The notes beneath the pieces are model-generated. The model was not told the DNA's origin and did not search any database. It saw only the letters and a list, made by a program, of their open reading frames with translations. 37,396 nucleotides of DNA from a virus, in IMG/VR virus record IMGVR_UViG_3300042868_001989, positions 1-37,396 of that record. One strand, 5' to 3'. The position numbers and the translations under genes were made by a program. Shown here piece by piece: positions 1 through 37,396 of this stretch (position 1 is its first letter; the number at the start of each line of letters is the position of its first letter).

Positions 1-38
1 AAACCCTGCCTGGTGGTGAGTCCACTAAAGGAGGAGTC

Positions 39-308
39 ATGACAGATTACATCTTCGAGACACCAACTGTCGATGAAGGCTTTGAAGGAGTTCAACGACT
101 CTTTACATTCTACAAGTTAACACGTGGTATCAGTATCATCAGAGTTAATGGAACTTACCGTCAGGTTCGTTATCCATACGATGGTGACTTGGACACCTAC
201 CAAGAAGTATACCTTGGCGGTAGCCAGTATACCGTAGATGACGCAACAAAAGCAGCACTTATTGCTGGCGGCGTTGGGGTAACGGAAGCAAACTTCACAG
301 CAATATAA
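39..308 (+). CDS. Hypothetical head-proximal protein, 89 aa
   Basis: Function not recognised. The ATG follows a very strong ribosome binding site (AAAGGAGGAG at 28-36) with ideal spacing. The protein is soluble-looking, with beta-prone stretches in the middle (residues about 30-65), no membrane segment and no cysteine motif. It is the first complete gene of a rightward structural operon. Because the window ends inside the capsid gene, it probably follows the major capsid gene on a permuted map, and a small head-decoration or completion role would fit that position. That is inference from position only. Confidence 0.75.
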   Translation: MTDYIFETPTVDEGFEGVQRLFTFYKLTRGISIIRVNGTYRQVRYPYDGDLDTYQEVYLGGSQYTVDDATKAALIAGGVGVTEANFTAI

Positions 309-315
309 GGGACAT

Positions 316-762
316 ATGGGACACGAACACGTAAGCAAAGTTCTTCAATGGGAATACAAGTTAGTAGATGGAGACATGATTCCATACTCAGCATTATATG
401 GGTGTGTGTATTGTGATGCTACATCAACTGAGCCTTTCCCTGATGAGAACGATATCTTTATAGACCACACTAAGTGTGGGCCTGATTGCTTTGGCTGTAA
501 AGCCAGAGGACTTCAGATGAATACTGGCGATGCTAACAGTCAGCGAAACGCTCCACGTAAGCGCTTTGAGAACGAACTATCTGCATATGCTAACGCGAAG
601 GCACAAGGCATTCAACCTGGTGGCACTTCGATGGAAAAGATTCGTGAGGCAGAAGCAGCCTCCGAAGTATTGAATAAGCCATACAATGCTAATTCAATGC
701 CAGATGCAAAGAACATAAACCAATCAACCGCAGCGGTAATGAAAGAGATAGGACAAGTATAA
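316..762 (+). CDS. Cysteine-motif structural-region protein, 148 aa
   Basis: A CxxC pair (CVYC, near residue 31) and a second cysteine group (CGPDCFGCKARG, residues about 54-65) could bind zinc. The C-terminal half is helical and rich in Ala, Asn and Gln. The ATG has an AAGGGA-type ribosome site. The stop codon overlaps the start of the next gene (TAATG), showing translational coupling. I recall similar cysteine-motif proteins near the capsid genes of other actinobacterial phages, but the role is unknown. A virion or assembly factor is likely from context. Confidence 0.75.
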   Translation: MGHEHVSKVLQWEYKLVDGDMIPYSALYGCVYCDATSTEPFPDENDIFIDHTKCGPDCFGCKARGLQMNTGDANSQRNAPRKRFENELSAYANAKAQGIQPGGTSMEKIREAEAASEVLNKPYNANSMPDAKNINQSTAAVMKEIGQV

Positions 763-914
763 TGCCAAAAGTAGGAATGAAGGAATTCGCATACACAGCA
801 AAAGGAATGGCAATGGCTAAGGCTGAAGCCAAGAAGACTGGCAAGCCAATGAAGAAGGCTGCTAAGAAAGTTGCTAAGAAGATGGTTATGAAGAAGATGG
901 GCAAGAAGAAGTAA
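762..914 (+). CDS. Very basic Lys-rich small protein, 50 aa
   Basis: Starts at an ATG overlapping the previous stop (TAATG) and runs 50 codons to TAA, directly followed by the ATG of the next gene. After the first 25 residues the protein is almost only Lys, Ala, Met and Gly, with repeated KKAAKK/KKMGKKK blocks, so it is strongly cationic. It is the first of five consecutive small basic proteins. A nucleic-acid-binding virion or packaging role is inferred from composition and position. The coupled starts on both sides support it being real despite its size. Confidence 0.75.
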   Translation: MPKVGMKEFAYTAKGMAMAKAEAKKTGKPMKKAAKKVAKKMVMKKMGKKK

Positions 915-1139
915 ATGGCCTCTCCAAAGCCAAAGGCTTCTCCTAGCCCACAGGCTACCAAGAAGTCTCAAGTTGTTGTTACAACTGGTCAAGGCTCTAC
1001 AATTAAGATGGGTGATTTAGGAAGAAAAGCCCCTACACCTAATTCACCAAAGACTCGAGTTGGAACAATCAGAGAATACACAACTGCTGAATACGAAGCA
1101 CTTTTACGTAAAGTCGTAGCACAAAACAAAAACCGATAG
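915..1139 (+). CDS. Small basic protein with Pro/Lys-rich N-terminus, 74 aa
   Basis: The ATG lies directly after the upstream TAA. The first 20 residues are rich in Pro, Lys and Ser and probably disordered. The middle (QVVVTTGQGSTIKMGDLG) looks like a short beta segment. The C-terminus (YTTAEYEALLRKVVAQNKNR) is a basic amphipathic helix. Second of the five-gene basic-protein set. The function is not recognised. Confidence 0.7.
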   Translation: MASPKPKASPSPQATKKSQVVVTTGQGSTIKMGDLGRKAPTPNSPKTRVGTIREYTTAEYEALLRKVVAQNKNR

Positions 1140-1147
1140 GAATTGAA

Positions 1148-1405
1148 ATGTCAGACCCAAGACTAAAGCGAGCAGGAGTATCAGGCTTTAACAAGCCTAA
1201 GCGTACACCAAACCACCCCAAGAAGAGCCATGTAGTTGTGGCTAAAGAAGGTAGTAAGGTCAAAACTATTCGCTTTGGTCAGCAGGGTGTGACTGGCGAT
1301 AGACAACCTACAAAGCGTCAAGCTTCGTTTAAGGCACGTCACGCTAAGAACATTGCCAAGGGCAAGATGTCTGCGGCTTACTGGGCGGATAAAGTTAAAT
1401 GGTAA
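1148..1405 (+). CDS. Conserved small basic phage protein, 85 aa
   Basis: The pattern is KRAGVSGFNKPKRTPNHP, a VVVAKEG-KVKTIRFGQQG beta segment, then KARHAKNIAKGKMSAAYWADKVKW. I recall this family as widespread among aquatic tailed phages, usually annotated as hypothetical. The C-terminal half reads like a basic DNA- or RNA-binding helix. Its last 7 bases overlap the next gene (ATGGTAA). It belongs to the basic-protein cluster after the capsid. The function is unknown. Confidence 0.8.
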   Translation: MSDPRLKRAGVSGFNKPKRTPNHPKKSHVVVAKEGSKVKTIRFGQQGVTGDRQPTKRQASFKARHAKNIAKGKMSAAYWADKVKW

Positions 1406-1584
1406 AGAAGAAGGCTAAGTCAAAAGTCAATGCGGCTGGTAACTATACTAAGCCAGCAATGCGTGCCTCCTTGTTTAAGAAGATTAAGGCAGGCTCAAAG
1501 GGTGGCGACCCTGGCGAATGGTCTGCTCGTAAGGCTCAGTTGCTTGCAACTCAGTACAAGAAAGCAGGAGGCGGTTACAAGTAA
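1399..1584 (+). CDS. Conserved small basic phage protein, 61 aa
   Basis: Starts inside the last codons of the upstream gene and ends with TAATG shared with the next one. It has the pattern NYTKPAMRASLFKKIKAGSKGG, then WSARKAQLLATQYKKAGGGYK. I recall aquatic phage proteins of this type that accompany the 85-aa protein upstream. It is strongly basic with two predicted amphipathic helices. The molecular role is unknown. Nucleic-acid binding is inferred. Confidence 0.8.
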   Translation: MVKKKAKSKVNAAGNYTKPAMRASLFKKIKAGSKGGDPGEWSARKAQLLATQYKKAGGGYK

Positions 1585-1820
1585 TGGCACTTGCTAAGTC
1601 ACAAAAGTCCTTAAAGAAATGGACCAAGGAAGAGTGGACAACTTCTGATGGTAAACCATCTAAAGGTAAGAAAAGATATTTGCCCAAGAAGGCATGGTCC
1701 GCATTGAGTGCATCTGAAAAGAAAGCAACCAATCAGGCTAAAGCTGCAGGTAATGCAAAGGGTAAGCAGTTTGTAAAACAACCAAAGTCCATAGCGAAGA
1801 AAGCTGCGAGGTTTAGATAA
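1584..1820 (+). CDS. DUF5872-like basic protein, 78 aa
   Basis: The sequence SLKKWTKEEW, then KRYLPKKAWSALSASEKKAT, then GKQFVKQPKSIAKKAARFR matches what I remember of the DUF5872 family in phages and bacteria; the family name is from memory. It is highly basic and ends in a Lys/Arg-rich tail. Both neighbours overlap by the TAATG arrangement. Last of five basic small proteins. Function unknown. Confidence 0.8.
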   Translation: MALAKSQKSLKKWTKEEWTTSDGKPSKGKKRYLPKKAWSALSASEKKATNQAKAAGNAKGKQFVKQPKSIAKKAARFR

Positions 1821-2095
1821 TGGCAACAGGAGTAGCAGGTAGCACATTTGCTGACGAGTTAAATCGTCTTGCAAACGGTGGAACATATCCCGTACCAAGT
1901 GCATACCAGTCTGAACAAGGTGCGGCAAATAATTATGCTGACACTAGTGGCTTGGGTATTATAGCAGCACTAAACATTAAGGCTAGCGCAAGCCGTCAGC
2001 CTAAAGATTACAAGATGCTAAACGCTATCTGTAATGAACTAGCTGGGACTACTGGACTATCAGCAGTTGTTGCATTAAGGAGCATAGACCTATGA
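1820..2095 (+). CDS. Hypothetical structural-operon protein, 91 aa
   Basis: The ATG overlaps the previous stop. The sequence is neutral and mostly helical after residue 40 (a KMLNAICNELAG segment), with a short Gly/Ser-rich N-terminus. The stop overlaps the next start (ATGA at 2092), so it is translationally coupled to the probable adaptor protein. A neck or head-completion role is plausible by position. No family was recognised. Confidence 0.7.
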   Translation: MATGVAGSTFADELNRLANGGTYPVPSAYQSEQGAANNYADTSGLGIIAALNIKASASRQPKDYKMLNAICNELAGTTGLSAVVALRSIDL

Positions 2096-3009
2096 CAACT
2101 TTGGCACAGATGATTGATGAAGTTCTAATCAACCTTTCAGGTTACACCTACCAACAGGACCGTTCTACGTATCTACGCACAGCAGTCACTACACTAACCT
2201 CACCAAGCACCTCACCTACAATCCTATCTCTTGGAGATACGAGTAACGTAGGTAAGGGCATCCTTGAAGTTGACGAAGAACTTATGTGGGTTGATTCATT
2301 CGACCGTGTTGGTAACACAGCGACTGTATCACCTTACGGCCGTGGGTATCTAGGCACAGGTGCTGCTACACACGCAGCTGATGCTAAGGTTACTATCTCA
2401 CCTATCTTCCCACGCTATGTAATCAAGAAGGCTATCAACGATACTATCCGTGCGATGGGTGCCAGCCTGCTTGCTGTAAAGCAAACAACATTTACTTTCA
2501 ATGCAGCGATTAATACTTACGAGTTTGAAGACTTAGGTATTGAAAATATTCTAACTATGTCTTGGCAGGATACAGGTCCTTCTAAGGAATGGATTCGTAT
2601 TCGTCGATGGGACTTTGACCCATTTGCAGATGTAACTACTTGGGGTGCAAACTCACAGACTGTAACCATCTATGACTATATAACACCAGGACGTACAGTT
2701 AAAGTTATGTATGCCACACCTCCATCTGCAATGCAGAATGGCACAGATGTATTCACAACCACTACTGGATTCTCTGAATCAGCTCGTGACATTGTAATCC
2801 TTGGTGCGTCATACAGATTATTGGCTTACCTTGACCCTGCTCGTGCAGGTCAGATTAGCCCACAGGCGGACGAAACAGATGGCAAGCGCCCATACGGTGC
2901 AAGCGCATCAGCAACAAAGCAACTCTTTGCTCTTTACTCACAACGCTTGAACGAAGAAGTGTCAGCAATGCAAAGTCAATACCCGCCACGAATTCATTAT
3001 ACTCGATAG
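2092..3009 (+). CDS. Probable head-tail adaptor / neck structural protein, 305 aa
   Basis: Overlaps the previous gene by ATGA. The N-terminal 20 residues are helical. A beta-rich section about residues 40-110 contains a VDEELMWVDSFD motif and a GRGYLGTGAATHAADAKV loop, as seen in phage connector and tail proteins. Helices follow (YVIKKAINDTIRAMGASLL), and the C-terminus again holds helices and a LAYLDPARAGQIS stretch. Its position between head genes and tail fibres suggests an adaptor or tail tube connector. I did not recognise a specific family. Confidence 0.65.
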   Translation: MTTLAQMIDEVLINLSGYTYQQDRSTYLRTAVTTLTSPSTSPTILSLGDTSNVGKGILEVDEELMWVDSFDRVGNTATVSPYGRGYLGTGAATHAADAKVTISPIFPRYVIKKAINDTIRAMGASLLAVKQTTFTFNAAINTYEFEDLGIENILTMSWQDTGPSKEWIRIRRWDFDPFADVTTWGANSQTVTIYDYITPGRTVKVMYATPPSAMQNGTDVFTTTTGFSESARDIVILGASYRLLAYLDPARAGQISPQADETDGKRPYGASASATKQLFALYSQRLNEEVSAMQSQYPPRIHYTR

Positions 3010-3017
3010 GAATATAA

Positions 3018-4676
3018 ATGACAACACGCAATTACTCCTCTCGCTCGCAGCAGACTACACTGACAAGTGCAGTTACTGCTGGCGCATCAACTATAGTTGT
3101 GCAGTCAGGTACTGCACTTCTTGGTGGTCAGTCGATTCCTGCGGGCACAACCTTTACGGTTGTTGTAGACCCAGATACAGCGCTTGAAGAAATCTTAGAT
3201 GCCACCGCGGTGTCGACTAACACCTTTACAGTAACACGTGCCATTGATGGTTCATCTGCACAGGCTCACTCTGCTGGAGCAGTTGTCCGTCATATGGCTA
3301 TCGGTCGTGACTACCGCGAAGCAAACACCCACATCGAGGCTTCTACAGGTGTCCACGGCATCTCTAACTCCTCTTCGGTTGTCGGAACTATAGACACACA
3401 GACACTGACTAATAAGACCCTTACAAGCCCTACAATCACCAACCCTAGTATCTCAGGTGCTGGAGTAGATGCGAGCATTGTCTTTGAAGGTGCAACTGCT
3501 GATGCTTATGAAACAACACTGACTGTAACTGACCCTACACAGGACAACACAATCACAATGCCTAACACAACAGGCACAGTGGTTATTGCTACAGCGACAC
3601 AGACTCTTACAAACAAGACTTTGACAAGCCCAACTATTTCTGGTTCTCCAGTAATTACTGGTCTATCCTCTGCAGGGATGTCAGCATCCTCTGCTACTCC
3701 TAAGGACTATGTAGATAGCATTCTAGGCTCAGCAACTGCAGCAGCAACTAGTGCTGCATCTGCAGCCACTAGCGCAGCATCTGCTGCTACATCTGCTGGA
3801 AGTTCTGAAACATCTGCAATAGCATCTGCTACATCTGCAAGTGCCTCTGCAAGTTCAGCAACAGCAGCAGCGACAAGTGCTACCTCAGCAGCAGCATCTG
3901 CTACAGCAGCGGCAACTAGTGCAACTAGCGCAGCAGCAAGTGCAACTACTGCTGCTAACTCAGTAGCAACAATTGCAGGATACGCAACATCGGCTGCAAA
4001 CTCTGCTACTGCTGCTGCAACAAGTGCTACTAGTGCTGCTACATCAGCAACATCTTCTGCTAATTCAGCAACCGCTTCTGCTACAAGCGCTACTGCATCT
4101 GCTACTTCTGCTACCGCTTCTGCTACATCAGCAAGTGCTGCTGCTACATCTGCATCAAGCGCAGCCACATCTGCAACATCGGCTGCAACATCAGCAACAA
4201 GTGCTGCTGCAAGTGCAGCATCTGCTGCTGCAGTATTGACGGGTGCATTTGATGCTAAGGGTGACTTGCTAGTTGGAACAGGCACAAACACCTTTGACCA
4301 ATTAACAGTTGCTGCAACCAATGGTTATGTTCTAAGTGTTAACAGTGCAACCGCTACAGGACTTGAATGGACTGCAGCAAACCCTGGCGACATTACAGGA
4401 GTTACTGCTGGAACTGGATTATCAGGCGGTGGGACATCGGGTGCTGTAACAGTATCTCTTGACACATCATCTGTATATGTAGTTCCCACACAAACTGGAC
4501 AAACTGGCAAGTATCTAACAACAGATGGTACAACTTCATCTTGGGCATCAGTTGATGCTCTACCTAGTCAGACTGGTAATGCTGGAGAATACTTAACAAC
4601 TGACGGCACAACTGCAAGTTGGGCTGCAATAACAACTGACCCCACACCAACCGTGTTTATGCTCGGTGGAATGTAA
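3018..4676 (+). CDS. Tail fibre protein with long Ala/Ser/Thr repeat, 552 aa
   Basis: The N-terminal third is a beta-rich virion-attachment-like region. The phrase TQTLTNKTLTSPTI occurs twice (about residues 127 and 194), a phrase typical of phage tail fibres. Residues about 240-410 are a low-complexity run of AATSAAS-type units, likely a long trimeric stalk. A module starting with FDAKGDLLVGTG follows, and near the C-terminus two related YLTTDGTT-SWA units. The KGD module recurs in the fibre proteins at 5023 and 6017. Probably host adsorption. Confidence 0.85.
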   Translation: MTTRNYSSRSQQTTLTSAVTAGASTIVVQSGTALLGGQSIPAGTTFTVVVDPDTALEEILDATAVSTNTFTVTRAIDGSSAQAHSAGAVVRHMAIGRDYREANTHIEASTGVHGISNSSSVVGTIDTQTLTNKTLTSPTITNPSISGAGVDASIVFEGATADAYETTLTVTDPTQDNTITMPNTTGTVVIATATQTLTNKTLTSPTISGSPVITGLSSAGMSASSATPKDYVDSILGSATAAATSAASAATSAASAATSAGSSETSAIASATSASASASSATAAATSATSAAASATAAATSATSAAASATTAANSVATIAGYATSAANSATAAATSATSAATSATSSANSATASATSATASATSATASATSASAAATSASSAATSATSAATSATSAAASAASAAAVLTGAFDAKGDLLVGTGTNTFDQLTVAATNGYVLSVNSATATGLEWTAANPGDITGVTAGTGLSGGGTSGAVTVSLDTSSVYVVPTQTGQTGKYLTTDGTTSSWASVDALPSQTGNAGEYLTTDGTTASWAAITTDPTPTVFMLGGM

Positions 4677-4692
4677 CTAAGGAGAAATAATA

Positions 4693-5022
4693 ATGCCAAC
4701 AACATACAAGGTGCTAGGGCAGTCTAACCCGTCTGCTACCACGGCAACAACACTATACACAGTGCCATCGGCAACACAGGCAATTGTATCTACAATCACC
4801 ATTGCTAACCAGACAGCAACTGCAGGTACCTACCGCGTAGCGGTACGCCCAGCAGGAGCCTCACTAGCAGCACAACACTATGTAGCCTACGATGTGTCTC
4901 TACCTGGCAATGCCACTGACACACTAACACTTGGTATCACACTTGCTGCTACAGATGTAGTAACAGTCTATGCCTCAGCAGCAACATTCTCATTCAATGC
5001 TTTCGGAAGCGAGTTATCATAA
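4693..5022 (+). CDS. Small beta-sandwich tail-fibre-associated protein, 109 aa
   Basis: Preceded by an AAGGAG ribosome site. The protein is made of short beta strands rich in Thr, Ala and Val, with a TLYTVPSATQAIVSTITIANQT start that resembles small phage tip or head-fibre proteins. It has no cysteine and no membrane segment. It ends by TAA directly abutting the ATG of the next fibre gene. A tail-fibre accessory role is inferred from its place inside the fibre cluster. Confidence 0.7.
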   Translation: MPTTYKVLGQSNPSATTATTLYTVPSATQAIVSTITIANQTATAGTYRVAVRPAGASLAAQHYVAYDVSLPGNATDTLTLGITLAATDVVTVYASAATFSFNAFGSELS

Positions 5023-5802
5023 ATGACAGTTGGACGCATACCTTCGGTTGAAGGTGGTATTCAACCAACGCTATTGACAACCAAGGGCGATATTATTGTC
5101 GCTACTGGTAACGCCACCCTGGTTCGCCAGGGAGTTGGTTCTAACAATCAGGTACTTATGGCTGACTCTGCTCAGGCAGATGGAGTCAAATGGGCCAATG
5201 AAGCAACTGCAACTTTGACTACTACTGGAGATACTTTGTATGCCAGTGCTGCTAATACACCTGCTCGATTGGCTGTTGGTTCAACTGGTCAGGTTCTTAC
5301 AGTTTCAGGTGGTGTTCCAACTTGGGCAACACCTGCCGCTGGCGGCGGAATGACATTGATTTCCACCACAACGTTAAGTGGTTCCACAACAACAATCGGT
5401 GGTTGGGGTCTTGGATACAAGTCAATCGTTTTTGTAATTTCAAGGGTAACTGGAAGCACCGCAAGCACGGTCGGTATGCAATGGGGTTCTACCAATGGTG
5501 AATACTTTGCAGGCTTGGAAAACGCCGCAGGGTACACAATGAATCAAACACAATTGACTGCATTTAATCGTTCGCTTACTGGAACAATTAACGCTTGGTA
5601 TGTTCAAATTGACAATTACACTTCAACAACATTGCATATGCCAATTACAATTTATGGTCGTTTTGAATCAACTGTTGGAACAATTGGCGTGATGCAAGGT
5701 GGTGCTGCTGAAAATGCTACATCACAGGTCACACAAGTCACATTCAATCGTGGCAGCGGTAACTTTACTGGCGGAACTGTTTTAACATACGGGGTGAACT
5801 AA
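5023..5802 (+). CDS. Tail fibre / receptor-binding protein, 259 aa
   Basis: Residues about 14-60 contain the TTKGDIIVATGNATLVRQG module and the VLMADSAQADGVKWA strand found in two other fibre proteins here. A second copy-like section (LYASAANTPARLAVGSTGQ) follows. The C-terminal 150 residues are a beta-rich globular domain beginning with MTLISTTTLSGSTTTIGG, probably the distal tip. It shares TAATG with the next gene. The fibre role is well supported by module sharing; the receptor is unknown. Confidence 0.8.
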   Translation: MTVGRIPSVEGGIQPTLLTTKGDIIVATGNATLVRQGVGSNNQVLMADSAQADGVKWANEATATLTTTGDTLYASAANTPARLAVGSTGQVLTVSGGVPTWATPAAGGGMTLISTTTLSGSTTTIGGWGLGYKSIVFVISRVTGSTASTVGMQWGSTNGEYFAGLENAAGYTMNQTQLTAFNRSLTGTINAWYVQIDNYTSTTLHMPITIYGRFESTVGTIGVMQGGAAENATSQVTQVTFNRGSGNFTGGTVLTYGVN

Positions 5803-6017
5803 TGACAAGACCAATGACAAGAATCCACAACATTGAAACTAATGAAGTGATAGACCGTGAAATGAATGATGAGGAATTTGCTACATACGAAGCACATCAG
5901 GCAGCAACGTTGGCAATCCAAAATGAACAAGACGCAAAACAAACGGAAAAAGCGGCGTTGCTTAAAAAGTTAGGCATTACAGCAGAAGAAGCACGACTAC
6001 TCCTAGGAGGCAACTAA
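5802..6017 (+). CDS. Small fibre-cluster protein, possible fibre chaperone, 71 aa
   Basis: An N-terminal beta-like section (RIHNIETNEVIDREMNDEEF) is followed by an acidic-basic helix and the ending LLKKLGITAEEARLLLGGN. I recall short proteins with this layout next to tail fibres in many phages, where they may aid fibre folding. It overlaps both neighbours by the TAATG arrangement. The chaperone role is inference from context. Confidence 0.65.
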   Translation: MTRPMTRIHNIETNEVIDREMNDEEFATYEAHQAATLAIQNEQDAKQTEKAALLKKLGITAEEARLLLGGN

Positions 6018-7150
6018 TGGCTACAGGTAGAGTTCCAACAACGGCTAACTCGCCGTTAACAGCAAAGGGTGACCTATTCGGTTACTCCACAGCACCAGCA
6101 AGATTGGCTGTGGGAAACGATGGGGAGCAAATTGTAGCAGATAGTTCCACTTCAACAGGCTTGCGCTATCAAGGCAACTACGCAGCAGGTAAAAATAAAA
6201 TTATTAACGGTGATTTTGGAGTTTGGCAGCGTGGTACAAGTATTACATTGACAAATAACACAACTGCTTACACAACTGACCGATGGTACATTTACACAAG
6301 TTTTAGTGCGGGTTCATCAACTGTTGCTCGTCAAACTTTTACACCTGGAACCGCACCTGTGGCAGGTTATGAAGGTGAATATTTTGCTCGGTATACCGCA
6401 GGTTCGACTGCTACTTATGTAGAGTTTGGACAAAGAATTGAAGGAGTCCAGACATTTGCGGGTCAAACTGCAACACTTTCTTTCTGGGCTAAAGCAAGCG
6501 CTAATACCACTTTAAGCGGTACATTGGTACAAAACTTTGGTTCAGGTGGTTCAAGTGCAGTTTCAACTGGTGCTGGTAGTCATAGCGTTACAACATCTTG
6601 GCAAAGATTTACTGCAACAGTAAGTGTTCCTAGCATTTCTGGTAAAACAATTGGCGCAGGTAATTATCTCAATGCTGTATTTGCCTCAAGCAGTTTAACT
6701 GGTTCACAAACAATAGATTTCTGGGGCGTACAGTTAGAAGCAGGTTCAGTTGCTACCGCTTTCCAAACTGCCACTGGAACAATCCAAGGAGAACTTAGCG
6801 CCTGTCAGAGGTACTACTACCGTGAACTTCCAGACGAACAAGGAGCATCATTTGGTACTGGAATTTTATACAGTTCAAGTGCTGGATATATTGCGTGGAG
6901 ATTGCCAGTAACAATGAGAGTAAAACCTACTTTATCTGCTACAAGCACTGCTTCTAATTATAATGTTTATAATGTGTCTGGCACTTATCAAGCATTAACT
7001 GCAGTGCCAATTGCACAAGCGGTATCAAAAGCAATGATTTTAGTTTTTGCCCCCTTCCCAGCAACTGGTGGAGCAGCAGGTGGACAAACATACCTTTTAA
7101 CAACAGACTCTGGCATTAATGGTTACTTAGCCGCAAGTGCTGAACTATAG
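6017..7150 (+). CDS. Tail fibre protein with carbohydrate-binding-like domain, 377 aa
   Basis: The N-terminus carries the LTAKGDLFGYSTAPARLAVG module shared with the two upstream fibre proteins. From about residue 60 the KNKIINGDFGVWQRGTS motif opens a jelly-roll domain that closes with DFWGVQLEAGSVATAFQ (about 235-255). This arrangement is common in phage fibres and resembles carbohydrate-binding modules. The C-terminal 110 residues (from LSACQRYYYRELP) form a separate tip domain. Likely binds surface glycans of the host. Confidence 0.85.
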   Translation: MATGRVPTTANSPLTAKGDLFGYSTAPARLAVGNDGEQIVADSSTSTGLRYQGNYAAGKNKIINGDFGVWQRGTSITLTNNTTAYTTDRWYIYTSFSAGSSTVARQTFTPGTAPVAGYEGEYFARYTAGSTATYVEFGQRIEGVQTFAGQTATLSFWAKASANTTLSGTLVQNFGSGGSSAVSTGAGSHSVTTSWQRFTATVSVPSISGKTIGAGNYLNAVFASSSLTGSQTIDFWGVQLEAGSVATAFQTATGTIQGELSACQRYYYRELPDEQGASFGTGILYSSSAGYIAWRLPVTMRVKPTLSATSTASNYNVYNVSGTYQALTAVPIAQAVSKAMILVFAPFPATGGAAGGQTYLLTTDSGINGYLAASAEL

Positions 7151-7158
7151 GAGATAAA

Positions 7159-7338
7159 ATGACACAACCAATTTATACAAAATACACAACCAATGAAGGT
7201 CGTGAGTATGTTCTTCGAGTTACGGAAAATGAAACAAGTTCAATTCCTATGGATGAATCTAACTCAGACTATCAAGCATACTTACGATGGCTAGAAAACC
7301 CTGAAGCGGAACAATCCACACCGATTCTGCCTGCTTAA
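7159..7338 (+). CDS. Small acidic protein at end of fibre operon, 59 aa
   Basis: The ATG is preceded by AGGAG with good spacing and runs 59 codons to TAA. The protein is mildly acidic, with YTTNEGREYVLRVTENETSS (beta) followed by DYQAYLRWLENPEAEQ (helix). Small proteins of this design often follow tail fibre genes. The function is unknown. A weak terminator lies directly downstream, so it is the last gene of the fibre transcript. Confidence 0.65.
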   Translation: MTQPIYTKYTTNEGREYVLRVTENETSSIPMDESNSDYQAYLRWLENPEAEQSTPILPA

Positions 7339-7350
7339 ATAGACTATCCC

Positions 7351-7383
7351 TGAGCAAGGATTAAAACTGCTCAACTAATTTTT
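7351..7383 (+). terminator. Weak intrinsic terminator after the fibre genes
   Basis: Inverted repeat TGAGCA (7351-7356) / TGCTCA (7368-7373) with an 11-base loop, followed after five bases by TTTTT (7379-7383). The stem is short, so termination is probably partial. It sits between the last fibre gene and a new promoter. Confidence 0.45.
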
Positions 7384-7388
7384 GCCTA

Positions 7389-7416
7389 TTGACAAGGTAT
7401 GCCATAATAGTATATG
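7389..7416 (+). promoter_or_regulatory. Sigma70-like promoter with AGGTATGCC in its spacer
   Basis: The -35 is a perfect TTGACA (7389-7394) and the -10 is TATATG (7411-7416), with a 16-base spacer. The spacer begins with AGGTATGCC (7395-7403), a motif that recurs at 11456 and, on the minus strand, at 19262-19271. It would drive the glycosyltransferase and following tail and lysis genes. Placement between -35 and -10 suits a repressor operator; that role is inferred. Confidence 0.6.
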
Positions 7417-7445
7417 GGCAATTTGCCACAACATAAGGGGACACA

Positions 7446-8174
7446 ATGGCTAAAGTAAACAAGGGAACGCTAGCAATTGGCTGGTGTGACAACGGTAACA
7501 CTGATGGTAAGTTCACAGAAGGTGTCGTTAGCGTAGCTCTACAGTGCGCTAACAATGGCATCGAACTGACCCACAGTATGCGAGTACAGGGCAATCAGAT
7601 TGGCAGACAACGCCAGGTTCTGTTTGACTACTGGGCTGACCAGATTAAAAGCGACTGGCTTCTATGGATTGATTCAGATATTGTAATCGACATGAAAGTA
7701 GTTACTAAACTATGGAACGCAGCTGACAAGATTAATCGACCAGTAGTTAGCGGTACATACTTCATCTCCAAGGAGCATGAGGGCACATTGGCTAAGCCAT
7801 ACCCAGCATTGTTTTACAATGTTGATGAGTTTAGTATCCAGCATGTACATCCACTGCCACCCGATGAACTGATTAAGGTAGATAGTGCAGGCTTTGGTTT
7901 TGTGTTGATGCACAAGTCAATCATCGCACCTATGCGTGAGAAGTTTCCAGACCAGTCGATGTTTGCTGAGCAAGAAAACGTTGGCGACAGGTATGTAGGT
8001 GAAGACATTGTCTTCTTCCGTAAGATGCAAGAAGCAGGAATCCAATTACATGCACATACTGGTGCATTAGTACGACACATTAAGCGATTCTCGCTTGACG
8101 TTGGGTACTATGATATGTACTGGACACTAGATATGATTAAACAAAGAGCGCAAGAAAAACAACAACAAGGCTAA
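7446..8174 (+). CDS. GT-A-type glycosyltransferase-like protein, 242 aa
   Basis: Resembles family-2-like glycosyltransferases. There is a Rossmann-like start, a hydrophobic strand ending in a DxD-type motif (WLLWIDSDIVID, DSD at about 76-78), a central VVSGTYF strand, and a conserved acidic GEDIVFF segment near residue 183 followed by HAHTGALVRHI. Glycosyltransferases of this fold use nucleotide sugars with a metal held by DxD. The substrate could be virion protein, DNA base or cell surface and cannot be read from sequence. It has its own promoter and leads the second late transcript. Confidence 0.75.
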   Translation: MAKVNKGTLAIGWCDNGNTDGKFTEGVVSVALQCANNGIELTHSMRVQGNQIGRQRQVLFDYWADQIKSDWLLWIDSDIVIDMKVVTKLWNAADKINRPVVSGTYFISKEHEGTLAKPYPALFYNVDEFSIQHVHPLPPDELIKVDSAGFGFVLMHKSIIAPMREKFPDQSMFAEQENVGDRYVGEDIVFFRKMQEAGIQLHAHTGALVRHIKRFSLDVGYYDMYWTLDMIKQRAQEKQQQG

Positions 8175-8183
8175 GGAGTCTAC

Positions 8184-10175
8184 GTGGCTGGTCGTGATAT
8201 TACCGAAGGTCGTGCAACGCGAGCTATTGCTGTTGACGTAGGTGTAGTTGCTACATCTGCTATCTGGCAAAACACTGATGTGGCATATGATACCGCTCTT
8301 GGCGGTATGCCATTCATCTATGCAATCAATGACGCACGCCCTTATATCCGACAGACTGCACCATTCCGTAAGGAACAGTTTGACAATCAGACTGAACCAG
8401 GTGAGCAATCACTTACTGGTTGGTGGATTCGTAGCCAGCAAAGTTTTCATGGCGGGGACGGTATAACATTCTATGACCCAGCAAGCACTACATCTAACTC
8501 ACCTGACCACTATCGCTTTGCCGATAGCAGGGGCATAGATGTATGGACACAAGGTGAAGTAACGCTACTCAATGATGTAACTAATACACATCAAGTTACT
8601 GGTGCTGTTACAGGCACAGACCATCAACACCCTAACCAGCATGCACGTTCTATTCAGTGGAGCGGTATCAATGGTATTCTGCTTCATGATGAGTACGACG
8701 TAGATAAGATTGCTGCCGATGGAACAGTTACCCACTTTATTGATTACAATACTGGAAGCGCAGAACCAGTACGTGCTATCTGTGATGATGGTGTAAATGC
8801 TTATTGGGTATCAAACGCTACCGCAGGTGGTGCTAATAAACTCCACATGTACAAGAAAGCGTTGACTGATAACACAACAACTGTACCATCACCAATGTTT
8901 ACTGCTACTGGTGTTGTTATTGAAAACGCTACAATGGAGTTTATTAAAGACCGTATTATTCTTTGTGTAAACAATTCTGTCTACGAGTTAGCAACTAACG
9001 CATCTGCTCTTCCTAGCCCAGTGTACACTAACCCCAATACTAATTATCATTACACTTCTGTGGCCGCCTCTGGTCCTGCTATTTATACTGCTGGTCACTC
9101 AGGTATCTACTCAACCATTCAGAAGTACACACTTACAACTGCTGGTGTTATGCCAACATTAACATCTGCTGTTGTTGCAGCAGAACTACCTTCTGGTGAG
9201 TTCGTCGAGAAGTTGTACTATTACCTAGGTTACATGTGCATCGGAACTAACAAGGGTGTACGTGTTGCAACTGTATCAGACCAAGATGGTTCGATTAACT
9301 ATGGCCCACTTATTCTAGAAACATCACAGCCAGTCTACGACTTTGCTGGTAGAGATAGATTCGTATGGGCTGCAACTGGAGTTGGTGCGCTAGACGGTGG
9401 ACTTACCCGCATTGACCTTGGCTTAGAGATAAGCCCATTACGTTTTGCTTATGCAAACGATGTGTATGTTTCACAGACAGCTGAACATTACACAACAGCG
9501 TGTGCATTCCTCGGAGTAACTGACCGCATTGCTTTTACAACTGCCTATAAAGTAACTGATGGTGCAGTCTATCTTGAGTCAGCAAACCTATACCCATCAG
9601 GGTACCTAACAACAGGTTACATCAGATACAATACGCTAGAGCCCAAGAACTTTAAGCGCCTTGTTGCGCGTGGTGATTTCAGTAAGGGGTCTATGACCCT
9701 TGAAACAGTTACTGCTGATGGTACTGAGTACGATGTCGTATCATATGATTCATCTGTACCTCCAGTAGAAGTAACTACATCTAACCCACAAGAAGCCCAG
9801 GAGTATCTGGCTTACAAGTTTATTCTATATCGTGATGGTACTGATGCTACCAAGGGACCAATCATGAAGGGCTACCAGGCTAAGGCGACTATCGCTACGC
9901 CTCGCCAGCGAGTAATGAGATTCCCCGTCTATTGCTATGACGTGGAGACAGACCGATACAATGTGCAGACTGGCTATGAAGGCAGGGCCTTCGATAGAAT
10001 TGGCCAGTTAGAATCCATTGAAGAAAATGGTGACGTTGTAACATGGCAGGACTTAACCACAGGTGAGTCACGTCAGGCTGTCATTGAACAAATCTCTTTC
10101 ACCCGCCTCACACCTCCAGACCGTGGCTTCACAGGCTATGGTGGTGTCATTGATATCACGATTAGGACAGTCTAA
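8184..10175 (+). CDS. Large minor tail / virion structural protein, 663 aa
   Basis: Starts with GTG at 8184 after AAGGAG (8173-8178). The protein is beta-rich throughout, with repeated short hydrophobic strands and ITFYDPA, YYYLGYMCIG and DRFVWAATG segments spaced like blades of a propeller. There is no signal peptide. It ends with TAATG shared with the membrane protein of the lysis cassette. Length, composition and position point to a tail tip or tube protein. No named family was recognised. Confidence 0.7.
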   Translation: MAGRDITEGRATRAIAVDVGVVATSAIWQNTDVAYDTALGGMPFIYAINDARPYIRQTAPFRKEQFDNQTEPGEQSLTGWWIRSQQSFHGGDGITFYDPASTTSNSPDHYRFADSRGIDVWTQGEVTLLNDVTNTHQVTGAVTGTDHQHPNQHARSIQWSGINGILLHDEYDVDKIAADGTVTHFIDYNTGSAEPVRAICDDGVNAYWVSNATAGGANKLHMYKKALTDNTTTVPSPMFTATGVVIENATMEFIKDRIILCVNNSVYELATNASALPSPVYTNPNTNYHYTSVAASGPAIYTAGHSGIYSTIQKYTLTTAGVMPTLTSAVVAAELPSGEFVEKLYYYLGYMCIGTNKGVRVATVSDQDGSINYGPLILETSQPVYDFAGRDRFVWAATGVGALDGGLTRIDLGLEISPLRFAYANDVYVSQTAEHYTTACAFLGVTDRIAFTTAYKVTDGAVYLESANLYPSGYLTTGYIRYNTLEPKNFKRLVARGDFSKGSMTLETVTADGTEYDVVSYDSSVPPVEVTTSNPQEAQEYLAYKFILYRDGTDATKGPIMKGYQAKATIATPRQRVMRFPVYCYDVETDRYNVQTGYEGRAFDRIGQLESIEENGDVVTWQDLTTGESRQAVIEQISFTRLTPPDRGFTGYGGVIDITIRTV

Positions 10176-10381
10176 TGCAACCACAAGACTACGCAACGGT
10201 AGCCGTTGCAGTACTTACAATTATAGGTGGATTCCTTGGAGCCGTTAAGTGGCTAGTCAAGCACTACCTCAACGAACTTAAGCCCAATGGTGGTTCAAGT
10301 GTTAAAGATTCCGTCATTAGACTGGAAGAAAAAGTAGAAATTCTATACCAAATGATGTTACAGCGAGGGAAGAATGAATGA
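10175..10381 (+). CDS. Small membrane protein of the lysis cassette, 68 aa
   Basis: One predicted transmembrane helix (about residues 8-27, VAVAVLTIIGGFLGAVKWLV) is followed by a charged C-terminal helix with coiled-coil character (SVKDSVIRLEEKVEILYQMM). Actinophages commonly have such proteins (DUF2746-like) beside the endolysin. It is coupled to both neighbours (TAATG upstream, ATGA downstream). Probable holin, antiholin or holin accessory factor. Confidence 0.75.
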   Translation: MQPQDYATVAVAVLTIIGGFLGAVKWLVKHYLNELKPNGGSSVKDSVIRLEEKVEILYQMMLQRGKNE

Positions 10382-10887
10382 AAATTGTTGTCAAGAAAGC
10401 CACACCTGCCGCTACTGCTGTCCTTCGACAAGCCACAGCGATAGCGCCCTCTCGTTTGAAAGTATCCGATGGACTTCTGCCGTCGAAAGCACATCAGGCA
10501 CAGAATCCAACCAGCGACCATAACACAGGTCTTGCTGTAGATTTAACCCATGACCCTAAGCACGGCATCGACTGCGTCGACATCTTCCAGAAACTAAAGG
10601 AAGATAAGCGAGTCAAGTACCTGATTTTCAAGGGAAAGATTTGGTCAGCAGAACGTGCGAAAGAAGGCGACCGTGAATACACAGGTAGCAACAAGCACAA
10701 TAAGCACCTACACATTTCAATCAATGATGGGGCGGGCAATGATACTTCACCTTGGTTCTGGTGGCTTAATCAGCCTAAGGTAATCAATCAGGTGAAGGCG
10801 GTACTCACACCATCGCCAAGCAAGAAAACGTATAAGACTGAAGTTTGCACTTGTTGCAAAGTCCATGCGTCAAATCCTACGTCCTAA
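10378..10887 (+). CDS. M15-type peptidase endolysin, 169 aa
   Basis: Shows the zinc peptidase pattern of the M15 (VanY / L-Ala-D-Glu peptidase) family: SDHNTGLAVD with H48 and D55, and HLH (H110, H112) in KHLHIS. It would cut peptide cross-bridges in peptidoglycan. The catalytic domain spans about residues 25-130. The C-terminal 35 residues end with a CTCC pair and may be a wall-binding or zinc-binding tail. It overlaps the upstream membrane protein by ATGA and is followed by a holin-like gene. There is no signal peptide, as usual for holin-dependent lysins. Confidence 0.85.
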   Translation: MKIVVKKATPAATAVLRQATAIAPSRLKVSDGLLPSKAHQAQNPTSDHNTGLAVDLTHDPKHGIDCVDIFQKLKEDKRVKYLIFKGKIWSAERAKEGDREYTGSNKHNKHLHISINDGAGNDTSPWFWWLNQPKVINQVKAVLTPSPSKKTYKTEVCTCCKVHASNPTS

Positions 10888-10896
10888 GGAGGACTT

Positions 10897-11088
10897 ATGA
10901 ATACAGAGAAACTAGTTGCTATTGCAGGCACATACCTACGTGCAGCTTTCGCATCTGTGCTAGCAATGTACATCGCAGGAATCACAGACCCTAAGGCATT
11001 AGGTTCAGCATTCCTCGCATCACTTGCTGCACCTATCCTAAAGGCTCTAGACTCTAAAGAGACTGCCTACGGCAAAGGCTCAGAGTAA
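10897..11088 (+). CDS. Holin-like membrane protein, 63 aa
   Basis: An AAGGAGG ribosome site precedes the ATG. Two hydrophobic stretches (about 10-28 and 36-50), joined by a short ITDPKA turn, and a charged C-terminus fit a small class II-type holin. It lies directly after the endolysin and before a strong terminator, which is the usual place for a lysis gene. Family assignment is by topology and context. Confidence 0.7.
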   Translation: MNTEKLVAIAGTYLRAAFASVLAMYIAGITDPKALGSAFLASLAAPILKALDSKETAYGKGSE

Positions 11089-11125
11089 CCATTTAAGGGC
11101 CCTAGCAGGCCCATAACAACAAGAA

Positions 11126-11168
11126 ACCCCCCTTCCTAAGGTAATCACCCTAGGTTGGGGGGTCTTTT
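11126..11168 (+). terminator. Strong intrinsic terminator after the lysis genes
   Basis: Stem ACCCCCC (11126-11132) / GGGGGGT (11157-11163) with an additional inner CCTA/TAGG pairing, followed by TCTTTT. A smaller GGGCC/GGCCC hairpin (11097-11101/11108-11112) precedes it. It lies between the rightward late operon and a leftward small gene and may serve both directions. Confidence 0.85.
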
Positions 11169-11182
11169 GTCGTTTCTAAATG

Positions 11183-11341
11183 TTACTTGATGTCATCATC
11201 GTCGGCTTCAATGTCCTCAAGTAGGTCATTCATAGCCTTGATATCTTTCTTGAATCGGTACTGCCTGTATCTTTCAATCAGTTCTAAGTAGACATCGCGT
11301 ACAGCGATGGCTAGTAATACTCCAAAGAAAACTTCTAACAT
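11183..11341 (-). CDS. Small single-pass membrane protein, 52 aa
   Basis: The minus-strand ATG is preceded by AGGAG. The first 17 residues (MLEVFFGVLLAIAVRDV) form a probable membrane helix or signal anchor. It is followed by a basic amphipathic helix and a very acidic end (EDIEADDDD). It faces the late operon across the terminator and is divergent from the replication operon. Function unknown; superinfection or lysis-timing roles are only guesses. Confidence 0.6.
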   Translation of the reverse strand: MLEVFFGVLLAIAVRDVYLELIERYRQYRFKKDIKAMNDLLEDIEADDDDIK

Positions 11342-11353
11342 AGTATCTCCTAT

Positions 11354-11420
11354 AGTATATATATTATATATATAATAACCCCCTTCGGGGGTTTATATTA
11401 TTATATATTATATTTAATTA
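11354..11420. promoter_or_regulatory. AT-rich divergent region with central CCCCC-TTC-GGGGG hairpin
   Basis: A 7-bp stem AACCCCC (11377-11383) / GGGGGTT (11387-11393) with a three-base loop stands inside long TATA-only flanks (11351-11376 and 11394-11420). Minus-strand -10-like hexamers (TATACT at 11359-11354) lie just before the small membrane gene. It could be a regulatory hairpin, a terminator lacking a clean T-run, or a DNA-melting element. A similar AT-rich stretch precedes the terminase. Confidence 0.45.
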
Positions 11421-11455
11421 TACACATAGAATCTGACCATGTAAGTAAGCGACTC

Positions 11456-11465
11456 AGGTATGCCT
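11456..11465 (+). promoter_or_regulatory. AGGTATGCCT motif upstream of the replication operon
   Basis: Same core as the motif in the 7389 promoter spacer and as the minus-strand copy at 19271-19262. It lies 36 bases before the first gene of the operon. A shared operator is the simplest reading. Confidence 0.4.
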
Positions 11466-11486
11466 AGTGGCACTGATGTCCGAGTG

Positions 11487-11495
11487 TGTTATAGT
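11487..11495 (+). promoter_or_regulatory. Extended -10 promoter for a leaderless replication-operon transcript
   Basis: TG-T-TATAGT (11487-11495) is an extended -10 element ending six bases before the ATG at 11502. A start at the usual +1 would therefore coincide with the ATG. No Shine-Dalgarno sequence is visible before this ATG. Actinobacteria often have leaderless mRNAs with TANNNT at this distance. Confidence 0.5.
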
Positions 11496-11501
11496 TATCT
11501 C

Positions 11502-11693
11502 ATGATACAACTTGGAGATTACGAATTACCTGAACACGTGAGTTACTCAGCGTTCAGTACCTATGTCGACTGCGGTTACCAGTACTACCTTGGTCGACTC
11601 ATGCAGGTTCCTGAGGAACCATCAGTCTGGTCAGTAGGTGGCTCTGCCTTCCATACAGCGACAGAAATGTGGGACTTAGAAAATGCAGAATGA
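11502..11693 (+). CDS. Cas4/RecB-like nuclease, N-terminal fragment, 63 aa
   Basis: Holds the N-terminal motifs of Cas4/RecB-type PD-(D/E)XK nucleases: SYSAFSTYVDCGYQYY with C24 (first Fe-S cysteine) and GGSAFHTATEMWD with H51. It stops at TGA (11691-11693). The rest of the enzyme continues in the +1 frame from 11683. A longer in-frame start at 11460 exists, but 11502 fits the promoter and the family start. On its own this piece lacks the catalytic D and K, so it is either a broken gene, joined by frameshifting, or a sequencing artefact. Confidence 0.7.
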   Translation: MIQLGDYELPEHVSYSAFSTYVDCGYQYYLGRLMQVPEEPSVWSVGGSAFHTATEMWDLENAE

Positions 11694-12288
11694 ATTATGG
11701 GCTAAGGCTTGGGCACAAGAACTTGGTGACAAGGACCTGACCAATGCACGTGTTGGTGGTCGAGCAACCAAGGCTAACCCACAGAAGGAAGATGTTAACT
11801 TTTGGCAAGCGACTGGACCTCAATGGGTACAGGCGTACATTGATTGGCGTAAGGCTAACCCTAACTGGAAGCTGTGGAAAACACCACAGGGCGTACCAGC
11901 CATTGAGTTAGCGATGCTACCTGAATTTGCTGGCGTGCCAGTCAAGATGATTCTTGATAGGGTGTTTGAAGTCAATGGCGAACTGGTTATCGTCGACTTG
12001 AAAACCTCTCAGCAAACACCAACCAATACACTGCAACTTGGATTCTACAAGGTCGGTATGTTAAAGACCTTTGGTATCGATGTTAAGTGGGGGACTTATT
12101 GGATGGCACGTCAGCACGGTGTGTCTCCTCTTGTTAGCCTCGAGCAGTACACAGAGGACAAACTTGAGTACCTTGTAGCAGGATTTGATAAGGCTCGTAA
12201 GGCTGGAATCTTTTTACCGAACACAAACAACTGCCAATATAAATGTGGATTGACAGCACACTGTCAGTTCTCAACGAAGATAGGATAA
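11683..12288 (+). CDS. Cas4/RecB-like nuclease, C-terminal fragment, 201 aa
   Basis: Carries the catalytic centre: VKMILDRVFEVNGE (D92) and LVIVDLKTS (D105, K107), a QLGFY segment matching the QxxxY motif, and the cysteine triplet CQYKCGLTAHC (C184, C188, C194). With C24 of the upstream fragment these would form the usual Fe-S cluster. Such enzymes are DNA exonucleases in recombination and replication. The ATG at 11683 overlaps the upstream stop by 11 bases, so re-initiation or a +1 shift could give product. Reading GAA-TTA after skipping the T of the TGA gives a continuous protein. Confidence 0.8.
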   Translation: MQNELWAKAWAQELGDKDLTNARVGGRATKANPQKEDVNFWQATGPQWVQAYIDWRKANPNWKLWKTPQGVPAIELAMLPEFAGVPVKMILDRVFEVNGELVIVDLKTSQQTPTNTLQLGFYKVGMLKTFGIDVKWGTYWMARQHGVSPLVSLEQYTEDKLEYLVAGFDKARKAGIFLPNTNNCQYKCGLTAHCQFSTKIG

Positions 12289-12291
12289 CAA

Positions 12292-12708
12292 ATGGAAGAA
12301 TGGAAACTACAAGTTAGTTACAAGACACCTGCTGGTGACATGATTAACGTCCGCGCTAACACCGCTGACGAACTAAGTGTGTTGCTTGAAGGTGTTGGTG
12401 ACTACTCAACACAAGTAGCAGCGGTACAACGATTGGTTGTAGGTGCTTACAATGCAGCCCCTTTGGGGACCACGCCTTCAACTCCAAGCACTACGCAATT
12501 CACGTCCTCCGCTCCCAGCCAGGGGCAGGGTCCGTCACTTACACCTCCACCAAGCGCGGTAACTCCATCAGGAACAGCGAGCCCGACGTGCGTACACGGA
12601 GCGAGAATCTTCCGACAGGGAGTGAGCAAAGCGAGTGGGAAGCCTTACGCTTTCTGGGCATGCCCAACCCCACAGGGGACACCCGACCAGTGCAAGCCAG
12701 TAAACTAA
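12292..12708 (+). CDS. Hypothetical protein with C-terminal zinc-binding motif, 138 aa
   Basis: The N-terminal 55 residues form a small alpha/beta domain (WKLQVSYKTPAGDMINVRAN). A Pro/Ser/Thr-rich linker covers about 57-95. The C-terminal 40 residues hold CVHGARIFRQGVSKASGKPY, then FWACP and QCKP, a C-x-H plus two cysteines that could bind zinc. Position between the nuclease and helicase suggests a DNA-binding replication factor. Single-strand binding is a possibility I cannot verify. Confidence 0.7.
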   Translation: MEEWKLQVSYKTPAGDMINVRANTADELSVLLEGVGDYSTQVAAVQRLVVGAYNAAPLGTTPSTPSTTQFTSSAPSQGQGPSLTPPPSAVTPSGTASPTCVHGARIFRQGVSKASGKPYAFWACPTPQGTPDQCKPVN

Positions 12709-12721
12709 AACGTTAATGAAG

Positions 12722-12765
12722 GAACGCAGCTACCGACGCACACCACAGAAGTGGCTGCGTTCTTT
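12722..12765 (+). terminator. Hairpin between replication genes, possible attenuator
   Basis: A perfect 9-bp stem GAACGCAGC (12722-12730) / GCTGCGTTC (12754-12762) with a 23-base loop, followed by TTTCT. It lies in the only sizeable gap of the replication operon, before the helicase gene. The T-run is short, so partial termination or an RNA processing site is possible. Confidence 0.5.
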
Positions 12766-12789
12766 CTATACAGAAGGGAATGAATCAGG

Positions 12790-13572
12790 ATGCGTACACT
12801 TGTCCGCTCAGTTGGTCGTTCCAGTATTGGTGGAGAACCGCTCCCTAGTTGCTTTAAGGCATTCGAAAGTAACAAGATTATCATTAGGCGCTCTGAGGTT
12901 TCGATGTTCGCAGCCGCACCTGGAGTCGGAAAGTCAACACTAGCACTGGCTTTAGCGCTGAAGATGAAAGTCCCAACACTTTACATCTCAGCAGATACCA
13001 ATGCACACACGATGGCTATGCGATTAGCCTCAATGATTTCAGGTAAGTCACAGACTGACGTTGAAGCATTGATGAATACAGACCATGGTTGGACAAAGGC
13101 AACACTTGCAAAGGGTAGCCACATTGTATGGTCATTTGAATCAGCACCAACACTACAAGATATTGATGAAGAAGTGCAAGCCTTCGAAGAACTATGGGGT
13201 TGCCCACCAACATTGATTGTTGTAGATAATCTAATGGATGTAGCCACCGATGGTGGTGAAGAGTTTGCATCTATGCGTGCAATCATGAAGGAGTTGAAGT
13301 ATCTTGCGAGAGCGACTAACGCTGCAGTGGTTGTACTACACCACACTTCGGAGGCTGTCCAAGGTAGCCCATGTCAACCGCGGTCGGCTATTCAGGGTAA
13401 GGTTGCTCAACTTCCTGCTCTTATATGCACCCTCGGCGTTGTTGGTACTTCTATGGGTGTTGCACCTGTTAAGAATAGATACGGTAGAGCTGACGCAGGA
13501 GGAGGACTCATGACATGGGTTGCTTTCAATCCTGAGTACATGTTTATTGATGATATACCAGAGAATGTTTAA
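12790..13572 (+). CDS. RecA-fold AAA ATPase, probable replicative helicase, 260 aa
   Basis: Walker A is AAPGVGKST (residues 42-50). Walker B is the strand LIVVD ending at D146. A sensor-like VVVLHHTSE follows near residue 184. This matches RepA/DnaB-type RecA-fold ATPases (AAA_25-like) common in phages. The core is short, with no N-terminal primase domain, so it would work with the separate primase encoded downstream. It likely unwinds DNA at the fork with host polymerase, as no phage polymerase is seen. Confidence 0.85.
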   Translation: MRTLVRSVGRSSIGGEPLPSCFKAFESNKIIIRRSEVSMFAAAPGVGKSTLALALALKMKVPTLYISADTNAHTMAMRLASMISGKSQTDVEALMNTDHGWTKATLAKGSHIVWSFESAPTLQDIDEEVQAFEELWGCPPTLIVVDNLMDVATDGGEEFASMRAIMKELKYLARATNAAVVVLHHTSEAVQGSPCQPRSAIQGKVAQLPALICTLGVVGTSMGVAPVKNRYGRADAGGGLMTWVAFNPEYMFIDDIPENV

Positions 13573-13580
13573 GGAGAAAA

Positions 13581-13757
13581 ATGCTAATGGAAAAGACGCT
13601 TAAGATTATGAAGCAAGAAGCATATGTCGAAGGCTGGCAAGATGCAGTAGCTGCATTAACTAAAGAGTACGAAGATAGATTACGTTCAGTCATTGAGAAG
13701 TTCGAACTACCAAAGGAATACGAAGTAGATGACGACACGGAAAAGCCACAAGGCTAG
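13581..13757 (+). CDS. Small helical protein, 58 aa
   Basis: AAGGAG (13571-13576) precedes two possible in-frame ATGs (13581 and 13587). The product is a single long amphipathic helix (EAYVEGWQDAVAALTKEYEDRLRSVIEKFEL) with an acidic tail. It overlaps the Hjc-like gene by 29 bases, which supports co-expression. The function is not recognised. Confidence 0.65.
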   Translation: MLMEKTLKIMKQEAYVEGWQDAVAALTKEYEDRLRSVIEKFELPKEYEVDDDTEKPQG

Positions 13758-14097
13758 AGGTGCAACCTTTGAAACCGACATCAGAGATTGGTTTCGAGCA
13801 AATGGATACGATAGTGAACGACTTGCTCGAACAGGTGCAAGAGATGAGGGCGACGTTGTTGTCCGCAAAGACTTCCTTGGAAGCATTGGCATCATCGAAT
13901 GTAAAGCACCAGGTGCAGGCAACGCCATTGACCTTAGTGGGTGGACGAAAGAAGCACAAATTGAAGCAACGCATTATGCGGAAGCAAGGGGTATTGACCG
14001 TGACACCGTCCTCCCAGCGTTACTTATCAAGGCTAGAGGAAAGTCAATAGCAGATTCATATTTAGTATTACGATTAGGAGATGTATTCGGTGAATGA
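13729..14097 (+). CDS. Hjc-like PD-(D/E)XK nuclease, probable Holliday junction resolvase, 122 aa
   Basis: The arrangement GATFETDI (E15), ARDEGDVVV (D42) and GIIECKA (E57, K59) fits the small PD-(D/E)XK fold of archaeal-type Hjc resolvases. Length, about 120 aa, is typical. It would resolve branched DNA before packaging. It sits between helicase and primase genes in an operon with overlapping reading frames. Other small nucleases of this fold are possible, so the exact substrate is inferred. Confidence 0.75.
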   Translation: MTTRKSHKARGATFETDIRDWFRANGYDSERLARTGARDEGDVVVRKDFLGSIGIIECKAPGAGNAIDLSGWTKEAQIEATHYAEARGIDRDTVLPALLIKARGKSIADSYLVLRLGDVFGE

Positions 14098-14455
14098 TTT
14101 ACCCAGCATCAAGGCTGTACTAGAACACTATGGTGCTAGTATGCGTCGTGACCATGGGCAAGTCAATCTTAAGTGTCCGTTTCATGGTGACTCACATCAA
14201 AGTGGAACGGCAAACTTAGACGATAATCTATTCGTGTGCTTTGCCTGCGGTGTACAAGGAAACAGTTTACAAATCATAGCACAACAAGAAGGATGTGACA
14301 TACGTGGGGCAGCAAAATTCGCAGAAGGAACTCTTGGGCATAGCGTCCAAAAAGTACCAGGAAAGCATCTATCAGGCAGAGGCCTACCTTCGAAGCAGAG
14401 GTATAACTCTGGAGGTAGCGCGGTTGGCACGATTAGGCGTAGTCGCGGAGCCTGA
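14090..14455 (+). CDS. DNA primase, CHC2 zinc-finger part (split gene)
   Basis: With GTG at 14090 (AGGAG nine bases upstream), the protein has the primase zinc motif CPFH (C29, H32) and VCFAC (C50, C53). An in-frame ATG at 14081 touches the ribosome site and is less likely. Homology-like sequence ends near AKFAEGTLG; beyond it the residues look like an out-of-frame tail. The catalytic Toprim half follows in the +1 frame. Removing one G from GGG at 14336-14338 would fuse both parts. Confidence 0.75.
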   Translation: MNDLPSIKAVLEHYGASMRRDHGQVNLKCPFHGDSHQSGTANLDDNLFVCFACGVQGNSLQIIAQQEGCDIRGAAKFAEGTLGHSVQKVPGKHLSGRGLPSKQRYNSGGSAVGTIRRSRGA

Positions 14456-14933
14456 ACCAGGACACGAACAGTATACTGGCAGGCTTAGCATACCTTATGT
14501 AACTAAGTCAGGCATTGTGGATATACGCTTTCGCTCACTTAACCCTGCCGTTGAACCTAAGTACATGGGTATGGTAGGTGCAGACACGAAGATGTACAAC
14601 GTATTAGATATTGAACGAGCAGGCGATTGGATTGGAGTATGCGAAGGTGAACTCGACACTCTTACTATGTCACGATGTGTTGGAATCCCATGCGTCGGAG
14701 TCCCAGGAGCAAACTCATGGAAGAAACATTACACAAGATTACTTGCTGACTTCGAGCGCATCTTTGTTTTCGCAGACGGAGACGGACCAGGACGAGAGTT
14801 CGCAAACAGTTTGGCAAGAGAACTACCAGTCACTATCGTGGGATTCGGTGACGGGGAAGATGTTAATTCGGCGTACACAAAGTACGGTGCGGGTTTCATT
14901 AAAGAAAAGATGGGATTAACAAATGAAGAATAA
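14295..14933 (+). CDS. DNA primase, Toprim part (split gene)
   Basis: Contains the Toprim signature VCEGELDTLT (E117) and FADGDG (about 159-164) with PGANSWKK between, as in phage primases that make RNA primers. The listed start is a GTG; the true N-terminus is uncertain because the reading frame opens inside the zinc-finger gene. Sequence from LGIASKKYQESIYQ onward is convincing primase linker. It is either produced by +1 frameshifting, by independent initiation, or the break is an error. It overlaps the next gene by 11 bases. Confidence 0.8.
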   Translation: MTYVGQQNSQKELLGIASKKYQESIYQAEAYLRSRGITLEVARLARLGVVAEPEPGHEQYTGRLSIPYVTKSGIVDIRFRSLNPAVEPKYMGMVGADTKMYNVLDIERAGDWIGVCEGELDTLTMSRCVGIPCVGVPGANSWKKHYTRLLADFERIFVFADGDGPGREFANSLARELPVTIVGFGDGEDVNSAYTKYGAGFIKEKMGLTNEE

Positions 14934-15261
14934 GATTAATCCTTGTCCAGAATGTGGACAACACTTTGATAATGTGTTCGAAGCAACGGACCATCTGCTT
15001 GAAGATGATGAAGAGTTCGACCCAGCATTGGTATTGCCTAACGGCTATCGCCTTATGATTGGTTCGTTGTTACGTTGTATGTACCGCTACGCAGAGCAAC
15101 CTGAACAGATACGAACGATAACACAGGACACGTACATGACTTTGTTCTCCGCAGAGACAGACCCAAGTACGGTGCTTGAAGTTATTGAAGATATGATTGT
15201 TGACTCTAGTATGGTGGGAATTGATGATGAACTTAAACAGCTACTCGAAGATGGAGAGTGA
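14923..15261 (+). CDS. Hypothetical protein with N-terminal zinc finger, 112 aa
   Basis: The first 25 residues hold CPECGQHFDNVFEATDH, a classic C2H2-like spacing. The rest is acidic and helical (QIRTITQDTYMTLFSAETDP; EVIEDMIVDSS) and may mediate protein contacts. It overlaps the primase end by 11 bases. Function unknown; a primase- or replication-associated factor is suggested by operon position. Confidence 0.7.
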   Translation: MKNKINPCPECGQHFDNVFEATDHLLEDDEEFDPALVLPNGYRLMIGSLLRCMYRYAEQPEQIRTITQDTYMTLFSAETDPSTVLEVIEDMIVDSSMVGIDDELKQLLEDGE

Positions 15262-15267
15262 AGAAAT

Positions 15268-15654
15268 ATGGCAGATTATCCAGTATCTAACGGGGTTAGG
15301 ATTACCAATCGAGTCGGTCTCGAAGGACGACGCACGGTTGAAAGTAACTTTAACGATACCGCTATTACACGCGAGCTCCACCTAGAGGTGCACCTTAGCA
15401 ACACAATCAATGAGTTGTCTGAGTTGTTGCTGAGTAAGCATAAGGACTATGGTCCTAAGAATATTTCACAAGCACCAGGTGGTGCAATCAATGGCTTGCG
15501 TGTACGTATGCATGATAAGTTAGCACGAATCAATAACCTGATTGACAGTGGTGCAAACCCTGAGCACGAATCCTTAGAAGATTCCTTCAAGGACATGGCT
15601 AACTATGCAATCATTGGGTTGCTGGTTTTACGAAAGCAATGGGACAATGACTAA
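15268..15654 (+). CDS. Nmad1 / DUF1599 (MazG-like) protein, 128 aa
   Basis: Residues 50-125 match the Nmad1 pattern: LLLSKHKDYGPKN, GLRVRMHDKLARI and ESLEDSFKDMANYAII. This all-alpha MazG-like domain (nucleotide modification associated domain 1) is frequent in phages and has been linked by genomic context to modified-nucleotide metabolism; metal-dependent nucleotide hydrolysis is typical of the superfamily. It may clear or remodel dNTPs during replication. The assignment comes from motif recognition. Confidence 0.8.
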   Translation: MADYPVSNGVRITNRVGLEGRRTVESNFNDTAITRELHLEVHLSNTINELSELLLSKHKDYGPKNISQAPGGAINGLRVRMHDKLARINNLIDSGANPEHESLEDSFKDMANYAIIGLLVLRKQWDND

Positions 15655-16057
15655 CAAATCTTCATTCGATTTAGACTTTGGATACGGACGCAAGGGCGAG
15701 CAGTTAGTAGATGAGTTGCTTACTGGTGGACGTACTGTCGAAGTTAAGCGCGACCGCAAGTGGGCTAAGACTAACAACCTATACATTGAGACTGAGTGTT
15801 TCTTCAAGAAGATTGAGGACTGGGCACCATCAGGGTTAGGTGTGACTGAGGCTTCTTACTGGGCGTTCGTGCTTGAAGAGAGCACACTCATTGTCCCAAC
15901 AGATGCATTGCGCTATGCAGTCAAAGAGTTTGGTAGAGAGATTACGTGTAACATTCCACCTAATTTGTCTAAGGGATTCTTGATTACAGTAGATGATTTA
16001 ATGTCAGCGACACGACTATACAAGAAAGCAAAGGCAAATGAACTGGCAACAAATTGA
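15647..16057 (+). CDS. Small PD-(D/E)XK-like nuclease, 136 aa
   Basis: Start chosen at ATG 15647, which overlaps the previous stop; a longer frame from 15605 lies inside the Nmad1 gene. GRKGEQLVDELL (E18, D22) followed by TVEVKRDRKW (E32, K34) is the E-xn-D/E-x-K pattern of small restriction-like nucleases. Its partner strand YWAFVLEESTLIVPTDAL is also typical. Role in recombination or host DNA breakdown is inferred. It overlaps the sigma-like gene by 20 bases. Confidence 0.7.
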   Translation: MTNKSSFDLDFGYGRKGEQLVDELLTGGRTVEVKRDRKWAKTNNLYIETECFFKKIEDWAPSGLGVTEASYWAFVLEESTLIVPTDALRYAVKEFGREITCNIPPNLSKGFLITVDDLMSATRLYKKAKANELATN

Positions 16058-16730
16058 GCCGTGGGAATATGTAATCACGGCAGTAGCCTCTGAGTATCAT
16101 CGCAAGTTTGACATGGTTGAACTTGAAGATATCAAGCAGAGTCTATATGAGTGGTTTGCTAAGCACCCTAACAAGGTAGCTGAGTGGGAGAAGATAGGTA
16201 ACAAGGATGCAAAGAACCTTATCTATCGTAGCCTTCGCAACCATGCATTAGATTACTGTCAGAAGTGGAAGGCAAAGTCAGTTGGTTATGATGTGTCTGA
16301 CTTGTATTACTATGAGGCAGATGTTGTAGAAGCACTGCTCCCTGCTGTGTTACGTAACGAGTATGGTGTCACTCATAAGTTAAACTTAGGCAGACCAGGG
16401 CGTCCAAGCGCCCCATCAGAAGGTGGAAACTTATCTGTCATGATGATGGAGATAGACTCCGCATACTGGAAGTTAAGTAAAGAGGATAGAAAGATACTCT
16501 TCTTCCGATATGCAGAGTCTATGGACTACAAAGAGATAAGCAATTACTTATCACTAGGTAGTGATGACGCAGCACGCATGAGAGGTAACAGAGCTATCAA
16601 GCGACTGGTCAATAAGTTGGGTGGCTTTAAGCCGTACTACGATACTGATATTACGGAGCCCACGGAAACAGAGCCATCAGAAGACTCATCATACCAAGAA
16701 TTAGGTACACCAATAGAGTCAGAGCAGTAA
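16038..16730 (+). CDS. Sigma-factor-like transcription regulator, 230 aa
   Basis: The N-terminal half is helical with aromatic residues (about 15-80), resembling a sigma region 2. Residues about 145-195 form a region-4-like helix-turn-helix (KEDRKILFFRYAESMDYKEI, then AARMRGNRAIKRLVNKLGG). The C-terminal 30 residues are acidic and disordered. It ends the replication operon, a good place for a switch to late transcription. Region assignments come from pattern only. It could also be a non-sigma HTH regulator. Confidence 0.65.
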   Translation: MNWQQIEPWEYVITAVASEYHRKFDMVELEDIKQSLYEWFAKHPNKVAEWEKIGNKDAKNLIYRSLRNHALDYCQKWKAKSVGYDVSDLYYYEADVVEALLPAVLRNEYGVTHKLNLGRPGRPSAPSEGGNLSVMMMEIDSAYWKLSKEDRKILFFRYAESMDYKEISNYLSLGSDDAARMRGNRAIKRLVNKLGGFKPYYDTDITEPTETEPSEDSSYQELGTPIESEQ

Positions 16731-16753
16731 GGAACACTACTGATATGATTGCA

Positions 16754-16785
16754 AGGGCGCGGAATGAACTCATCTCGCGCTCTTT
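16754..16785. terminator. Terminator between convergent operons
   Basis: Stem AGGGCGCG (16754-16761) / CGCGCTCT (16776-16783) of 8 bp with one G-U pair and a 14-base loop, followed by TTT. The T-run overlaps the stop codon of the last leftward gene, so the hairpin serves the rightward operon and probably also the leftward one. Confidence 0.75.
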
Positions 16786-17005
16786 ACTGGGTATCAGGGT
16801 CAAACTCTCTATCAAAATCAACCTCTGAATCTATCATCTCTTGTATCATGCCCTCTAAGTCCAGCTCTGCTGGGTCAACATGCAATGCTTCCCCATTTAC
16901 ATTGTAGAACTCTTCAATCTCTTTCATGCTAGCGAACTGTAGTTCATCAGACTGTACATCACAGGCTGAACAACCACCGCTATCGCATACTACACAATCA
17001 ACCAT
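16784..17005 (-). CDS. Cysteine-rich acidic protein, 73 aa
   Basis: The start at 17005 is chosen because its ATG overlaps the stop of the upstream 37-aa gene (ATGGTTGA) and has GAAGGG at good distance; an in-frame ATG at 17026 would extend it by seven residues. The N-terminus MVDCVVCDSGGCSACD carries four cysteines in a zinc-ribbon-like cluster. The rest is very acidic and helical. Last gene of the leftward operon. Function unknown. Confidence 0.65.
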   Translation of the reverse strand: MVDCVVCDSGGCSACDVQSDELQFASMKEIEEFYNVNGEALHVDPAELDLEGMIQEMIDSEVDFDREFDPDTQ

Positions 17006-17111
17006 CGTAACACCCTTCACATACATATTTTAATCCCATCACGTATTGGTAATCTAAATGTGTTTTCTCTTCACAGCGCCAGCAAATAAATGTTTCTTCA
17101 CTATCTTCCAT
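16998..17111 (-). CDS. Minimal zinc-ribbon protein, 37 aa
   Basis: A very strong ribosome site (CAGGAGG) lies in the last codons of the upstream gene, four bases before the ATG at 17111. The short product carries two CxxC pairs, CWRC (residues 10-13) and CEGC (31-34), separated by 17 residues, ideal for one zinc. The stop is shared with the start of the next gene. Too small for most gene callers, but the coupling on both sides supports it. Confidence 0.65.
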   Translation of the reverse strand: MEDSEETFICWRCEEKTHLDYQYVMGLKYVCEGCYDG

Positions 17112-17288
17112 TTATCCTCCTGTTGAATAGAATCCACTGCCATTGAACTTGACAGGTGGTGCACTGTACACCCTTACCATTGGCTCATTACAACTGTCGC
17201 AGTAAGGTATGATTTCCTGTTCGGTCATACCCCTACTGATTGTGATAGTGCTTGAGTCAACTTCACACTTGTATTCATAGCTAGCCAT
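17112..17288 (-). CDS. FmdB-like zinc-ribbon protein, 58 aa
   Basis: Starts at ATG 17288, overlapping the upstream stop (ATGGCTAG); a longer frame to 17357 runs into the neighbour. MASYEYKC, then PYCDSCNEPMVRVYSAPPVKFNGSGFY, resembles FmdB/CxxC_CxxC putative regulatory zinc ribbons, with C8 replacing the usual first CxxC pair. Such domains are common in actinobacterial phages with unknown targets. Confidence 0.7.
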   Translation of the reverse strand: MASYEYKCEVDSSTITISRGMTEQEIIPYCDSCNEPMVRVYSAPPVKFNGSGFYSTGG

Positions 17289-17463
17289 TTGCTTCTTCCT
17301 CTCCAGCCCATGGGTCTCTGTACCTGTACTGTCTTTCCATGTCACGATTGATTGCATCTAGCAGAGCACTAGGTATTCTTAGAGTTGGTGGCTCTATCAT
17401 TAATGTTCGATACTCTTCATCGCGCTCGCGCTTCTTAACTATATGATGTAGAAACTCAGTCAT
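17281..17463 (-). CDS. Small helical protein, MxEFLHxxVxxRER family, 60 aa
   Basis: The first 14 residues (MTEFLHHIVKKRER) match those of the 108-aa protein encoded at 18874-19200 (MAEFLHEVVAQRER), so the two share an N-terminal module. The rest is charged and helical. Overlaps of 8 bases with both neighbours show tight coupling. Function unknown. Confidence 0.65.
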   Translation of the reverse strand: MTEFLHHIVKKRERDEEYRTLMIEPPTLRIPSALLDAINRDMERQYRYRDPWAGEEEANG

Positions 17464-17680
17464 CCTCTATCTCCGTTCCTTCTGGTGTTGGTGCTGTTGC
17501 TAGTGTACCACACTCAGCGCACTCCATGTCAAGGAAGTACATGCCAATCTCTCCGTCGTCATCAAAGATAGTCTTGAGATTCCAAATCTCACAACCGCAT
17601 GGGCACACTAGTGTAGGTTCACCGCGTATGTCCATAGCCTGACTGTAATCAGGACGCATTTCTGTTACATGCTTAGCCAT
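17456..17680 (-). CDS. Zinc-ribbon protein, 74 aa
   Basis: CPCGC (residues 27-31) and CAEC (54-57) form a zinc ribbon around a central IWNLKTIFDDDGEIGMYFLDM section of beta strands. The C-terminus is acidic. It is coupled to both neighbours by overlapping start and stop codons. A nucleic-acid or polymerase-binding adaptor role is possible but not shown. Confidence 0.7.
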   Translation of the reverse strand: MAKHVTEMRPDYSQAMDIRGEPTLVCPCGCEIWNLKTIFDDDGEIGMYFLDMECAECGTLATAPTPEGTEIEDD

Positions 17681-17870
17681 TTTGTAACGCTCTCATTCTA
17701 TTCGTAAGGATAATAACTGGTTCGACTGCATTAGCGCAGTCAATTGGTGTGGCGTGAAAGTATTGTTCTGCTTTATGAGTCACACCCCAACCTTTCTTGT
17801 TGCTTAACACAATCTTAACTTCTCCCGTTACCTCTTTGTTACACGAGTTACACATAATCTTTTCTCCCAT
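17673..17870 (-). CDS. Small CxxC protein, 65 aa
   Basis: An N-terminal CNSC (residues 7-10) and a further cysteine at about 49 (PIDCANA), plus His residues near 32 and 39, could form a zinc site. The remainder has beta strands and a basic end. ATG overlaps the upstream stop (TAATG). Function unknown. Confidence 0.65.
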   Translation of the reverse strand: MGEKIMCNSCNKEVTGEVKIVLSNKKGWGVTHKAEQYFHATPIDCANAVEPVIILTNRMRALQNG

Positions 17871-18262
17871 TAGTAGTTACCATTCCTTTTCCAATGAGTC
17901 CATGCATCGCATGGTGTGCCGTATCTGTAGAAAATGTAATCAAGCCCACGTTCTATCTGTCGTGGTGCTGGTGTGTCAGGGTCAAGCCCCAACAGTTGTG
18001 GAATCCCACCCGCGTGCTTCCCCATTACACGGATAGGATTGAAGGCATCAGGATTCCATGCGGATTCCTTACCCCACAATCTGTTGAGACATGACACCTG
18101 ATTATCTTTCCACTCGTTGAGCTTGTCTCTAGCGTATGCCTTGCTATCAACGACATTCCATTCTACGCGCACGCCTTTGTCTGTTGTGTCCGTGGCAGGT
18201 TTTGAATTGTCTGTTACTAGCAGTGCAATCACTACGAGTAGTAAGAAAGTTAATGATTTCAT
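17870..18262 (-). CDS. Exported lysozyme-like (SLT fold) protein, 130 aa
   Basis: An N-terminal hydrophobic segment (residues 3-16, LTFLLLVVIALLVT) after a lysine is a signal peptide or membrane anchor. The body has the lytic transglycosylase-like pattern: CLNRLWGKESAWNP with likely catalytic E66, GGIPQLLGL, and IERGLDYIFYRYGTPCDAW at the end. C58 and C118 could form a disulfide outside the cell. It lies in the leftward operon, away from the lysis cassette. It may loosen the wall, modify it against superinfection, or assist lysis. Confidence 0.75.
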   Translation of the reverse strand: MKSLTFLLLVVIALLVTDNSKPATDTTDKGVRVEWNVVDSKAYARDKLNEWKDNQVSCLNRLWGKESAWNPDAFNPIRVMGKHAGGIPQLLGLDPDTPAPRQIERGLDYIFYRYGTPCDAWTHWKRNGNY

Positions 18263-18588
18263 TTAGTGGTTGCCCTTACTCTGTGTGCGAAGTTAATCAT
18301 AGACCTACGATTATTCCATGTTAACGAAACATTCGCAAGTAGGACACGCTCACCAGGTAGAGTGCCTCCCCAAATACCATTGTCTAAGTTCTCTCGTTTC
18401 ATACCCTCAGCAAAGCATTCTGCTTTGACAGGGCATGCGTTGCAGATAGATAGCGCAGTCTTTACATTAGCGATACGTTGCTTGTACTCTGGACTATTTT
18501 CATTGACACGATTGTTCTCGATGTCGCTGTCAATAGACTCGCTGAACCATAGGTCAGGGTTCTCATGACCTGTGCATAGACCTTGCAT
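18259..18588 (-). CDS. WhiB-family iron-sulfur transcription regulator, 109 aa
   Basis: All four WhiB cysteines are present: C5, C49, C52 and C58 with CNACPVKAEC spacing, followed by the GIWGG turn (71-75) and the basic C-terminus (WNNRRSMINFAHRVRATTK). WhiB proteins occur only in Actinobacteria and their phages, bind a 4Fe-4S cluster and act on the main sigma factor. AGGAG precedes the ATG. It probably redirects or blocks host transcription. Confidence 0.92.
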   Translation of the reverse strand: MQGLCTGHENPDLWFSESIDSDIENNRVNENSPEYKQRIANVKTALSICNACPVKAECFAEGMKRENLDNGIWGGTLPGERVLLANVSLTWNNRRSMINFAHRVRATTK

Positions 18589-18598
18589 ACTCTATCTC

Positions 18599-18706
18599 CT
18601 ATCTCTCTAGTGCTATCTCTGTCATCTCGTCGAATTCTTCGTCGAGTTCTTCCTCATCATCGTATCCTAATGCTACGTCGTCGTCAAGTGGTGGTTCATA
18701 ACTCAT
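18599..18706 (-). CDS. Very acidic mini-protein, 35 aa
   Basis: ATG at 18706 follows GGAGAC and runs 35 codons to TAG. Half of the residues are Asp or Glu (LDDDV, YDDEEELDEEFDEM). Small highly acidic phage proteins often mimic DNA or bind host enzymes. Supported by the ribosome site and tight spacing (9 bases after the upstream stop), not by a family. Confidence 0.55.
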   Translation of the reverse strand: MSYEPPLDDDVALGYDDEEELDEEFDEMTEIALER

Positions 18707-18715
18707 GTTGTCTCC

Positions 18716-18877
18716 TTAGTGTAGTGCTGGTGCATAGATTGGGTAAGACTCGAAGTTAATTAACTTAGAACCAAACTCTAAAGCTTCGTCTGCTGTACTA
18801 AATGTACCATAGATTACCTTGCCGTCTGTGTCTGTCTCTGTGATAGTCACATACCCTATCGGTACTTGCTCGCTCAT
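18716..18877 (-). CDS. Small alpha/beta protein, 53 aa
   Basis: ATG at 18877 overlaps the upstream stop by ATGA and has AGAGG upstream. The layout is a beta hairpin (IGYVTITETDTDGKVIYGTF) and a helix (TADEALEFGSKLI). No family was recognised. Confidence 0.6.
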   Translation of the reverse strand: MSEQVPIGYVTITETDTDGKVIYGTFSTADEALEFGSKLINFESYPIYAPALH

Positions 18878-19200
18878 AGTGTTTCCTCTCTTATTTGTTG
18901 TGTGTGTTCTGACCTACAATCCATGCAGTAATACTTGTATTGTACTGTATTGCTTAGACTAATGTCAAATACCCACCTATGTTCGCAACCAATGGTGCTA
19001 AAGATAGCACGCACTAGTCGCCATGACGGGGTATCCCACCAATCTTGGACATTTCGTATAACTTCAGGCAGATTATAGATAAGGTTACTATAACATGCTG
19101 GTATGTATACGCCACGATAGAGTGGAGCGTACTGTGCAGGGAATACTGGTGATGATTGACGCTCACGTTGAGCAACAACCTCATGTAGAAACTCTGCCAT
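18874..19200 (-). CDS. MxEFLHxxVxxRER protein with C-terminal zinc site, 108 aa
   Basis: Shares its N-terminus with the 60-aa protein at 17281-17463. A middle section rich in Tyr and Trp follows. The C-terminus holds CEHRW and YYCMDC, a zinc-ribbon-like set of three Cys and a His. First gene after an intergenic regulatory region (19201-19318), preceded by GGAG. It heads the distal part of the leftward operon. Function unknown. Confidence 0.65.
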   Translation of the reverse strand: MAEFLHEVVAQRERQSSPVFPAQYAPLYRGVYIPACYSNLIYNLPEVIRNVQDWWDTPSWRLVRAIFSTIGCEHRWVFDISLSNTVQYKYYCMDCRSEHTQQIREETL

Positions 19201-19253
19201 AGTATCTCCAATCTATAAAGTTAAGTGAGCAGTTTATACTCATACTCAGGAGT

Positions 19254-19304
19254 TTTATCTCAGGCATACCTGCACATCAAGGCGCAGGGCTTAGCAGAGA
19301 TAAA
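19254..19304 (-). promoter_or_regulatory. Folded regulatory region with AGGTATGCCT motif
   Basis: An 8-bp inverted repeat TTTATCTC (19254-19261) / GAGATAAA (19297-19304) encloses a CCTGC/GCAGG hairpin and the AGGTATGCCT motif (minus, 19271-19262). A TTGATG with 17-base spacing to TAAAAC, and further -10-like TATAAA and TATAGA elements, lie toward the 18874-19200 gene. Probably an internal promoter, with partial termination of the upstream transcript. Confidence 0.45.
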
Positions 19305-19318
19305 TTATTTAGTTATGT

Positions 19319-19582
19319 TTACGCTTCGAACACTACTTCTGTGTAGCCGTCGAGTCTGTCATGTGTGGTGACTAACCCCTTGCTACCCGTAAGGTGCTTG
19401 TATGTGCCGTTGCCTAGTGATACCCACATAGACTTAGGCTTAAAGCGTGTCTGTGAAGCAAGTGCTTTCACGATAGTACCACGCTTTGGATAGTCGCTTG
19501 ATGTGTCGACTGCGTTGTATGAAATCTCGTCTGCGATAATGCGTAATTCCTCAGCGAGATTTAGAATTGTGTTGTTGGACAT
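19319..19582 (-). CDS. Hypothetical protein, 87 aa
   Basis: The N-terminal helix (ILNLAEELRIIADEISYNA) leads into a compact beta-rich half with KPKSMWVSLGNGTYKHLTG. There are no cysteines or membrane segments. AGAGAGG precedes the ATG. It follows the amidotransferase closely (11 bases) and may be part of that functional unit. Family not recognised. Confidence 0.65.
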   Translation of the reverse strand: MSNNTILNLAEELRIIADEISYNAVDTSSDYPKRGTIVKALASQTRFKPKSMWVSLGNGTYKHLTGSKGLVTTHDRLDGYTEVVFEA

Positions 19583-19593
19583 AGGTTACCTCT

Positions 19594-20403
19594 CTAGTAG
19601 TCGTATAGGAAATTGGCTAGGCTTCTTGTGCTTTGCCAATCTTTGTTCGGTGTGTAACATAGGCAGTCATCTATCATGATAGAACAATCAAAGCATGACT
19701 GGCACATGTTACAGTAGTACGGGTTGTCTGTCAAGTCTGTGGCAGACTCACAGTAGGGGCAGACTTCTAAGTCTACATCTACTGTGTAGTCCCACAGTTT
19801 GTCGTCATAGTTTGTAACTTTGACAGGCTCTAGGTAGGTAGTACGCTTATGACTTTGGTTACTCCACCAGATACCTTCATTGTCCCATGAACCAGCCGAC
19901 TCGTTGAGTAGATACATAGGGTGTTGCGCTGATGGGTCACATGTAATGATAGCAATCTTGCTACCTTTAGCCCAAGTCTCAGCCATTATCCATACGTTAT
20001 CGTCATCAAGTGCGGACACGCCACCAATTCTAGGTAGCGTATCCTCAGCAAAGACACGCGTATCACTACGCTTGTCGGACTTGCCGATACTTATGTCAAG
20101 CACACCATTGTGTGCTAGGTAAGTACGCTCATCATTACCAACCTTAAACGGGTGGCAATTCTGTTCGTTCTTAACACCATGTGTGGCGTATCGTGCGTGC
20201 CACATGGCGTAGCCGTCAGGGAATTGCTTGCGTAATTCCAAGAAGCGTGCAATAGATTTTTTAGCAGACATGCTACGCTCTGAGATAATCCTATCGCCAG
20301 CATGAATAGCAAAGCCAAATCCGTGTGGATTACTACACGCACCAGCGTGTAAGTCTGCTTTGTTTGGTGTGGAGTTTGGCTCGCACACTACAAGTAAGCA
20401 CAT
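19594..20403 (-). CDS. Class II glutamine amidotransferase with C-terminal zinc ribbon, 269 aa
   Basis: Begins Met-Cys, so Met removal gives the N-terminal Cys nucleophile of Ntn-type GATases. Further signature segments are GFGFAIH (28-34), MWHARYATHG (67-76), NCHPF and LAHNGVL (96-102), with SDTRVFAEDTL (113-123) in the expected acidic position. The C-terminus adds CPYC (215-218) and CNMC (231-234), a zinc ribbon. The enzyme releases ammonia from glutamine or acts as a related amidohydrolase. The next gene upstream is an amidoligase, and this pairing is known from other genomes. Likely partners. Confidence 0.85.
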   Translation of the reverse strand: MCLLVVCEPNSTPNKADLHAGACSNPHGFGFAIHAGDRIISERSMSAKKSIARFLELRKQFPDGYAMWHARYATHGVKNEQNCHPFKVGNDERTYLAHNGVLDISIGKSDKRSDTRVFAEDTLPRIGGVSALDDDNVWIMAETWAKGSKIAIITCDPSAQHPMYLLNESAGSWDNEGIWWSNQSHKRTTYLEPVKVTNYDDKLWDYTVDVDLEVCPYCESATDLTDNPYYCNMCQSCFDCSIMIDDCLCYTPNKDWQSTRSLANFLYDY

Positions 20404-20415
20404 AGTATCATCTCC

Positions 20416-21714
20416 CTAAGCGTTAGCAGTTATCTTGTTGTTAATGTCTACCGATTGTATCTTGTCCAACCTAGAGTATAGGTCGGGGTAGAGTCCATTG
20501 TTGGACACTACATAGTCAGCAAACCACTCCCAAGATAGTGCGCCAAGTTTGACATCATCTAGTCGTAGTTCCCTAGTGTATTCTACCATGGCTTGTGCTA
20601 AGTCTAGGGCACTTAACACGCCACTTGTTTTCATTGTGCCTCTAAAGAAGCGCAATTCTATTGTGTGTTTATTCTGTGTATTAACGGCTGAGTATCTCTC
20701 TGTGCTATGTCGGTTGGGATTGCCAACCTTGTGCTTGATAGAGAATACTGGGCGGTCATACTCATCAAAGGTGTACACATCATTAAACCTTGCAAAGCGC
20801 GACTTGCGCCCAGCAAACTTCATCATGTGTGGTGCGTTGTGGTACACAAAGGCTATGAACCTATGCAAGTGTGCGCCACTACTAAATCCGTCACGACTTA
20901 GGTGTATGTGCAGACCACAGGTATCCGTGTCCCACGACCTAGCGTCATAGTCCTTGCGTAGTGTCTCTATGGTATTCCATAGTAGCGTACTATTCTCGCG
21001 GTACTCTTGGTGTGTGTGTGGGTGAGTTACAATCTCGAACCCACTACTAATACTTCCGTCATGCTTTAGGTACGCAGTACCTAGCAAAGCACTAGAAGCA
21101 AATGATGAGGCAGAGTCTACGTTTGGCATCTCCGTCTCTAACTCGAAGCCGAGATACATGTTGCGCTTGCTAGTACCCTTAAAGATAGGTGCTGGCTTGC
21201 ATGAGTAGTCGTGGATAGTACCACTACTACGATAGGCACGGCAACACTTACCCTCTACACTATCGCTCTCACGACAATCGCAAGGGTAATCATTGTGGTA
21301 TGACTCGTCACAATCATCACAGTAATAGCAGTTATCAGAGTAGCAACCCTCACAGTATGGTGTATCACCAACATAGGTCGTGCTCTCTGATGATGACTCG
21401 CAACAATTCTCACAGTAGTAACTGTGGTTCTCGTAGCAATAGTCGCACCATGACTCGTTGTCTACTGTGTGCGTGTCATCATTACGAACCCCGTCATTAC
21501 AACGTTCGCATTGTGTCGCGCAATCCCAGCAGTACCACTCATCAGCAATAAACTCACGACCTCGACCACTAACAGCGTAGACACTCTCACACTCAAAGCA
21601 TAAGAACGCACACTCTTTACAGTAGGCATGTTCGTTGATGATTAACTCATCTCCGTCATCTATCGTGCTACTGCAATCCGTACACACTCTACCCTCTATC
21701 GTTACTTCGTCCAT
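20416..21714 (-). CDS. Amidoligase with N-terminal LIM-like cysteine array, 432 aa
   Basis: The C-terminal 250 residues match the glutamine-synthetase-fold amidoligase family (Amidoligase_2 type): LGFELETE (188-195), HDGSISSGFEIVTHP (218-232), CGLHIHLSR (266-274) and NTQNKHTIELRFFRGT (345-360). Such enzymes form amide bonds using ATP. Residues 10-170 hold about ten CxxC pairs, a LIM-like array likely used for protein or nucleic acid binding. ATG 21714 is chosen because AGAGGGGG lies nine bases upstream; a GTG at 21723 touches that site. It is driven by a consensus promoter 31 bases upstream. Confidence 0.85.
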   Translation of the reverse strand: MDEVTIEGRVCTDCSSTIDDGDELIINEHAYCKECAFLCFECESVYAVSGRGREFIADEWYCWDCATQCERCNDGVRNDDTHTVDNESWCDYCYENHSYYCENCCESSSESTTYVGDTPYCEGCYSDNCYYCDDCDESYHNDYPCDCRESDSVEGKCCRAYRSSGTIHDYSCKPAPIFKGTSKRNMYLGFELETEMPNVDSASSFASSALLGTAYLKHDGSISSGFEIVTHPHTHQEYRENSTLLWNTIETLRKDYDARSWDTDTCGLHIHLSRDGFSSGAHLHRFIAFVYHNAPHMMKFAGRKSRFARFNDVYTFDEYDRPVFSIKHKVGNPNRHSTERYSAVNTQNKHTIELRFFRGTMKTSGVLSALDLAQAMVEYTRELRLDDVKLGALSWEWFADYVVSNNGLYPDLYSRLDKIQSVDINNKITANA

Positions 21715-21744
21715 GTATCTCACCCCCTCTCGTTGTATAGTCGT

Positions 21745-21773
21745 AGTATAACATGGCGTTAAGCCTTTGTCAA
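21745..21773 (-). promoter_or_regulatory. Consensus leftward promoter for amidoligase operon
   Basis: TTGACA (21773-21768), 17-base spacer, TATACT (21750-21745), with TG one base before the -10 (extended -10). It lies at the 3' end of the 62-aa gene. The near-perfect consensus implies strong host sigma70-type expression early in infection. Confidence 0.8.
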
Positions 21774-21947
21774 TTCTTTCGCGTTGTCAATAATTGCGTC
21801 TGCAATCTTAGAGCGCAAGGTCTGAACCTCTAGCACTAGGCTAGGGAAGTCGTTGCGCTTATGGTTATCCTCTTGATGGCGTAGAGCCATGCGGATAACT
21901 TCGACCTCACGTTGAGTAAGGTCTAGCAGTAGGTTATCGTGCGTCAT
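21759..21947 (-). CDS. Small helical protein, 62 aa
   Basis: Mostly charged helix (TQREVEVIRMALRHQEDN; LEVQTLRSKIADAIIDNAKEL), coiled-coil-like. ATG overlaps the upstream membrane protein gene by 14 bases. Its coding end overlaps the amidoligase promoter. The function is not recognised. Confidence 0.6.
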   Translation of the reverse strand: MTHDNLLLDLTQREVEVIRMALRHQEDNHKRNDFPSLVLEVQTLRSKIADAIIDNAKELTKA

Positions 21948-22074
21948 AGTAGCCTTCGTATCTGCGCAATCTGCGCTCTAATACATAGACTCTACGGAAC
22001 GCAATCAGTAGTACCATGTTCACCGATAGCAAGGCTATCATTAGGGCGAACATGTCACTTGTAGATAGTGTCAT
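21934..22074 (-). CDS. Small membrane protein, 46 aa
   Basis: ATG 22074 follows AGAGAGG. Residues about 8-26 (MFALMIALLSVNMVLLIAF) form one membrane helix, followed by an Arg-rich tail (RRVYVLERRLRRYEGYY) that would lie in the cytoplasm. First gene after its own promoter. Function unknown; small early membrane proteins may alter the host envelope. Confidence 0.6.
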   Translation of the reverse strand: MTLSTSDMFALMIALLSVNMVLLIAFRRVYVLERRLRRYEGYYDAR

Positions 22075-22103
22075 GTCTAACCTCTCTTTGTTATGATAAG
22101 ATT

Positions 22104-22132
22104 ACCTTACCATAGGCTTGACGGCTTGTCAA
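22104..22132 (-). promoter_or_regulatory. Leftward promoter with overlapping inverted repeat
   Basis: TTGACA (22132-22127), 17-base spacer, TAAGGT (22109-22104). The -35 lies inside an inverted repeat CTTGAC (22117-22122) / GTCAAG (22128-22133), a likely operator related to the ACTTG-N-CAAGT sites at 22763 and 22862. Confidence 0.7.
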
Positions 22133-22137
22133 GTCGT

Positions 22138-22182
22138 GCCACGCTAGGTCGTGAACCTATGTAGCCTAGTGCTAGGCGTGGC
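22138..22182. other. Three-way-junction element, copy 1
   Basis: Outer stem GCCACG (22138-22143) / CGTGGC (22177-22182); inner hairpin TAGGT-loop-ACCTA (22145-22159); second hairpin TAGC-loop-GCTA (22162-22174). The second copy at 22721-22764 keeps the same layout with two compensatory base-pair changes in the outer stem. Located between a leftward gene stop and a leftward promoter. It could be an RNA element or a DNA cruciform. Confidence 0.6.
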
Positions 22183-22187
22183 TAATC

Positions 22188-22343
22188 TTATCGGGCTTGG
22201 AGACCCCGTAGGCGTGTCTGCTTAGTGGCAGGTTGCCATGACGTTTGGAGCAGGTTGGCGTGGAATAGTGCCTTAGCACTCTCTCGCGCTTCTAGCCAAT
22301 CGTAGGCTCGCGCCTCAGCAGTGAGTCGTTCTTGTGCGGTCAT
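22188..22343 (-). CDS. Small helical early protein, 51 aa
   Basis: ATG 22343 follows AGAGGT at good distance. The product is a charged helix (ERLTAEARAYDWLEARESAKALFHANLL) with a basic tail. The coding DNA is clearly more GC-rich than most of the window. Function unknown. The stop is followed directly by the three-way-junction element. Confidence 0.55.
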   Translation of the reverse strand: MTAQERLTAEARAYDWLEARESAKALFHANLLQTSWQPATKQTRLRGLQAR

Positions 22344-22368
22344 GTAGTACCTCTCTCATGGTCGTGTC

Positions 22369-22674
22369 TTAATCGTTCGCGTCTATGTGGACGCTTGGGA
22401 GCGTGGCGCGGAACTCGCGTTCGCGTTCGCTAAGTGCTAGGGCGCGGGCTAGGCGTTCCTGTTCATGCTCGCTAAGGGTTGGTAGTACACGCTCAACCTT
22501 TGGTCGGTTGGTCGTGACGGCATGGCGTGTGCGTGTACGCGTTAGGCGTACGGCTTTACCATGCTTAGTGTCGCTTAGTCGTGCCCCGATAGTGCCCAAG
22601 CGTCTATCAGACGCACGAACGCTAGGTGGCGTGACTACGATACTACCTAAACCCCCGTAAGGGTTGTAGGTCAA
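22369..22674 (-). CDS. Basic early protein, 101 aa, TTG start
   Basis: Starts at TTG 22674 with AAAGGA seven bases upstream. The middle is Arg/Lys-rich (KHGKAVRLTRTRTRHAV) and the C-terminus is a charged helix (LSEHEQERLARALALSERE). High GC compared with the rest. Probably nucleic-acid-binding. It is the promoter-proximal gene of the leftward operon. A plus-strand frame at 22385-22660 is its shadow. Confidence 0.6.
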   Translation of the reverse strand: MTYNPYGGLGSIVVTPPSVRASDRRLGTIGARLSDTKHGKAVRLTRTRTRHAVTTNRPKVERVLPTLSEHEQERLARALALSEREREFRATLPSVHIDAND

Positions 22675-22720
22675 GGTGCTATCCTTTCATGCTTAGAATA
22701 GGGTATCTCCCTAATCTAGT

Positions 22721-22764
22721 GTCGCGCTAGGTTGTGAACCTAGTATAGCCTATCGCTACGCGAC
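22721..22764. other. Three-way-junction element, copy 2
   Basis: Outer stem GTCGCG (22721-22726) / CGCGAC (22759-22764); inner hairpin CTAGGTTGTGAACCTAG (22727-22743); second hairpin TAGC-loop-GCTA (22746-22758). Relative to copy 1 the outer stem shows C-G to T-A and A-T to G-C changes that keep pairing. A -10 element (22742-22747) lies inside it on the minus strand. Confidence 0.6.
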
Positions 22765-22771
22765 TTGTCAA
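22742..22771 (-). promoter_or_regulatory. Leftward promoter with ACTTGTCAAGT operator
   Basis: TTGACA (22771-22766), 18-base spacer, TATACT (22747-22742). The -35 is embedded in the palindrome ACTTGTCAAGT (22763-22773). It would start transcription about 60 bases before the TTG of the first leftward gene. Confidence 0.75.
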
Positions 22772-22861
22772 GTGCTAGGGTGTCGGGCGTGTCGTGCTTA
22801 CCATGTCCGAGACACTGTTACTAGTAAGCGAGTCGAGACTCGCGACACCCTTGCACTATTG

Positions 22862-22872
22862 ACTTGTCAAGT
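22862..22872. promoter_or_regulatory. Second full ACTTGTCAAGT site, no promoter attached
   Basis: Identical 11-base palindrome to the one at 22763-22773. On the minus strand it contains TTGACA, but no good -10 lies at 16-18 bases. It may be an extra repressor site, comparable in idea to stoperators of mycobacteriophage L5. That parallel is inference. Confidence 0.5.
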
Positions 22873-22915
22873 TAGGGACGCTCCCGACTTGTCGGGGTTC
22901 TAACTTGTTGAGAGG

Positions 22916-22944
22916 ATAATACACCCTCTCGCCTTGCTGGTCAA
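22916..22944 (-). promoter_or_regulatory. Leftward promoter TTGACC-N17-TATTAT
   Basis: The -35 TTGACC (22944-22939) and -10 TATTAT (22921-22916) are 17 bases apart. A CAAGT half-site overlaps the -35. Strong match to the sigma70 consensus. Confidence 0.75.
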
Positions 22945-23017
22945 GTTACACACGACTTGTGGCGTGTCGTTCTTGTGAACCCTTTGGGGTTATTCCCCTA
23001 TCCGATTTACAAGGCAC

Positions 23018-23046
23018 ACTTTACATGCTCACCATGCCAAAGTCAA
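23018..23046 (-). promoter_or_regulatory. Outermost leftward promoter TTGACT-N17-TAAAGT
   Basis: The -35 TTGACT (23046-23041) and -10 TAAAGT (23023-23018) are 17 bases apart. The centre of the Crp/GlxR-type palindrome at 23069-23084 lies about 65 bases upstream of the expected start, close to a class I activator position. Confidence 0.65.
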
Positions 23047-23068
23047 GCCCGACACACGCTCAACCTAA

Positions 23069-23084
23069 TGTGATTTAGGTCACA
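23069..23084. promoter_or_regulatory. Crp/GlxR-type regulator binding site
   Basis: TGTGATTTAGGTCACA fits TGTGA-NN-TA-NN-TCACA at every specified base. This is the site recognised by Crp-family regulators such as GlxR in Actinobacteria. It overlaps another inverted repeat, ACCTAA/TTAGGT (23063-23080). It would link phage early transcription to host cAMP or carbon status if bound. Confidence 0.6.
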
Positions 23085-23147
23085 CGCCATAAGTGCAGAC
23101 ACGCATACACGCTAAATAGATAGGTATAACCCTAGACCCCTAGAAGT

Positions 23148-23230
23148 CTGAGAGTTTCCTGAGAGTTATCTGGGAAGGAATAACCCTGAGAGTTTCCTGA
23201 GAAAAAACTTAATGCCCCCTGAGAAATTAC
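23148..23230. repeat. Array of 11-bp repeats (CTGAGAGTTTC type), iteron-like
   Basis: Units beginning CTGAGA occur at 23148, 23159, 23186, 23197 and 23219, with a CTGGGA variant at 23170. Steps are 11, 11, 16, 11 and 22 bases, so nearly all are on an 11-base register. The 17-mer at 23148-23164 is repeated exactly at 23186-23202. AT-rich DNA follows. Candidate replication-initiator or regulator array. Confidence 0.6.
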
Positions 23231-23433
23231 TGTGTCGGGTAGATAGTCGGCTAATAGATAAACCTATAAATAGTTATGCAGACTTATAGATTTATCGACA
23301 ATTCACACACACTATAACCCTATACTAGAGAGTTAGACATTATGACCCCACATTGTTTAATTGCGCTGGCAGGGTCGGATATAGTATCCTCCCAAAAATT
23401 TCTGTTATATAATACTATAGCCCCCCTATATAT

Positions 23434-23452
23434 AGCCCTGACCAGGGCTTTT
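23434..23452 (+). terminator. Terminator-like hairpin before the terminase
   Basis: Perfect stem AGCCCT (23434-23439) / AGGGCT (23444-23449) with loop GACC, followed by TTTT at 23449-23452. It would stop rightward read-through from the control region before the packaging genes. Confidence 0.55.
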
Positions 23453-23503
23453 AAAAATATATTGGTTTCAGTTGTTCGGTTTTACGATTTGAACAGGTTA
23501 TCT

Positions 23504-23557
23504 TATATGTATAGAAATACATATACGGAGTCGCTCCGTTTAAGACTCCGCGACTCC
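23504..23557. repeat. Palindromes upstream of the terminase
   Basis: TATATGTAT (23504-23512) / ATACATATA (23517-23525) form a 9-bp stem with loop AGAA. Directly after it, CGGAG/CTCCG (23526-23538), CGGAGTC/GACTCCG (23526-23532 / 23544-23550) and GGAGTCG/CGACTCC (23527-23533 / 23551-23557) can pair in alternative ways. An AT-only run follows. Possible packaging or transcript leader signal. Confidence 0.5.
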
Positions 23558-23643
23558 TATATATAATATAATATATAATAATATGGGGAAGTTCTGCCGT
23601 TAATCGGCCAGCGTTAAATGACTGTAAATGATGGGGACAACTG

Positions 23644-25512
23644 ATGGGTAGAAAACCTGGGATTCAGAATATCCCCAAGCGCGAGGCGCAAGAGAAGGCC
23701 TTGCAGCAATTGAGTCAGGGTAGCACGATTACCCAGGCTATGGCCTCTGTCGGCCGCTCAGACGTGGCATTCCGCCAATGGTCAGCAACTGACCCTGAGT
23801 TCAAAGCACGTGCCGAGGCTGCTCGCCTCGAGGGTAAAGGCATCAAGACTGACCTAAAGGAGCTGGGAGATATTTCCTTCCCTGACTTCTCTGAGCAGTT
23901 CCTAGACACCAAACTCTTTGACCATCACCTCGACTGGGTAGACCTGATTGAGGGCCGTGAGCCCCGCTGGTTAGACCCAGCTATGACCTACGAGCCAGGA
24001 GCGGCCAACCGTGTTCTTATTAACGTACCTCCTGAGCATGCTAAGAGTACGGTCATTACGACTAACTACGTCGTCTACAAGATTGTTACCAACCCCAATG
24101 CGCGAGTCATTATTGTTTCTAAGACTCAGGGTATGGCTCGCAAATTCCTTGGCGCAATCAAAACAAGACTTTCCCACCCAGCCTTCACCAAACTCCAAGT
24201 AGCCTTCGGCCCAAATGGAGGGTACAAGGCAGACTCAACACAATGGTCTGCTGACATGATTTATCTGGGTACAGGACGCGACTCTGGCGAAAAGGACCCT
24301 ACGGTCCAAGCCCTAGGTATGGGCTCACAGATTTACGGTGCTCGCGCTGACCTGATTATTATCGACGATGCTGTGATGGGCTCAAACGCCCACGAGTGGG
24401 AAAAGCAGCTCGAGTGGATTCAAAAGGAAGTTATTACCCGCCTTGGGCGACATGGTAAATTAATTATCGTTGGCACTCGAGTTGCACCGATTGACCTCTA
24501 TAAGATGCTGCGTGACCCTCAACAGTGGTCTGGTGGCAAGTCACCCTTTACTTACTTTGCGATGCCTGCCGTACTCCAGTTTGACGAGAAGCCTGATAAC
24601 TGGAAGACGCTGTGGCCTAAGACCACAATGCAGGAGAACGAGATTGATGAGCCTGATGACAATGGACTTTATCCGAAATGGGATGGACCCTCTTTATTTA
24701 CGCGCCGCTCTGAAGTTGCGCCATCTGTCTGGGCTATGGTCTACCAGCAAGAAGACGTCCAGTCCGATTCCATATTCGCGCCAACAGCAGTTGCAGGATG
24801 TGTTAACGGTATGCGAAAGCGTGGACCGCTTAAACCTGGTACTCCAGGGCACCCGCAAAGAGCAGGCTCAACCTACACAGTAATTGGCTTTGACCCTGCC
24901 GTATCTGGCCGTTCAGCATTTGTAGCCGTAACTCTTAACCGCGACGATAGTACAATCTATGTACTTGACTGCGTCAACATGGCAGACCCTACTCCTCAAA
25001 AGGAAAACGCTCTAATTCGTGAGTGGGTCGAGAAGTACAACCCTCAAGAGTTTCGTGTAGAAATTAACGCGCACCAGAAGTACTACGCTATGGATACTGA
25101 CTTGCGTAACTATCTGGCTACCTACGGCTGCCAGTTAAACTCACACTTTACTGGTAAGAACAAGTGGGACACATCTTTCGGCGTAGCATCTATGTCTAGC
25201 CTTTTTGGTACTATACATGATGGGCGCTACCAAGACAACGGTCTAATCGAACTACCAAGCAACGAAGGCTCAGAGGGACTCAAGTCTCTTGTACAGCAAC
25301 TCATTACCTGGAAGCCCGATACTAAAAACCCAACTGACTGCGTGATGGCTTTATGGTTTGCTATCATTCGCATCCGCGAATTAATGCAACAAGGCAGCAA
25401 GGTTGGTCAGTTCCAAAATAATCGCTGGGCAACCAGATACCAAAAGCAAAGCAGAATGTCATTGAACTTAGACGAAGCATTTGCTGAGCAATGGCAAGAA
25501 ACTTATAGTTAG
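23644..25512 (+). CDS. Terminase large subunit with N-terminal HTH domain, 622 aa
   Basis: Residues 12-60 contain a helix-turn-helix (GSTITQAMASVGRSDVAFRQ) like that of small terminase subunits. The ATPase domain has a Walker A-like PPEHAKST (about 129-136) and Walker B LIIIDD (about 235-240). The nuclease domain begins with IGFDPAVSG (about 411-420), the RNase H-like acidic motif. It packages DNA into proheads. No separate small subunit gene was recognised, so this gene may supply both roles. ATG at 23644 has GGGGA upstream. Confidence 0.9.
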   Translation: MGRKPGIQNIPKREAQEKALQQLSQGSTITQAMASVGRSDVAFRQWSATDPEFKARAEAARLEGKGIKTDLKELGDISFPDFSEQFLDTKLFDHHLDWVDLIEGREPRWLDPAMTYEPGAANRVLINVPPEHAKSTVITTNYVVYKIVTNPNARVIIVSKTQGMARKFLGAIKTRLSHPAFTKLQVAFGPNGGYKADSTQWSADMIYLGTGRDSGEKDPTVQALGMGSQIYGARADLIIIDDAVMGSNAHEWEKQLEWIQKEVITRLGRHGKLIIVGTRVAPIDLYKMLRDPQQWSGGKSPFTYFAMPAVLQFDEKPDNWKTLWPKTTMQENEIDEPDDNGLYPKWDGPSLFTRRSEVAPSVWAMVYQQEDVQSDSIFAPTAVAGCVNGMRKRGPLKPGTPGHPQRAGSTYTVIGFDPAVSGRSAFVAVTLNRDDSTIYVLDCVNMADPTPQKENALIREWVEKYNPQEFRVEINAHQKYYAMDTDLRNYLATYGCQLNSHFTGKNKWDTSFGVASMSSLFGTIHDGRYQDNGLIELPSNEGSEGLKSLVQQLITWKPDTKNPTDCVMALWFAIIRIRELMQQGSKVGQFQNNRWATRYQKQSRMSLNLDEAFAEQWQETYS

Positions 25513-25519
25513 GATAACA

Positions 25520-27286
25520 ATGGCATTATCAATCGAACAAGTTGCGGCGAGAGTCGAGAATCTTCGCTTCCGCAACGCTGAACGCGACGGTCGCAACCTC
25601 GACGTTCTTTCGGTCCGCAAGGGTAACATTGCATCTGTCTATCCTGACTTCTTTCCAGACGGTGTAGATGCTAACGTAGTTGCAAACTTTATTGACGTTG
25701 TCGCAAGCGACTTGTCAGAAGTTATGGCACCACTACCTGCGGTCAACTGTTCGGCTGCCAACTCTGTTTCAGATAGAGCACGTTCGTTTGCTGACAAGCG
25801 CACACGTATTGCCTCTAATTATTTTTCACACTCTGACCTTGCAGTACATATGTACCAAGGTGCAGACTGGTATATCACTTACGGTTTCCTCCCATTCTTT
25901 ATTGAAATGGATGAGGAAGCAAAGTTGCCGCGCATCCGCCTAGAAAACCCTGTGGGTGCTTACCCAGAATTCGACCGCTACGGACGCTGCATTGCCTTTG
26001 CAAAACGCTACATGACTTCTTTGGCTGAGTTAGTCGCATTATATCCTGAGTATGAGTACTCCTTGCTAGGTGGCTTTGGCTACAAGCAAGACTTAAATAC
26101 TCAGGTTGAAATGATTCGTTACTACGACAAAGACCAATCAATCATCTACATCCCTACAAAGAATAACTTAGTACTATCACGTGCTAAGAATCCATTGGGT
26201 AAAATGATGGTTGTAGTAGCACGTAAGCCATCTATCGATGATGAACTACGTGGACAGTTTGACGACGTCCTTGGTATTCAGTTGCTTCGCAATCGCTTTG
26301 CGTTGCTTGCAATGGAAGCTGCAGAAAAATCTGTACAAGCTCCTATTGTACTTCCACAAGATGTGCAGGAGTTGCAGCTTGGTGGCGACGCTGTTATTCG
26401 TACAGCAAACCCAGCAGGTGTCCGCCGCGTAGAACTTAATATTCCACCAGGTGCGTTTACTGAGCAGACATTGCTTGGTCAAGAATTGCGTGTTGGTACA
26501 CGTTACCCTGAATCACGTACAGGAAATATCAGCGCATCAGTTGTTACTGGCCAAGGTGTGCAGGCTCTTATGGGTGCCTTCGATACACAGGTTAAGTCAG
26601 CACAGGCAATCTTTGCATCAGCGCTACGCGATGTAATCCAACTTTGTTTCCAAGTTGATGAATTAATTTTCCCAGATGAAAAGACAATCCGTGGTGTGGA
26701 CTCAGGTTCACCATACGAAATCACATACTCTCCTAAGAAGGACATCAAGGGCGACTACTCAGCCGATGTTCGTTATGGTATGTTGGCAGGACTTAACCCT
26801 GCACAGGGACTTATCTTTATGTTGCAAGCACTTGGTGGTGGACTCATCTCCAAGGATATGGCAATGCGTGAACTTCCATTTACAGTTAACGTAACCCAAG
26901 AAGTAGAAAAGATTGAAATCGAGAGTATGCGAGCATCGCTTCTCGGTTCCATTAATGCACTCTCTCAAGCGATACCACAGATGGCTATGCAAGGCCAGGA
27001 CGCTTCTGAAGTTGTGCGTCAGATTGCGGCTGTCATTAAGGCACGCCAAAAGGGACAGGCACTAGAGGACGTCATTGAAGAAGTCTTTACGCCGCAGCCG
27101 CAACCAGTTCCTCCTGCTGGAGCCCTAGAAGCGGTTGAGCAACCGTCCCCTGTTCCCGCTGGTGTTCCAGCAGGAGGCGCTACACCTCAAATCGAGGCAG
27201 CACCACCAGACATTATGAGCTTACTATCAGGTATTACTGGTGGTGGAAAGCCAACAGCAAGCGTTCGTTCAACGCGACGCATATAA
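25520..27286 (+). CDS. Portal protein, 588 aa
   Basis: Placed directly after the terminase and before the head genes. The start at 25520 (after AGGATAACA) is chosen over an upstream ATG inside the terminase gene. The N-terminal half is helix-rich with aromatic segments (ADWYITYGFLPFFIEMD). A long helical stretch follows (LLRNRFALLAMEAAEKSVQAPIVL), and the C-terminus is Pro/Ala-rich and disordered. Overall length fits portals. The call is by position, size and composition, since portals diverge strongly. Confidence 0.8.
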   Translation: MALSIEQVAARVENLRFRNAERDGRNLDVLSVRKGNIASVYPDFFPDGVDANVVANFIDVVASDLSEVMAPLPAVNCSAANSVSDRARSFADKRTRIASNYFSHSDLAVHMYQGADWYITYGFLPFFIEMDEEAKLPRIRLENPVGAYPEFDRYGRCIAFAKRYMTSLAELVALYPEYEYSLLGGFGYKQDLNTQVEMIRYYDKDQSIIYIPTKNNLVLSRAKNPLGKMMVVVARKPSIDDELRGQFDDVLGIQLLRNRFALLAMEAAEKSVQAPIVLPQDVQELQLGGDAVIRTANPAGVRRVELNIPPGAFTEQTLLGQELRVGTRYPESRTGNISASVVTGQGVQALMGAFDTQVKSAQAIFASALRDVIQLCFQVDELIFPDEKTIRGVDSGSPYEITYSPKKDIKGDYSADVRYGMLAGLNPAQGLIFMLQALGGGLISKDMAMRELPFTVNVTQEVEKIEIESMRASLLGSINALSQAIPQMAMQGQDASEVVRQIAAVIKARQKGQALEDVIEEVFTPQPQPVPPAGALEAVEQPSPVPAGVPAGGATPQIEAAPPDIMSLLSGITGGGKPTASVRSTRRI

Positions 27287-27300
27287 TCTAGGAGGGGACA

Positions 27301-27846
27301 ATGACTACGATTATCGGTGTTCAGCACGAAGACAAGTGTGTAATTGTAGCAGACAGTCGAATCAACGCTTCTGGTAAAGTTTATACTCATCCCGACATGA
27401 CAAAGGCAGTTGAACGTGGAAGTTATATTATTAGTGGTGCTGGTAACTATCGTAGTTTGCAAGTGGTACTCCATGGGTGGACGCCTCCACTAGTTACAGT
27501 AAAGGCTAAAGCAAACTTATACGAGTTTGCAATTAATAAAGTAGTGCCATCGCTTAAGGCGGCACTTACTGAAGCAGGTGTAGACTTTAATAAAACATCA
27601 GATGATGATGATAATAAGTTTGAACTAAGTCTTTTGCTGGGAATTAACGGAACTATCTTTGAGATAGATTCTGATTTTTCAGTTGGAATGAACAGCACAG
27701 GATTTTATGGCATTGGTTCTGGTGGTGACTTTGCAGTTGGAGCACTACATGCAGGAACTACAATGCTAGATGCAATGAGAATTGCAGCAGTTAACAATAA
27801 CGAGACGGCTCCGCCGTTTCATATCTTTGAGCAATTTACTAAGTAG
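27301..27846 (+). CDS. Proteasome/HslV-like Ntn hydrolase, 181 aa
   Basis: MTTIIGVQHEDKCVIVADSR resembles the start of proteasome beta and HslV subunits. After Met removal Thr2 would be the nucleophile. D18 and K35 fall at the positions of the catalytic Asp17 and Lys33 (counting Thr as 1: 17 and 34). A GIGSGGDFAVGAL segment matches the later conserved serine/glycine motif. It has a strong AGGAGGGG ribosome site. Lying between portal and capsid genes, where phages usually encode the prohead protease, it is a good candidate for that role. Confidence 0.8.
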   Translation: MTTIIGVQHEDKCVIVADSRINASGKVYTHPDMTKAVERGSYIISGAGNYRSLQVVLHGWTPPLVTVKAKANLYEFAINKVVPSLKAALTEAGVDFNKTSDDDDNKFELSLLLGINGTIFEIDSDFSVGMNSTGFYGIGSGGDFAVGALHAGTTMLDAMRIAAVNNNETAPPFHIFEQFTK

Positions 27847-27854
27847 GAGGAAAC

Positions 27855-28301
27855 ATGGCAGTACAAGGCGGATATCGTAAGCCAGGTAACCCTGCTCCAG
27901 TTTCAGGTCCAGGTGCACTTTCACGTCGTACTGACGGAAGAGTCGCTGAAGGATTTGCATATGGCATGAACAAGCAAATTAATGAGCAGGCAGCAGCTGC
28001 TCCTCTTGCTAAAGCTGCGCCAATTGCTGCACGTTCAATGAATGTTGCTCCTGAACTTCCTCCCGTAACTCCTATTACAGACCCAACAATGCTACCTGAT
28101 GAGTCAGTAATGGCTGGTATCAACATGGGCGCAGGCCCTGGCGCAGAAGCACTTATGCTTCCAAGCATGAACGATAGCTCAGCTGAATTTAATAAAAGCA
28201 TTTCTTCTTACTACCCAGTTTTAAGTTATATTGCATCTCGTGAAAACACATCTCCTGAAACAAGACGAGCTCTAGCAATTATAATGAATGAGGTTCAATG
28301 A
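27855..28301 (+). CDS. Hypothetical virion-region protein, 148 aa
   Basis: Low-complexity N-terminal half rich in Pro, Ala and Gly, likely disordered. The C-terminal 40 residues form helices (SISSYYPVLSYIASRENTSPETRRALAIIMNEV). AGGAGG precedes the ATG and the end overlaps the next gene by ATGA. A portal- or scaffold-associated protein is plausible by position only. Confidence 0.65.
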   Translation: MAVQGGYRKPGNPAPVSGPGALSRRTDGRVAEGFAYGMNKQINEQAAAAPLAKAAPIAARSMNVAPELPPVTPITDPTMLPDESVMAGINMGAGPGAEALMLPSMNDSSAEFNKSISSYYPVLSYIASRENTSPETRRALAIIMNEVQ

Positions 28302-31300
28302 ACATTTGGAACCGCATTGGTGACTTTGCAAAAGGAACCAGAGACTTTGGTTTAGATGTTGCTTTAGGTTTTCCACCCGTTGCTATTGCCAAGTTTGCTT
28401 GGGATATCGGAACAGCACCACTAAATGATAGAGAAGAATTCAACGGAATTCTTAGTACTTTTAAGCAAGCATCAATTGACCTTGGTAAAAACCTTGGTCG
28501 TCCAATTGGTGGAGTTATTGCAGCGGTTGAAGCGACTAACCGTAATTTAATTCGTGAACCACTTTCTGCTATCACATTGTTTGGCTCAGACCGTAGCGAA
28601 GGTTCCATATCTGAAAAATGGAAAAAAGCCTGGGAAGCACGTAATGAAATTTCTTTTGGTCAGGCACTAACCACACAGTTCGGTCAAGCTCTTGGAGATT
28701 TTTTGCCAGATGACTTAACTCCAAAGTTTATGGATTCCGACTTTGACATCTATGATGACAAGCAACGCGAACAAGCTTTCAATGATAGCCTTATGGGTAA
28801 GATTACCTCTGGTACTGTTGATACAATAACTCAGTTTGCTGGAGATGTGTCTATTGTTGGTGGCAAATTAATCGCAAGCAAGCGTGCTGCAGATTCTGCT
28901 AAGGACGCAATTATTGCGCTTCGTGAAGTTCGCTCAGGTATTCCAACAACAAACAAGTTGGCAGAAAAGTATTCTAGACTTGCAGATGAATTTGCAAAGA
29001 ATGATATCGTGTGGGCACAGAATCACCCTTGGATTAAGGGCAGCAGCAACGAAGCAACAACTTCATACTTGCTTGGAATCTCTGCTACAAAAGAAGAAGC
29101 AATCAATACAATGCTTGCCGTCATGGGAGACAAGAGCGGTGTTGAAGTTCTTAGAGAATTAAAGCGTCCAGATATTGCTGAACCTTTGCGTATTGCAAAT
29201 GGCGAAATCACAACAAGTGATTTGAAGGTCCTTCTTAACGAAGAAGCAAAATTAATTGACGCAACGACTGACGACATGTTACAGTTTGCTCTACGTTCAC
29301 CTGAAGAGATTCAAGCTGACCGTGATTTTATTTCAGCATGGGCTAAGCATGACCGTTATGTAGACACTCTGATTAACATTTCAGACACTCCTTCACTTAT
29401 CGAGGGTGTCGGTGGATTGACACAGGCTACTGGTAGATTTATTGCTTCTGCTAAAAGCAGCATATATCATTCAGCGGCAATTGGCGATGCAAAAATTTCA
29501 ATGTATCAGCCAACACCATTCCACAAACTTTATTATTCTGTAACTTGGCCGTTCCGTGAACGTCCATCTGGCGTGGTAAACCTTAACGAAGGTGAATCAA
29601 TCCGTGAAATTACAGCAGTAACTGACCGTTTGGTAAAGTTGTCTAAGCCGCTTCCTACAAAAGGTGCTGCTCTTATTACACGTACACAATTGGGCACCTT
29701 TACTCCTGTTGATGCTATGTCGTACATCCAGCGATACGCTGAAGCTGGCACTCCAGAAGCCCGTGCTCGTGTAGTTAATGAACTTGAGCAGACTGGTTAT
29801 AGAATTGTTGCTGCAAAACATGGAATTGCTCCAGAAGATGCAGAAGAACTTTTTAATTATCACGTAAAATTACGTACAGGAAGAATGTCTGAGTCTAAAG
29901 AAGATGGATTTATCTTCGACAAAGAACTTAATCAAATGATTAAGGTGCCATTGTTTGAATCTCAGACAGCAAACTTTTTGCCAATTGCAGATTTTGATAC
30001 TATTGACGCAGTTATTCAACGCAACAAGAGCGCAATCCGCGCAGTATCTGGTAGCGCTAAAGATGTTATAAGCGTAACTAACGATTTGTGGAAGGCTGCA
30101 GTTCTTCTGCGCCTTGGATATCCTATCCGTAACGCTGTTGACTCTCAACTTCGTATCTGGGCTACAGTAGGAGCAATGGCTTCATTGCGCCATGCTGGCG
30201 AAGGTGCAAAGAATCTAATCGACAACGCCTCTGCTGCAAAGCAACGCTTAGTTGACAACTATAACACAGCTGGCAAAATAGATTACAAGACTGTTAAAGA
30301 TGAACTTCAAAAAAATGGTGCAGAAATTGCACGTCTAACTAAAGAAGTTGCAAATCTTGAAACACGCGCTGCCACAGAGCTAGACAACGCAGACTTGGTT
30401 GGCGAACTTGTTGTAAAAAGGAAGGCACTTGAGGCTGCGAATGTAGCATACGATGGCAATAACGCTACTCTAACAAGATTAGAACAGTCAAAGGTAGCCT
30501 CACGCAAGAAGCGCATCGGCGAAGAGGACATTGAACTAACTTCAACGGTTGATGGTATTGATGGAACAAAGCATACTGTATATGGTGCTTTCGGTGGACC
30601 GACTGGTGGATTGTTCCGCGAGTTAAACTCATCTCAGCGTTCATTTTACTCTTTACTAGAAGACTACTCAACCATTTATGGTACTAATGTATCAAGCAAA
30701 GGCCGTGGCGCTGTGCGCCCAGGAGATGTCAACTACTATCAAGAGTGGACAAATGCTATCAATGAGACATTTGCTAACGCTGCGGTTCCTCGTGCACTTA
30801 TGTCTGGCAAAAGCGTTGATGAGGTTGCTAGAGAACTTGCTGATAACAAAGAGCTACGTGCTCGCTTAGGTATTCCACGCGATGAAGCACTAGAGTATGT
30901 TGTTACAGCACAGAAGTTTCTAGACGACTATATCCCTGCAGGATATGGCATCCGCGAAAAGATTATGTCAGCACTTCCTGGCGAAGAAGCTGGTAAGATT
31001 ACAGAGGATTTCCTACGTAATGCAATCCGTGACCCTGAAGTACTGCCTGTAGTACATGGTCACTTGCTAGATGCCAACATGAACCTGACTGTTCGTGGTG
31101 TGTCTAATCGTATTACTAGTTCTTTGTTTAAGTACCTAGCAACTATTCCTGAAGACAACTGGGCACGTCACCCATTGTTTATTGACCTATATGAGAAGTC
31201 AATTCAGAAGCGCTTTGAAACAGCAGAGTTCTTAAAGGGTGGCAAGTACACTCGTGAGGAGTTTGCTGAACTACAGTACAACTTAACTGCTGGTGCTAGA

Positions 31301-32920
31301 GCTGACGCCATGAAGGGCGTTAAGGCAATCCTTTACAATGTAGAGCGACGCTCCAATGCAGCACATATGCTGCGCTTTGTATCACCATTCTTCTCTGCAC
31401 AAGAGAACGCTGTTAAGACATGGTTCAGAATTGGTATGGAAAATCCTGCTATTCTAAACCGTGCTAACGTTGTATGGAATGCACCTGAACGCTCAGGGTT
31501 AATCACTAATGAAGAAACTGGCGAGCCAGTCCTACCAGGACAAGCACTAAATGCCAACGATACTATGTGGTTACCAATCCCTAAGGCGCTTAAGAAGCTT
31601 CCTATTATTGGTCAAGGACTTTCGTCCCTCGATGAAGTAGGCATTAGCAAGAGAAGCCTCGATGTTATCTTCCAAGGTAATCCATTCGGTGTATCTGTCG
31701 GTCCATTCGCTGCTATTCCTGTAGCAAATGTACTGAAGTTAAAGCCTGAACTAGAAGAGGTTGTATCCTTTGCGTTCCCATATGGACCTGACGATTCACT
31801 AAGCCAGTTCCTACCTACATGGGGTCGTAACCTTATTAAGGGTGTACAAGGATTAAACAATGATGATTATGCTAAGACTTACCAGCTTATCTGGCTAACA
31901 GAGCAGCAGAAGTCTAAGGAAACTAATCAACGTTACCTAAGCGATGCTGAAATCAAGGAAAAGACAGACGCATTCTATAAGATGCGTGTGGCTGCTAACC
32001 TGATTCTACCTTTCGCTCCACAGTTTGAAAGCCCATACAGGCTTTACATGGACAAGTGGCGTGAGTATAGCCGTACTTACGGCCTAGCAGCAGATGCTAA
32101 GTTTCTTGAAGACTTTCCAGAATACTTTGGATTTGCTACATCATTGTCTAAGAACCCTACAGGTTCACAGGCTACAATGGATGATGTTCAGAATGCTAAG
32201 CGATACAATAGATTAATCAGCGAAGTAGTAGGGGATAACTCCTACTTAGTTGGTTTAATTACTAAGGGTTCAGGTGCTGCTAAGTTTAATCCTACAGCAT
32301 ACTGGTGGCAGTCAGAAACTGCAATTGCACCAGGAACTCCTGAGACATATCGCAGTAAGCAAGACCCTAAAGAAGCACAGATGCAAAACGCTGCTCGTGA
32401 AGGCTGGGCTAAGTACCGCCGTGCTATGGTTATATTAGATGCACACCTTGAAAAGCGTGGGCTTTCTTCTTTCCAATCAGCAGGTGCTGAAGACTTAGCA
32501 TATGCAAAGCAAGTTGTTATACAGCAATTAGCATCTGATGTAGACCCAGAAACTGGTGAGCCAACAGGTGCTCCTAGCGCATGGTATCAGGACTATCGAG
32601 ATGTTGACGGTACAAAGTCAGCCAAGACTATTGCTGGATTCAGAAAGATTATCTCTGATGATACCTTTATGAAGGACAACGGAGATGACCCTACATGGAA
32701 GTCAGTTACTTTGTACATGAAGATACGCGACAGCCTTGCTGCTACTTTGAGCGGTCGAGCATCTGGCAATATAGATGCCAAACAGAACCAGGATTTGCGT
32801 TTGGCTCTTGACTATTATGTCAGCCAACTTAAAGCTGGTGACTTGGAGTTTGCAAATATCTACGACAGATTCTTATCACAGGATAGAGTCTATGACAAAT
32901 ACCTAGATTCAGGACGATAA
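28298..32920 (+). CDS. Very large internal virion protein, 1540 aa
   Basis: Longest gene of the window. Mainly helical, with long heptad-like stretches (about residues 665-740, ELQKNGAEIARLTKEVANLE) and scattered hydrophobic segments such as LGFPPVAIAKFAW near the N-terminus. There is no signal peptide and no enzyme motif I can name. Its size and position with three further large helical proteins suggest an ejection or internal core protein as in podoviruses. It overlaps the upstream gene by ATGA. Confidence 0.7.
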   Translation: MNIWNRIGDFAKGTRDFGLDVALGFPPVAIAKFAWDIGTAPLNDREEFNGILSTFKQASIDLGKNLGRPIGGVIAAVEATNRNLIREPLSAITLFGSDRSEGSISEKWKKAWEARNEISFGQALTTQFGQALGDFLPDDLTPKFMDSDFDIYDDKQREQAFNDSLMGKITSGTVDTITQFAGDVSIVGGKLIASKRAADSAKDAIIALREVRSGIPTTNKLAEKYSRLADEFAKNDIVWAQNHPWIKGSSNEATTSYLLGISATKEEAINTMLAVMGDKSGVEVLRELKRPDIAEPLRIANGEITTSDLKVLLNEEAKLIDATTDDMLQFALRSPEEIQADRDFISAWAKHDRYVDTLINISDTPSLIEGVGGLTQATGRFIASAKSSIYHSAAIGDAKISMYQPTPFHKLYYSVTWPFRERPSGVVNLNEGESIREITAVTDRLVKLSKPLPTKGAALITRTQLGTFTPVDAMSYIQRYAEAGTPEARARVVNELEQTGYRIVAAKHGIAPEDAEELFNYHVKLRTGRMSESKEDGFIFDKELNQMIKVPLFESQTANFLPIADFDTIDAVIQRNKSAIRAVSGSAKDVISVTNDLWKAAVLLRLGYPIRNAVDSQLRIWATVGAMASLRHAGEGAKNLIDNASAAKQRLVDNYNTAGKIDYKTVKDELQKNGAEIARLTKEVANLETRAATELDNADLVGELVVKRKALEAANVAYDGNNATLTRLEQSKVASRKKRIGEEDIELTSTVDGIDGTKHTVYGAFGGPTGGLFRELNSSQRSFYSLLEDYSTIYGTNVSSKGRGAVRPGDVNYYQEWTNAINETFANAAVPRALMSGKSVDEVARELADNKELRARLGIPRDEALEYVVTAQKFLDDYIPAGYGIREKIMSALPGEEAGKITEDFLRNAIRDPEVLPVVHGHLLDANMNLTVRGVSNRITSSLFKYLATIPEDNWARHPLFIDLYEKSIQKRFETAEFLKGGKYTREEFAELQYNLTAGARADAMKGVKAILYNVERRSNAAHMLRFVSPFFSAQENAVKTWFRIGMENPAILNRANVVWNAPERSGLITNEETGEPVLPGQALNANDTMWLPIPKALKKLPIIGQGLSSLDEVGISKRSLDVIFQGNPFGVSVGPFAAIPVANVLKLKPELEEVVSFAFPYGPDDSLSQFLPTWGRNLIKGVQGLNNDDYAKTYQLIWLTEQQKSKETNQRYLSDAEIKEKTDAFYKMRVAANLILPFAPQFESPYRLYMDKWREYSRTYGLAADAKFLEDFPEYFGFATSLSKNPTGSQATMDDVQNAKRYNRLISEVVGDNSYLVGLITKGSGAAKFNPTAYWWQSETAIAPGTPETYRSKQDPKEAQMQNAAREGWAKYRRAMVILDAHLEKRGLSSFQSAGAEDLAYAKQVVIQQLASDVDPETGEPTGAPSAWYQDYRDVDGTKSAKTIAGFRKIISDDTFMKDNGDDPTWKSVTLYMKIRDSLAATLSGRASGNIDAKQNQDLRLALDYYVSQLKAGDLEFANIYDRFLSQDRVYDKYLDSGR

Positions 32921-32921
32921 C

Positions 32922-33929
32922 ATGGCAACTAGAGAAGAACTGATAGCGCGTAAGAATGTTCTCATTGAGCTTATTGCGCAAAAAACTAAAACAGATGTTA
33001 CTACCAGTACTGCTGCGGAACGCCTAAAGGGTTTAAAGGCAACAGAGGGCCTTCGTAAAGAGTTAGTAGAGATTAATCGTCAACTATCTGGTAAGCCAAA
33101 GACCCCGCCTAAGAGTAAGAATAACACACAACTTCCACCTAAGCCAAAGCTTGCAGAGAATGCACCGCTAGGTATAACGGATGATATTATTGCAGACCTT
33201 TCAGGTGTAATTGATTTTTCTAAACCAGAAACATTTGCAGCAGGAGCTCCTGGCAGCACGGCATTTGTATGGTTTGGTGATAAAAACAAGACAACTGATT
33301 TAAAGTTTAAAGGTGGCCTGCCCGTATCTTCCGTGGTGCCTGATATTAAATTTGCTAATACTGTTATTACAGACTTTTGGACAGATGAAGCACTGCAAAA
33401 TAAAATCATTGGCGCCTATGCATCCAAAGGTAAATCCATTAACCAAATCGAAGCATATGGAATATGGGAAAAAATGGTTACAATTGCAGGGCAAATTTAC
33501 CAGGGCGGTAGGGGTGCTAAGGTTACACCTATGCAACTACTGGCTGATACACTAAAGAGTGTTAAAGGCGACGAGCCAACCCTACCTACACGTAGCATTT
33601 CTCAGCTAGACAAAGCTCAGACCTTTGCTGCTATGGATAAGTGGGCATCAGCAAGTACTTCAATTATGCGCACTCTTAAGGATGATGAAAAAGAAGAACT
33701 TCTTAAGGTTTTAGAAAAACTTAACCAAGGAACTGTTACTACCTATAAGAAGGTTAGGAATAAAAAAGGCCAGATGGAGAATGTACAAACAACAACTCCT
33801 GGCCTAACTTCCGAGAAGGCTCAAGCAACTGTCGAACAAAGATTAAGAGAATTAAATCCAGATGATGCAGACCGTGCAGACCGCATTAGGTGGGCTGAAT
33901 GGCTATCAGGAAATGTGGCAGGAGCATAA
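32922..33929 (+). CDS. Helical structural protein, possible internal virion protein, 335 aa
   Basis: The first 60 residues form a charged coiled-coil-like helix (ERLKGLKATEGLRKELVEIN). A Pro/Lys-rich linker (about 57-75) and a mixed alpha/beta middle (STAFVWFGDKNKTTDLKF) follow. The C-terminus is basic and helical. It begins one base after the giant gene's stop and shares TAATG with the next. Family not recognised. Confidence 0.65.
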   Translation: MATREELIARKNVLIELIAQKTKTDVTTSTAAERLKGLKATEGLRKELVEINRQLSGKPKTPPKSKNNTQLPPKPKLAENAPLGITDDIIADLSGVIDFSKPETFAAGAPGSTAFVWFGDKNKTTDLKFKGGLPVSSVVPDIKFANTVITDFWTDEALQNKIIGAYASKGKSINQIEAYGIWEKMVTIAGQIYQGGRGAKVTPMQLLADTLKSVKGDEPTLPTRSISQLDKAQTFAAMDKWASASTSIMRTLKDDEKEELLKVLEKLNQGTVTTYKKVRNKKGQMENVQTTTPGLTSEKAQATVEQRLRELNPDDADRADRIRWAEWLSGNVAGA

Positions 33930-34855
33930 TGTCAGCACTAGACGCAGCAAACACTGCACGCATTGCAGCCGAAGAGGCTGCTAAGGCTAATGCTACTGCA
34001 AAGGCTCAACAAGAAGGTGTCCAAACCGCTATCTCTTATGGCATTAGCGAAGCACTCCTTGCAGCATACCCTGAACTAAAACCAATCTATGAGCTCTTCA
34101 AAGCAGGCAATACTGGTAAAGCCCTAGAAGAACTATATAAGACTTCATATTACCAAGACCTCAGTCCTCTCGTAAAGCAGCGAGTAAAGCAAAAGAATGA
34201 ACAACCTGGAGTATACAAAGACTCTTTAGATAAGTACAAGACTGCAGCTCGCAAGCGCCTAGTTACTGCTGGTGTTAAGATTAACATGGCAGACTTTGAT
34301 AGTCTTGCAGTGAATGCATATGAGCGAGGACTAGATGATAACCAGTTCGATGAACTGATTCGATTCTCAGGTAAGATTACTGGCTTTGGTGGAAACATCA
34401 TTGGTGATACATCATCACTTAAGTCATATGCAAACTCATTTGGTGTAGGCAAGTATTTAGGTCAGGCATACTGGGACCAGAAGTCACGAGACTTATTTAC
34501 TGGAACAACAACAGTAGATGATATCGAGGCAGAAATTCGTTCTACAGCAGCTAGTGCATTCCCTGGTTATTCTGACCAGATTAACAATGGCATTAGCGTT
34601 GATTCAATTGCCTCTGCTTATAAGGGTGCAATGGCTAACATATTAGAACGCGATGCTGACTCAATTACATTTGAAGACCCAACACTACGTGCTGCTTTAC
34701 AGTATATTGGACCAGACGGCAAGCCTGCGGTTAAGCCTTTGTGGCAGTTTGAAAAAGAATTACGCAGTAAGCCTGAGTGGGAGTACACAAATAACGCACG
34801 TAATACTATTGACTCATTGTCTCTTAAAGTTCTACGCGATTGGGGACTAGCATAA
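33929..34855 (+). CDS. Helical structural protein, 308 aa
   Basis: Start at 33929 (GGAG then ATAATG) is preferred over an earlier in-frame ATG inside the neighbour. The N-terminal 25 residues are Ala-rich helix. ELKPIYELFKAGNTGKALEELYKTSYYQDL and GFGGNIIGDTSSLKSYANSF are recognisable blocks. It shares TAATG with both neighbours. Probably an internal or tail-associated virion protein of the same assembly as the giant protein. Confidence 0.65.
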   Translation: MSALDAANTARIAAEEAAKANATAKAQQEGVQTAISYGISEALLAAYPELKPIYELFKAGNTGKALEELYKTSYYQDLSPLVKQRVKQKNEQPGVYKDSLDKYKTAARKRLVTAGVKINMADFDSLAVNAYERGLDDNQFDELIRFSGKITGFGGNIIGDTSSLKSYANSFGVGKYLGQAYWDQKSRDLFTGTTTVDDIEAEIRSTAASAFPGYSDQINNGISVDSIASAYKGAMANILERDADSITFEDPTLRAALQYIGPDGKPAVKPLWQFEKELRSKPEWEYTNNARNTIDSLSLKVLRDWGLA

Positions 34856-36570
34856 TGGCATATACAGAAGCACAATGGAATAGATTCCAAGCAGACCTAC
34901 CTCCTGAGGATAGAGTTTCTTATCTTGAGTATATTCGCCAAGCAGACCCTGCTAAATACACCGCTCTTACTGGTGGAACGCTTCAGCAATTTAAAGCAAA
35001 AGAAGCAGCAGATTTAGCAAACGTTCCTAAGCAATCAATCTCTGCAATTGAATCAGCCGCGGAGGCACGGGCCAAGAAAGCAGCAGCAGATAAGGCTGCG
35101 CAGGCAGCGGCAAGTGCTCTGTCAGCCGAAGATATTTATTACACTGTCAAGGTTGGCAATACTGGTAAGACTCAGGCTCAATTAGATGCAGCAGCAAATG
35201 CTGCAGCGACTGCAAAGCAAATTACTGAATCTTATGGAAGTATTGGCATTACATCTACCGTTGACCCAGTAACTGGTAAAGTTGTGACAACCGATAAGAG
35301 CGCTGGGAAATTAGCAGCCGACAAAGCAGCAGCAGATGCCGCTGCAAAGGCAGCAGCAGATAAAGCAGCAGCCGACAAAGCCGCGGCAGAGGCTGCAATT
35401 GCAGCAGCGAAGACTGCAGCCGAACTTGCTGCAGCAAAAGCAGCGTTAATCAAAGCACAGCAGGATGCAGCTGCAGCAGCAGCAAAAGCCGCAGCAGACT
35501 TAAAGGCAGCTCAAGATAAAGCCGCCGCAGATTTAGCAGCAGCGCAAGCAGCAGGTAACGCTGCAGCAATTAAGGCAGCGCAAGATGCTAAAAATGCAGC
35601 AGATGCAGCAGCAGCAACTGCTGCAGCACAGGCAGCGGCAACTGCCGCGGCAGCCAATATCAATGTAACTGGCAATACAATAATCCCTACAGCTGGTTCA
35701 ACCGCAGCAGATATAGCAGCTAAGGCTGCTGCAGAATCAGCAAAGATGGCGCAGCGCGAATCAACAATCAAGATTCTAACAGATAGATTTGCTCGCTACA
35801 ACCTAGGCGGCCTTGCCAATAAGATTCGTGCTCTTGCAATTGATGGAGCAACTGAGGCAACTATCACCATCGACTTGATGGAAACAGATGAGTACAAGCA
35901 ACGCTTTAAGGCTAATGATGCACGCATGAAGAAGGGCCTACAGGTTCTTAACCCAGCAGAGTATCTTAATCTTGAAGATGGATACCGTCAGGTCCTACGT
36001 GCCTATGGCTTAAAGCAATTTGATACTGATGACTATGTATCTCAGTTCATCGCTAACGATGTATCTGCAGCAGAACTTTCTAACCGTGTAGTTACAGCAG
36101 TACAGCGCGTACAGAATGCTGACCCTGCTATCTCAAAGCAGTTGCGTGACTACTATGGCATTGGTCAATCAGACCTAGTTGCTTATGTACTAGACCCTAA
36201 CCAGCAGTTCCAGAAGATTGAACGTCAGGTTGCAGCATCTGAAATTGGTGTAGCAGCAGCACGTCAAGGACTACAGGCTGGTGTATCTGTTGCTGAACAA
36301 CTAGCAGCACAGGGTGTTACACAAGCAGAAGCCCAGAAGGGTTACGCAACTATTGCAGATATCCTTCCAACTGCTGAGAAACTATCTGATATCTATGGTT
36401 CAACTCTTGATGGTTACGGACAGACAGAAGCTGAGCAAGAGGTATTTAATAGCCTAGCATCAGCACAACGTAAGCGTCAAAAACTTACACAACGTGAGAT
36501 TGCATCCTTTAGTGGCACATCAGGCACTAATAGAACAAGCCTTACCCAGCAAACAATAGGACAATACTAG
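34855..36570 (+). CDS. Ala-rich coiled-coil structural protein, 571 aa
   Basis: Residues about 70-300 are dominated by KAAADKAAA-type units, a long Ala-rich helical rod similar in style to TolA-like stalks. The C-terminal 230 residues are a folded helical domain (LRDYYGIGQSDLVAYVLDP; ASEIGVAAARQGLQAGVSV). It starts at 34855 in TAATG with the upstream gene. Likely an internal core or ejection-channel component. Expansion of the rod by repeat slippage is likely. Confidence 0.65.
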   Translation: MAYTEAQWNRFQADLPPEDRVSYLEYIRQADPAKYTALTGGTLQQFKAKEAADLANVPKQSISAIESAAEARAKKAAADKAAQAAASALSAEDIYYTVKVGNTGKTQAQLDAAANAAATAKQITESYGSIGITSTVDPVTGKVVTTDKSAGKLAADKAAADAAAKAAADKAAADKAAAEAAIAAAKTAAELAAAKAALIKAQQDAAAAAAKAAADLKAAQDKAAADLAAAQAAGNAAAIKAAQDAKNAADAAAATAAAQAAATAAAANINVTGNTIIPTAGSTAADIAAKAAAESAKMAQRESTIKILTDRFARYNLGGLANKIRALAIDGATEATITIDLMETDEYKQRFKANDARMKKGLQVLNPAEYLNLEDGYRQVLRAYGLKQFDTDDYVSQFIANDVSAAELSNRVVTAVQRVQNADPAISKQLRDYYGIGQSDLVAYVLDPNQQFQKIERQVAASEIGVAAARQGLQAGVSVAEQLAAQGVTQAEAQKGYATIADILPTAEKLSDIYGSTLDGYGQTEAEQEVFNSLASAQRKRQKLTQREIASFSGTSGTNRTSLTQQTIGQY

Positions 36571-36687
36571 AATCCTGAACGGACCTATCGGCCCCGTCAG
36601 AGTAATAGACCGATAGTAGGAGCCAGCCAGTTTCCCCGAACTGAACTGTGGCCTGCGAACTAACAACGAATAGAAGGGTGGGTTGCT
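36571..36687 (+). promoter_or_regulatory. Structured leader before the scaffold gene
   Basis: Two hairpins can form: CTATCGG (36585-36591) / CCGATAG (36610-36616), and CAGTT (36628-36632) / AACTG (36639-36643). The gap is 117 bases, unlike the overlapping genes upstream. No clear promoter is seen. It may be an RNA processing site, stability element or partial terminator that raises scaffold and capsid expression. Confidence 0.45.
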
Positions 36688-37161
36688 ATGAGCAACAACT
36701 ACTGGGACGACGAAGACGATGACCAAGATAACGACAACGACACACAATTGGATGGCAGTGACTTACTTAAAAAGTTACGCAAAGCCAAGCGTGCAGACGA
36801 GAAGCGTATCAAGGAACTCACTGAGCAACTTGAGGGATTTACCAAGTCGCAGCGTGAGTCTACCGTTAAGTCAGTACTAGAAAAGAAGGGTGTAAACCAG
36901 AAGGCAGCACGTCTAGTCCTTAAGGATTTAGATGGTGATTTTTCAGAAGAGGCAGTATCGAACTGGCTAGACGAGAACGCTGACCTATTTGGTATAGAGG
37001 TATCACAGAAGCGTGATGAACAAAATCTTGCGACACTACGTCAGCAAGACGTCATGACCCAGGGTGCCGTTACACCAGACCGAGCACAGGACCTAGAACA
37101 ACGCATGGACAATGCAGGTTCTATGGAAGAGTTAATCGCCCTGATGCAAGGACAACAATAA
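36688..37161 (+). CDS. Scaffolding protein, 157 aa
   Basis: The N-terminus is very acidic (DDEDDDQDNDND), followed by a coiled coil (LLKKLRKAKRADEKRIKELTEQLEGF) and a helical C-terminus (MEELIALMQGQQ). This composition and position directly before the capsid gene are typical of phage scaffolds. It would guide prohead assembly and then be removed, perhaps by the Ntn hydrolase encoded upstream. Confidence 0.8.
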   Translation: MSNNYWDDEDDDQDNDNDTQLDGSDLLKKLRKAKRADEKRIKELTEQLEGFTKSQRESTVKSVLEKKGVNQKAARLVLKDLDGDFSEEAVSNWLDENADLFGIEVSQKRDEQNLATLRQQDVMTQGAVTPDRAQDLEQRMDNAGSMEELIALMQGQQ

Positions 37162-37192
37162 TATCCGTTCATAGTCAAGGAGACTAAAAAAA

Positions 37193-37396
37193 ATGGCAAA
37201 CGCATATACAGATACCTCGAGCACGTCGCTCGGTGGTACAGTTGGCGGTGCTGGTCTCGTACAGAAGGCATACGACCGCCTTCTCGAGTTCGCTCTCCGT
37301 TCAGAACCCCTAATTCGTTCTGTCGCAGATAAGCGCCCAGCAAAGCAAGCAATCCCAGGTTCAACTGTAGTTCTACAGAAGTACGTTGACCTAGAC
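37193..37396 (+). CDS. Major capsid protein, N-terminal 68 codons (cut by window end)
   Basis: ATG after AAGGAG. The visible part reads MANAYTDTSSTSLGG, then VQKAYDRLLEFALRSEPLIRSVADKRPAKQ and GSTVVLQKYVDLD, matching the N-terminal arm and first strands of HK97-fold capsid proteins. Its place after the scaffold supports the call. The gene is truncated by the window edge. Confidence 0.8.
   Translation, partial: MANAYTDTSSTSLGGTVGGAGLVQKAYDRLLEFALRSEPLIRSVADKRPAKQAIPGSTVVLQKYVDLD

Follow-up and report, generated by a model that had tools for sequence, protein, structure and literature searches.

tRNA-like RNA modules in the leftward operon of an uncultured phage and their possible role as mRNA punctuation

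The leftward operon of an uncultured phage carries two copies of a folded element, and the question is what these copies are and what they might do. They lie in the window, by which we mean the whole stretch of DNA that was analysed (37,396 nucleotides, IMG/VR record IMGVR_UViG_3300042868_001989). The original prediction placed them at 22138-22182 (copy 1, here E1) and 22721-22764 (copy 2, here E2) and likened them, on the minus strand, to an acceptor stem that carries a D-like and a T-like arm, with the anticodon arm missing. Both placements agree with the window sequence, and the description is the right one (Table 1). The context was absent from that prediction: E1 is intercistronic, E2 belongs to the leader of the operon, where a promoter overlaps it, and at each of them a conserved hairpin precedes the ribosome binding site (RBS).

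The phage is probably an actinophage, because the window encodes a WhiB gene and the DNA of its terminase region resembles that of Streptomyces phages. A search for the host via the terminase in GTDB genomes found nothing. Elsewhere in the leftward operon, an amidoligase-like protein adjoins a class-II glutamine amidotransferase-like protein (19594-21723), and the structural gene region encodes a proteasome-subunit-like protein (27301-27846; weak PF00227 match, E 0.0017).

Layout and fold of the two elements

Table 1. Elements, hairpins, genes, and promoters around the two copies (positions in the window)
Feature	Position	Strand	Sequence, basis, or remark
E1, intercistronic tRNA-like module	22134..22182 incl. 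tail	-	Fold; matches to covariance models R1, R2, and R3; covariation
E1 sequence	22182-22138	-	GCCACGC / TAGC-ACTAG-GCTA / TAGG-TTCACGA-CCTA / GCGTGGC
E1 acceptor-like stem	22182-22176 with 22144-22138	-	7 bp
E1 D-like arm	22174-22171 with 22165-22162	-	
E1 T-like arm	22159-22156 with 22148-22145	-	Loop TTCACGA
E1 tail	22137-22134	-	ACGA
Hairpin directly behind E1	22117..22133	-	CTTGAC-AAGCC-GTCAAG; fold; in relatives ACACGC/GCGTGT and others
51-aa small gene upstream of E1	22188..22343	-	Stop ends 5 nt before E1
46-aa small putative membrane protein gene downstream of E1	21934..22074	-	ATG 59 nt after E1 tail; L275 has an orthologue in this position, following an RF02926-like element
E2, leader tRNA-like module	22717..22764 incl. 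tail	-	Fold; R3; varied outer and D stems in relatives
E2 sequence	22764-22721	-	GTCGCG(T) / TAGC-GATAG-GCTA / CTAGG-TTCACAA-CCTAG / CGCGAC; T-like loop TTCACAA
E2 outer stem	22764-22759 with 22726-22721	-	6 bp plus possible wobble
E2 tail	22720-22717	-	ACTA
Hairpin directly behind E2	22694..22718	-	TAGGG-AGATA-CCCTA inside outer stem; fold; in relatives CCTAGCA/TGCTAGG, TAGGC/GCCTA
First gene of leftward operon	22369..22674	-	Start 42 nt after E2 tail
Promoter P1, inside E2	22742..22771	-	TTGACA-18-TATACT; sigma-70, near-perfect; predicted start within T-like loop
Promoter P2	22916..22944	-	TTGACC-17-TATTAT; ~150 nt upstream of E2; conserved in relatives
Promoter P3	23018..23046	-	TTGACT-17-TAAAGT; upstream of P2; conserved in relatives

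On the minus strand, the two copies share an acceptor-like stem, a D-like arm, a T-like arm with a 7-nt loop, and a tail of ACGA or ACTA. This three-way junction is the minimum-energy RNA fold of each copy (z = −3.24 for E1 and −4.32 for E2), and with the hairpin behind the module included the z scores are −3.57 and −4.90. The plus strand of both copies folds differently (z = −1.17 and −2.54). A common 6-bp outer stem had been predicted; this held only in part, as the stem of E1 is one pair longer and that of E2 may be extended by a wobble. The two compensatory changes that had been reported in the outer stem (C-G to T-A and A-T to G-C) are present. Two changed pairs in two copies are weak evidence by themselves, and it is the relatives that are decisive.

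Relatives, covariation, and the selected strand

The original prediction had proposed a covariance-model search of related phages. In that search the paired positions proved to be conserved, and the module occurs in 150 loci of related viral contigs. Relatives were gathered from IMG/VR by terminase (80 loci) and by amidoligase (32 loci). MAFFT misplaced the 5' strand when it was given diverse copies, and therefore the models were first built from uniform subsets. R1 was built from ten copies and pairs only the outer stem and the T-like arm, with the D-like arm left unpaired; it gave 57 matches in the terminase set plus the window and 39 in the amidoligase set. R2, a second model that includes the D-like arm, gave 92 matches; among many further contigs that were fetched by pattern, it gave 147 matches in 100. 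These further contigs came from two pattern scans that selected for part of the T arm, so the counts are biased towards the T arm. R3 was built from the pattern-fetched contigs only and is independent of the window copies. With all filters off, R3 found exactly E1 (E 3.1e-10) and E2 (E 6.3e-4) in the window, and the next match had E 3.4. (The E-values of E1 with R1 and R2 were 1.1e-11 and 1.3e-14.)

Each of the 150 loci has one to five copies, and never on both strands. Some overlapping loci derive from one contig, and copies from related phages are not independent. The module lies between early genes of many uncultured phages, for which actinobacterial hosts are likely. There is also one copy in a GenBank phage record, OX376641.1 (R3, E 5.2e-10), and one pattern-fetched, tRNA-rich phage (L211) had no module match. 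By eye, we noticed in OX376641 a further divergent module-like structure between genes (L115:23040-23100; GCCACCG/CGGTGGC, tail ACTA, hairpin GGTAGG/CCTACC), which the models miss.

Selection on pairing, which had been inferred from the two copies, is supported by the covariation. In an alignment of 64 distinct rows (A6), 96.8% of cells pair and 14 of the 15 pairs are changed on both sides, with 180 double-change cells versus 42 in shuffles. In a second alignment, of 103 distinct rows (A7), 93.3% of cells pair, again 14 of 15 pairs are changed on both sides, and there are 264 double-change cells versus 62 in shuffles. For both alignments, none of 500 shuffles reached the observed covariation score, and sliding the partners collapsed the signal. 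A6 and A7 were fitted to the structure; R1, however, was built without pairing of the D-like arm, and in its alignment the pairs of that arm nevertheless change together (TAGC/GCTA, CCGA/TCGG, TAGT/ACTA, ATAC/GTAT, and CCCT/AGGG interchange).

The mismatches indicate which molecule is selected. With the first T-stem pair left out, G·U cells outnumber A·C cells on the gene strand (40 versus 4 in A7, and 10 versus 1 in A6), and read on the other strand the bias is reversed (C·A, G·U). Because of this excess, and because each of the 150 loci uses one strand only, the selected molecule is gene-strand RNA and not a DNA cruciform. (In most A7 rows the first modelled T-stem pair is mismatched, as C·A or A·A.) Both elements are thus real RNA structures that resemble a cut-down tRNA; this is shown for the structure and the strand, on comparative evidence only.

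A rival explanation is that these are DNA elements (an operator, a cruciform, or a single-strand promoter) and that E2 is mainly a promoter with overlapping dyads. In support of this, the near-perfect sigma-70 promoter P1 keeps its −35 and −10 boxes in all 14 of 14 E2 variants, in which the outer and D stems vary with pairing retained. However, copy 1 types have no −10 box in register, and the usual site of the module is behind stop codons inside operons. The tolerance of G·U over A·C and the restriction to one strand per locus also count against this rival, as do P2 and P3, which would transcribe E2 whole (as predicted from the sequence; there are no RNA data). We consider it unlikely that these are DNA elements. 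Transcripts from P1 itself are predicted to start inside the T-like loop, and so they would be without the fold. The E2 stretch seems to double as a promoter and an RNA module.

There are several other repeats in this region. Upstream of the leftward leader promoters, at 23069-23084, is a perfect CRP/GlxR-like palindrome, TGTGACCTAAATCACA (minus strand), which is conserved with changes in 16 relatives; a similar palindrome lies directly 3' of the module in L146, L163, L170, and others. The palindrome ACTTGACAAGT / CTTGTCAAG is repeated within 22110-22950, with several copies centred on −35 boxes, and is a possible operator. The non-coding region at 23148-23231 contains tandem CTGAGAGTTTCCTGAGA-type repeats, with ctctcaggaaactctcag in relatives.

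tRNA-like ends, position between genes, and possible processing

Across 161 distinct elements, the first base of the stem is G1 in 150, N-1 is A or C in 155, and the tail begins with A73 in 150 and has C74 in 156. As N-1 is A or C in 155 of the 161, it is usually unpaired with A73. The T-loop consensus is TTCRMGA, and YTCR with C56 is found in 111 of 112 elements. The distance from the T-loop to N73 is mostly 11-12 nt, versus 12 in tRNA. G1, the unpaired N-1, A73 C74, and the T-loop are features of a pre-tRNA end, even though the anticodon arm is absent. R3 also has a weak match (E 0.1) to an annotated tRNA-Lys, over its acceptor and T arm. On the other hand, half of the T-loops have C58 instead of A58, and because of this and the mismatch in the first T-stem pair, the tRNA elbow would be imperfect.

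In terms of RNase P, the elements have structural features of a substrate: a G1-C72 acceptor-like stem, unpaired N-1 and N73, and a T arm stacked on the acceptor, although many elements have a mismatch at the first T-stem pair. What they lack is the 3' RCCA that pairs with RNase P RNA: A73 C74 is kept, but C75 is found in none of 152 correctly registered AC tails, so the tail is never ACC. (Five cases of C75 in a later table stem from misregistered tails.) The element in L275 does have ACCA. Phage tRNAs that occur in this group of loci, for example tRNA-Trp in L099, likewise have no encoded CCA, and T4 pre-tRNAs without CCA are also processed, though less well (PMC11143913).

The position of the module is fixed with respect to the genes on both sides. 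Among 78 distinct copies with enough flanking sequence, 64 are preceded by a stop codon at a distance of up to 150 nt, mostly 5-12 nt before G1. In 55 copies, a start with a Shine-Dalgarno-like sequence follows within 130 nt, and in all but four of these it is 36-62 nt after the tail. Both conditions are satisfied by 43 of the 78 copies, whereas 14% of random places satisfy them. Along the leftward operon of L057, L079, L062, and others, gene, module, hairpin, AGGAG, and gene recur in this order. A second hairpin is also a regular feature: a stem-loop with 5 bp or more, beginning no further than 12 nt from A73, lies between the module and the RBS in 121 of 146 distinct sequences (background in shuffles, 20%), and there are 82 different stems among the 121. 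These regularities of position and the second hairpin are shown, as are the tRNA-like features.

The best reading, in our view, is that the module is intercistronic, tRNA-like punctuation of the leftward phage mRNA. We give this a probability of roughly 0.5; transcription, cutting, the enzymes, and protection by the hairpin are all inferred, and there are no RNA or cleavage data. We propose that the leftward mRNA contains the module in its leader and again between two of its genes; in relatives the module occupies several successive gene gaps. The cut in front of G1 would be made by host RNase P, and the one behind A73 by host RNase Z or a different nuclease that acts on tRNA 3' ends. The polycistronic mRNA would thereby be divided into individual messages, as mitochondrial mRNA is divided at its tRNAs. 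For the downstream message, the hairpin behind the cut would form the new 5' end and shield the message against decay before the RBS, and the upstream message would retain a defined 3' end. Three points weigh against punctuation: P1 transcripts would be without the fold, the tRNA elbow is imperfect, and RNase Z does not need C74 to be conserved.

The main rival is that the module is an uncleaved cis binding site that uses a tRNA shape. A phage or host protein, such as a tRNA-binding or tRNA-modifying enzyme or a ribosome-associated factor, would bind it and control the translation or stability of the next gene. This is possible. The fixed distance to the downstream start and the hairpin beside the Shine-Dalgarno sequence support it, and actinophages are known to carry repeats near start codons for which a role in translation has been proposed (PMC3203893; PMC7302621). 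Also, the conservation of ACNA could equally mark a protein-binding site. However, the spacing to the upstream stop is no looser than that to the start, which a purely translational site would not need, and the features that are kept are those of pre-tRNA ends.

Another possibility is that the modules are transcription terminators or attenuators between genes. They do contain stable hairpins between genes, with two stem-loops in succession. But neither element is followed by a T-run, no terminator-like site was called there on the minus strand, and a simple terminator does not require a three-way junction, a T-loop, or an AC tail. This seems very unlikely.

Returning to punctuation, a bolder version would be that an actinophage lineage uses tRNA-shaped modules that are not tRNAs as serial punctuation of its mRNA. 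RNase P and RNase Z would excise each module, the avoidance of CCA would exclude it from the tRNA pool, and the hairpin would cap each message. In E2 the module would be fused to a promoter, so that the start points of primary and processed transcripts nearly coincide. We would bet slightly against this fuller version.

Comparison with known families and systems

The elements are not tRNA genes (ARAGORN called 0 genes and RF00005 had no match in the window). They are also not a tRNA-derived attachment site, as both strands of the acceptor stem co-vary and the copies differ within one genome.

The original prediction stated that no listed class explains the elements, which held in part. E1 and E2 have no match in Rfam, and RF02926 (DUF2693-FD) does not call them at any threshold. 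It does, however, have the same architecture: a 7-bp outer stem, a short D-like arm, an arm with a 7-nt loop, and no fourth arm. Its loop, AGCGAGA, is also among the module loops, together with AGCAAGA and TGCGAGA, and its members in Bacteroides lie close behind a gene and have an NCTA-type tail. On the relatives, RF02926 scored 27.3 bits in L079 and 29.3 bits in L275, below its gathering score of 44.5, whereas true members in Bacteroides loci, a positive control, scored 75-78 bits. The weak match in L275 is at the site orthologous to E1, upstream of the same membrane-protein gene. In contrast, R2 and R3 do not find the Bacteroides members, and neither the serial intercistronic arrangement nor the second hairpin was seen at the Bacteroides sites that we inspected. 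In our view the window elements are not members of RF02926 but a divergent variant that stands next to it within one broader kind; a shared origin is likely, though unproved. (Several MAGs from outside the Bacteroidales, such as L243-L251, have RF02926-like pattern matches, but inspection by eye showed no surrounding module, and these matches appear to be due to chance or to coding sequence.) An unexplained repeat pair thus becomes part of an RNA family that is large, co-varies strongly, and occurs in uncultured phages that are abundant, and punctuation offers a testable function for an Rfam class that is functionally unassigned.

YrlA RNAs have a tRNA-like fold without an anticodon arm, so the modules could instead be YrlA-like Y RNAs, or free-standing small RNAs that mimic tRNA and act in trans. 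The fold of the module does recall YrlA, and Rfam types RF02926 as a small RNA gene. Against this, the window, which was the only sequence searched for PF05731, has no TROVE/Ro60 gene. Also, the modules form part of leader or intercistronic RNA, where their distances are fixed, and one genome can carry several different ones. This explanation is unlikely.

Among actinophages, Cluster K mycobacteriophages and Cluster EF Microbacterium phages have start-associated repeats (SAS/ESAS), for which translational roles have been proposed (PMC3203893; PMC7302621). These also lie upstream of start codons, but they are linear, and their authors found little support for hairpins in ESAS. TM4 had no R1 or R3 match and only weak, partial alignments to R2. 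In the open-access literature that we searched, we found no description of phage punctuation of the type proposed here.

The early polycistronic mRNA of phage T7 is divided at RNase III sites between genes. These sites are likewise RNA structures that divide an early mRNA; they differ in being long hairpins and not a tRNA-like three-way junction. In mitochondria, tRNA-shaped units lie between genes of one transcript and are cut at both ends by RNase P and RNase Z, which is what we propose for the phage. The phage modules differ in lacking the anticodon arm, in not being tRNAs, and in not belonging to an organelle, and their cutting has not been shown. If they are cut, then some phages may organise their mRNA by tRNA-like punctuation, which has until now been a mitochondrial hallmark, and the modules would be short natural substrates for probing the minimal needs of both enzymes. 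Finally, RNase P is known to cut tRNA-like structures, phage RNAs, and some mRNAs, including M3 RNA, C4 RNA, T4 gene 32 mRNA, and his operon mRNA (PMC11143913). Those, too, are tRNA-like structures in transcripts other than tRNA, but they are single cases, whereas the module described here is repeated, co-varies, and recurs at successive gene borders.
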